A DNA stretch of 41,143 nt, taken from an uncultured Bacteroidales bacterium (GTDB taxonomy: Bacteria; Bacteroidota; Bacteroidia; Bacteroidales; F082). The stretch lies in assembly GCA_900318265.1 (NCBI GenBank), contig ONKA01000024.1, positions 1 to 41,143 on the forward strand, read 5' to 3'. This document shows positions 1-41,143 of the stretch, in pieces. Position numbers and translations under genes: made by a program. How positions within the stretch are numbered: position 1 is the first letter of the stretch; every line of letters starts with the position of its first letter. The notes below the pieces were generated by a model, which was not told the origin of the DNA, made no database searches, and saw only the letters and a program-made list of their open reading frames with translations.

Positions 1-35
1 TGGTGAACTTCGTGCGTATCAAGTTGGGCGAATAA
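1..35 (+). CDS. 3' end of an unidentified CDS (partial)
   Basis: The reading frame that starts at base 3 gives VNFVRIKLGE followed by TAA at 33-35. A rho-independent terminator follows at 61-88, which supports this being the end of a real gene whose body lies outside the window. Ten residues are too few to assign a function. Confidence 0.5.
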   Translation, partial: VNFVRIKLGE

Positions 36-60
36 GCCTGATTTTCACAAAATCAACAAA

Positions 61-88
61 AAAGGACGGTGCAAGCCGTCCTTTTTTT
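61..88 (+). terminator. Rho-independent terminator of the upstream gene
   Basis: A stem AAAGGACGG (61-69) pairs with CCGTCCTTT (76-84) around a 6-base loop and runs into a T tract ending at 88. The T tract merges directly into the -7 box of the next promoter. Confidence 0.85.
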
Positions 89-96
89 ATTTTTGC
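88..96 (+). promoter_or_regulatory. Bacteroidetes-type -7 box for the gene at 108
   Basis: TATTTTTGC matches TANNTTTGC. Its first T is the last base of the upstream terminator T tract. The expected transcription start is near 102-104, only a few bases before the ATG at 108, so the leader would be nearly absent. No clear TTG element is seen about 19 bases upstream, where the terminator stem lies. Confidence 0.55.
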
Positions 97-107
97 AAAA
101 AAAAGAC

Positions 108-755
108 ATGGACAATTCCATAGAAAAGGCATCGCAGTCCGTTGAAAGCAAGACATATCAAGGCAAAGAAGTCCGCCTATGCAGCGATGGCAAATACCGT
201 TGGGTGTACGAGATGAACCTGCTGAAAAACCCGACCATATTCTTTACGGTTCTCAAGGTTATGATGATTTCCGTTGGCATCGTTTGGCTGTTCGGATTGG
301 TCATAGGCATAGGCAATATGAGCTTGGATTATTTCCTGTTTTGGACAAAGCTTACCGGCATCATGATCGGAATATTTTTTGTCTTGACAGTCATTGGTAT
401 TCTGATTACGGCAGCCGTGTTAGGCAAGTATGTTGTTCTTTTCGAGATGGACGAGAATGAAGTGACCCACATCCAGATGCCCCGACAAGTCAAGAAGGCG
501 GAGGTGATTGGCCTGATTACGGCGCTGGTGGGTGCTATGGCCAAAAGTCCTACGACGATGGGTGCTGGCATGCTGGCCACCGCCAAAACAAAATCCACTT
601 CGGAGTTTGTACATGTGCGGCGTGTCAAAGCGCGCCGTCGGTTCAATCTGATCAAGGTTAACCAACTATTCGATAAGAACCAGGTTTATGTTGCCGACGA
701 AGACTTTGATTTTGTCTATAATTTCATCAAGTCACGTTGTATTAATGCGAAATGA
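108..755 (+). CDS. Small integral membrane protein of unknown function
   Basis: The protein has 215 residues and I do not recognise the family. Two hydrophobic segments are visible at about residues 44-68 and 83-107, with polar N-terminal and C-terminal parts. The C-terminal part includes a basic patch, VRRVKARRRF, which may face the cytoplasm. I chose the ATG at 108. An upstream in-frame GTG at 69 would place the start inside the preceding terminator stem and upstream of the -7 box at 88-96. The stop lies only 10 bases before the ATG of the GH20 gene, so the two are probably co-transcribed, although nothing links their functions. Confidence 0.75.
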   Translation: MDNSIEKASQSVESKTYQGKEVRLCSDGKYRWVYEMNLLKNPTIFFTVLKVMMISVGIVWLFGLVIGIGNMSLDYFLFWTKLTGIMIGIFFVLTVIGILITAAVLGKYVVLFEMDENEVTHIQMPRQVKKAEVIGLITALVGAMAKSPTTMGAGMLATAKTKSTSEFVHVRRVKARRRFNLIKVNQLFDKNQVYVADEDFDFVYNFIKSRCINAK

Positions 756-765
756 TTATAAAACA

Positions 766-2949
766 ATGAAAAGACTATTACTATTCTGCCTTGCAGCGAT
801 GGCTTTTGCTGCTTGCACAAAAGAACAACTTCCTGTCGCCAATTACGACATCATCCCGAAGCCCAAAGAGGTGCAGCTGAATGAAGAAAAGCCATTCGAA
901 CTAGGCCCAAAGACTATTGTCTATTACGAATCGGGCCTTCAGCGTGAGGCACAGTTCCTGGTCGAATACGTGAACGATATCATGGGCTATGTCTTACAGA
1001 TGCAAGAATATCAAAGCCAACCCGATGGTATTGTGCTGAAAGTGGTCCCCGAGGATTTCGATCAAGCCGAAGCCTACGAAATCAACATCACCCCTAAGCA
1101 AGTCACCATCAAAGGTGCCGACGCTTCCGGTGTTTTCTACGGCATCCAAACCCTCCGCAAGAGCCTACCTATCTCGCCCATAGATTCCAGCCAACGCACT
1201 TTCCAACGCAGGAATGACATGGGCGAGCCTGACTCTAAACTCTCAACTCTAAACTGCCAATTCCCCTGCGTAACAATCCGAGACTATCCCACCTTCGCCT
1301 ACCGCGGCATGCACCTCGATCCCTGCCGTCACTTCATCCCGCTCGATTCAGTTAAGGTTTACATTGACATGCTGGCCATGCACAATATGAACCAGTTCCA
1401 CTTTCATCTCAGCGAGGACCAAGGCTGGCGCATCGAAATCAAGAAATACCCTGAATTGACTGAGATTGGTGCCTACCGTAACGGCACGGTCATCGGGCAT
1501 AACGGGAACCTCTACGACACCATCCGCCATGGCGGTTTCTATACCCAAGACGAGCTCCGCGACCTCATTGAATATGCCGCCGAGCGTCATATCAACATCA
1601 TTCCTGAAATTGACCTGCCGGGCCACATGCAAGCGGCTTTGGCATGTTATCCGAACATGGGCTGCACGGGTGGTCCCTATGAGGTGTGGAAGCGCTGGGG
1701 CGTGTCGGAAGACGTGCTTTGTGCAGGCAATGAGGAGGCCATGCTGTTTGCCGAGGATGTGCTCAACGAGGTGATGGACGTGTTTCCTTCGCCTTATATT
1801 CACATTGGCGGCGATGAATGTCCCAAGGTGCGCTGGGAAAAATGCCCCAAGTGCCAAGCCAAAATCAAGGAATTGGGCATCAAGAAAGACGACAAGTTCT
1901 CTGCCGAGGACTACCTGCAGAGCTATGTGATGAACCGCATGGCCAAGGTGGTGGAGGCCCGTGGAAGACGTGTCATCGGCTGGGACGAGATCTTGGAAGG
2001 CAACGTCTCCGAAACGGCCATCATCATGAGTTGGCGTGGCACGGAAGGCGGCATCGAGGCGGCACGCAAAGGTCACGATGTGATTATGGCGCCGTCGTCG
2101 CACCTCTATTTCGACTACTACCAGAGCGAGGACATCGCCAGCGAACCCATGTGTATCGGCGGTTATCTGCCCGTGGAGCGTGTGTATGAGTTCCAGCCTT
2201 TGCCTGAGGAGCTGACACCTGAGCAGCAAAAGCATATCATCGGCGTGCAAGCCAACATCTGGACGGAATACATTGCCCATTTCTGGCATGTGCAGTACAT
2301 GGCCCTGCCACGCATGGAAGCCTTGACAGAAATACAGTGGAACAATCCCCAGGAGCGCGACTTTGATGCTTTTGTCGAGCGCTGTCGCCACATGGTGCAA
2401 CTCTACGAACTCTATCATTACACCTACGCCGACCACATCTTCAACCCGCAGGTCTGGGCGGATACGGTGGAAGCCAATCTGGCCACCCGCAAGCCCATCA
2501 CCTTGCGCCAGCAGCCTGCCGAGAAATACACCTACGAAGGGGCATCGTTGCTCAACGACGGCAACTTGGGTAGGGGAGCCTACAACTCGGGGCGTTGGCT
2601 GGGTTTCTGCGGCTATCCACTCGATGCTGTTATCGACTTGGAGCAACAAGCCGAGATGCAGCATGTTCGTTTCCATGCTTTGGTGAACAAAGGTGCTTGG
2701 ATCTACAATCCGAGCCAAGTCAAGGTGTTGGTCTCCGATGATGGCGAGACCTTCCGCGAGGTGGCGCAGAAAGACATCCCAATCTCCACTTGGGAAGACA
2801 GAGACGGCATCTTCGCCTACGAAGTGGACTTTGAGCCCGTTACGACAAAGTTTGTCGAGGTCGTGATTTCAGGCTACGACCTGCCCGAAGACCATAGCGG
2901 ATTTGGCAATCCTGCTTGGATTTTCGTGGATGAAATTGAGGTGTGGTAA
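766..2949 (+). CDS. Beta-N-acetylhexosaminidase, GH20 family lipoprotein
   Basis: The 727-residue enzyme should remove terminal N-acetylhexosamine (GlcNAc or GalNAc) from glycans. It probably acts at the periplasmic or outer-membrane surface, because residues 1-17 form a lipoprotein signal ending in FAAC with Cys17. The order is an N-terminal GH20b-like alpha/beta domain (about 35-140), the catalytic barrel containing HIGGDE at 346-351 with the Asp350-Glu351 catalytic pair, and a C-terminal beta-sandwich (about 600-727). The start at 766 is chosen because it gives this signal peptide; an upstream in-frame start at 688 would overlap the preceding gene. Residues about 147-169 are encoded by a palindromic repeat (1206-1271) inserted between the N-terminal and catalytic domains without breaking the frame. 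Confidence 0.93.
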   Translation: MKRLLLFCLAAMAFAACTKEQLPVANYDIIPKPKEVQLNEEKPFELGPKTIVYYESGLQREAQFLVEYVNDIMGYVLQMQEYQSQPDGIVLKVVPEDFDQAEAYEINITPKQVTIKGADASGVFYGIQTLRKSLPISPIDSSQRTFQRRNDMGEPDSKLSTLNCQFPCVTIRDYPTFAYRGMHLDPCRHFIPLDSVKVYIDMLAMHNMNQFHFHLSEDQGWRIEIKKYPELTEIGAYRNGTVIGHNGNLYDTIRHGGFYTQDELRDLIEYAAERHINIIPEIDLPGHMQAALACYPNMGCTGGPYEVWKRWGVSEDVLCAGNEEAMLFAEDVLNEVMDVFPSPYIHIGGDECPKVRWEKCPKCQAKIKELGIKKDDKFSAEDYLQSYVMNRMAKVVEARGRRVIGWDEILEGNVSETAIIMSWRGTEGGIEAARKGHDVIMAPSSHLYFDYYQSEDIASEPMCIGGYLPVERVYEFQPLPEELTPEQQKHIIGVQANIWTEYIAHFWHVQYMALPRMEALTEIQWNNPQERDFDAFVERCRHMVQLYELYHYTYADHIFNPQVWADTVEANLATRKPITLRQQPAEKYTYEGASLLNDGNLGRGAYNSGRWLGFCGYPLDAVIDLEQQAEMQHVRFHALVNKGAWIYNPSQVKVLVSDDGETFREVAQKDIPISTWEDRDGIFAYEVDFEPVTTKFVEVVISGYDLPEDHSGFGNPAWIFVDEIEVW
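1206..1271. repeat. Palindromic element inserted in frame in the GH20 gene
   Basis: ACGCAGGAAT at 1206-1215 is the inverted copy of ATTCCCCTGCGT at 1260-1271, apart from two extra C bases in the right arm. The centre carries a CTCTAAACTCTCAACTCT-type microrepeat at 1232-1255, whose complement resembles the TTAGAGTTTAGAGTT sequence at 40531-40546. The stretch encodes low-complexity residues (RRNDMGEPDSKLSTL) that look unlike the usual junction between GH20b and the catalytic domain. The exact borders are uncertain. Confidence 0.55.
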
Positions 2950-2952
2950 AGC

Positions 2953-3016
2953 AGGTTGCTGAGCCTGTCGAAGCACCGTCATTAATCGGTCGGCCCTTCG
3001 ACGAGCTCAGGGACCT
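2953..3016. repeat. Palindromic repeat, CTGAGCC-TGTCGAAG family (copy A1)
   Basis: The left arm (2953-2977, core CTGAGCCTGTCGAAG) and the right arm (2992-3016, core CTTCGACGAGCTCAG) form an imperfect inverted repeat. It fills almost all of the 73-base gap between the convergent GH20 and nuclease genes. The transcript would form a long hairpin on either strand, so it may act as a bidirectional transcript end. The same family occurs at 10545-10609 and as a half copy at 31909-31932. Confidence 0.85.
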
Positions 3017-3022
3017 TAACTT

Positions 3023-4069
3023 TTATGCTTTCTTCAGCAAAATGACATACACCGGGAAGTGGTCACTATACCCTCCCATCCAGACGCCACCGGCGAAGGT
3101 GCGGAAGGGATAGCCGTTGTAGCGGCCTCCGTGTTGCTTCAGAAACTCCTTGTTGTGAACCTTTGCGTTCTTGAACTGGTAGCTGTCGTAGCCGTTGGGC
3201 AGAAGGGCAGGGGTGAGGATCATCTGGTCGAGCACGCCCGGGGCATCACGGTAGAAATTGGTGCCGTAGCCCTTCTTGTGCAGCTCGTACATGGGGTTGA
3301 AAAACTCGCCGTCGCGCAGGTCTTTCATGTCGCCTGAGGCACGCAGGTGTTCCGTAACAGTTTTGTTGGTTGGATAATCGTTGAAGTCGCCCATCATGAT
3401 GATCTTGGCGTTTTGGTCTTGGCGCATGATGCTGTCGGCGATATGGCGGCACAACTCGGCGGCTGCGATACGGCCAGGCATGGAACGCTTCTCACCGCCC
3501 ACACGTGAAGGCCAGTGCATCACGATGAAGTGCATCATCTCACCATCGAAGAGGCCGGAGACGACCAACTGGTCGCGGGTGATGAATTCAGGGTCACTGG
3601 GGACGATAGTATGATACGTCTTACTGTTCGTCAGCTTGAAATACTTAGGGTTGTAGAGCAACCCCACATCCACGCCACGGCGGTCGGGCGAGTCGTAGTG
3701 CACCACCTGATAGTTGCGGTCCTTGATTTCGGGCTGGGCCACCAAGTCTTCAAGCACATGGCGGTTCTCAATCTCCGACATGCCAAGGATGGCCACACCG
3801 TCGGGAGTGATGTCGGAGCCGATGGTGGAGATGGCGTAGGCCATGTTGTGGAGTTTGTTGAGGTATTTCTCTGTATTCCACTGGTTGGCGCCTTGGGGCA
3901 GGAACTCTTCGTCGAGTTTGAGCGGGTCATCAATGGTGTCGAAGAGGTTTTCCAGGTTATAGAAGCCGACCAAGCCGACTTTATAGGCCTGTTTTTCTTG
4001 CGCATTGAGGTTTGTAAAACCTAGGGTAAAGGCCAAAAGAGCAAGTATGAAAGCAAAGTGTTTGTTCAT
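3023..4069 (-). CDS. Secreted endonuclease/exonuclease/phosphatase family protein
   Basis: The 348-residue protein starts with a Sec signal peptide (cleavage near residue 23). It then carries the conserved blocks of the EEP (DNase I-like) fold: FYNLENLFD (36-44), SEIENR (98-103, metal-binding Glu), GDFND (227-231) and SDH (335-337, catalytic His). These enzymes hydrolyse phosphodiester or phosphomonoester bonds with a divalent metal, on nucleic acids, lipids or inositol phosphates; the sequence alone does not fix the substrate. It lies divergent from a TonB-receptor-like gene and an OB-fold-like lipoprotein gene, with promoters of both directions in the 139-base gap. That arrangement suggests a joint role in using an extracellular phosphodiester such as DNA or RNA. 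Confidence 0.9.
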   Translation of the reverse strand: MNKHFAFILALLAFTLGFTNLNAQEKQAYKVGLVGFYNLENLFDTIDDPLKLDEEFLPQGANQWNTEKYLNKLHNMAYAISTIGSDITPDGVAILGMSEIENRHVLEDLVAQPEIKDRNYQVVHYDSPDRRGVDVGLLYNPKYFKLTNSKTYHTIVPSDPEFITRDQLVVSGLFDGEMMHFIVMHWPSRVGGEKRSMPGRIAAAELCRHIADSIMRQDQNAKIIMMGDFNDYPTNKTVTEHLRASGDMKDLRDGEFFNPMYELHKKGYGTNFYRDAPGVLDQMILTPALLPNGYDSYQFKNAKVHNKEFLKQHGGRYNGYPFRTFAGGVWMGGYSDHFPVYVILLKKA

Positions 4070-4099
4070 GGAGAGCGCAATATTAGGATTGATAACGCG

Positions 4100-4108
4100 G
4101 CAAAGGTA
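4100..4108 (-). promoter_or_regulatory. -7 box for the secreted EEP-family gene
   Basis: On the minus strand the sequence reads TACCTTTGC, matching TANNTTTGC, about 31 bases before the ATG at 4069. No clear -33 TTG is seen at the usual spacing. Confidence 0.55.
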
Positions 4109-4153
4109 ACAAATTAATCCAATAAAAATGATAGCGATAAAAGAACTTTTTCC

Positions 4154-4161
4154 TATTTTTG
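4154..4161 (+). promoter_or_regulatory. -7 box for the TonB-receptor-like gene
   Basis: TATTTTTG matches TANNTTTG and lies 48 bases before the ATG at 4209. A T-rich run precedes it, but I see no clear -33 TTG. Confidence 0.5.
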
Positions 4162-4208
4162 TCCGATTGATTTACACAAAACCCATCGCAAATCATAATA
4201 AGTTCAAT

Positions 4209-6833
4209 ATGAAGAAATTCCTACTTTTTTTGGTCGCGACGATGCTGGTGACAGGGGCGTATGCCCAGGTTATCGACACTGCCGACCTGCACAACAACGA
4301 ATTACCGACGGTGATTTTGATGGATTCCGACTTTGAGGAGTCCTCCACCTCGGTCAACGATGCCTCTACGCTGCTCAACTCGTCGCGTGACGTGTTCAAC
4401 AGCATCGCGGCCTACAACTTCGGGGCGCTGCGCTACCGAGTGCGCGGTAACGACTCGAAGTACAGCGACGTGATGATCAACGGCATCCTGATGAACGACC
4501 CTGAGACGGGACGTCCGGTCTTTTCCAACTGGGGAGGCCTTAACGACGCTTTCCGTAACTCGTTTATTGTAGAAGGCCTTGGCAAGACCAGTGCCGGCTT
4601 CGGCAACCTGGGTGGCCTGACGGCTTTCTCGACCCGCGCTTCGGAGTACCGCAAACAGATTTCCGTGAGCTACGCTTTCAGCAACCGTTCCTATCATCAC
4701 CGCGCCATGGCTTCCATCGGCACAGGCGAGATAGGGAAGGGCTGGTATTTGATGGCTGCCGCCAGCGGACGCTATTCGGGGATTCATGCCAATGGCAACT
4801 ATGATGCCAATTGGAAGAACAACTTGTATAGCACCGTGACGGGCTACACGGAAGGTTCTTTCTACCAAGCCTACAGCTATTTCCTCTCCGTGGAGAAGAA
4901 GTTCAACGACAAGCACAGTCTCGACCTCACCGTGTTCGGCGCGCCCTCGCAACGTGGCGGCTCGGCACCCGTGGTGCAGGAAGCATACGACCTTGTCGGG
5001 TCGAACTACTACAACCCCAACTGGGGCTATCAGACCATCGACGCCAACGGCACGCAGGTTGTCCGCAACTCACGCGTGAGCACCTATCACCAACCTTTCG
5101 GCAGCCTCACTTGGTATTGGACGCCGAACAGGAAGACCTCCTTCCAGACCTCTGCCTACTTTTTTGCTGGCAAGGCTGGTCAGACCTCATTGGAATGGGG
5201 TGAAGCTCCCGACCCGCGCCCCGACTATTACAAGAACCTGCCGAGTTATTACATGACTAATGCCCATAGTACGGCGGAAATCGAGGCTCAGTTTGAGGCA
5301 TGGCGTAACCGTGACCCGAAAGTCACCCAAATCGACTGGGACGGTCTCTACATGGCTAACCGCAACCACCTTTTCTCTGTGCAGAACGCCAACAACGGCC
5401 AAGACGGCACAGTGACGGGAAGCTTCTCGAAGTATATCCTCGCCGAACGTCACTACGACAAGATGCAGACAGGTGGTGCTTCCTACTTCAAGCATGAGTT
5501 CAAGCCCAACCTGATCATGACAGGCGGCTTGGCGGTCAATGTCTCGAGGACACATTATTACGAGTGCGTCAATGACCTGCTTGGCGGCGACTACTACTAC
5601 GATATTAATAAGTATGCCGAAAACCTTGAAACTGATGAGTGTCAGACCAACCTGCTCAACACAAACCATGTGGCCAAGGTCGGCGACATCATTAATTATA
5701 ACTATTATGCCAACCGCAACTACGGTCGCGTTTGGGACCAGATCGACTGGCTCGTCGGCAGCTTCGACATGTACCTCGGCGTGCAGCTCTCGTTCACTCA
5801 GATCTGGCGTACCGGCCTCTTCAAGAATGGTGAGTTTGCCGACAGATCCTACGGCGACGATGAGAAGCACAATTTCTTGGATCCGGGTGTGAAGGCCGGC
5901 GTTTCCTACGCCATCAACGGCCGCAACCACATCGTGGTCAATTGGGCTTATTTGCTTCAGTCTCCCCAATTCCGCGACATCTATGTGTCGCCGCGTACGC
6001 GTCACACCGTCGTGGAGGGCGACCTGAAGAGCGAGCGCATCAACGCTGTCGACCTGAGCTACATGTACCGTTCGCCCGAGTTCAAGTTCCGTCTGACGGG
6101 TTATTACAACACCTATAACAACATCATCTGGAACCGTAGCTTCTATTGCGAGAACGTCTATCAAAACACGACCACCAGTGCCAACTCCTACACCAGTGAG
6201 TTCATCAACTTCATCATGACGGGCACCAAACAACGTTGCGTCGGTTTGGAGATGGGAGCAGAATATAACGTCTCGCCAACGGTCACCTTGCAGGCCGCTG
6301 CCGCCAACGGCATCCATGTCTATGCCAACAACCCGCTGTTCTCGGTGTATGACGACAATAACGACATCGCCTACATTGATGGTCATACAGCTTATCTGAA
6401 ACACTATCACGTTTCTTCAGGTCCCGAGACGGTGACTTCGTTAGGTATCAAGTACAACTCGCCTAAGTATTGGTGGGTGAGCCTCAACGGTAACTATATG
6501 GCCAATATGTATTTCGACGTGAACCCCTATAACCACACGAAACACGGTATGGACCACTACGCCGTGGGCGACATCCGCATCGAGGACGTTTTGAGCCAAA
6601 ACCCGTTAAAGCCCACTTTCACACTTGACTTCTACGGCGGTTTCTCGAAGCGTTACAAAGGCTACTATTTCCTCTTCAATTTGAGCGTCAACAACCTGCT
6701 CAACAACAAGAGCGCCATCCTTTACGGTTACGAACAGTTGCGCTTCAACGCCAACAACCCCGATATGTTCCCCGAGAAGTATTCCTATATGTACGGTATC
6801 AATTATTACATCAGTTTTACGGTTAGGAAGTAA
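4209..6833 (+). CDS. TonB-dependent receptor-like outer membrane beta-barrel protein
   Basis: The 874-residue protein has a signal peptide (MKKFLLFLVATMLVTGAYAQ). A plug-like domain follows (about 35-130), with the phrases RVRGNDSKYSDVMINGILM and GGLNDAFRNSFIVEGLGKTSA. The remainder is a long, aromatic-rich beta-barrel ending in a YYISFTVRK terminal strand. Such receptors import large nutrients across the outer membrane using TonB energy. Unlike SusC proteins it lacks an N-terminal carboxypeptidase-like domain, and no SusD partner is present. I chose the ATG at 4209 because it yields the signal peptide and follows the -7 box at 4154. The next gene, 95 bases on, encodes a surface lipoprotein that could be its binding partner. 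Confidence 0.85.
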   Translation: MKKFLLFLVATMLVTGAYAQVIDTADLHNNELPTVILMDSDFEESSTSVNDASTLLNSSRDVFNSIAAYNFGALRYRVRGNDSKYSDVMINGILMNDPETGRPVFSNWGGLNDAFRNSFIVEGLGKTSAGFGNLGGLTAFSTRASEYRKQISVSYAFSNRSYHHRAMASIGTGEIGKGWYLMAAASGRYSGIHANGNYDANWKNNLYSTVTGYTEGSFYQAYSYFLSVEKKFNDKHSLDLTVFGAPSQRGGSAPVVQEAYDLVGSNYYNPNWGYQTIDANGTQVVRNSRVSTYHQPFGSLTWYWTPNRKTSFQTSAYFFAGKAGQTSLEWGEAPDPRPDYYKNLPSYYMTNAHSTAEIEAQFEAWRNRDPKVTQIDWDGLYMANRNHLFSVQNANNGQDGTVTGSFSKYILAERHYDKMQTGGASYFKHEFKPNLIMTGGLAVNVSRTHYYECVNDLLGGDYYYDINKYAENLETDECQTNLLNTNHVAKVGDIINYNYYANRNYGRVWDQIDWLVGSFDMYLGVQLSFTQIWRTGLFKNGEFADRSYGDDEKHNFLDPGVKAGVSYAINGRNHIVVNWAYLLQSPQFRDIYVSPRTRHTVVEGDLKSERINAVDLSYMYRSPEFKFRLTGYYNTYNNIIWNRSFYCENVYQNTTTSANSYTSEFINFIMTGTKQRCVGLEMGAEYNVSPTVTLQAAAANGIHVYANNPLFSVYDDNNDIAYIDGHTAYLKHYHVSSGPETVTSLGIKYNSPKYWWVSLNGNYMANMYFDVNPYNHTKHGMDHYAVGDIRIEDVLSQNPLKPTFTLDFYGGFSKRYKGYYFLFNLSVNNLLNNKSAILYGYEQLRFNANNPDMFPEKYSYMYGINYYISFTVRK

Positions 6834-6915
6834 ATTCAAAATTCAACATTCAAAATTTAAAATTGCGCAAAGCGACCACAATTTTGAATATTAAATCTTA
6901 AATCTTGAATCATTA
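6834..6915. repeat. AT-rich inverted/direct repeat between barrel and lipoprotein genes
   Basis: The stretch holds repeated ATTCAAAATT-type units on the left (6834-6865) and the inverted CAATTTTGAATATT type plus TTAAATCTTAAATCTTGAA on the right (6879-6909), around a short GC-richer centre. No promoter-like TANNTTTG is seen here, so the downstream gene is probably read from the 4154 promoter. The hairpin could modulate the expression ratio of the two genes. Confidence 0.6.
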
Positions 6916-6928
6916 AATTCACAACGAT

Positions 6929-9598
6929 ATGAAAAACAAATTATTCAACGCATTCCTTCTTCTTGCCATGGTGGGCATGATGTTTACCGCCTGCAAGAAA
7001 GAGTATCCCGAACCGCCTATCCAGGACTTGCCGATAGGAACGGTTTACACCATCGATGAAATCCTTGCCATGGAACCGGGTACCGTGTTTACTGATGACG
7101 CCTCAGTGTATGGTATCATCACTGCTGACGAGGTTTCGGGCAACCTCTACAAGGCTGCCTTTATGCAGGACCGTGCCACGGGTGCCGCCATCGAGCTCTA
7201 CCTTAACGCTGTCAGTGGCGTCCGCATCGGCGACTCCGTCCGCATCTATCTGAAGGACGTCACCTATGCCATGTACAACAACCTGCCGCAGTTGAGCAAC
7301 TTCGAGGCTGATGGCCACATCGTCATCTTGGCCAACAACAAGCCCATCGAGCCGGAAGTGACCACCATTGCTGACGTCAACGCAGGAAACCATCTTGCCC
7401 AGTTGATACGTTTGGAGAACGTGAGGTTCACCGAACAAAATACCTTCGCCGAACCTTCTGGTTATGGTAATCGCACCTTGGCTGACCCGACGGACTATTC
7501 GCAAACTGTCCTCGTTCGCACAAGCAACTACGCCAACTTCGCCAACGACTCGTTGCCGCAAGGCACGGGTAGCCTGGTGGCTATCGCCACGGTGTACAAC
7601 AGCACTTGGCAACTGCTTCTCCGTTCGGCCCGTGAACTCGAGTTTGATGGCTATGTGCCTGGCGGCGACAATGGCCTGCCGTATTATCAGGACTTCGCCT
7701 CTTCGTTTGGCACCTATACCACATACGATGTTGCTGGTCCCCAATCATGGGAAATCGACTATAGCACCGCCAAGATGACGGGTTATGCCAACAGCACCAA
7801 CTACGCTAACGAAGACTGGCTGATCTCGGCCAAGTTCTCCTTGGAGAATGTCTCGAGTGCCAGCTTGACCATGACCTACATTGCCCGTTATTTCAACAAT
7901 TTGGATAGCGACATCACCCTCCAGGTCTCGTCTGATTACACTTCGGGCGACCCGACCTTGGCCTCATGGACGCAAGTTCCTGCCACATGGATTTCGGGTA
8001 GCAACTGGACGGACTTCGTCGCCACCACCGTCGACCTCTCACGATTTGTGGGTCAGAAGATCTGTGTGGCCGTGAAATACGTCTCCGATGATGTCAAGGC
8101 GGGTACCATTGAGGTGCAGAGCATTCTCATCCAAGAGGGTAGTGGCCCGACGCCTCCTCCTGGACCGAACCCGGGTGGCGAGGTGCAGAACATGCCTTAT
8201 AGCCAAAGCTTTGCCTCGGAGTTTGGCACCTATATGACTTACGACATCTTTGGTGCCCAATCATGGGAGATCGACTACAACACCGCCAAGATGACGGGTT
8301 ATGTCGGCGGCAGTTATTATGCCAACGAAGACTGGCTCATCTCCTCGCCGGTGGCTATTACGGGTGTGGATGATGCCAAGATGACGATGTCCTACATCGG
8401 CCGTTACTTCAACAACATCAATGAGGAAGTCACCGTTTGGGCATCGACCAACTACACTTGGGGCAGTGACCCGAATATGGCTAGCTGGACACAAGTTCCT
8501 GCCGCTTTGGTGGAAGGCAGCAACTGGAATGACTTCATCACCACAGAGATTTCGCTGACCGATTATGTTGGCCAGACGGTTACCTTCGCGGTGAAATACA
8601 TTTCCACTGACAGCAAGGCTGGCACGATGGAGATCCAAAGCATCACCATCGAAGAGGGTAGTGGTGTGACACCTCCTACGCCTCCCACTCCTGGACAGGG
8701 CGAAGGCAGCGGCACGGCCGACGACCCGTACAATGTGGCTGCCGGTATCGGCTTGCAGAGTGAAGAACCTATCGCATGGGTGCATGGCTATATCGTCGGC
8801 GCCGTGAAATCGGGCTTGAGCTCGGTCACCAGCAATGCTGACATCAACTGGAGCGCTCCGTTCGACTTGGCCACCAATGTGGTCATTGCCGACGATGCCA
8901 GCTGCAATGAGATCAGCCAGTGCATCATCGTCAACCTGCCTGCTGGCAAGCCTTTGCGTACGCAAGTCAACTTGATGGACAACCCCGACAACCTCGGCAA
9001 GCATCTGGCTGTGAACGGCAAGCTCCGCAAGTACTTCAACCAGGCGGGTCTGCGCGACAGCGGTGGCACTGAAGCCGACTTCGTGTTGGAAGGTGGCGTC
9101 ACGCCTCCTCCGACTCCTGGAACGACCATTTTCTCCGAGACCTTCGCAAGCGGTCAAGGCGAGTTCGCCATACAAGATGTATTAATGCCTGAAGAGTTGA
9201 CATATATTTGGCAGCATGACGCCAACTATTCCTGCATGAAGGCCAGCGCCTACGTCGGCCAGGCCTACGCTGCAGAGAGTTGGCTGGTTTCGCCTGTCAT
9301 CGATCTTTCGAATGCCAGTGCTGCTACGCTGAAGTTCGACCAGGCTGTGAATTATGCCTCACCTGATGGCGCTTTGTCGGTGATGATTTCCACCGATTAT
9401 GTTGGTGAAGTCCTGCAGTGCAATTGGACTGAGCTGAACCTCAGCCAATGGCCTGCTGGCAGCAACTGGACCTTCGTCAACTCCACTGCCGACTTGAGCC
9501 AATTTGCTGGTCAGAGGGTGACCATCGCTTTCAAGTACACCAGCAACACGAACGCTTCGTCCACTTGGGAGGTGAAGAACTTCGTAGTGGAAGAGTAA
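6929..9598 (+). CDS. Large multidomain surface lipoprotein (DUF5689-like, repeated choice-of-anchor-J-like domains)
   Basis: The 889-residue protein has a lipoprotein signal ending in FTAC (Cys22). Visible parts in order: a DUF5689-like OB-fold region (about 30-240; YTIDEILAM, YGIITADEVSGNLYKA); two closely similar jelly-roll modules of choice-of-anchor-J/DUF5017 type (about 250-400 and 420-575; each with QSWEIDY, AKMTGY and NEDWLIS); a DUF6359-like OB-fold module (about 594-722; GTADDPYNVAAG, AWVHGYIVGAV); and a third jelly-roll (about 730-889). Gly/Pro-rich linkers such as PTPPPGPNPGGE separate them. The domains suggest a cell-surface binding protein. With the upstream barrel and the divergent secreted phosphoesterase it may capture nucleic acid or a similar polymer. 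Domain names are from memory of motifs. Confidence 0.85.
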   Translation: MKNKLFNAFLLLAMVGMMFTACKKEYPEPPIQDLPIGTVYTIDEILAMEPGTVFTDDASVYGIITADEVSGNLYKAAFMQDRATGAAIELYLNAVSGVRIGDSVRIYLKDVTYAMYNNLPQLSNFEADGHIVILANNKPIEPEVTTIADVNAGNHLAQLIRLENVRFTEQNTFAEPSGYGNRTLADPTDYSQTVLVRTSNYANFANDSLPQGTGSLVAIATVYNSTWQLLLRSARELEFDGYVPGGDNGLPYYQDFASSFGTYTTYDVAGPQSWEIDYSTAKMTGYANSTNYANEDWLISAKFSLENVSSASLTMTYIARYFNNLDSDITLQVSSDYTSGDPTLASWTQVPATWISGSNWTDFVATTVDLSRFVGQKICVAVKYVSDDVKAGTIEVQSILIQEGSGPTPPPGPNPGGEVQNMPYSQSFASEFGTYMTYDIFGAQSWEIDYNTAKMTGYVGGSYYANEDWLISSPVAITGVDDAKMTMSYIGRYFNNINEEVTVWASTNYTWGSDPNMASWTQVPAALVEGSNWNDFITTEISLTDYVGQTVTFAVKYISTDSKAGTMEIQSITIEEGSGVTPPTPPTPGQGEGSGTADDPYNVAAGIGLQSEEPIAWVHGYIVGAVKSGLSSVTSNADINWSAPFDLATNVVIADDASCNEISQCIIVNLPAGKPLRTQVNLMDNPDNLGKHLAVNGKLRKYFNQAGLRDSGGTEADFVLEGGVTPPPTPGTTIFSETFASGQGEFAIQDVLMPEELTYIWQHDANYSCMKASAYVGQAYAAESWLVSPVIDLSNASAATLKFDQAVNYASPDGALSVMISTDYVGEVLQCNWTELNLSQWPAGSNWTFVNSTADLSQFAGQRVTIAFKYTSNTNASSTWEVKNFVVEE

Positions 9599-9610
9599 TG
9601 ATCGTTAAAA

Positions 9611-9652
9611 GCACAAAAAAAAGCCTGCGTTTGCGCAGGCTTTTTTTGTGCT
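9611..9652 (+). terminator. Strong rho-independent terminator
   Basis: AAGCCTGCG (9621-9629) pairs with CGCAGGCTT (9634-9642) around the tetraloop TTTG. Flanking GCACAAAAAA and TTTTTTTGTGC extend the stem almost perfectly, so it can work on either strand. It ends transcription of the lipoprotein gene. Confidence 0.9.
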
Positions 9653-9676
9653 TTTGCAATTTTCCCCTATCTTTGC
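9645..9676 (+). promoter_or_regulatory. Promoter for the mannosyltransferase-pyrC unit
   Basis: TTTG at 9645-9648 and the -7 box TATCTTTGC at 9668-9676 are separated by 19 bases, the usual Bacteroidetes spacing. The -33 element lies in the T tract of the preceding terminator. Confidence 0.8.
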
Positions 9677-9701
9677 ACGTTGAAAGGAAAACGAATTTGG
9701 T

Positions 9702-10442
9702 ATGTCAGAGAATTTGGTCATCATCCCGACTTACAAGGAGAAAGAGAACATCGAGAAGATTATCCGCTACGTCTTCAACCTGCCGATGGCGTTTGATATT
9801 TTGATTATCGACGACAACAGCCCCGACGGCACCGCCGACATCGTGAAAGGTCTGATGCAGGAGTTTGGCGACCGCCTGTTCATGATTCAGCGAGCAGGGA
9901 AGTTGGGCCTTGGTACAGCCTATATCACGGGTTTCAAATGGGCTTTGGAGCGCGACTACCAGTATGTCTTCGAGATGGATGCCGACTTCTCACACAACCC
10001 AGATGACCTATCTCGTTTGCATGATGCCTGCGCCAATGGAGCCGACCTCTCGGTGGGCTCGCGCTACAAGACGGGTGTCAATGTGGTCAACTGGCCCATG
10101 GGTCGCGTGCTGATGTCATATTACGCCTCGGCATACGTTCGTTTCGTCACCCGCATGAAGGTGCGCGACACCACGGCAGGTTTTGTGTGCTATACCCGCA
10201 AGGTGCTCGAGACCATCGACTTCGACAGAATCAAATTCGTGGGCTATGCCTTCCAAATCGAGATGAAATACACCGCTTGGAAACTCGGCTTCAAGATCGA
10301 GGAGGTGCCGATCATCTTTACTGACCGCCGTGAGGGACAGTCGAAGATGAGTAAGGGCATTTTCCGCGAGGCTGTGTTCGGCGTCATCAACCTGCGTTTG
10401 AGAGGCATGTTCGGAAAAATCAAACCGAGGAAGACAGCATGA
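9702..10442 (+). CDS. Polyprenol monophosphomannose synthase-like glycosyltransferase (GT2)
   Basis: The 246-residue enzyme matches the DPM1-like GT2 family, which transfers mannose (or another hexose) from a nucleotide sugar to polyprenyl phosphate on the cytoplasmic face of the membrane. Visible motifs are IIPTYKEKENI (7-17), IIDDNSPDGTA (35-45) and the metal-binding DAD at 93-95 in EMDADFSHNPDDL. The C-terminal region contains the typical EVPIIFTDRREGQSKM. There are no C-terminal membrane helices, as in the soluble catalytic-subunit type. The stop overlaps the pyrC start (ATGA), so translation of the two is coupled. Confidence 0.9.
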   Translation: MSENLVIIPTYKEKENIEKIIRYVFNLPMAFDILIIDDNSPDGTADIVKGLMQEFGDRLFMIQRAGKLGLGTAYITGFKWALERDYQYVFEMDADFSHNPDDLSRLHDACANGADLSVGSRYKTGVNVVNWPMGRVLMSYYASAYVRFVTRMKVRDTTAGFVCYTRKVLETIDFDRIKFVGYAFQIEMKYTAWKLGFKIEEVPIIFTDRREGQSKMSKGIFREAVFGVINLRLRGMFGKIKPRKTA

Positions 10443-11830
10443 ACTACCTAATAAAAAATGCGACACTTGTCAATGAAGGCCAGACCTTTGTGGCAAGTGT
10501 TTTCGTTTCGGATGGAAAGATTGCCAAGATTATCCGTGAAAACCAGGTCCCTGAGCCCGTCGAAGGGCCGGTCGATTCTGGGACGGCCCTTCGACAAGCT
10601 CAGGGACCTTGTACACAAGTCATCGATGCCACAGGCAAATACCTCATTCCCGGCATCATCGATGAGCATGTGCATTTCCGTGAGCCAGGCCTGACGCATA
10701 AGGCCGACATCTACACGGAGAGCCGTGCGGCCGTGGCAGGTGGCGTGACTTCGTTCATGGACATGCCCAATACCAATCCGCAAACGACTACTCAAGAATT
10801 ATTGCAGCAAAAGTTTGACCTTGCAGCCGAGAAGTCTTTGGCCAACTATTCCTTCTATTTGGGCGCTACCAATGACAATCTTGCTGAAGTCGTCAAGACT
10901 GATCCGAAGAAGGTCTGTGGCATCAAGTTGTTTATGGGCTCCAGCACGGGTAACATGCTAGTGGACAAGAATGAGGTTTTGGTACGCCTGTTTAGGGAGT
11001 CGCCGTGCCTGATTGCTGCACATTGTGAGGACGAACAGACCATCCATGAGAATACGGTGCGTTGCAAGGACTTGGCTGCCAAAGGTGAAGTCATTGCTGA
11101 TGCGAGCATTCATCCTTTTGTTCGTACCATGGAGGCTTGCTATAAGTCCTCGTTCAAGGCCGTCGACATGGCAGATCATTTTGGTGCGAGACTGCATGTG
11201 ATGCATATCTCCACCCAAAGGGAGATGTCTTTGTTTAGAAACGACATTCCTTTGCAAGACAAAAAGATAACGGCTGAGACTTGTCCGCATTACCTGTGGT
11301 TCGACAACCACGATTATGAGGCCAAGAGCTTCGCCATCAAGTGCAATCCCGCCATCAAGTCGCACCGCGACAAGGAAGCCTTGCTACAGGCTTTGCATGA
11401 TGGTTTAATCGACACCATCGGCACCGACCACGCTCCTCATCTGAAAGAGGAGAAGTTTACGGGTGACTATTTCACGAGCAAGTCGGGTTTCCCGTCCGTC
11501 CAACATTCCTTTGAGGTGATGGCCAATGTGTTGCCAGACGATTTGTCGCTTTTGGTGCAACTGATGTGCCACAACCCCGCCATCCTGTATCAGATTGACC
11601 GTCGTGGCTTCGTCCGAGAAGGCTATTATGCCGATTTGGCTCTCGTTGACATGAACGTTAGCCATGTGATTTCTGATAAGGAAGAATTCTCAAAATGCGG
11701 TTGGACGCCGTATGATGGCATTACCTCCCATTGCCGCGTGACGCACACTTTCGTGAATGGGAACCTAGTCTTTGAAAATGGAGTGTTCCATGAAGAAGAC
11801 AAGGGCATGCGCTTGTGTTTTGATAGATGA
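10439..11830 (+). CDS. pyrC: Dihydroorotase
   Basis: The 463-residue amidohydrolase interconverts N-carbamoyl-aspartate and dihydroorotate in de novo pyrimidine synthesis. It shows the metal-binding DEHVHFREPG (75-84, His77 and His79), GIKLFMGSSTGN, AHCEDEQ, HVMHIST and GTDHAPH with Asp330. Length and motifs fit the type I-like dihydroorotase/allantoinase group common in Bacteroidetes. The start overlaps the stop of the glycosyltransferase by 4 bases. Residues about 36-57 (QVPEPVEG...ALRQAQGP) are not family sequence. They are the translation of a palindromic repeat at 10545-10609, inserted in frame between the N-terminal strands and the first metal-binding motif. All catalytic motifs downstream are intact, so the enzyme is probably still active. 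Confidence 0.95.
   Translation: MNYLIKNATLVNEGQTFVASVFVSDGKIAKIIRENQVPEPVEGPVDSGTALRQAQGPCTQVIDATGKYLIPGIIDEHVHFREPGLTHKADIYTESRAAVAGGVTSFMDMPNTNPQTTTQELLQQKFDLAAEKSLANYSFYLGATNDNLAEVVKTDPKKVCGIKLFMGSSTGNMLVDKNEVLVRLFRESPCLIAAHCEDEQTIHENTVRCKDLAAKGEVIADASIHPFVRTMEACYKSSFKAVDMADHFGARLHVMHISTQREMSLFRNDIPLQDKKITAETCPHYLWFDNHDYEAKSFAIKCNPAIKSHRDKEALLQALHDGLIDTIGTDHAPHLKEEKFTGDYFTSKSGFPSVQHSFEVMANVLPDDLSLLVQLMCHNPAILYQIDRRGFVREGYYADLALVDMNVSHVISDKEEFSKCGWTPYDGITSHCRVTHTFVNGNLVFENGVFHEEDKGMRLCFDR
10545..10609. repeat. Palindromic repeat inserted in frame in pyrC (copy A2)
   Basis: The left arm 10545-10570 (core CCCTGAGCCCGTCGAAGGGC) and right arm 10584-10609 (core GCCCTTCGACAAGCTCAGGG) form a near-perfect 26-base inverted repeat around a 13-base centre. 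It belongs to the same family as 2953-3016 and 31909-31932. It adds about 22 codons to pyrC without a stop or frameshift. Confidence 0.92.
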
Positions 11831-11850
11831 AACAATTAAAATGAAATGAT

Positions 11851-12267
11851 ATGAAAAAGTGTTTTTTGTTATTGGCTGTGGCTATAGCCTTTGCAGCATG
11901 TAACCCCAAATTGGATGAAAAAGTGGTCGAGACCTATCCTGATGGCAAGACCCAAAAGGCCCAGTATTTTAATAGGAGAGGCAATTGTGTGAAAGAAGTT
12001 GAGCTCTACGAAACGGGTCAGGTGAAGATGGAAGGCACCATGAAAGGCGATAAGCGCGATGGTGAATGGAAGGCCTATTTTCCTGACGGTCGCGTGCAAA
12101 GCGAAGGCACTTTCGTGAATGGCCTACGCACGGGTAAAGCCACGGTTTGGCAAGCAAACGGCAACTTGCTCCAGGAAGGTTACTATAAAGAGGGCAAACA
12201 CGTCGGAAAGTGGAAATACTACGACGAGATGGGTGACCTTGTCAAGGAAGTCGATTACGGCGAGTAA
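11851..12267 (+). CDS. MORN-repeat-like lipoprotein (YwqK family)
   Basis: The 138-residue protein has a lipoprotein signal ending in FAAC (Cys17). Tandem strands of the pattern YPDGK..KAQYF, YETGQVKMEGTMKGDKRDGEWKAYF, FPDGRVQSEGTFVNGLRTGKA and GYYKEGKHVGKWKYY follow. This is the MORN_2/YwqK repeat type, annotated in many genomes as a toxin-antitoxin antitoxin, a label I would not rely on here because it is an exported lipoprotein. It starts 20 bases after pyrC and is probably in the same transcript. Its stop lies only 3 bases from the stop of the convergent patatin gene, with no terminator between them. Role unknown. Confidence 0.8.
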   Translation: MKKCFLLLAVAIAFAACNPKLDEKVVETYPDGKTQKAQYFNRRGNCVKEVELYETGQVKMEGTMKGDKRDGEWKAYFPDGRVQSEGTFVNGLRTGKATVWQANGNLLQEGYYKEGKHVGKWKYYDEMGDLVKEVDYGE

Positions 12268-12270
12268 GGT

Positions 12271-13341
12271 TTATTTGTTGGCCTTCTCCTCGTCGTTGTT
12301 GTACCATTCAAGATAGGCTTGTGCACAGACCGTGCCGGAATCTACAAGTTTCTGCTTTTTTGCGTCCGATATGTCGAAGTCGATGGGACCAATGTCAAAG
12401 GTGTCGATGAAGACCGTGCGCTGCCAGTCATCGTTATGCAGGTGAACGCTGTCCTGGGCGTCAAGAAGTGTGGTGATTAAGGCCTTGGTGTATGAAAAGA
12501 ACGACTTGATTTCTTTCGCCGGGGGTTGGAATTCCGGATCGATGAACTTGGCGATTTCTTCTTTTCCATCCAAGCGGAAACCTAATGTCTCTTTGTTATA
12601 GACATAGAGGTTTTTGAATTGACCAGGTCTGGCGGCTCTAGGCGATAGTGTCGACAACTTCTCATTGAGGATTTCGTAATACTCGGTCCTTCTGGCGTTG
12701 TTTTGCTGGTCATATACAAGATTCTTGCGGTCGAAAACTTTGATGGCGTAGTTGTCGAGAAGGCCGCCATCGACATAAATATGGTTGTCTTTGTTGACGC
12801 CTTTCACCGCAGCAAAGAACAGCGGGATGGACATGGAGATGCGGGCGGCATCGGCCACTTTGGCATCCGGGGTGTTTCTGGCATTGAACACCTGGGTGCA
12901 ACCTGTCGAGAGGTCGGCGCCAATCAAGTTGATGTCCTTGTATTTCGTTTCATTCTGAAGGTCCTTAAAGGTGGCTTCTCCGTTGCCGGTTTTTTGCTTG
13001 ATGAAGTCGGCCATCAGGTTGCGGAAGAAGTCGCCTTTATACCAGCCGTAATCCGTGATGAAGCGTTTGGTGTCGCGAATGTATCCCCAGGAGTCGTCCA
13101 AGAAGTTCTGGAAATTGAGGTTCCAAAGGATATCTCTCAACTCGGCAGCAGAATAGCCCAACCCGACGAGGACAGCCACCATGGCGCCTGCAGAGGTGCC
13201 AGCCACGCGTTTGATGTCTTTGAGGATGCCTTCTTGGTCGAGCACCTCAAGGGCGCCAACATAGGCGATACCTTTCACACCACCTCCTTCGAAGACGAGA
13301 TTCTTAAAGTGGTACTTGCTTGTGTCGTTGTTCTTATTCAT
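12271..13341 (-). CDS. Patatin-like phospholipase
   Basis: The 356-residue protein carries the patatin hallmarks: the oxyanion-hole loop EGGGVKG (18-24), the nucleophile elbow GTSAG with Ser50, and DGG at 191-193 supplying the catalytic Asp. Such enzymes cleave acyl chains from phospholipids or related lipids with a Ser-Asp dyad. No signal peptide is visible, so it is probably cytoplasmic or peripherally membrane-bound. I chose the ATG at 13341; the longer frame begins with a TTG that overlaps the cysS stop. It follows cysS by 19 bases on the same strand and is presumably co-transcribed with it. Confidence 0.9.
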   Translation of the reverse strand: MNKNNDTSKYHFKNLVFEGGGVKGIAYVGALEVLDQEGILKDIKRVAGTSAGAMVAVLVGLGYSAAELRDILWNLNFQNFLDDSWGYIRDTKRFITDYGWYKGDFFRNLMADFIKQKTGNGEATFKDLQNETKYKDINLIGADLSTGCTQVFNARNTPDAKVADAARISMSIPLFFAAVKGVNKDNHIYVDGGLLDNYAIKVFDRKNLVYDQQNNARRTEYYEILNEKLSTLSPRAARPGQFKNLYVYNKETLGFRLDGKEEIAKFIDPEFQPPAKEIKSFFSYTKALITTLLDAQDSVHLHNDDWQRTVFIDTFDIGPIDFDISDAKKQKLVDSGTVCAQAYLEWYNNDEEKANK

Positions 13342-13360
13342 GGCATGTTGGATTTTAGTT

Positions 13361-14851
13361 TCAATCAACCATCCAAGAGGTGCCTTCTTTGCCGTCTTTC
13401 AATGTAATGTGAAGTTTGGCCAGTTCATCCCGGATCTTGTCGCTGGTGGCCCAGTCCTTGTTGGCGCGGGCTTGCTTGCGGATGTCGATGATGGTCTGCA
13501 TCAGGCCGTCGACAAGGGCGCCACTGCCGTCGGAAGCGTTGCCCTCCACCAAACCCAAGATGTCTAATACAAAGTCTTGGAACAGTTTGTTGAGCAAAGC
13601 CAGTTCCTCGGGGTTGATTTGCGCCTTGCCGTCCTTGACGGTGTTGACGATGCGCACGGCCTCGAAGAGGTTGGCGATGACGATGGGGCTGTTGAAGTCG
13701 TCGTTCATGGCATCGTAGCAGGCGTCGACGATCTTTTGGATGTCGAGGCTGGCGGCACCTTCGGTGGCTTTCAGACCCTTGGCGGCTTTTACGGCTTCCA
13801 TCAGACGGTTGTAGCCCTTTTCAGCAGCTTGTAAGGCTTCGTTGCTGAAGTCCAAGGTGCTGCGGTAGTGGGCTTGCAGGATGAAGAAGCGGATGGTCAT
13901 GGGGCTGTAGGGCTGTGCAATCATCTCCTCGCCCTTGGCGTTGATGTGGCTGCCGTTAAAGAACTCATCGAGTGTGATGAAGTTACCTAGCGACTTACCC
14001 ATCTTTTGTCCGCCGATGGTGATCATGTTGTTGTGCATCCAGTAGGTGACGGGTTGCTTGCCGTTGGCCGCCACACTCTGTGCGATTTCCGACTCGTGGT
14101 GGGGGAACATGAGGTCCATGCCGCCACCGTGGATGTCGAACGTCTCACCCAAGTATTTGCAGCCCATGGCCGAGCATTCCATGTGCCAACCTGGGAAACC
14201 GTCGCTCCAAGGCGAAGGCCAACGCATGATGTGCTTGGGTTCGGCTTTCTTCCACAAAGCGAAGTCGACGGGGTTGTGCTTCTCCTCCTGGCCGCTCAGC
14301 TCGCGCGTGGTGTTGAGCATCTCCTCGAAGTTGCGACCCGAAAGGATGCCGTAGGGGTGCTCCTTATTATATTTCTCAATGTCGAAATACACCGAGCCGT
14401 TCTCCACGTAGGCGTAGCCGTGATCGAGGATCTTCTGTACCATGGCAATCTGCTCGATGATATGACCCGAGGCGTGAGGCTCGATGGACGGACGCAGCAC
14501 ATTCAGCTTGTCCATGGCGGCATGGTAGCGGTTGGTATAGTATTGTGCCACTTCCATGGGCTCGAGGTTTTCGAGGCGGGCTTTCTTGGCGATTTTGTCC
14601 TCGCCTTCGTCGGCATCGTGTTCCAGGTGGCCCACGTCAGTGATGTTACGAACATAGCGCACTTTGTAGCCGAGGTGTTTCAGATATCTGAAGACCAAGT
14701 CAAAAGTGATGGCCGGACGGGCATGGCCGAGATGGGCGTCGCCGTAGACGGTGGGTCCGCAGACATACATGCCCACATGCGGGGCGTTCAAGGGTTTGAA
14801 AGGCTGCTTGCAGCGCGAAAGGCTATTGTAAATATATAAGGTGCCGTTCAT
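13361..14851 (-). CDS. cysS: Cysteine--tRNA ligase
   Basis: The 496-residue class I synthetase attaches cysteine to tRNA-Cys. It shows [19 protein letters not shown] near the N terminus, with the zinc-ligand Cys31 and the HIGH-equivalent HLGH (40-43), the block WHMECSAM, and the KMSKS-type loop KMGKS (283-287). Length and motifs are typical. The ATG at 14851 is chosen over an upstream in-frame TTG at 14881 because the latter lies at the -7 box (14878-14886). Reads leftward, leading the cysS-patatin pair. Confidence 0.96.
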
Positions 14852-14877
14852 CTTATTGAAGTGTTTTGATATTTGCG

Positions 14878-14886
14878 GCAAAAGTA
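14878..14886 (-). promoter_or_regulatory. -7 box for cysS
   Basis: On the minus strand TACTTTTGC matches TANNTTTGC, 26 bases before the cysS ATG. A TTG at 14910-14912 (minus strand) is 23 bases further upstream, slightly longer than the usual spacing. Confidence 0.6.
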
Positions 14887-14970
14887 CAAAATAAAGCCGA
14901 AGCAGCGTCCCAATTGGCTTAAGAATTGTGCAAATAAGGGGCGGAAACTAGAGAAAAAATGTCAAAAACG

Positions 14971-15001
14971 TTGGAAATATTAAAATTTGGTTTATTTTTG
15001 C
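14971..15001 (+). promoter_or_regulatory. Promoter for the small DUF4190-like gene
   Basis: TTG at 14971-14973 and TATTTTTGC at 14993-15001 are separated by 19 bases. This is one of the best matches to the Bacteroidetes consensus in the window. Confidence 0.8.
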
Positions 15002-15061
15002 GCGGTTAAAACAATCAACACTCACTAAAAGTTGCGCCCGACACGAATTAGGGATTATGTA

Positions 15062-15322
15062 ATGGATCAAATCGTCAAAAGAAAGAATGGACTCGGCATC
15101 GCCGGTTTTATTTTGGCCCTGATTGGCCTGGTTATTTGCTGGGTGCCTGTCCTTAACATCATCAGCTTGGTTCTTTGCGGACTTGGCTTCCTGTTGGCAT
15201 TCATTGGCTTGTTCCTCAAAAATAGAAAAAAAGGCCTGGCCATCGTTGGCGTGCTCTTTGGCTTAGCAGGTTGCGTGATTTTCTACCTTGTTTATGCAGG
15301 GTTGGCAAATCTTGCTGCTTAA
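15062..15322 (+). CDS. Small membrane protein, DUF4190-like
   Basis: The 86-residue protein is almost entirely two to three hydrophobic segments. A short polar N terminus (MDQIVKRKNGLGIAGF) precedes them and a basic loop (LKNRKKGLAIVGV) separates the repeated GxAGFxxALIGL and GVLFGLAG halves. This internal repetition is typical of DUF4190-type proteins, whose function is unknown. I chose the ATG at 15062; an upstream TTG at 15032 also exists in frame. The gene stands alone between its own promoter (14971) and terminator (15344). Confidence 0.75.
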   Translation: MDQIVKRKNGLGIAGFILALIGLVICWVPVLNIISLVLCGLGFLLAFIGLFLKNRKKGLAIVGVLFGLAGCVIFYLVYAGLANLAA

Positions 15323-15343
15323 TTCGTCAGGACTATCATATCG

Positions 15344-15373
15344 AAAAGCACGGATTCGTCCGTGCTTTTTTTA
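15344..15373 (+). terminator. Rho-independent terminator with TTCG loop
   Basis: AAAAGCACGGA (15344-15354) pairs perfectly with TCCGTGCTTTT (15359-15369) around the stable tetraloop TTCG, followed by further T residues. Confidence 0.92.
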
Positions 15374-15433
15374 TTTAGTCCTGTTCAGAATAAAAAAAGA
15401 GGGGTGAGGTGTACACCCTATCAAACCTTTTCG

Positions 15434-15441
15434 TACTTTTG
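15434..15441 (+). promoter_or_regulatory. -7 box for the 5'-nucleotidase gene
   Basis: TACTTTTG matches TANNTTTG and lies 32 bases before the ATG at 15474. No TTG is found at the usual upstream distance. Confidence 0.55.
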
Positions 15442-15473
15442 TACCCTAACATTAATCAACAAACAACACCCTT

Positions 15474-17102
15474 ATGAAAAGAAAATTCTTACTCATTCTT
15501 GCCTCCAGCATCGTCTGCTGCTTCCTTTCGGTTTCATGCGGTTCGAACCGCCAAGCCTCAACTCCTCCGCAGGACATCATTGTGCTTTATGAGAACGACG
15601 TCCACTGTGGCGTTGACGGATACGCCAATTTTGCCGCTCTCAAGAACGAGATGAAGGCAACCCACAAGTATGTCACCGTTGTGTCCAATGGCGATTTTGT
15701 CCAAGGCGGTAGCTTGGGTGCTTCCTCTCACGGACGTAACATCATCAACATCATGAACGCCGTGGGTTATGATTACGTGACCCTTGGCAATCACGAGTTC
15801 GATTATGGCATTCCCCGTCAAATGGAGCTCATGGATGCCCTTGAAGCCGAATGCCTCTGCTGCAACTTCAAGGACCTGAGGACGGGCAAGCAGATTTACG
15901 AGCCTTATCATATCGTCAACTATGGCGGCTTCGATGTGGCATACGTTGGCATGTCGACGCCCTACACGATCAATTCTTCGACGCCTACCTATTTCAAGGA
16001 TGAGCAAGGGAATTACGTCTACAGTTTCTACATCGACAATTTCTACGAAACGGTTCAAAACGCGGTCAATTCAGCCAGAGCAAAAGGCGCTGATTTCGTG
16101 GTGGTTCTCTCGCACCTTGGAGATGAAGATGAAGGCGAAGGCGGAATCAACTCTCCCAGCATGATCGAGAACACTTACGGTATCGACATCGTCCTCGACG
16201 GCCACTCGCATAGCGTAATCCTTGACTCGATAGTGAAAAACAAGAATGGCCAGAACGTCACCTTGACCTCCACGGGCACCAAATTCCAATATATGGGCCG
16301 ACTCACTATCAGCACTGATGGCAAATTCAAGACCGAGCTCATCCCGACCGAAACCTACACCAAGAAAGACATGTCGGTGGTTAAGGTCATCGATGAGATC
16401 AAGGAAGGTTACAGGAAAGTCGCTGAGCAAGTCATCTTCACCAGCGATGTCAAGCTTGCCGCTTTTGACGACCAGAAGAACCGCCTTGTCCGTAATCAGG
16501 AAACGAATATCGGAAACTTCTGCACCGATGCCTATAGAACGGTGTTTGGTACCGACATCGCCTTCCTCGGTGGTGGCAGCATCAGAGCTGACCTTCCCAA
16601 GGGCGACGTGACTTTCAACGACCTTTACACGATGTTCCCCTTCGAGAACGGCACTTGCAAGGGCGAATGCACGGGCGAGGTCCTGCTCGACATCCTCGAG
16701 TTCTCTGTCTCCATTGCCCCCGGTGAGTTTGGTGGCTTCCAACAGGTCTCAGGACTTAGGTTCGAGTATGACTCCAGCATTCTTTCCCCCGTGGTCTATA
16801 ACGCCAACCACGACTTCGATGGCGTGAAAGGCGAACGCCGTGTCAAGAAGGTTGAGGTCTTTAACAAGGAAACGGGAAAATATGAGCCTTTGGATCCCAA
16901 GAAGACCTACACATTCGCGGCTTCCACCTATGTGGCCATTGACCATGGCGACGGCTTCGCTATGATGAGCCGTTGCTCTAACATCCAAGACTTAGGCGTC
17001 CTCGATACCGATATCATCCAGAACTTCTTGGAGAACTACAAGAACAACCACGTCGGCACCGAATATGCGGGTACCGAAGGCCGTATCAAGGATATTAAGT
17101 AA
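15474..17102 (+). CDS. 5'-nucleotidase/metallophosphatase lipoprotein (UshA-like)
   Basis: The 542-residue protein has a lipoprotein signal ending in SVSC (Cys22). The N-terminal calcineurin-like metallophosphatase domain shows YENDVHCG, SNGDFVQGG, TLGNHEFDYG, SHLGDE and DGHSHS, the full set of dinuclear metal ligands. The C-terminal 5'-nucleotidase domain (about 320-530) contains NFCTDAYR, GGGSIRADLPKG and FPFENG. Family members hydrolyse nucleotides or related phosphoesters outside the cytoplasm, releasing nucleosides and phosphate. It has its own promoter and is followed by a separate promoter for kbl, so it is probably monocistronic. Confidence 0.92.
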   Translation: MKRKFLLILASSIVCCFLSVSCGSNRQASTPPQDIIVLYENDVHCGVDGYANFAALKNEMKATHKYVTVVSNGDFVQGGSLGASSHGRNIINIMNAVGYDYVTLGNHEFDYGIPRQMELMDALEAECLCCNFKDLRTGKQIYEPYHIVNYGGFDVAYVGMSTPYTINSSTPTYFKDEQGNYVYSFYIDNFYETVQNAVNSARAKGADFVVVLSHLGDEDEGEGGINSPSMIENTYGIDIVLDGHSHSVILDSIVKNKNGQNVTLTSTGTKFQYMGRLTISTDGKFKTELIPTETYTKKDMSVVKVIDEIKEGYRKVAEQVIFTSDVKLAAFDDQKNRLVRNQETNIGNFCTDAYRTVFGTDIAFLGGGSIRADLPKGDVTFNDLYTMFPFENGTCKGECTGEVLLDILEFSVSIAPGEFGGFQQVSGLRFEYDSSILSPVVYNANHDFDGVKGERRVKKVEVFNKETGKYEPLDPKKTYTFAASTYVAIDHGDGFAMMSRCSNIQDLGVLDTDIIQNFLENYKNNHVGTEYAGTEGRIKDIK

Positions 17103-17130
17103 GCTGGAACAATTATCAAATGTTTTTTCG

Positions 17131-17139
17131 TACTTTTGC
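17131..17139 (+). promoter_or_regulatory. -7 box for the kbl-tdh operon
   Basis: TACTTTTGC matches TANNTTTGC, 34 bases before the kbl ATG. No good -33 TTG is visible. Confidence 0.6.
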
Positions 17140-17172
17140 ACCCAAAGAAAAACAACTTTAATTTTACATACG

Positions 17173-18360
17173 ATGTACACAAATTTTCAAGAGTATCTGA
17201 AGAAGGAATTGGCTCAGATTGAAGCCGATGGCCTGTATAAAAAAGAACGCATCATTGAGAGTGCCCAAGGCGCTGAGATCATGGTTGGTGGCAAAGTGTG
17301 CCTCAACTTCTGCGCTAATAACTACCTCGGCTTGGCCGACAACCCCGAGCTGATCCAAGCCGCCAAGGACGGCATGGACGCCCGTGGCTTCGGTATGGCC
17401 TCTGTCCGCTTCATCTGCGGTTGTCAAGACCTCCACAAGAAGTTGGAAGCCAAGATTGCTGAGTTCTTCGGCACGGAAGACACCATCCTCTATGCTGCTT
17501 GCTTCGACGCCAATGGTGGCGTGTTTGAGCCGCTGCTCGGTCCCGATGATGCTATCATCTCCGATGCTTTGAACCATGCTTCCATCATTGACGGCGTGCG
17601 CCTCTGCAAGGCCCAGCGTTTCCGCTATGCCAATGCCGACATGGCCGACCTTGAGAAGCAACTGCAAGACGCCCAGGCTTGCCGCTTCCGCCTCATCGTC
17701 ACCGACGGTGTGTTCTCGATGGATGGCAACGTCTGCCCGCTCGATAAGATCTATGAACTGGCACAGAAATACAATGCCATGGTGATGGTTGACGAGAGCC
17801 ACTCCGCTGGCGTGGTTGGCCGCACGGGTCGTGGTGTCACTGAACATTATAACCTCCGTGGCAAGATCGAAATCCTGACCGGTACCCTTGGCAAGGCCTT
17901 CGGCGGCGCTATGGGTGGCTTCACCACTGGCCGTAAGGAAATCATCGACATGCTGCGTCAGCGCAGCCGTCCGTACCTCTTCTCCAACTCGATGGCTCCT
18001 GGCCTCGTGGCCGCTGGCATCCGTATGTTCGAGATGATGAGCGAGACCAACGCCCTGCAGGACAAGCTGCATGAAAACACCGCCTACTTCATCAAGAAGA
18101 TGACCGAGGCCGGCTTCGACTGCAAGCCTTCGCAATCCGCCATCTGCGCCGTGATGCTCTACGACGCCCCGTTGTCGCAGAAGTTCGCCGCCAAGTTGCA
18201 GGAAGAAGGCATCTTCGTCACGGGATTCTACTATCCTGTGGTGCCGAAGGGACAGGCCCGTATCCGCGTGCAGGTGAGCGCCGCCCACGAGCGTGAGCAC
18301 CTCGACAAGTGCATCGCCGCCTTCGTGAAGATTGGTAAAGAACTTGGTATCTTGAAATAA
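17173..18360 (+). CDS. kbl: Glycine C-acetyltransferase (2-amino-3-ketobutyrate CoA ligase)
   Basis: The 395-residue PLP enzyme cleaves 2-amino-3-ketobutyrate with CoA to give glycine and acetyl-CoA, the second step of threonine breakdown. It has the alpha-oxoamine synthase features NFCANNYLGLADNPE, GMASVRFICG, SDALNHASIIDG, VDESHSAGVVGRTGRG and the PLP-binding lysine in TGTLGKAFGG (Lys241). Length and sequence are typical of Kbl. I chose the ATG at 17173 because it follows the -7 box at 17131; the upstream frame overlaps the preceding gene. The threonine dehydrogenase gene follows 11 bases later, which supports Kbl over other members of the family. Confidence 0.93.
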   Translation: MYTNFQEYLKKELAQIEADGLYKKERIIESAQGAEIMVGGKVCLNFCANNYLGLADNPELIQAAKDGMDARGFGMASVRFICGCQDLHKKLEAKIAEFFGTEDTILYAACFDANGGVFEPLLGPDDAIISDALNHASIIDGVRLCKAQRFRYANADMADLEKQLQDAQACRFRLIVTDGVFSMDGNVCPLDKIYELAQKYNAMVMVDESHSAGVVGRTGRGVTEHYNLRGKIEILTGTLGKAFGGAMGGFTTGRKEIIDMLRQRSRPYLFSNSMAPGLVAAGIRMFEMMSETNALQDKLHENTAYFIKKMTEAGFDCKPSQSAICAVMLYDAPLSQKFAAKLQEEGIFVTGFYYPVVPKGQARIRVQVSAAHEREHLDKCIAAFVKIGKELGILK

Positions 18361-18371
18361 GGAATAACACA

Positions 18372-19319
18372 ATGAAAAAGATATTAATCGTTGGTTCCGG
18401 CGGACAGATCGGAACAGAATTGGTGAAGAAGCTCCGTGCTACCTACGGAAACGAAAACGTGGTGGCATCGGATCTTCGCCCTTTGACCGGTGAGATTGTT
18501 GAGACCGGTCCTTTTGAAAGAATCGACTCGACGCAGATCATGCAGATTGTCGACGTGGTGAAACGCTACAACATCGACACCATCTATAACCTTGCTGCTA
18601 TCCTTTCGGCCACGGCCGAGAAGAACCCCATGTTGGGTTGGAATGTCGGCATCGGCTCGTTGGTGAACTGCCTTGAAACGGCTCGTATCTTCAACTGCGC
18701 CGTCTTCACGCCTTCATCCATCGGCGCTTTTGGCGCCAGCACGCCGCACGACAACACGCCTCAAGATACCATTCAGCGTCCTAACACCATCTACGGCGTG
18801 ACAAAGGTCACTGGCGAATTGTTGAGCGACTATTACTTCACCCGCTTTGGTGTGGATACCCGCAGCGTCCGTTTCCCTGGCTTGATTTCCAACTTGACTT
18901 TGCCTGGCGGAGGCACCACCGACTACGCTGTTGAGATCTACTACGCCGCAGTGAAGGGCGAGAAGTTCTATTGCCCCATCAGCAAAGGCACCTACATGGA
19001 TATGATGTACATGCCCGACGCTTTGGATGCCATGGTCGACATTATGGAGGCCGACCCGAGCAAGCTGGTCCACCGCAACTCCTTCAATGTGACGGCCATG
19101 AGCTTCGACCCGGAAATCATCTATAACGCCATCAAGAAGTATTATCCGAACTTTGAGATGGAGTACAAGTTCGACCCGATCCGTCAGGCCATCGCCGACA
19201 GTTGGCCGAACAAGATGGACGACAGCTGCGCTCGCAAGGAGTGGGGCTGGAATCCCAAGTACGACCTCGACAAGATGACGGTCGACATGATTGAGACTTT
19301 GAAGAAGAAGTTGCTGTAA
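18372..19319 (+). CDS. tdh: L-threonine 3-dehydrogenase, short-chain (SDR) type
   Basis: The 315-residue protein has an N-terminal Rossmann motif GSGGQIG (8-14) and the SDR active-site pair Tyr141 and Lys145 in YGVTK. The phrases VRFPGLIS and DMMYMPDALDA match the extended-SDR, NAD-dependent threonine dehydrogenases rather than the zinc medium-chain type found in E. coli. It oxidises L-threonine to 2-amino-3-ketobutyrate, the substrate of the upstream Kbl, so the two genes make a complete threonine-to-glycine plus acetyl-CoA route. A perfect terminator hairpin follows at 19335. An annotation as a generic NAD-dependent epimerase would be the likely alternative, but the context favours threonine dehydrogenase. 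Confidence 0.9.
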   Translation: MKKILIVGSGGQIGTELVKKLRATYGNENVVASDLRPLTGEIVETGPFERIDSTQIMQIVDVVKRYNIDTIYNLAAILSATAEKNPMLGWNVGIGSLVNCLETARIFNCAVFTPSSIGAFGASTPHDNTPQDTIQRPNTIYGVTKVTGELLSDYYFTRFGVDTRSVRFPGLISNLTLPGGGTTDYAVEIYYAAVKGEKFYCPISKGTYMDMMYMPDALDAMVDIMEADPSKLVHRNSFNVTAMSFDPEIIYNAIKKYYPNFEMEYKFDPIRQAIADSWPNKMDDSCARKEWGWNPKYDLDKMTVDMIETLKKKLL

Positions 19320-19334
19320 TTAAGCAGTTTGAAA

Positions 19335-19370
19335 CGAAAAATGGAGAAGCAGATGCTTCTCCATTTTTCG
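19335..19370. terminator. Perfect 16-bp bidirectional terminator hairpin
   Basis: CGAAAAATGGAGAAGC (19335-19350) pairs perfectly with GCTTCTCCATTTTTCG (19355-19370) around AGAT. It ends kbl-tdh, and the -7 box of the next gene begins at the very next base. Confidence 0.9.
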
Positions 19371-19379
19371 TATCTTTGC
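19371..19379 (+). promoter_or_regulatory. -7 box for maf, abutting the terminator
   Basis: TATCTTTGC (TANNTTTGC) starts immediately after the terminator hairpin and lies 22 bases before the maf ATG. The -33 region would fall within the hairpin and shows no TTG. Confidence 0.6.
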
Positions 19380-19401
19380 CTCACATACACATTTGTACAT
19401 T

Positions 19402-19983
19402 ATGCTCTCCAACCTAAATAAATATCACATCATTCTCGCATCCAAATCTCCGCGCCGGCAGGAACTTTTGCGCGGCATGGGTGTCAATTTCGAGATTTTG
19501 ACCAAGGAAACGCCAGAAAACTATCCAACAGATTTGCCCTTGGATGAAGTGCCGAAATACCTCAGCCTGCAAAAGTCGTTGGCTTTTAATGACGATGAGC
19601 TTCCAGCCGATTATCTGTTGATTACCTCCGATACCGTCGTCATTTGCGAAGGCGAGATCTTGGGCAAGCCGAAGGATAGGGAAGACGCAGCAAGGATGCT
19701 TGAACTGCTTTCGGGCAAGACGCACCATGTGGTGACGGGCGTCACGGTGCGCTCGGCGGCGAAGACGGAATCTTTTGCGGTGCGCTCCAATGTGACTTTC
19801 GCTCAATTGGATGCGGAAGAAATCGCCTATTACATTGAGCATTGCAAGCCTTTTGACAAAGCGGGTGCCTACGGCATCCAAGAATGGATTGGCTATGTGG
19901 GCATCAGCGGGCTGGAAGGCTCTTTCTACAATGTGATGGGACTGCCGACGCGGAAATTGTATCAATGCTTGAAAAGCTTCTGA
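19402..19983 (+). CDS. maf: Maf-like nucleotide pyrophosphatase
   Basis: The 193-residue protein has the Maf signature ASKSPRRQELL near the N terminus, the catalytic Asp in ITSDTVVICEGEILGKP, and FDKAGAYGIQEW. Maf proteins hydrolyse non-canonical or canonical nucleoside triphosphates (dTTP/UTP type in many bacteria) to monophosphates and are linked to septum arrest and nucleotide-pool cleaning. I chose the ATG at 19402 over an in-frame TTG at 19393. The surE promoter is read out of its last codons. Confidence 0.92.
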   Translation: MLSNLNKYHIILASKSPRRQELLRGMGVNFEILTKETPENYPTDLPLDEVPKYLSLQKSLAFNDDELPADYLLITSDTVVICEGEILGKPKDREDAARMLELLSGKTHHVVTGVTVRSAAKTESFAVRSNVTFAQLDAEEIAYYIEHCKPFDKAGAYGIQEWIGYVGISGLEGSFYNVMGLPTRKLYQCLKSF

Positions 19984-20001
19984 GTTTTTTGCTATTTTTG
20001 C
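19969..20001 (+). promoter_or_regulatory. Promoter for surE and the genes downstream
   Basis: TTG at 19969-19971, within the last codons of maf, and TATTTTTGC at 19993-20001 are separated by 21 bases. It is the only clear promoter I see before the run of seven close-packed genes ending at 28201. Confidence 0.7.
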
Positions 20002-20017
20002 AGAATATTGTTGTGCG

Positions 20018-20797
20018 ATGAATAAAAAGCGCCCACAAATATTGATTACCAACGATGATGGCTATGCCGCCAAAGGCCTGCGCAAGCTGGTCACGCTGAT
20101 GCGCACGCTTGGCGACGTGGTGCTCATTTCGACGGATGAGGTGATGTCGGCCAAAAGCCATTCCTGTACCATCCGCGAAAGGCTCTATGTCCGTCTCGTT
20201 CAAGAGGAGGAAGGTTTCAAGGAGTACCGCTGCAACGGCACGCCCGTCGACTGCGTGAAGCTCGGTTACCAGAAACTGATGCCGACGCCACCTGATTTGG
20301 TCGTCTCGGGCATCAACCACGGCATGAATGCTGCCACGACGGTGGTCTACTCGGGCACAATTGGCGCTGTCATCGAGGCCTGCATGAATGGCTTGAACGC
20401 CATAGGATACAGCCTCTTCAGCCTGAATCCTGATGCCGACTTCGATCATCTCGACACGGCTATCCTTGAAATCACGCAAAAAGTGCTGAAAGAAGGCCTC
20501 CCCAAGGGCGTTTGCCTCAATGTGAACTTCCCCAAACGCTGTGAGGAACCCATGAAAGGCATCAAAGTGTGCCGACAGGCGGCCTGCCGATGGGTGGAGT
20601 ATTTCAAGGATCAATATGACGAAAACGGGCAACAGTTTTACGACCTGGAAGGCACCTTTGAGAGTGACGACATCACGCCCGACACCGACCTTTGGGCTTT
20701 GCAAAACAACTACATCTCGGTGGTCCCGACTTGTTTCGATTGGACGGCGCATTTGCAGATAAAACCGATGAAAGAATTTGATACTTTAAGCATATAG
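20018..20797 (+). CDS. surE: 5'/3'-nucleotidase SurE
   Basis: The 259-residue protein carries the SurE metal-binding N terminus ILITNDDGYAAKG (8-20), the conserved SAKSHSCTI, and SGINHGMNAATTVVYSGTIGAV. SurE is a cytoplasmic metal-dependent phosphatase that dephosphorylates nucleoside 5'- and 3'-monophosphates and may act on short polyphosphate. The ATG is 17 bases after the -7 box. The next gene starts 2 bases after its stop. Confidence 0.95.
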   Translation: MNKKRPQILITNDDGYAAKGLRKLVTLMRTLGDVVLISTDEVMSAKSHSCTIRERLYVRLVQEEEGFKEYRCNGTPVDCVKLGYQKLMPTPPDLVVSGINHGMNAATTVVYSGTIGAVIEACMNGLNAIGYSLFSLNPDADFDHLDTAILEITQKVLKEGLPKGVCLNVNFPKRCEEPMKGIKVCRQAACRWVEYFKDQYDENGQQFYDLEGTFESDDITPDTDLWALQNNYISVVPTCFDWTAHLQIKPMKEFDTLSI

Positions 20798-20799
20798 CG

Positions 20800-21054
20800 A
20801 TGAAAATCAAAGATAACTTTTGGCTTGGATTGTTGATCGGAGCGGCCAGCTTCGGGCTGTTTTTCCTCTTGTTTAGCTTGATTCCTTGGGAAAGCCTCGG
20901 TAGGTTTTCTACCCGTGCTCCTTATCTCTTGGCCTTCATCCCCGGTGTCGTCCTGTTCAGGATGATGCTGGTGAAATGGAACCTCGACAAGATGGGTCGC
21001 GGTGTGTTGGCCGTGACGGTGGTGGGCATGTTATTGGTGTTTTTCCTTGTTTAG
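20800..21054 (+). CDS. Small hydrophobic membrane protein between surE and lpxB
   Basis: The 84-residue protein is mostly three hydrophobic segments (about 8-28, 40-56 and 66-84) with a short charged loop KWNLDKMGRG. I do not recognise a named family. It starts 2 bases after surE and ends 14 bases before lpxB, so it is certainly within the same transcript. Similar small membrane proteins often sit beside surE-lpxB in Bacteroidetes (from memory). Function unknown. Confidence 0.8.
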   Translation: MKIKDNFWLGLLIGAASFGLFFLLFSLIPWESLGRFSTRAPYLLAFIPGVVLFRMMLVKWNLDKMGRGVLAVTVVGMLLVFFLV

Positions 21055-21068
21055 AAAACTGACAATCA

Positions 21069-22193
21069 ATGAAGTATTATATCATAGCAGGTGAAGCCTC
21101 AGGCGATTTGCACGCGTCGAATCTGGTCGCCGAAATCAAGAAGAAGGACAAGAAAGCAGAATTCCGTGGTTTTGGTGGCGACCTGATGAAGGCGCAAGGC
21201 GTCGACTTGGTGAAGCATTACCGTATGATGGCCTACATGGGCTTCGTCGAGGTGGCGGTCAACCTGCGCAAGGTGTTGGGCAACATTTCCCTTTGCAAGA
21301 AGGATATCTTGGAGTATCAGCCCGACGTGGTGATTTTGGTTGACTATCCCGGCTTCAATTTCCGCATCGCCGATTTCGCTCATGAGAAAGGCTTCAAGGT
21401 GATTTATTACATCTCGCCCCAGCTTTGGGCTTGGAAACGCCGCCGCGTGAAGAAGGTCAAGCGCTCGGTAGACAAGATGCTGGTGATCCTGCCTTTTGAA
21501 GAGGAGTTTTACAAGCGTTACGGCGTGGATGTCACTTATGTCGGCAACCCGCTTTTGGACGAGATGTCGAAGTTTGGTCTGGCCAACCGCTCCATCTTCC
21601 TGCGGCGCAACAGCCTAGGCGAGTCGCGCGAGATCATCGCCATGTTGCCTGGTAGTCGCCGACAGGAAGTGAAGCGCATGCTGCCTGTCATGTTGAAGGT
21701 GGTGCCACATTTCCCGAAATATCAGTTTGTCATCGCCGGCGTTTCATCGCTCGACAAGTCCTTGTATAAGGACATCATTGGTAACGCAGATGTGTTTTTG
21801 GTGGAAAACCAGACATACGAATTACTGCAAAACTCCAGTGCGGCTTTGGTCACCTCGGGCACGGCCACTTTGGAGACGGCACTGTTCACCGTGCCGGAAG
21901 TGGTGTGCTACAAAGCTACTGACTTCTCCTACCGTCTTGCTAAATGGATGATCAAGGTGAAGTTCATCTCGTTGGTCAACCTGGTGATGGACAGGGAAGT
22001 GGTCAAGGAGCTGATTCAGGGCGACCTGACCGAGGACAATCTCGTAAAGGAATTGGACCAGTTGCTGCACAACGCCAAGCGTCAACGCAAGTTGTTGGAG
22101 GATTATGTCGAACTGAAAGACCGACTCGGTAATGCAGGTGCGTCCGAGAGGGCGGCGACGGTTATAATGGCTGAGCTGAAGTCGAAAACATAG
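21069..22193 (+). CDS. lpxB: Lipid-A-disaccharide synthase
   Basis: The 374-residue GT19 enzyme condenses UDP-2,3-diacylglucosamine with lipid X to form the lipid A disaccharide at the inner face of the cytoplasmic membrane. It shows IAGEASGDLHAS at the N terminus, GFGGDLM, MGFVEV, VDYPGFNFRIA, YISPQLWAWKRRR, LPFEEEFYKRYGVDVTYVGNPLLDE, LPGSRRQEV and LVTSGTATLETAL, all typical. Length is normal. It shows that the organism makes lipopolysaccharide or a related lipid A. Confidence 0.96.
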   Translation: MKYYIIAGEASGDLHASNLVAEIKKKDKKAEFRGFGGDLMKAQGVDLVKHYRMMAYMGFVEVAVNLRKVLGNISLCKKDILEYQPDVVILVDYPGFNFRIADFAHEKGFKVIYYISPQLWAWKRRRVKKVKRSVDKMLVILPFEEEFYKRYGVDVTYVGNPLLDEMSKFGLANRSIFLRRNSLGESREIIAMLPGSRRQEVKRMLPVMLKVVPHFPKYQFVIAGVSSLDKSLYKDIIGNADVFLVENQTYELLQNSSAALVTSGTATLETALFTVPEVVCYKATDFSYRLAKWMIKVKFISLVNLVMDREVVKELIQGDLTEDNLVKELDQLLHNAKRQRKLLEDYVELKDRLGNAGASERAATVIMAELKSKT

Positions 22194-22201
22194 GTATTAT
22201 T

Positions 22202-24568
22202 ATGGGAAGAAGATTTGCTCTATTGTTGTTATTGCTTGCTTTGAGCTTTGTTTCGTGGAGTCAAAATTCGACTCAGGGGAAAGAGTTTTGGCTTTCGTTC
22301 ATGAAAAATGGCTATCAGTATAATGGTACGGAGTGGGTGGAGACGCAGGTGATGGTTAGCGCAAAACGGGATTGTAGTGGGACGATCAGAAATCCGCGCA
22401 CTTCGTGGTCAATGTCTTTTACGGTTGAGAGCGGAAACGTGGTGGTGCTGCAAATCCCATTGAACCAAGGCTATAATACCGACAATGAGGGCACCCCTTC
22501 CAGTTTTGGGTTGCAACTGACAGCTACGGATACCATCTCGGTTTATACAGCCAACTGTGCCACCAATTCGTTTGATGCCTCGTTTGTGCTTCCTGCTGAA
22601 AGCCTCGGTTCGGATTATATCGTTCAGAGCGACAGCCAGTCGAAGACCCAGGTTGCGTTTCCTGATTACGAAACGAGTGCCTTCCTCATCGTTGCAACGG
22701 AGGACAATACTCAAATCGATATTATCCCGTCTGTGAAAACCCATGATGGTCATCTTGCTGATACTCTTTATTCGGTCAGTTTGGATAAAGGGCAGACTTA
22801 TTCCATGCGTTCGAACAGCTATTCCGACGAGCGTGACCTCTCAGGTACAAAGATTAGTGCCCACGATGGCAAGAAAATCGCTGTTTTCAACGGTAATACG
22901 CTGACTACCATACCCAATTCGTTTACGGATGGATATGACCATATTTTTGAACAGGCGTTGCCCGTGGAGACTTGGGGCCAACAGTTTGCGGTCACAGGCT
23001 CATTGAACCGCACGCGTGATTTGGTGAAGGTCACAGCGGGTCATGACAATGACACTGTGTGGTGTAATGGCCAGTTTCTGACAGTTCTCAATGCTGGACA
23101 ATCGTATGATTTTTGGCTCTATTCTTCTACAGGAGAACATCAGTTCGAGGGAGGTACATGTTTTGTCAATACTTCATTGCCGAGTATGGTTTTTCTTTAT
23201 AACACAACATCTTACGATGCTGAGAATATGTCAATGGAAGATGGAGACCCGTCGATGGTGTGGATACCGCCTGTTGAGCAAAAAATCAACGAAATTACTT
23301 TCTGCACTTTCAATCATATCAAAGCTACCATCGATTATCATTACGTGAATATTGTTGTGGAGACTGAGAGCGTAGGAGATGTGTATTTGGATGGTAATCT
23401 GCTTGACCCCAGTCAGTTCCATCCGCTTATTGGCAACGAGGCCTATTCTTGCGCAAAAGTGCAAATCTCGCATGGCGTTCATCGCCTTTCATGCATGTGG
23501 GGACTGATAGCGCATGTCTATGGCTTCGGTAATGTTAAGGGCTATGCTTATTGTGTGGGCGCCAATGTGTTGGATTTGTCGGGAAGTCTTTTTGTCAATG
23601 GACAGGCAAGCCACTTGTATCATGATGGCTTGTACCTTTGTGTTGGTGAGAGTGCCGATTTCAAGTTGCGTACCAACTATCCTGTGCGGCGCGTGTTTTG
23701 GGATTTCGATGACTCTATGATAGAGGGAGGAATGACTGTGACGCATGCTTTTGAGCAAGTCGGGGATTTTGTCACTATGGCATGTGTCGAAGGCATTGAC
23801 GCCTTTACGAATGAGCCAGTTTACGACACGCTATCTTTTATTGTGCATGTCGGCCAACCGGAATACCATGATGAGACCCATGTGGTTTGCGATGTGGATG
23901 CATTTGATTACTATGGAGTGGAATACACGCAATCGGGATATTATGAGCGGATTGGAACCAATATCTATGGCTGTGACAGCATCTACTACCTGCATCTTGA
24001 TATGGAGTTTACGCCGCATTTTGAGTTTGTCGGTTCTCATTGGCCCATCGGTGGCACGGAGACGCATATCAGCGTGAACGAATATGCGATTGAACCCATA
24101 GAGCCACGAACGCATTTCGACACGGTGCTATGGCAAATCGACTGTCCTAACTGGCATGTGGAACCGCATGGCAGCAAAGGCGAGGAGTGTACGCTTTATA
24201 TCCATTCCTACTTGTTGGAACCTGTTGCCTTGCACGCTTGGGCCATCAACCGCTGCGACACGGTGCATGAGGAGTTCTTCATCCAGACTTCGTATTACGG
24301 CATGGATGATAACGTGCAAGATCCTGGTTTCATGATTGCTCCCAATCCAACTGATGGCAACGTCAATGTATATTTTGAAGACGTGCAGGGTAAGGCCGAA
24401 ATTGAGGTTTTCAATAGCATTGGCCAGAAAGTGGATGCTTTTATTATAGATGAAATCCAAAACCGAGAGATGGCTTATATGATGCCTGATTTTCCTGATG
24501 GACTATATTGTTTCGTTGTGAAAATCAAAGGAAGCACTTTGATGCGAAAACTCATATTAAAACGCTAG
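22202..24568 (+). CDS. Large T9SS cargo protein with IgGFc-binding-like and PKD domains
   Basis: The 788-residue protein has a signal peptide ending near VSWSQ. The N-terminal half (about 25-330) has the IgGFc-binding-protein N-terminal pattern: GKEFWLSFMKNG, SDYIVQSDSQSKTQVAF, FLIVATEDNTQIDI and FEQALPVETWGQQFAV. A PKD-like domain (about 493-545) contains VFWDFDDSM and VTHAFEQVGDF. Residues about 708-788 form a type A T9SS sorting domain: IAPNPTDGNVNV, VFNSIGQKV, FPDGLYCFVVK and KLILKR at the end. It should be exported through the outer membrane by the type IX system and attached to or released from the surface, perhaps for adhesion. It starts 8 bases after lpxB and looks more AT-rich than its neighbours (not computed). 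Confidence 0.88.
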   Translation: MGRRFALLLLLLALSFVSWSQNSTQGKEFWLSFMKNGYQYNGTEWVETQVMVSAKRDCSGTIRNPRTSWSMSFTVESGNVVVLQIPLNQGYNTDNEGTPSSFGLQLTATDTISVYTANCATNSFDASFVLPAESLGSDYIVQSDSQSKTQVAFPDYETSAFLIVATEDNTQIDIIPSVKTHDGHLADTLYSVSLDKGQTYSMRSNSYSDERDLSGTKISAHDGKKIAVFNGNTLTTIPNSFTDGYDHIFEQALPVETWGQQFAVTGSLNRTRDLVKVTAGHDNDTVWCNGQFLTVLNAGQSYDFWLYSSTGEHQFEGGTCFVNTSLPSMVFLYNTTSYDAENMSMEDGDPSMVWIPPVEQKINEITFCTFNHIKATIDYHYVNIVVETESVGDVYLDGNLLDPSQFHPLIGNEAYSCAKVQISHGVHRLSCMWGLIAHVYGFGNVKGYAYCVGANVLDLSGSLFVNGQASHLYHDGLYLCVGESADFKLRTNYPVRRVFWDFDDSMIEGGMTVTHAFEQVGDFVTMACVEGIDAFTNEPVYDTLSFIVHVGQPEYHDETHVVCDVDAFDYYGVEYTQSGYYERIGTNIYGCDSIYYLHLDMEFTPHFEFVGSHWPIGGTETHISVNEYAIEPIEPRTHFDTVLWQIDCPNWHVEPHGSKGEECTLYIHSYLLEPVALHAWAINRCDTVHEEFFIQTSYYGMDDNVQDPGFMIAPNPTDGNVNVYFEDVQGKAEIEVFNSIGQKVDAFIIDEIQNREMAYMMPDFPDGLYCFVVKIKGSTLMRKLILKR

Positions 24569-24572
24569 GACT

Positions 24573-25232
24573 ATGAGACGATCGTATTTTAAACATTTGT
24601 TTTTGACGGTTTTAGTGCTTCTTGTTATGCCTTCCTGCCTCAAAGAAGGCAACGAGACGATTTTGGTTAACGATCCGCAGGACATCCCTTTCATCACCGA
24701 ATACCTTCCCGAAGATCTGCTCAACTTGTTCGGTGAAGAAAACGTTTATTTCGGCGACCAGCCCCCTATAGTCGACATGGAGTTTAAGTCGATGCACGAG
24801 TATGCCGCCACCAATTTGCAGCCACCTTTTTCGCCACAGCCGGGACAGCTTTCGCCTATCACGCATTACCATAAAATCAACCAACAGTACTACCAGATTG
24901 CTGAATATGTTAGCATGACTTCTGAGGAGGTTTATTGCAAACAGATTTCGCCTGTGTATCTCACGGGTAGCGGCAACAACTTCACGGTCTATTATCGCGA
25001 AGCACCACAAACAGAAGGCCATCCCGAGCATGCGGTTCTTTTTTCCGGCACCTTGACATCTGATGGGGTGATGGGTTTTATGTATGGCTATAAGATAATG
25101 GGGTATAACGACTCCATTGTGCCCCCTACGGTTTATCCCGTCAACTCCATCTTCATCTTCAAGGACCATGATGGGATAGCGGAGCGGTACTCTTGGTATA
25201 ACGATTCCCTTGTCAACCCTGAAAATCGATGA
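24573..25232 (+). CDS. Lipoprotein of unknown function
   Basis: The 219-residue protein has a lipoprotein signal ending in MPSC (Cys22). The mature part begins with an acidic stretch and contains TEYLPEDLLNLFGEENVYFGDQPP and a beta-rich C-terminal half with VYLTGSGNNFTVYYRE and VLFSGTLTSDGVMGFMYGY. I do not recognise a family. It starts 4 bases after the T9SS cargo gene and ends 4 bases before the outer-membrane barrel gene, so the three probably form one functional surface unit. Confidence 0.8.
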   Translation: MRRSYFKHLFLTVLVLLVMPSCLKEGNETILVNDPQDIPFITEYLPEDLLNLFGEENVYFGDQPPIVDMEFKSMHEYAATNLQPPFSPQPGQLSPITHYHKINQQYYQIAEYVSMTSEEVYCKQISPVYLTGSGNNFTVYYREAPQTEGHPEHAVLFSGTLTSDGVMGFMYGYKIMGYNDSIVPPTVYPVNSIFIFKDHDGIAERYSWYNDSLVNPENR

Positions 25233-25236
25233 AGCC

Positions 25237-26082
25237 ATGAAGAGATTCGCTTTTGTTTTGGCTTTTGGCCTTTTGTCAATGGCTTCGTTGCATGCGCAGT
25301 TTGCCAAGCCTTTGAAAAACAGGAATTATTTGTGCCGCAACACAAGCGCATTGAGCATTGGCCTGACGGGTAGTATTGCTGGTAACGACATGGTTTATAC
25401 TGCCGTAAGTAAGTCTATACTGAAGCCTTATCTCGCTCCGACGGGAGGGCTTGCCCTTGAGTGGAACACTATGGGTGGACTTGCGGTGGGCCTCGACGCC
25501 TCCTATGCCATGCGTGGTTCAAACGAGGTCTTTGTCACGGAGTTTCTGACCAGTTATACCACCACGACGTTCGCTCGTGTCAATTATGCGATGCGGATGA
25601 ACGCAGTCGAGGTGCGCATCCCCATCACATGGTATTTGGGTTATGATGAGACTTTCAGACCTTACATCTATATTGCTCCTCGTTTCGACCTCTGGCTCAA
25701 TGGCAACCTCCGTTGGGAACGCACCTACGACGACGAGAGTTATGCCCCCGTGACGTATGAGAGTGAATTGAACAAAGCCACCATGCAACCTTACGACATC
25801 AGTGCGGTGGCAGGTGTGGGCCTTTGCAGTCGCATCATGGTGAAACAGACCCGACTGTTTTTTAAGTTCGACCTTTCTTATGGCATGAGCGTGCTGAACA
25901 ATTTCTCGCAACAGGAAATGGACGAGTCGATTCCGTTTCAAGGATGGGGCGATATTGAGCATGAGACCTTGGGCAATCGATATCTGCAGAATGTGGAGGC
26001 ACGCCTGACCCTCTTGGTGCCTATGCGAAAGCTTCTAAAGGATGCCTGCGCATTCGACCAAAAAATGAGGAAAGGCAAATAA
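25237..26082 (+). CDS. Outer membrane beta-barrel protein, PorT/OmpW-like size
   Basis: The 281-residue protein has a signal peptide (MKRFAFVLAFGLLSMASLHAQ). Its amphipathic beta strands are typical of the 8- to 10-stranded outer-membrane barrel (PF13568-like) family of Bacteroidetes: GLALEWNTMGGLAVGLDASY, MNAVEVRIPITWYLGY, FRPYIYIAPRFDLWLNGNL and AVAGVGLCSRI. I chose the ATG at 25237; the longer frame starts with TTG inside the previous gene. Role unknown; the neighbours suggest a surface complex with the two preceding proteins. Confidence 0.8.
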   Translation: MKRFAFVLAFGLLSMASLHAQFAKPLKNRNYLCRNTSALSIGLTGSIAGNDMVYTAVSKSILKPYLAPTGGLALEWNTMGGLAVGLDASYAMRGSNEVFVTEFLTSYTTTTFARVNYAMRMNAVEVRIPITWYLGYDETFRPYIYIAPRFDLWLNGNLRWERTYDDESYAPVTYESELNKATMQPYDISAVAGVGLCSRIMVKQTRLFFKFDLSYGMSVLNNFSQQEMDESIPFQGWGDIEHETLGNRYLQNVEARLTLLVPMRKLLKDACAFDQKMRKGK

Positions 26083-26095
26083 ACCCATTTGAACG

Positions 26096-28201
26096 ATGAC
26101 CGACCTGAGCAAATATCCCTTTGTCAGGATGCTGATTCCTTTTGCCTTGGGCATTTGGGTCGGCATTTTTGTTGTTGCTCTTCGGTTGTCGCCCACGTTT
26201 TTGATTGCTGCTGCATTGGCACTCCTGGCCATGGCAGCGTTGATGGCATTTTTGTTGAAGCATCAACGGAACAGTTGGTTCTTTGGCGCGGTCATGGCTT
26301 GTTACCTGTTTATGGCGGGTTATTCGTTGGCTCGGGTGCATGAGGCGGAGGTGCAAAGAGACTATTACCGCAATTTCCAGACGCATGCGAGCAATTACGT
26401 GGCTCGCGTATACGACTATCCCACAGAGCGTCCCAATTCAATCCGGACGGTATTGGAATTGGAGTATCAGTTTGGCGACAGTGCCGCTTCGCGCCCTGTT
26501 TCTGGCAAGGTGATGGCGTATTTTCCCAAGTCCGACTCGGCTTTTGCCTTGCATTACGGAGATTTGATTGCCATTCCAGCGCCCATCCGCGAGGTCACGC
26601 CGCCATTGAACCCCGAGGAGTTCGACTATCGAGCTTATCTTGGGCGCAAAGGCATCACGGGACAGGTCTATCTGAAGGACGAGGATTGGATTGACCTGCA
26701 GACCAATGATGCCAATCCGATTTACGCCTTTTCCTATCGTTTTCGTGATATCTTGCTGGCCTCGTTGCAGCGCAGTGGCTTAAGCGACGATGAGTTTGGT
26801 GTGGCCGCTGCCATACTATTGGGCTACGATGATTACCTCGCCGATGAAGTGCGCAAGAACTATGTGGCTGCAGGCTCCATGCATATCCTTTGCGTGTCGG
26901 GCATGCATGTGGGCATCATCTATCTTTTGGCTTCGTTCCTTTTGGGTTTCCTCAACCGCAAGAAGTGGCAAAAGACGTTGAAACAGGTGCTTCTATTGGC
27001 CTTGATCTGGTTTTATGCCCTCATCGCGGGTCTTTCACCCTCCATTTTGCGCGCCTCGCTGATGATTAGTTTTGTCATCATTGGAGAGATGATTCGTCGT
27101 AAGGGGTTCATCATCAACTCCATAGCGGCATCGGCTTTCATCTTGCTTTGCATTAACCCGAACAACTTGTTTGAAATCGGTTTCCTGTTGTCGTATGCGG
27201 CTGTCATGGGCATCGTGGTGTTGCAAAGGCCGATTTACAATATGCTGTATGTCAAGAACAAACTGCTTGACAAGGCCTGGCAGATTACGGCAGTTGCCTT
27301 GTCGGCACAAATCGCGACGATTCCTTTTACCTTGTTCTATTTCCATCAGTTCACCACCTATTTCTGGCTTAGCAACCTATTCATGACTCCGATTTCATTC
27401 ATCGTGGTGATCAGCGGGATGATATTGCTTCTGGTGTCTTGGATACCTTATGTCAACACGCTGGTTGGCTATCTGGTTTGGGGTGCGGTGTATGTGATGA
27501 ACTGGGTGGTGGCCAAGATTGAAGGCATTCCTTATTCCATCATCAAAGGCTTGTATGTCAGCGATTTTGAGTTTGCCGTGTTGCTGGTGGCTTTGCTGCT
27601 GCTTATGCTGACTTTCATGTTGCGTAAACGACGTTTGTTCATCGCCATGTTGGCGGCATTGTTGGTCGTGATGGCTTCGGTAACCCTCAGGCTGTATGGC
27701 TCCGATGAACAGAAAGGGATGACGGCATTCAGCCTGCGCAACCACACGGCCATTGATTTCGTCAGTGGTGGGGAGCATGTCCTTTTGGCCGACTCCACGT
27801 TGATGGCCGACGAATCCACTGTCGACTATAGCATAAAAGGCGCTTGGAGCAAACGTCACCTGTCGCACCATCCGCAAGTTTTTGGGTTAGATGAAGATTA
27901 TGCGAATCAGTATGTGTGCAAAAAGTCCAATTTGGTCTCATTTGACGGAAAGTTGTTGGCGCTTTGGGACGGCCAACAGTTCGATGATAGCCTGTCCTAT
28001 CGGCTTCCTGTGGATTATCTCTTGGTTTCAGGGAAGCAAAAGCCCGATGTGCAAGCTGTCGTGAATGGCTATGATGCCAAGATGCTTCTCATCGACGGCT
28101 CAGTGCCGCGCTATTTGGCTGAAAAATGGGTGTCGCAGGCCGAGACTTTGCACCTTCCATATTATAATGTTGGTGAAGGAGCTATGGAAATAGGTTTTTA
28201 A
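26096..28201 (+). CDS. comEC: ComEC/Rec2-family DNA uptake channel protein
   Basis: The 701-residue inner-membrane protein begins with several hydrophobic helices and a DUF4131-type soluble domain (about 25-210), with the phrases TPPLNPEEFDYRAYLGRKGI and LGYDDYLADEVRKNYVAAG. The competence domain follows (about 220-500), with ILCVSGMHVGIIYLLASFLL and AGLSPSILRASLM. The last 150 residues are a degenerate region without the metal-binding HXHXDH motif of full-length ComEC, which is common in Bacteroidetes. ComEC passes single-stranded DNA through the inner membrane. No other competence gene is present, so competence itself is not shown. Confidence 0.92.
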   Translation: MTDLSKYPFVRMLIPFALGIWVGIFVVALRLSPTFLIAAALALLAMAALMAFLLKHQRNSWFFGAVMACYLFMAGYSLARVHEAEVQRDYYRNFQTHASNYVARVYDYPTERPNSIRTVLELEYQFGDSAASRPVSGKVMAYFPKSDSAFALHYGDLIAIPAPIREVTPPLNPEEFDYRAYLGRKGITGQVYLKDEDWIDLQTNDANPIYAFSYRFRDILLASLQRSGLSDDEFGVAAAILLGYDDYLADEVRKNYVAAGSMHILCVSGMHVGIIYLLASFLLGFLNRKKWQKTLKQVLLLALIWFYALIAGLSPSILRASLMISFVIIGEMIRRKGFIINSIAASAFILLCINPNNLFEIGFLLSYAAVMGIVVLQRPIYNMLYVKNKLLDKAWQITAVALSAQIATIPFTLFYFHQFTTYFWLSNLFMTPISFIVVISGMILLLVSWIPYVNTLVGYLVWGAVYVMNWVVAKIEGIPYSIIKGLYVSDFEFAVLLVALLLLMLTFMLRKRRLFIAMLAALLVVMASVTLRLYGSDEQKGMTAFSLRNHTAIDFVSGGEHVLLADSTLMADESTVDYSIKGAWSKRHLSHHPQVFGLDEDYANQYVCKKSNLVSFDGKLLALWDGQQFDDSLSYRLPVDYLLVSGKQKPDVQAVVNGYDAKMLLIDGSVPRYLAEKWVSQAETLHLPYYNVGEGAMEIGF

Positions 28202-28266
28202 TTTATTGTTTTACAATAGATTATAAAATATACCGAAAAATATCTCAAAAAAATGAAAAAAATTGC

Positions 28267-28297
28267 TTGCCAGTTTGGAAAAAGGTTGTACTTTTGC
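28267..28297 (+). promoter_or_regulatory. Strong stable-RNA promoter upstream of tRNA-Asp
   Basis: TTG at 28267-28269 and TACTTTTGC at 28289-28297 have 19-base spacing, preceded by an A-rich tract (28247-28262) resembling an UP element. The wider block, including GGAAAAAGGTTGTACTTTTG and CACCCGC, is nearly repeated at 41073-41108, so it looks like a stable-RNA promoter type. Confidence 0.88.
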
Positions 28298-28334
28298 ACC
28301 CGCAAAGCAAAGCAATAGAGTTCTTTTTCAGGCT

Positions 28335-28401
28335 GGTCCGGTAGTTCAGCTTGGTTAGAATGCCTGCCTGTCACGCGCGAGTTCGAGTCTCGTCCGGACC
28401 G
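28335..28401 (+). tRNA. tRNA-Asp (GTC), apparently 8 nt short
   Basis: The acceptor arms GGTCCGG (28335-28341) and CCGGACC (28394-28400), the D arm, the anticodon loop CTGTCAC with GTC at 28370-28372, and the T arm GCGAG-TTCGAGT-CTCGT are all intact. Between the anticodon loop and the T stem only GC (28375-28376) remains, where about 10 bases are expected. From memory, Bacteroidetes tRNA-Asp has AGGAGGTC here, so the 3' half of the anticodon stem and the variable loop are missing. Total length is 67 instead of about 75. It is therefore either a decayed copy or an assembly error. Promoter and terminator are present. Confidence 0.75.
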
Positions 28402-28402
28402 C

Positions 28403-28437
28403 AAAGAGCGCAAGTCGAAAGGCCTGCGCTCTTTTCG
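28403..28437 (+). terminator. Terminator-like hairpin between tRNA-Asp and capA-like gene
   Basis: AAAGAGCGCA (28403-28412) pairs with TGCGCTCTTT (28425-28434), followed by one more T, then CGTTT and the ATG at 28441. It would end the tRNA transcript but sits right before the CapA-family start, with no promoter in between. Confidence 0.75.
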
Positions 28438-28440
28438 TTT

Positions 28441-29604
28441 ATGAAAGGTAAATTCGAAAATACGACACCCTTCCTTCATCAGCTGTCTTTCGTACTGATC
28501 GTTTGGATTATGCTGGGTTCCCTTTTCATGCTCGATGAGGCGGAACGGCAGGAAAAGGAACGCCGGGAATGGGAGGCTTATCGTGCTGACAGCCTGGTCA
28601 CTTTGCTTTTTGCAGGCGACATCATGGGTCACACACCCCAATATCAAGTGGCTTATAATCCTGAGACGGGAGAATATGATTATTCGGATTGCTTCCGCTA
28701 TGTGGAGCCCTACGTGCAGGAGGCGGATTTTGCCTGCGGTAACTTGGAAGTCACTTTGGGAGGACCACCTTATGCGGGTTATCCTTGCTTTTCTTCCCCC
28801 GACGCTTTGCTGTTTGAGGTTCAAAACATCGGTTTCGACCTGCTTTTCACTGCCAACAACCATGTGCTCGACCGTGGCAAGCCTGGGGTGGAACGCACCA
28901 TCATGATGCTCGATAGTGTGGGCATGCCTCATGCCGGCAGTTATGTCGACACACTCAGCCGCGACACGAGCTATCCGTTGATCATGGATGTTAGAGGCTT
29001 GAAGGTGGGCTTCATCAATGCGACTTACGGCACTAATGGCATCAGGGAAAAAGCGCCGAATGTGGTGAACAGGCTCGATACGGTGCAAATGGCCCGCGAC
29101 TTGGAACGGCTTGCCGAGATGGGCGCAGACCTGAAAGTGGCAGTGCTGCATTGGGGTAATGAATACGAGCTGAAAGGCAACAAGAGCCAGCTACGCTGTG
29201 CCCAGTCGCTGGCCAACCACGGCGCCGACCTCATCATTGGCGGACATCCCCATGTGGTGCAAAATGCTGATACAATATTCAATGCATCGGGCGAACCAGT
29301 CGTGCTCTATTATTCCATGGGCAATTTCATCTCCAACCAACAGCGATTGGAGACCAAGGGCGGCATCATGGTCAAGGCAACGGTAAACCGCTTTACGGGA
29401 CGCGTCGAGGCCACTGAATACATCCCTTACTTTGTGTACATTGGCACTATCCATGGGAAACACCAATACTATGTCGTGCCCTGTGTGCCTTATCTCAATG
29501 GGGAATATGATTTCAGTCTGCCCAAATACGACAGCACCCTGTTGCATACCGAGTACAATGCCATCTCGGGACGCCTCTCCAACTTCGACCAGTGTCGGGA
29601 GTGA
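28441..29604 (+). CDS. CapA family (poly-gamma-glutamate synthesis-like) metallophosphatase
   Basis: The 387-residue protein has one N-terminal membrane anchor (about 15-31), then the CapA fold: LLFAGDIMGH (55-64, metal-binding Asp60 and His64), CGNLEVTLGG, FDLLFTANNHVLDRG, LHWGNEY and IIGGHPHVVQ. CapA proteins are calcineurin-like enzymes tied to capsule polyglutamate export in Bacillus. In Bacteroidetes the substrate is unknown, and no capB/capC genes are here. I chose the ATG at 28441; the longer frame would start inside the tRNA. No promoter is visible between the tRNA hairpin and the start, so expression may depend on read-through from the tRNA promoter. Confidence 0.87.
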   Translation: MKGKFENTTPFLHQLSFVLIVWIMLGSLFMLDEAERQEKERREWEAYRADSLVTLLFAGDIMGHTPQYQVAYNPETGEYDYSDCFRYVEPYVQEADFACGNLEVTLGGPPYAGYPCFSSPDALLFEVQNIGFDLLFTANNHVLDRGKPGVERTIMMLDSVGMPHAGSYVDTLSRDTSYPLIMDVRGLKVGFINATYGTNGIREKAPNVVNRLDTVQMARDLERLAEMGADLKVAVLHWGNEYELKGNKSQLRCAQSLANHGADLIIGGHPHVVQNADTIFNASGEPVVLYYSMGNFISNQQRLETKGGIMVKATVNRFTGRVEATEYIPYFVYIGTIHGKHQYYVVPCVPYLNGEYDFSLPKYDSTLLHTEYNAISGRLSNFDQCRE

Positions 29605-29611
29605 TTTCAGA

Positions 29612-29644
29612 TTTGCCCCGCGTCGTTTTTATTCCTATTTTTGC
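29612..29644 (+). promoter_or_regulatory. Promoter for prfC
   Basis: TTTG at 29612-29615 and TATTTTTGC at 29636-29644 are 20 bases apart. The predicted leader before the ATG at 29772 is about 120 bases, the longest for a protein gene in the window. Confidence 0.75.
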
Positions 29645-29677
29645 ACGCTTTTTTTGACGGCCTTGTCTTTCTACATC

Positions 29678-29694
29678 GAAGACCAATGGTCTTC
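29678..29694 (+). other. Hairpin in the prfC leader
   Basis: GAAGACC (29678-29684) pairs with GGTCTTC (29688-29694) around AAT. No T tract follows, so it is not a terminator. Downstream lies an AT-rich TTCTCTAATTCTCAAATTCT microrepeat. A regulatory role is possible but unproven. Confidence 0.4.
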
Positions 29695-29771
29695 TCTCCA
29701 ATTCAATAGTATTTCAACATAGGCAAGCAAGAAATAGCAATTCTCTAATTCTCAAATTCTTGACGAATATT

Positions 29772-31346
29772 ATGTCATTTATCGATGAAATCAACAGACG
29801 GCGGACCTTCGCCATCGTCAGCCACCCCGACGCGGGTAAGACTACATTGACCGAGAAACTGCTGCTCTACGGCGGCGCCATCCAAGTGGCCGGTGCCGTG
29901 AAGTCGAACAAGATCCGCAAGACCGCCACTTCCGACTGGATGGAGATCGAGCGCCAACGTGGCATCTCGGTGGCTACCTCTGTCATGGGTTTTGATTATA
30001 AGGATATCAAGATCAACATCTTGGATACCCCTGGCCACAAGGACTTCGCCGAAGACACCTTCCGCACTTTGACGGCTGTCGACAGCGTCATCGTGGTCAT
30101 CGACTCGGCCAAAGGCGTTGAGTCGCAGACAGAGAAGCTGGTCGAGGTGTGCCGCATGAGGAATACACCCATCATCGTGTTCATCAACAAGATGGACCGA
30201 CCTGGCATGGATCCTTTCGAGCTGTTGGACGAAATCGAGCAGAAGCTGAACATCCGCCTGACGCCATTGAGCTGGCCTATCAACAGTGGACCGAAGTTCA
30301 AGGGCGTGTATAGCATCTATGACAAGAGCCTGTATCTCTTCAACTCCGACAAGCAGCACATCACCGAAGGCATTGCTTTCGACGATCTTAACAACCCCGA
30401 GTTGGACAAGATGATAGGCGAGGATGCCGAGACCTTGCGCAATGAGACCGAGTTGGTGCAAGGCGTTTATGACGACTTCTCCCGCGAAGCCTATCTGAAA
30501 GGCGACATCTGCCCTGTGTTCTTCGGCTCTGCCTTGAACAATTTTGGCGTGAAGGAACTGCTGGACTGTTTCATCGAGATTGCGCCTACGCCCATTGGTC
30601 GCGACACGGTGGAACGCCGCATCGAGCCGACGGAGGAGAAGTTCACAGGATTTGTCTTCAAGATCCACGCCAACATGGACCCCAACCACCGCGACCGTAT
30701 CGCCTTTGTGCGCGTGGTGTCGGGACGCTTCGAGCGCAACAAGAACTACTTCCACGTGCGTCAGCGCCGAGAGTTGAAGTTCTCCAACCCCACGGCTTTT
30801 ATGGCGCAGAAGAAATCCGTCCTTGATGAAGCCTATCCTGGTGACATCGTGGGTCTCTACGATGCTGGCAACTTCAAGATCGGTGACACGCTGACCGAGG
30901 GAGAAATCCTCAACTACAAAGGCATCCCGAGTTTCTCGCCCGAGCAGTTCCGTTATGTGGAGAACGCTGACCCGATGAAGTCGAAACAGTTGGCCAAGGG
31001 CTTGGAACAACTCACCGACGAGGGCGTGGCACAACTCTTTACGGGTAAGATGACTGGGCGCAAGATCATCGGCACGGTGGGTGAGTTGCAGTTTGAGGTC
31101 ATCCAATATCGTTTGTTGCATGAGTACAATGCCTCCTGCCGCTATGAACCTATCTCTCTCTATAAGACCGCATGGATTACTAGTGACAACGAGGCTCAAC
31201 TCGCCGACTTCAAGATGCGCAAGGCCTTGAATCTGGCTGAGGACAAAGAGGGTAGGGACGTCTTCCTTGCCGAGTCGCCTTATGCCTTGCAGATGGCGAT
31301 GGAGAAATACCCCGACATCGAGTTCCACTTCACTTCGGAGTTCTGA
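29772..31346 (+). CDS. prfC: Peptide chain release factor 3
   Basis: The 524-residue translational GTPase removes RF1 and RF2 from the ribosome after termination. The G domain shows SHPDAGKTT (17-25), the switch region with [19 protein letters not shown] and NKMDRPG. The protein continues with a beta-barrel domain and the RF3-specific C-terminal domain ([17 protein letters not shown]). Length is typical, and RQRGISV with the [13 protein letters not shown] start separates RF3 from EF-G and LepA. I chose the ATG at 29772; an upstream TTG at 29760 is in frame but less likely. Confidence 0.96.
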
Positions 31347-31363
31347 TTTTTTCAACTTTTTTC

Positions 31364-31394
31364 TTGCACCAATTCAATTAATCCCTAATTTTGC
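31364..31394 (+). promoter_or_regulatory. Promoter for mscL
   Basis: TTG at 31364-31366 and TAATTTTGC at 31386-31394 are 19 bases apart, 40 bases before the mscL ATG. Confidence 0.8.
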
Positions 31395-31433
31395 AATCAA
31401 ATCATTATTGTTTAACCATTAAAACCTATTGCA

Positions 31434-31847
31434 ATGGGATTATTCAAAGAATTTAAAGAGTTTGCCGTTAAAGGCAACGTGATGGACATGGCTATTGGTG
31501 TCGTCATCGGCGGCGCTTTTGGCAAGATCGTTACTTCCTTGGTGTCCGACATCATCATGCCGCTCATCGGTGCTGCCACGGGTGGCCTCAACTTCACGGA
31601 GTGGAAGTGGGTGATTCGCGAAGCCGTCATGGAGGGTGAAAATGTCGTGAAGCCCGAGCTGGCCTTGACATGGGGTAACTTCATCCAAGTCATCTTCGAC
31701 TTCCTCATCATCGCCTTCTGCATCTTCTTGGTGGTGAAAGGCCTCAACTCGCTGAAGAAGAAGGAAGAGCCTGCTCCTGAAGCTCCCAAGGGTCCAAGTC
31801 AAGAGGAACTCCTCACCGAAATTCGCGATTTGCTGAAGAACAAGTAA
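31434..31847 (+). CDS. mscL: Large-conductance mechanosensitive channel
   Basis: The 137-residue protein has the N-terminal amphipathic helix [20 protein letters not shown], the first pore helix [25 protein letters not shown], a periplasmic loop, the second helix (about 79-100) and a charged C-terminal bundle. MscL opens on hypo-osmotic shock to release solutes. It has its own promoter and terminator. Confidence 0.96.
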
Positions 31848-31867
31848 TCTTTGGCTCGTCCTCAAAT

Positions 31868-31907
31868 GAAAAGCATCCACCTAAACGAAGGGTGGGTGCT
31901 TTTTTTG
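31868..31907 (+). terminator. Rho-independent terminator of mscL
   Basis: AAAGCATCCACC (31870-31881) pairs with GGTGGGTGCTTT (31891-31902, one T-G pair) around TAAACGAAG, followed by a T tract ending at 31906. Confidence 0.85.
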
Positions 31908-31908
31908 C

Positions 31909-31932
31909 GGTCCCTGAGCCTGTCGAAGGGCC
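31909..31932. repeat. Half copy of the CTGAGCC-TGTCGAAG palindrome family (copy A3)
   Basis: The sequence with core CCCTGAGCCTGTCGAAGGGC is one arm of the element seen at 2953-3016 and 10545-10609; the opposite arm is missing. It lies between the mscL terminator and the promoter of the next gene. Confidence 0.8.
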
Positions 31933-31950
31933 GCTTTTAGAAAAAAACAC

Positions 31951-31959
31951 TACATTTGC
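31951..31959 (+). promoter_or_regulatory. -7 box for the gliding-motility-domain cargo gene
   Basis: TACATTTGC matches TANNTTTGC, 20 bases before the ATG at 31980. The upstream region shows no clear TTG and carries the half repeat, so this promoter may have formed downstream of an inserted element. Confidence 0.55.
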
Positions 31960-31979
31960 AGTTTCAATGAATAGGCACA

Positions 31980-34241
31980 ATGAAGCGTAAGCTTTTGCTC
32001 GTCATAGGATTCCTCTTCTGCTTCGTCTTCGCTGCGAAGGCGACGCACCAGCGCGCGGCTGAGATCACCTATACCTGGCTCGGCGGCAATGCCTACGAGT
32101 TTACGCTGACGTGCTACACCTACACGCCCAGCCCGGCTGGCCTGCAGCGTGACTCTCTGCTAGTGCAATGGGGCGACGGCATGGAAGAATACATCCCCCG
32201 CGTGGTGCTGCAAAACTTGGGCGAAGACTATACATTGAACGTCTACAAACAAATCCATAACTATTCGTCTTCGGGTACTTATACCATCAGCATGGAAGAC
32301 GCCAACCGTAATTTCGGCGTCATCAATGTGCCTAACTCGGTGATGGTGCCCATGCACATCGAGACGGAATTGGTCATCAACCCGTTCCTGGGTTACAACA
32401 ACTCGGTGCAACTGCTTAATGCGCCTGTCGACAAAGGCTGCGTGGGCAAACTCTATCTCCATAATCCCTCGGCATACGACCCCGATGGCGACAGCTTGAG
32501 CTATCGGCTGGTGACCTGCAAGGGGCAGGATGGCATAGAAATCCCTGGCTATACTTTGCCACAAGCCTCCCAGTCTTTTGTAATCGACTCCGTCACGGGA
32601 GAATTGCGTTGGGATGCGCCGCTCATGCAAGGCGAGTATAACGTGGCCATCATGGTGGAGGAATGGCGCCATGGCGTGAAAATTGGTTCCGTCGTCCGCG
32701 ATATGCAGATCCTGATTTCGGCTTGCGACAACGACCTGCCGCAGATCCAATGCGACGACCAATACTGCCTCGTGGCTGGCGAGCAACTCGACTTTGTCAT
32801 TTCGGCATCCGACCCCAATGGCGACAATGTGACCTTGACTGTTTCGGGTGCACCGCTGGAACTGGCCATCAGTCCGGCCATGGTGAACCCGGAAACCGCT
32901 TTTGGCATGCATCCCGAGATGGAGTTCCTATGGAACACCACCTACGCCCATGTCCGCAACACACCATATCAGTTGGTGGTCCATGCCAAGGACGACGACA
33001 CGCCTGTCAGCCTGACCAACGTGAAGACGATAAGCATCAACGTGATGGCACCCAAGGTGCAAGGCTTTGCCGCCGACTTGCACGGCCATGATGTGACGCT
33101 GTCGTGGTTGGCCTATCCTTGTCCTAATGCGACGTCTTTGCTGGTCTACCGCAAGGCGGGTTGTGACGGCTATGAACCCGACGCTTGCGAGACGGGCATC
33201 AGAAATGGTTATCAGTTGATTGTCACCTTGGATAATGTCTCGGCGACCTCTTATACCGACCATGACCTTGCGCAAGGCGTTTCGTACGAGTATCGCATCC
33301 TCGCCCAATTCCCCGATGGTGCCTTGAGTATCGTCAGCGATGCGGCATGTGTGGAACTGAAGAACGACAGCCCGCTGATGACCCACGTCACTAACGACAG
33401 CATCGACCTTGTCTCGGGTCAGGTCAGGACGTGTTGGGCCAAGCCCAAAGAGATAGACGCGCAATATGTGACGCCGTTCAACTATAGCCTTACCCGCATC
33501 CTCGATGGTGAGACTTCCGTCGTTTACGAAGGTGCCGACACGACTTTCCTTGACGCGACGGTGGATTTGGCGGAGGCCGCCACATTAATCTATAAGGTGG
33601 AGATGCGTGATGCCCATCAGCAGCTGATGGGTGAGAGTGCTACGGCCTCGGCGGTGATGCTTTCGGCCAAAGGCAGCAACGATGCAGCCAACCTCTCGTG
33701 GACCGAAGCTGTGCCGTGGATTGTGGACAGCACCCAAGTCTTCAAGGAAGAGAACGAACATTTCGTGAGAATTGCCTCTGTGACGGGCATGACCTACACC
33801 GATTCCGACGTGGAGAGCGACGAGACCTATCGCTATTATGTGCGTACCTTTGGCCATTACACCATGGAAGGCATCATGCAGCCTTTGGTCAACTATTCCG
33901 CCATCAAGACGGTGCGCATCGGGCACGAGGAGCCTGTGGAGGAGTTCTCTTATACCTTGCCCAATGTCATCACGCCCAACGGCGACGGCTTCAACGATAT
34001 CTTTGAACCCAAGGTGACGGGCTTGTCGCTGATTACGGGAGCCAAGACGGTCATCTTCAACCGTTGGGGCAACATCCTATGGGACACCGACGACCCGCTC
34101 ATACAATGGGATGGCAAGAGCAAGCAGACCAAGATGGACTGCCCGCCGGGAACCTATTTCTATGTTACGGATATCACCTACGTGGGTGTGACAGGTGAGG
34201 AGACACTGCATCTGCAAGGGTCGATTACCATTGTCCGATAA
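31980..34241 (+). CDS. T9SS type B (gliding-motility C-terminal domain) surface protein
   Basis: The 753-residue protein has a signal peptide (about 1-22). Beta-sandwich domains follow, with DPDGDSLSYRLV (near 167) and DPNGDNVTLTV (near 278), which resemble calcium-binding cadherin-like repeats. Fibronectin-III-like segments span about 359-650 (VTLSWLAYPCPNATSLLVYRK). The C-terminal CHU_C/gliding-motility-associated domain (about 659-753) shows LPNVITPNGDGFNDIFEP, VIFNRWGNILWD and CPPGTYFYV. That last domain marks cargo of the type IX secretion system, type B. Likely a large surface or released adhesin-like protein; the ligand is unknown. A perfect 28-base palindrome follows 5 bases after its stop. 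Confidence 0.9.
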   Translation: MKRKLLLVIGFLFCFVFAAKATHQRAAEITYTWLGGNAYEFTLTCYTYTPSPAGLQRDSLLVQWGDGMEEYIPRVVLQNLGEDYTLNVYKQIHNYSSSGTYTISMEDANRNFGVINVPNSVMVPMHIETELVINPFLGYNNSVQLLNAPVDKGCVGKLYLHNPSAYDPDGDSLSYRLVTCKGQDGIEIPGYTLPQASQSFVIDSVTGELRWDAPLMQGEYNVAIMVEEWRHGVKIGSVVRDMQILISACDNDLPQIQCDDQYCLVAGEQLDFVISASDPNGDNVTLTVSGAPLELAISPAMVNPETAFGMHPEMEFLWNTTYAHVRNTPYQLVVHAKDDDTPVSLTNVKTISINVMAPKVQGFAADLHGHDVTLSWLAYPCPNATSLLVYRKAGCDGYEPDACETGIRNGYQLIVTLDNVSATSYTDHDLAQGVSYEYRILAQFPDGALSIVSDAACVELKNDSPLMTHVTNDSIDLVSGQVRTCWAKPKEIDAQYVTPFNYSLTRILDGETSVVYEGADTTFLDATVDLAEAATLIYKVEMRDAHQQLMGESATASAVMLSAKGSNDAANLSWTEAVPWIVDSTQVFKEENEHFVRIASVTGMTYTDSDVESDETYRYYVRTFGHYTMEGIMQPLVNYSAIKTVRIGHEEPVEEFSYTLPNVITPNGDGFNDIFEPKVTGLSLITGAKTVIFNRWGNILWDTDDPLIQWDGKSKQTKMDCPPGTYFYVTDITYVGVTGEETLHLQGSITIVR

Positions 34242-34246
34242 AACCT

Positions 34247-34274
34247 GTAGAGACGGTGTGCACACCGTCTCTAC
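34247..34274. repeat. 28-bp perfect palindrome, GTAGAGACG family (copy C1)
   Basis: GTAGAGACGGTGTG (34247-34260) is followed directly by its exact reverse complement (34261-34274). The same 28 bases recur at 35065-35092. It lies just after the stop of the T9SS type B gene and may act as an mRNA end. Confidence 0.95.
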
Positions 34275-34316
34275 CACAATACGATAAATAAAAACATAAT
34301 TTAAATATTGTTATCT

Positions 34317-35051
34317 ATGAAAATCAAAACATTATTGATGGCATTGGCCGCCTTTTCTTTCATGCTGACCGCCTGTGAGAATAAAGCCAACAAAGAGCAA
34401 AACACCGAAAACCAGACCGAAACGGTTGTGGAAGAACTACCTGAAGAGGCTTTTATGGATGAGCCAATTGGAATTGTCCGTAGCGTATGGGAGCTGGCTC
34501 CGATTCCGGTCACCCCTGCCGAAGGAATGGCTGACATTGAGCGTTTTGCACTGTCTTTCTGCAATGAGTATTCCAATTATGTGCCCAACAAGGTGCTCTA
34601 CGACTATCTCAAAGACCAAGCGAAGTTTAAAGAGGATCTGGAGAAAATCGGTTTTGGTTTTAATGTCGACAATCAGAAAGAAGAGGGATACATCTTGTGC
34701 CGTGCCGAGACGCAGTTTTCCCAAGATACGGATTGCCGTTGCTGGAAACGCGACAATGGTCATACCCTCGTGGCTTTCTGGATGGTAGAAGCTTCTGAGT
34801 CGGGTGATGATGATGAACTCTTGGTTTTCTACGATTACGACCCTGCCACCAATACCATGACTCCCGAGCTGGGACTGGGCAAGAAGGTGGCTGAAGCCAT
34901 GGCCCAATACGACGGTGGTTATACTGTCAGACTGCAGGATCAAGAAATCATCGGTCACAAAATCAACGTCGAAGAAGACAATTGCGAAAACACCGTTTAT
35001 AGCCTCCGCTGGAATGGAAACGATTTCAGCCTTGAGAAGACTGAAGAATAA
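34317..35051 (+). CDS. Lipoprotein of unknown function flanked by palindromes
   Basis: The 244-residue protein has a lipoprotein signal ending in LTAC (Cys20), a Glu/Asn/Thr-rich spacer (ENKANKEQNTENQTETVVEE, 21-40), then a globular part. The globular part contains FALSFCNEYSNYVPNKVLYDYL, GYILCRAETQFSQDTDCRCW and LLVFYDYDPATNTMTPELGL. I do not recognise a family. I chose the ATG at 34317; a TTG at 34308 is also in frame. No TANNTTTG promoter is obvious upstream. The gene is bracketed by identical 28-bp palindromes, at 34247-34274 and 35065-35092. Confidence 0.8.
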   Translation: MKIKTLLMALAAFSFMLTACENKANKEQNTENQTETVVEELPEEAFMDEPIGIVRSVWELAPIPVTPAEGMADIERFALSFCNEYSNYVPNKVLYDYLKDQAKFKEDLEKIGFGFNVDNQKEEGYILCRAETQFSQDTDCRCWKRDNGHTLVAFWMVEASESGDDDELLVFYDYDPATNTMTPELGLGKKVAEAMAQYDGGYTVRLQDQEIIGHKINVEEDNCENTVYSLRWNGNDFSLEKTEE

Positions 35052-35064
35052 TCACGGTTAATAG

Positions 35065-35092
35065 GTAGAGACGGTGTGCACACCGTCTCTAC
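35065..35092. repeat. 28-bp perfect palindrome, GTAGAGACG family (copy C2)
   Basis: It is identical base for base to the palindrome at 34247-34274 and lies 13 bases after the stop of the lipoprotein gene. Confidence 0.95.
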
Positions 35093-35111
35093 GACAAATG
35101 CAAAAAAAAAC

Positions 35112-35148
35112 GTAGAGACGTGCCATGGCGCGTCTCTACAATTTTTTT
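35112..35148. repeat. 28-bp palindrome variant plus T tract, GTAGAGACG family (copy C3)
   Basis: GTAGAGACGTGCC (35112-35124) pairs with GGCGCGTCTCTAC (35127-35139) with one T-G pair around AT, then a run of T ending at 35149. This copy looks like a working terminator for the + strand gene and lies 32 bases from the end of the convergent gap gene. Confidence 0.9.
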
Positions 35149-35180
35149 TGAGATTTCTTTGCCGCAGGCAAATCCCACAA

Positions 35181-36188
35181 TCAATATTTCATCATCTCGA
35201 TGAGGTCGACCATGCGGTTGGAATAACCCCATTCGTTGTCGTACCACGACATGATCTTCACCATCTTGCCCATCACCATAGTGCTTTGGGCATCGAAGAT
35301 GCTGCTGTGCGGGTTGTGGATGACGTCGCAGCTCACGATCGGGTCCTCGGTGTATTCGAGCACACCCTTCATCGGGCCTTCGGCGGCTTCCTTCATGGCA
35401 GCGTTGATCTCTTCCTTCGTGGCTTCAGTCTTCAGCGTGCAGACGAGGTCGACGAGTGAACCGGTCGGAGTAGGAACGCGGACAGCGATGCCGTCGAGTT
35501 TGCCATTCAGTTCGGGGATGACGATACCCACGGCCTTGGCGGCACCCGTGGTGGTCGGGATCTGCGACATGGCGGCGCTACGGGCGCGGCGAAGGTCGCT
35601 GTGCGGACCGTCGAGGATGACTTGGTCGTTGGTGTAGCTGTGGATGGTGGTGATGTAACCTTGTTCGATGCCGAAACGGTCGTTCAAGACCTTGGCGACG
35701 GGAGCCAGGCAGTTGGTGGTGCAGGAGGCGTTGCTGACGCATTCCACCTCGTCGGTCAGGTCGTTGTTGTTCACACCGACCACGACAGTGGCGTCGATAG
35801 CATCCTTCGAGGGAGCGGAGAGGATGACCTTCTTGGCGCCGTTCTTCAGGTGGTCGCCATAGCCGCCTTTGCTGCTTTCCTTCGAGCGGAACACACCGGT
35901 GGACTCAACCACGACATCGGGAGTCTTGCCCCACTTGATGTTCAGCGGTGAACGCTCGGCAGTGACGGGGACGCGCACGCCATTGACGATCAGTGCGGTC
36001 TCATCATATTCCACCGTGCCGGGGAACTTGCCTTGGGTGGAGTCGTATTTCAACAGGTGGGCCAGCACCTTGGTGCTCGTCAGGTCGTTGACGCCCACGA
36101 TTTCCAGATTCGGACGTTCGCAGATGATGCGGAACACGTTACGGCCAATGCGGCCGAAACCATTGATACCTACTTTAATCTTTTCCAT
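35181..36188 (-). CDS. gap: Type I glyceraldehyde-3-phosphate dehydrogenase
   Basis: The 335-residue glycolytic enzyme oxidatively phosphorylates glyceraldehyde-3-phosphate to 1,3-bisphosphoglycerate. The N terminus has the Rossmann motif VGINGFGRIGR, followed by GVNDLT, whose Asp fits NAD specificity. The catalytic Cys156 lies in SNASCTTNCLAP, and the C terminus ends with SWYDNEWGYSNRMVDLI. Length and motifs are standard. It reads leftward from a divergent intergenic region shared with the PPDK-like gene. Confidence 0.97.
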   Translation of the reverse strand: MEKIKVGINGFGRIGRNVFRIICERPNLEIVGVNDLTSTKVLAHLLKYDSTQGKFPGTVEYDETALIVNGVRVPVTAERSPLNIKWGKTPDVVVESTGVFRSKESSKGGYGDHLKNGAKKVILSAPSKDAIDATVVVGVNNNDLTDEVECVSNASCTTNCLAPVAKVLNDRFGIEQGYITTIHSYTNDQVILDGPHSDLRRARSAAMSQIPTTTGAAKAVGIVIPELNGKLDGIAVRVPTPTGSLVDLVCTLKTEATKEEINAAMKEAAEGPMKGVLEYTEDPIVSCDVIHNPHSSIFDAQSTMVMGKMVKIMSWYDNEWGYSNRMVDLIEMMKY

Positions 36189-36228
36189 TGTAAGTGTATT
36201 TAACTTAATTCTTCGTTATTTTGAAGGT

Positions 36229-36237
36229 GCAAAAATA
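36229..36237 (-). promoter_or_regulatory. -7 box for gap
   Basis: On the minus strand TATTTTTGC matches TANNTTTGC, 40 bases before the gap ATG. No TTG is seen at the usual upstream distance. Confidence 0.6.
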
Positions 36238-36270
36238 CGATTTCTAAATAAAACTTCAGCCGTTTTTCAC

Positions 36271-36279
36271 TATTTTTGC
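36271..36279 (+). promoter_or_regulatory. -7 box for the PPDK-like gene
   Basis: TATTTTTGC matches TANNTTTGC, 19 bases before the ATG at 36299. It is divergent from the gap promoter, with 33 bases between the two boxes, so a regulator bound there could affect both genes. Confidence 0.6.
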
Positions 36280-36298
36280 AAAATCTATTTTTCAATAT

Positions 36299-39200
36299 AT
36301 GTCTGAAACCTTCAAATCTCAAGCCCTTGAGGCCAATCTGGCGCAAACGCGCTACAAAGATATCTTCATCCCTGAAGAACACCAACAATTTATCGACCTG
36401 TCGGCCAAGTACTTCGGCATCAACAAACGCGCCAAGGAATGCATCACCGAATACCATCATCCCCTGTCGAACCATACCTTCGTGACCGAGGAGCTGCGCA
36501 AGATGCTCCTTGACGATTTTTGGTTCTACACACGCGACGACGTCCCCGCCGACGCATTGCACATCCCCTTGGAGATGATGCACAGCTTGCTGAAGCCCGA
36601 AGTGGCCGCCAAACTGCGTCTTAATATCATCATCACCTTGATGGAGTTTGCCGATAAGACGTTCACGTCATTGCGAGGAGGAACGACGAAGCAATCCAGG
36701 CAGGAAGTTGTATCGCAGGATGGCATTTCAACTGCTGATGAAGCTGCATCTCTAGATTGCTTCGTTCCTCGCAATGACCTGATAGCAAAGGTCTTTGACA
36801 TCTTGAATGACGCTTTTGAGAACAACAAGGATGTCTATATCCTAGCCACGAAACATGCCGGTCGTTACCTCGACAAAGTGGCACAAGACGAGCGGTTCAA
36901 GGACCAAGCTTGCCAACTGCTCCACAAGATGCTGCAAGAGAACTACCGCTATTGGCAAGAGACCTCGCAGGTGGAAAACTGGGTGGAGAGCAAGAAGGCC
37001 TTGCTGTCCGAAGAGGAAATCAAGACGGTTTGCGACGAGATAGGACAACCTTATTTCAACCAATTGAACGCTGATTTGAAGGCTGCCGACACTTGGGAGA
37101 AACTCACCGACATGCCGCATTTCGAGCAGGTGGCCAAGCGTTTCACCGAGTCGGAGAAGGCCTTCCCGCATTTCATTACGAAGTTCCACTACGTCTTCTT
37201 CCTCCTGCATCTGCCGGGTATGGAAAACCAGCGTGAACGCCTCATTTGGAACATGGACCGCATGATGCGCGATGCCGTTGACGAGATGCCCCAAGATGAA
37301 CTGATACCCTTTATCGACACGATTTTTGGCTTGGCCGAGGAGCTGCGTAAGGATTACATGTCGGCCGTGCTCGATTTCCAGCAGACCTTGGGACTGAAAA
37401 TCATCGATGTCGACCAGACTGAGATGAAGGAAATCGTCAACTACTTCGAGAAGAAACTCATCAACTTCGGTTTTGTCACGCCGGGCAATGTGTTTGTTGG
37501 CGAGGACTGGCAACTCTCTGTGGATGAGAACCATATCAAGAACATCCGCGTGTGGCTTGAACTGATTGAGCATTCCAAGACGCCTATGGAAAAGCTGTTG
37601 TCAGCTTTGATCGTCAACCTGAAACTGGGTGGCATCTTCCTCAGCGATACCGACCTCTTCCAACGCGAAATCACCAAGGTGCTCAACTCCAACATCACGC
37701 CATATTACAAGAAGGTGAAACAGCTGACGCGCATTTTCCCCGTCTACTTCAACGAAATTGGCGCTGAGGGCGAGATCCGAAATGTGACCACCAACATGGA
37801 CGAAATTTCGGGTCGTCAGGACAAACTGGTGCATTTCCTCCGCAAGCAGGTGCACACCGAGAGCAACAACACCCTTATCGGACTGACCTTCGATGTGTTC
37901 AAGTTCTGGAGCGACGGTAACCTCGACCTGCTGAAGCCTATCCTGCCTAATAACGTCTTCGAGAGCATCGACAAGGAAAGCACTTGGTATGTGCCCATCC
38001 ACAATCTTGTGCAGACCATGTGCGAGATTTCGTGCCTCAATCCCGAGGATGTGCTGATGCTTTCGCGCGACGACTATGAGAACCTTATCGGTTCAGCAGC
38101 ACGACGCCTTGAGTTGGAGGACGACCTCTACCAACGTGAGCGTGCCCGCTTGATGGATATCCGTGACCTGTATGCTTACCTACGTGAGAAATACAGCTTC
38201 GAGTCGGTTAACATTTTTAGCTCGTTGCGTAGCTTCCCCTTCATTCCCGATGAAGAAATCGACAAGTTCGAGAAGGTGTACAAGGCCAAGGACTTCGGCA
38301 AGTCGCTGACGATGATTTATTCCTTTATGGACAAGCTCAAGACGGTTATCTTCAATCCCGAACAGAGCGAAGGTTGGGAAAACATCTACCACAAGCGCCA
38401 TATCGCCATAGGCATCCCGTCGATGTATGGCACCTATCGCGAGAACAAGTTTGAGGCCATGGGCTTGACCTTCCGTCTCGAGCGTGTGGCCACCCAGCTG
38501 ATGGAGAAGGTGGTGCAAAGCATCAACCTCGATTACATCTCCGAACGCACGCTGAATCAAATCTATAGCATCCTTGAATACTTCCGCGAGGGTCTCGAAC
38601 TTGACGGCATCACCAACCAAAGCCTCAACTCGAAACTCGACATGCTGCGCTACAGCTTGACGTCGCGAAGCTTCTCCTTCGGCCAGTACATCAACATCTT
38701 CCAATTCATCGCCGAAGACGTGCGCCGTATTATCATCAAGTATTTCTTGAAATCCTACGAATATCCGTTGAAGATTGTCATCCCGCAACTTTTCGACCCC
38801 GAAGGGAAACTCAATGAGCGTGAGACCGCGGCCTTGGTCAACAAAAAGTCAGAGGAATTCCACCGCGACTTGCTCTCCGATGCTTTCCTCATGCAGCCTT
38901 TGGACAACTTCATCGGTCGCATCCTCAACTCGTTGCGCACCATGGAGGCCACCCTCGATCCGAAGCTCATCAGCGACATCATGACCTACAACTCCGAGAT
39001 GCTCATCAGTCCCTTCTGGAAGAAGACGCCGAAGATGGACAACCAGGTGTTTATCGGAAACAAGGCCAACAACTTGAAGAACCTGTATCTGCACGGCATG
39101 CCGGTGCCTCCTGGCTTTGTCATTACCACGGAGACTTTCCGCCGCAACGAGACCATCAACACAATCCCTGAGTTGCGTACCGAGATTCACGGCATGATCC

Positions 39201-40531
39201 GTAAACACATCGAGGAATTGGAAAACATCTCAGGTCGCAAATTTGGTGAGGCTGACAAGCCTTTGCTGGTGTCGGTGCGCTCAGGTACGGCCATCTCCAT
39301 GCCGGGTGCCATGGACACCTTGCTCAACGTGGGCATGAATGACGAGATTGCAGAGGCTTTGGCGCAAGACGAAAGCATCGCTTGGGCGGCTTGGGACTCC
39401 AACCGCCGACTCCTGCAGAGTTGGGGTATGGCCAAAGGCATCGAGCGCGACGTCTTCGACGACGAGATCAATGCCTATAAGCAATTGAAGAATGTGAAGG
39501 TGAAGGCTGATTTCAGCATTGAGCAGATGCGCGAGGTGGCTTTCTCTTACAAGCGCATCTTGGACGATCACGGCGTCGCCTTTGAGCAGGATTCCTTCAA
39601 GCAGTTGATCGAGTGCGTCAACATGGTCATCGACTCGTGGAACTCGGAGCGTGCCTTGGCCTATCGCCGTCATCTGGGCATCTCTGAGAATTGGGGAACG
39701 GCCGTCATCGTCCAGCAGATGATTTTTGGCAACCGAAGCGACACCTCGGGCACGGGCGTGGTGTTTACGCAAAACCCGCATCGTGAGCGTCCTGGTGTGC
39801 ATCTCTATGGCGACTTCACCATGCGCAGTCAAGGCGAGGACATCGTGGGTGGTTTGGTCAAGCCGTTGCCCATTGGCGAGACCCAACGCAAGGCCGCGGG
39901 TTTGGAAGGACCTTCGATGCAGACCTTGCTGCCCGATATCTATAAGAAGATTTATTCCATTGCCGTGGAGCTCACCGAAAATCTCGGTTATAGCCCGCAA
40001 GAGATAGAGTTCACCTTTGAGTCCGACAAGCCCGAGGACTTCCGTATCTTGCAGATCCGCGACCAAGACCTGAAGACTGAAGAGGAAAAGGCAGCCTTCG
40101 TGTTGCCTCCCGAAGAGATGAAGCAGCTGGGTCACGGTTTGGGTATCGGCGGCGGTGCCATGAATGGTTTGGCCGCGTTCAATGCCGAGCAAATCAAGAC
40201 CTTGCGTGAGCAGCATCCCGACAGTTACGTTATCTTGGTCCGTCCCGACACCGTCCCCGACGACATCGGCATGATCTTCGACTGCGATGGCCTGTTGACG
40301 GCTCGTGGTGGTGCCACTTCGCATGCTGCTGTCACGGCAGTGCGTTTGGGTAAGGTCTGCGTGGTCAGCTGCGACGGTCTGGAGGTCGACGTTGACGATG
40401 AGTTTGGCCAGCTTAACGGGCAGCCGCTCAGCATGGGCAGCGAAATCGCTATCGACGGCGACTTGGGTATGGTCTATCTTGGCCATTATCAGACGGAAAA
40501 GATGAAAGTGGGGAAGGGGTATAATTATTAG
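36299..40531 (+). CDS. PPDK/PEP-synthase-like phosphotransferase without PEP-binding barrel
   Basis: The 1410-residue protein has about 915 N-terminal residues of a mostly helical region I cannot assign. An ATP-grasp domain of the PPDK/PEP synthase type follows (about 918-1265): NKANNLKNLYLHGMPVPPGF, LLVSVRSGTAISMPGAMDT, TGVVFTQNP and FRILQIRDQ. The swivelling phosphohistidine domain (about 1285-1395) has GGATSHAAVTAVR with His1342. The usual C-terminal PEP/pyruvate barrel is absent; the protein ends at the His domain. It can probably autophosphorylate from ATP, but the acceptor is unknown and may be bound by the N-terminal region. Residues about 124-161 are encoded by a palindromic repeat (36667-36778). 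Annotation as pyruvate phosphate dikinase would overstate what is visible. Confidence 0.85.
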   Translation: MSETFKSQALEANLAQTRYKDIFIPEEHQQFIDLSAKYFGINKRAKECITEYHHPLSNHTFVTEELRKMLLDDFWFYTRDDVPADALHIPLEMMHSLLKPEVAAKLRLNIIITLMEFADKTFTSLRGGTTKQSRQEVVSQDGISTADEAASLDCFVPRNDLIAKVFDILNDAFENNKDVYILATKHAGRYLDKVAQDERFKDQACQLLHKMLQENYRYWQETSQVENWVESKKALLSEEEIKTVCDEIGQPYFNQLNADLKAADTWEKLTDMPHFEQVAKRFTESEKAFPHFITKFHYVFFLLHLPGMENQRERLIWNMDRMMRDAVDEMPQDELIPFIDTIFGLAEELRKDYMSAVLDFQQTLGLKIIDVDQTEMKEIVNYFEKKLINFGFVTPGNVFVGEDWQLSVDENHIKNIRVWLELIEHSKTPMEKLLSALIVNLKLGGIFLSDTDLFQREITKVLNSNITPYYKKVKQLTRIFPVYFNEIGAEGEIRNVTTNMDEISGRQDKLVHFLRKQVHTESNNTLIGLTFDVFKFWSDGNLDLLKPILPNNVFESIDKESTWYVPIHNLVQTMCEISCLNPEDVLMLSRDDYENLIGSAARRLELEDDLYQRERARLMDIRDLYAYLREKYSFESVNIFSSLRSFPFIPDEEIDKFEKVYKAKDFGKSLTMIYSFMDKLKTVIFNPEQSEGWENIYHKRHIAIGIPSMYGTYRENKFEAMGLTFRLERVATQLMEKVVQSINLDYISERTLNQIYSILEYFREGLELDGITNQSLNSKLDMLRYSLTSRSFSFGQYINIFQFIAEDVRRIIIKYFLKSYEYPLKIVIPQLFDPEGKLNERETAALVNKKSEEFHRDLLSDAFLMQPLDNFIGRILNSLRTMEATLDPKLISDIMTYNSEMLISPFWKKTPKMDNQVFIGNKANNLKNLYLHGMPVPPGFVITTETFRRNETINTIPELRTEIHGMIRKHIEELENISGRKFGEADKPLLVSVRSGTAISMPGAMDTLLNVGMNDEIAEALAQDESIAWAAWDSNRRLLQSWGMAKGIERDVFDDEINAYKQLKNVKVKADFSIEQMREVAFSYKRILDDHGVAFEQDSFKQLIECVNMVIDSWNSERALAYRRHLGISENWGTAVIVQQMIFGNRSDTSGTGVVFTQNPHRERPGVHLYGDFTMRSQGEDIVGGLVKPLPIGETQRKAAGLEGPSMQTLLPDIYKKIYSIAVELTENLGYSPQEIEFTFESDKPEDFRILQIRDQDLKTEEEKAAFVLPPEEMKQLGHGLGIGGGAMNGLAAFNAEQIKTLREQHPDSYVILVRPDTVPDDIGMIFDCDGLLTARGGATSHAAVTAVRLGKVCVVSCDGLEVDVDDEFGQLNGQPLSMGSEIAIDGDLGMVYLGHYQTEKMKVGKGYNY
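36667..36778. repeat. Palindromic repeat (CATTGCGAGG...GCAATC family) in frame in the PPDK-like gene
   Basis: The left arm (36667-36696, GTCATTGCGAGGAGG... ending GAAGCAATC) and right arm (36755-36778, GATTGCTTCGTT... ending CTCGCAATGAC) are inverted copies that differ by six bases. They enclose a 58-base centre. The coding frame runs through as SLRGGTTKQS...DCFVPRND without a stop. From memory, this palindrome family recurs in many bacterial genomes, mostly between genes. Confidence 0.92.
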
Positions 40532-40594
40532 TTTAGAGTTTAGAGTTGTAGGGCTGTCACATGGTGGCAGCCGTAGAATAATAAGAAGAATAGT
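40531..40594. repeat. Short microrepeat and hairpin before yraN
   Basis: TTAGAGTTTAGAGTT (40532-40546) is a direct microrepeat. GGCTGTCAC (40552-40560) pairs with GTGGCAGCC (40564-40572, one T-G pair) around ATG. No T tract follows, so this is not a standard terminator, and no clear promoter for yraN is seen; yraN may be read through from the PPDK-like gene. Confidence 0.6.
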
Positions 40595-40951
40595 ATGGCA
40601 GACCACAACGATCTAGGAAAGTTAGGCGAAGAGCTCGCGGTCAATTATCTGACCGGCAAGGGCTATAAGATATTGGAGCGTAACTGGCACAATATCCACA
40701 AGGAGATTGACATCATCGCCAGGGATGGGAAGTTCCTGGTCATCGTGGAGGTGAAGACGCGCCAGACCGACGAATACGGCGAACCCGACATCGCCGTGAC
40801 GCGCAAGAAGCAGCGGATGCTCATTGCTGCGGCGAATTCGTATATCTTCCAAAAACACCTTGAAATTGAAACGCGATTCGACATCGTTTCCATCATTTTT
40901 AGGGATGGTGAACCCGTAATTGAGCATATTGAGGATGCGTTTTTACCGTAG
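40595..40951 (+). CDS. yraN: YraN family protein (UPF0102, endonuclease-like fold)
   Basis: The 118-residue protein shows LGKLGEELAVNYLTGKGYKILERNW, KEIDIIARDG and VIVEVKTRQ, the conserved blocks of UPF0102. Together the E...EID...EVKTR residues form a PD-(D/E)XK nuclease-like site resembling Holliday-junction resolvases. The family is widespread, small and of poorly known function, perhaps in DNA repair. Length is typical. Confidence 0.93.
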   Translation: MADHNDLGKLGEELAVNYLTGKGYKILERNWHNIHKEIDIIARDGKFLVIVEVKTRQTDEYGEPDIAVTRKKQRMLIAAANSYIFQKHLEIETRFDIVSIIFRDGEPVIEHIEDAFLP

Positions 40952-41143
40952 TTTTTGCACTTTTATTATTAATTAAGGTGTCAATAACGGGTGATTATTT
41001 CTTTTTTTGTAATTTTTTCCACCTGACAATCAGCGAGATGCGAGAAAGAAGAAAAAAAATTGAAAAAAGTGCTTGCGGAATGGGAAAAAGGTAGTACTTT
41101 TGCACCCGCTAAACGAGAGGGGAAAGCAAGATTGTGAAAGAGG
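40952..41143 (+). promoter_or_regulatory. Noncoding right edge with stable-RNA-type promoter
   Basis: The stretch holds no plausible gene. TTG at 41073-41075 and TACTTTTGC at 41095-41103 have exact 19-base spacing and an A-rich tract at 41045-41068. The block is very similar to the tRNA-Asp promoter at 28267-28297, including CACCCGC just after the -7 box. A tRNA cluster or rRNA operon probably begins just beyond the window. Confidence 0.75.

Follow-up and report, generated by a model that had tools for sequence, protein, structure and literature searches.

A small palindromic element dispersed through a Bacteroidales genus and read in frame within the dihydroorotase gene

Palindromes that code for part of the protein in which they lie are, in the sections of PMC2229807 and PMC3767692 that deal with such elements, mainly those of Rickettsia and Wolbachia. 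As described there, the Rickettsia palindromic elements (RPE) and the Wolbachia palindromic elements are dispersed both between genes and in frame within conserved protein genes that seem to be intact; for R. japonica, the inserts that they encode are described as falling in solvent-exposed areas, and orthologues have inserts at the same sites. For RPE-4, RPE-6, and RPE-7, the part of PMC3767692 that treats their origin favors one diverged ancient insert, with hotspots not excluded. The portion of PMC3733652 on REP/BIME sequences (GTAG and CGTC super-families) describes short stem-loops with complementary stem variants, which occur across phyla as single units or dimers, and a passage of PMC2229807 gives the MITEs Correia/NEMIS, ERIC/RU-1, YPAL/RU-2, and RU-3 as non-autonomous repeats fused in frame to genes. 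Our search of CC-licensed PMC text, including by core sequence and encoded peptides, found no description of the element reported here.

This element lies in the dihydroorotase gene (pyrC) of an uncultured Bacteroidales bacterium, within a 41,143-nt stretch of DNA, the whole of which is referred to here as the window (Table 1). The RNA fold of positions 10542–10612 has a predicted energy of -53.5 kcal/mol (z -8.5), equaled by 0 of 200 shuffles, and the arms at 10542–10570 and 10584–10612 are 90% complementary. The ORF matches the dihydroorotase equivalog NF006688 (NCBIfam) over residues 2–463 with a score above the cut-off. The fold and this match bear out the original prediction, made from the window alone, of a 65-base inverted repeat translated in frame in an intact pyrC. 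The best solved relative, 2gwn, has gaps at the element position, and the loop measures 30 aa with the element versus 14 aa in element-free relatives. This net gain of ~16 residues indicates that part of the native residues was replaced or lost. Thus, the predicted codon span (36–57) stands, but the predicted gain of ~22 residues does not, and PyrC orthologues in the genus include the expected element-free loops, with loop lengths that point to partial replacement of native residues and not to a single clean insertion. From the sequence comparisons that follow, the PyrC insert is likely to belong to a family of small, mobile palindromes dispersed in the genome, of which in-frame copies survive and whose arms nest at their tips.

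Table 1. Positions of the element, its other copies, and family B palindromes in the window
Feature	Position	Strand	Evidence
pyrC, dihydroorotase ORF, 463 aa, element in frame	10439..11830	+	ORF calling, NCBIfam, solved-structure comparison
Complete element (inverted pair of arms), encoding QVPEPVEGP...ALRQAQGP at codons 36-57	10545..10609	+	Inverted repeat, fold
Left arm GGTCCCTGAGCCCGTCGAAGGGCCG, frame PEPVE	10546..10570	+	
Right arm, inverted, frame LRQAQ	10584..10608	-	
Full copy, intergenic, flanked by convergent ORFs (GH20 stop 2949; opposite ORF end 3023)	2953..3016	.	z -6.0
Single intergenic arm	31909..31933	+	
Family B copy (GTAGAGACG..CGTCTCTAC, dispersed palindrome also occupying the PyrC loop of related species)	34247..34275	.	
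Family B, second copy (GTAGAGACG palindrome)	35064..35092	.	
Family B, third copy (GTAGAGACG palindrome), within A/T-rich extended hairpin	35101..35150	.	

Matches to CTGAGCNNGTCGAAG with ≤2 mismatches number six in the window versus 1.15 expected, and 0 of 100 shuffles reach six. Both of the additional copies that had been proposed, one between genes and a half copy at 31909–31932, are present. The left arm of the intergenic full copy has a compensatory TGC/GCA stem, and the single arm, folded within 31900–31975, shows no strong hairpin (z 0.1). Another palindrome type, CGTCATTGCGAGG..GAAGCAATC / GATTGCTTCG..CCTCGCAATGAC, is found at 36666–36777, close to the N-terminal end of the PPDK_N/PEP-utilizer protein encoded at 36299–40531; it is in frame, encodes TSLRGGTTKQS...LDCFVPRND, forms a hairpin with z -3.8, and is, we presume, similar to CGTC-tagged repeats. 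The GH20 gene includes an in-frame ACTCTAAACTCTCAACTCTAAACT stretch at 1232–1262 (SKLSTLNCQ), which partially matches an inverted copy at 40523–40547; when folded, this repeat (~1232–1262) gave no hairpin (z +1.2). The earlier suggestion of three palindrome families in three enzymes therefore holds for PyrC and the PPDK-like protein, which carry hairpins of two types, but not for the GH20 repeat examined.

The genome of origin is a 2.98-Mb draft (50 contigs, 89% complete), a stretch of which shares 91.5% identity over 3015 nt with "bacterium F082" (NCBI genus label Candidatus Alcium); this match puts the host near that Bacteroidales lineage, which is one of the rumen. The genome contains 117 exact copies of CCTGAGCNNGTCGAAGG (63 + 54), and the reversed control gave 0. 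As the original prediction had anticipated, copies of the arm are scattered both between genes and within them, where the frame is kept. Our analysis of arm structure covers 115 exact core arms in 92 groups, taken from 100 listed places, the window, and one C45 copy. A single arm, which is the unit of the element, is a hairpin of ~25 nt with the pattern GG(T)NNC-TGAGC-NN-GTCGA-AGN'N'CC, and the full pair is ~65 nt. The outer stem dinucleotides are complementary in 111 of the 115 exact arms (CC/GG 90, TC/GA 8, TG/CA 6, GC/GC 5, GT/AC 1, TA/TA 1; incompletely paired 4), with compensatory change in 21 of them. Because the outer bases flanking the core are complementary, each arm is a hairpin, of which the 11-nt loop is conserved and the stem covaries.

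Arms occur singly, as inverted pairs, and nested one in another. Two-arm inverted pairs make up 28 of the 92 groups, and one three-arm group also includes an inverted arm. In nesting, the newer arm replaces the two-base tip of the older arm, in steps of 15 nt (14 cases), 24 nt (3), and 17 nt (1); steps of 15 or 24 nt thus account for 17 of 18, including 9 of 10 outside supported ORFs (see below). Since each nested step is usually a multiple of three, an element that grows within a gene would leave the frame intact.

Hairpin arms with covarying stems, inverted pairs, and nested copies are also consistent with a REP/BIME system moved by a dedicated host Y1 (RAYT) transposase, in which case the in-gene copies would be REPs that landed in genes. 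We regard this as possible but doubtful. There are 210 Y1_Tnp matches in total, in 70 of the 99 genomes of the genus, and Y1 gene number correlates with arm number (Spearman rho 0.60 in 91 genomes, kinship and genome size ignored), which favors a RAYT-driven system. RAYT genes are usually flanked by their own REPs; however, an arm (≤1 mismatch) was found within ~1.5 kb of Y1 at 0 of 33 loci sampled from the 210, a result that says little because random placement would give 1.95 arms, with a 0.14 chance of finding none. Three genomes with 12–60 arms, all drafts, lack a Y1 match, and base counts in the flanks of the 115 arms contain no constant GTAG or CGTC tag, both of which argue against this explanation.

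The reading of the element as a mobile palindrome that survives in frame draws on its distribution in genes of the same genome. In-frame groups lie within ORFs of ≥200 aa for 53 of the 92 groups, and within Pfam- or NCBIfam-supported ORFs for 40 of the 92, spread over 36 ORFs. Support was based on Pfam (NCBIfam for PyrC) and required that the element not precede the first domain near the N-terminal end. Four Pfam-supported ORFs (L159, L189, L190, and L001), in which the element is near the N-terminus and perhaps before the true start, enter neither the 40 groups nor the count of frames, and the same applies to nine ORFs of ≥200 aa in which no Pfam family passed its cut-off. Named by family, the supported ORFs with an element include MurB, a Mur ligase, DnaX, TilS, transketolase, a HemN-type enzyme, UDP-GlcNAc 2-epimerase, dTDP-glucose dehydratase, and methylmalonyl-CoA mutase. 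Across supported ORFs, the element is placed inside domains, in linkers, and in tails; examples are the tail of a GyrA/ParC-type protein, a GyrB/ParE-type subunit between two domains, the FtsZ C-terminal linker (twice), and linkers preceding type IX secretion domains. Compared with solved MurB 4jay, the MurB of this genome has 15 extra residues. The 2-epimerase and the dehydratase have extra stretches of a similar kind versus solved structures; the GyrB-type ORF had no match in the PDB at a strict cut-off.

The frames in use are uneven. Among 59 arms (≤2 mismatches) in supported ORFs, the frames are STGSG 23, PEPVE 19, LRQAQ 13, FDRLR 3, and LSLSK 1, so that 55 of the 59 use three of the five stop-free frames (p 1e-8 when the share of the two rare frames is tested against 2/5), and these three favored frames encode small or polar residues. 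Inverted pairs constitute 6 of 40 groups in supported ORFs versus 22 of 52 elsewhere (Fisher p 0.006). Altogether, the evidence favors tolerance of insertion in loops and linkers, in agreement with the proposal that mobile palindromes are tolerated in protein loops. Two other ORFs carry several repeats each: an alpha-2-macroglobulin-like ORF of 2080 aa (L170:2132-8371) contains three separate element groups, two in the STGSG frame and one paired, and in a ketoacyl-synthase ORF (L164, G000:C18, ~29415), a GAAGCAATC-type repeat lies immediately before a main-element arm (CEERSNLDMSALRQAQGP), so that two repeat types adjoin in one protein.

Within the genus, the core arm is found in 80 of 99 genomes (control 0–1 per strand). 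PyrC was matched in 94 of the 99, three of these without the N-terminus, and the remaining 91 N-termini have loops of 12 to 48 aa. The element (A) is present in the PyrC loop of 27 of the 91 genomes, as a full pair in 12, a forward single arm in 8, nested arms in 5, and a reverse single arm in 2; the five nested labels were set by hand. The rule for class A (≤3 mismatches) gave 27 genomes and 13 changes; once G003 and G046 (nested arms, 4 mismatches) had been included by hand and G004 and G050 (native-length loops) taken out, there were 27 genomes and 11 changes. Family B (GTAGAGACG..CGTCTCTAC), which is unrelated to A, occupies the PyrC loop of 13 of the 91 genomes and is dispersed in 96 of 99 genus genomes (control 0). 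By parsimony on a PyrC tree made without the loop, in which 27 of 88 inner branches have less than 80% support, there were at least 11 changes for A and at least 9 for B, gains and losses pooled. Arms (≤2 mismatches) in the 91 pyrC genes number 35 in the loop (the one in G050 judged a chance match), compared with 0 at other places in 123.5 kb. Genome-wide, each of the 27 genomes whose PyrC loop holds the element has at least 20 arms, with a median of 68 versus 2.5 in the 64 others (kinship ignored); at least 20 arms also occur in 10 of these 64.

Other repeats were met in PyrC loops as well. Tandem GTAGAGACG palindromes (GRDGACPVST repeats) occur in single loops, three in G061 (L143), the last imperfect, and two in G085 (L138). 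The loops of G064, G073, and G072 (L140, L142, L148) contain CAACAGACAACAG-like direct repeats (QQTTDNRQQ), and non-palindromic repeats may thus land there too. A palindrome in G017, G084, G078, and G070 (L049, L115, L129, L131), AAAATCATTTTTGGAAAAAATGATTTT, seems to be a copy, in inverted orientation, of the codons just before it (KIIF), possibly by template switch; AAAATCATTTTT and TTGGAAATAATG are further palindromes. We rejected GAAACGAAATC..GATTTCGTTTC as a third dispersed loop family; the PyrC loop of G045 is its sole occurrence in 99 genomes, and it is therefore a local palindrome. An origin of the native loop EPFDxGSA by decay of an arm was not supported, as loops classed as element-free differ from the arm at 4–8 of 13 positions, except those of G004 (3) and G050 (2).

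MurB provides a second site. Matches were found in 94 of the 99 genus genomes, and among 30 loci compared, the site WLIEQAG^WKGW is filled in 16 and empty in 14. Filled loci have 8 to 25 extra residues, several of them nested, and at least six changes are required over the 27 of 30 genomes placed on the PyrC tree. Filled and empty sites occur in close species that each have one MurB match: G018 is filled and G098 empty, a difference of 24 nt, and G000 is filled while G095 and G045 are empty. The G018/G098 pair has no obvious target-site duplication. In the genomes of five of the 30 loci (G114, G046, G020, G105, G111), MurB is matched a second time, in whole or in part, and the G121 match contains a stop codon.

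These distributions could also reflect ancient insertions that have since diverged and been differentially lost or swapped between species by recombination, without any site being hit repeatedly. In line with such a history, the 16 filled MurB loci all start in the same orientation and frame, and some single arms in PyrC could be what deletion has left of a full element (G000 vs G002). However, the PyrC loop is occupied by two sequence-unrelated dispersed families, the PyrC arm of G021 and G112 is in the opposite orientation and another frame, and close species differ by nested arms (G071/G049, G003/G102), all of which make a purely ancient origin unlikely. Allele exchange could in part account for the filled/empty differences between species.

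The hairpin might instead be selected in pyrC for RNA-level regulation, with unrelated palindromes substituting for one another. Palindrome-bearing loops are indeed among the more structured windows of their own genes (median rank within the gene 0.06 for element A, 0.08 for family B, and 0.11 for other palindromes). Yet the 34 element-free pyrC loops are ordinary (median rank 0.49, none <0.05), and most genome copies are at unrelated places, so that this explanation is very improbable; because element-free loops are unstructured, we rejected a conserved RNA hairpin function at the pyrC site. Assembly chimera or chance, to which the draft state of the genome might point, has a negligible probability, with the element in the PyrC loop of 27 of 91 separate genomes and diverged in sequence, and with shuffles and reversed-pattern controls giving essentially none.

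Of 60 genomes searched for an exact full pair, 13 had one, all of the host genus. The core arm also occurs in other phyla: it is present in at least 117 stretches of a species-genome collection, with at least 17 phylum labels and five stretches without a label. When 34 hand-chosen genomes from the collection were searched whole, 30 had at least 6 copies and 4 had 1–4, with a maximum of 377 and a reversed control of 0 in all. Single copies may be due to chance. Among the matches listed, the innermost flanking pair is complementary in 115 of 142 arms (shuffles: mean 67, largest 82), the second in 70 (mean 54, largest 73), and the third in 61 (mean 50, largest 65); by this comparison, only the first pair is clearly above chance outside the genus. 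ORF-and-frame matches in other phyla number 52, in 32 of the 117 listed stretches (FDRLR 15, PEPVE 12, LRQAQ 12, LSLSK 9, STGSG 4). We do not claim cross-phylum in-frame insertion; long ORFs over the arm show no three-frame bias, and shadow ORFs on both strands blur the count.

If the element is mobile, as we favor, copies would land widely, and a copy would survive where the frame is kept and the loop tolerates the peptide that it encodes, itself harmless, others being purged. Existing arms may draw further arms to their own hairpin tip. Candidate routes of mobilization are cleavage at the hairpin tip followed by copying from another copy, and a single-strand transposase acting in trans. More tentatively, the arm may be a trans-phylum hairpin element that targets its own tip and grows in 3n steps, and that in protein loops can lengthen, shrink, flip, or be replaced with the gene unbroken, i.e., a DNA parasite continually remodeling the loops of essential enzymes.

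In sum, the element resembles the protein-coding palindromes of the Rickettsia type, apparently now in a new lineage, the Bacteroidales, and with signs of repeated landing. For gene annotation, STGSG, PEPVEG, and LRQAQG peptides can be considered as element products, and the element bears on how essential-enzyme loops gain length. Compared with MITEs that have open reading frames, which are ~100–200 bp and in many cases have terminal repeats and target duplications, the present unit is far shorter, and no duplication is obvious in one MurB pair. Like REP/BIME sequences, the arms have complementary stem variants (111/115) and form inverted pairs (28/92 groups). Unlike GTAG/CGTC REPs, they lack a constant tag (115 flanks), have an 11-nt conserved asymmetric loop, and are heavily present in genes; compared with RAYT-linked REPs, the sampled Y1 loci have no arm nearby (0/33; 1.95 expected at random). 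The likeness to RPE that was originally proposed lies in behavior, i.e., a palindrome that is dispersed and in frame inside conserved genes (here 40/92 groups in 36 supported ORFs), and does not extend to size, RPE being ~100–150 bp versus ~25 nt for the present unit and ~65 nt for the full pair; the comparison is one of behavior and size. Unlike RPE, the present element has a Bacteroidales host, its arms nest, it shares a loop with an unrelated family, and sites that it fills in one species are empty in close relatives; with these features in one genus of 99 genomes, the question of hotspot versus ancient insert becomes directly testable.
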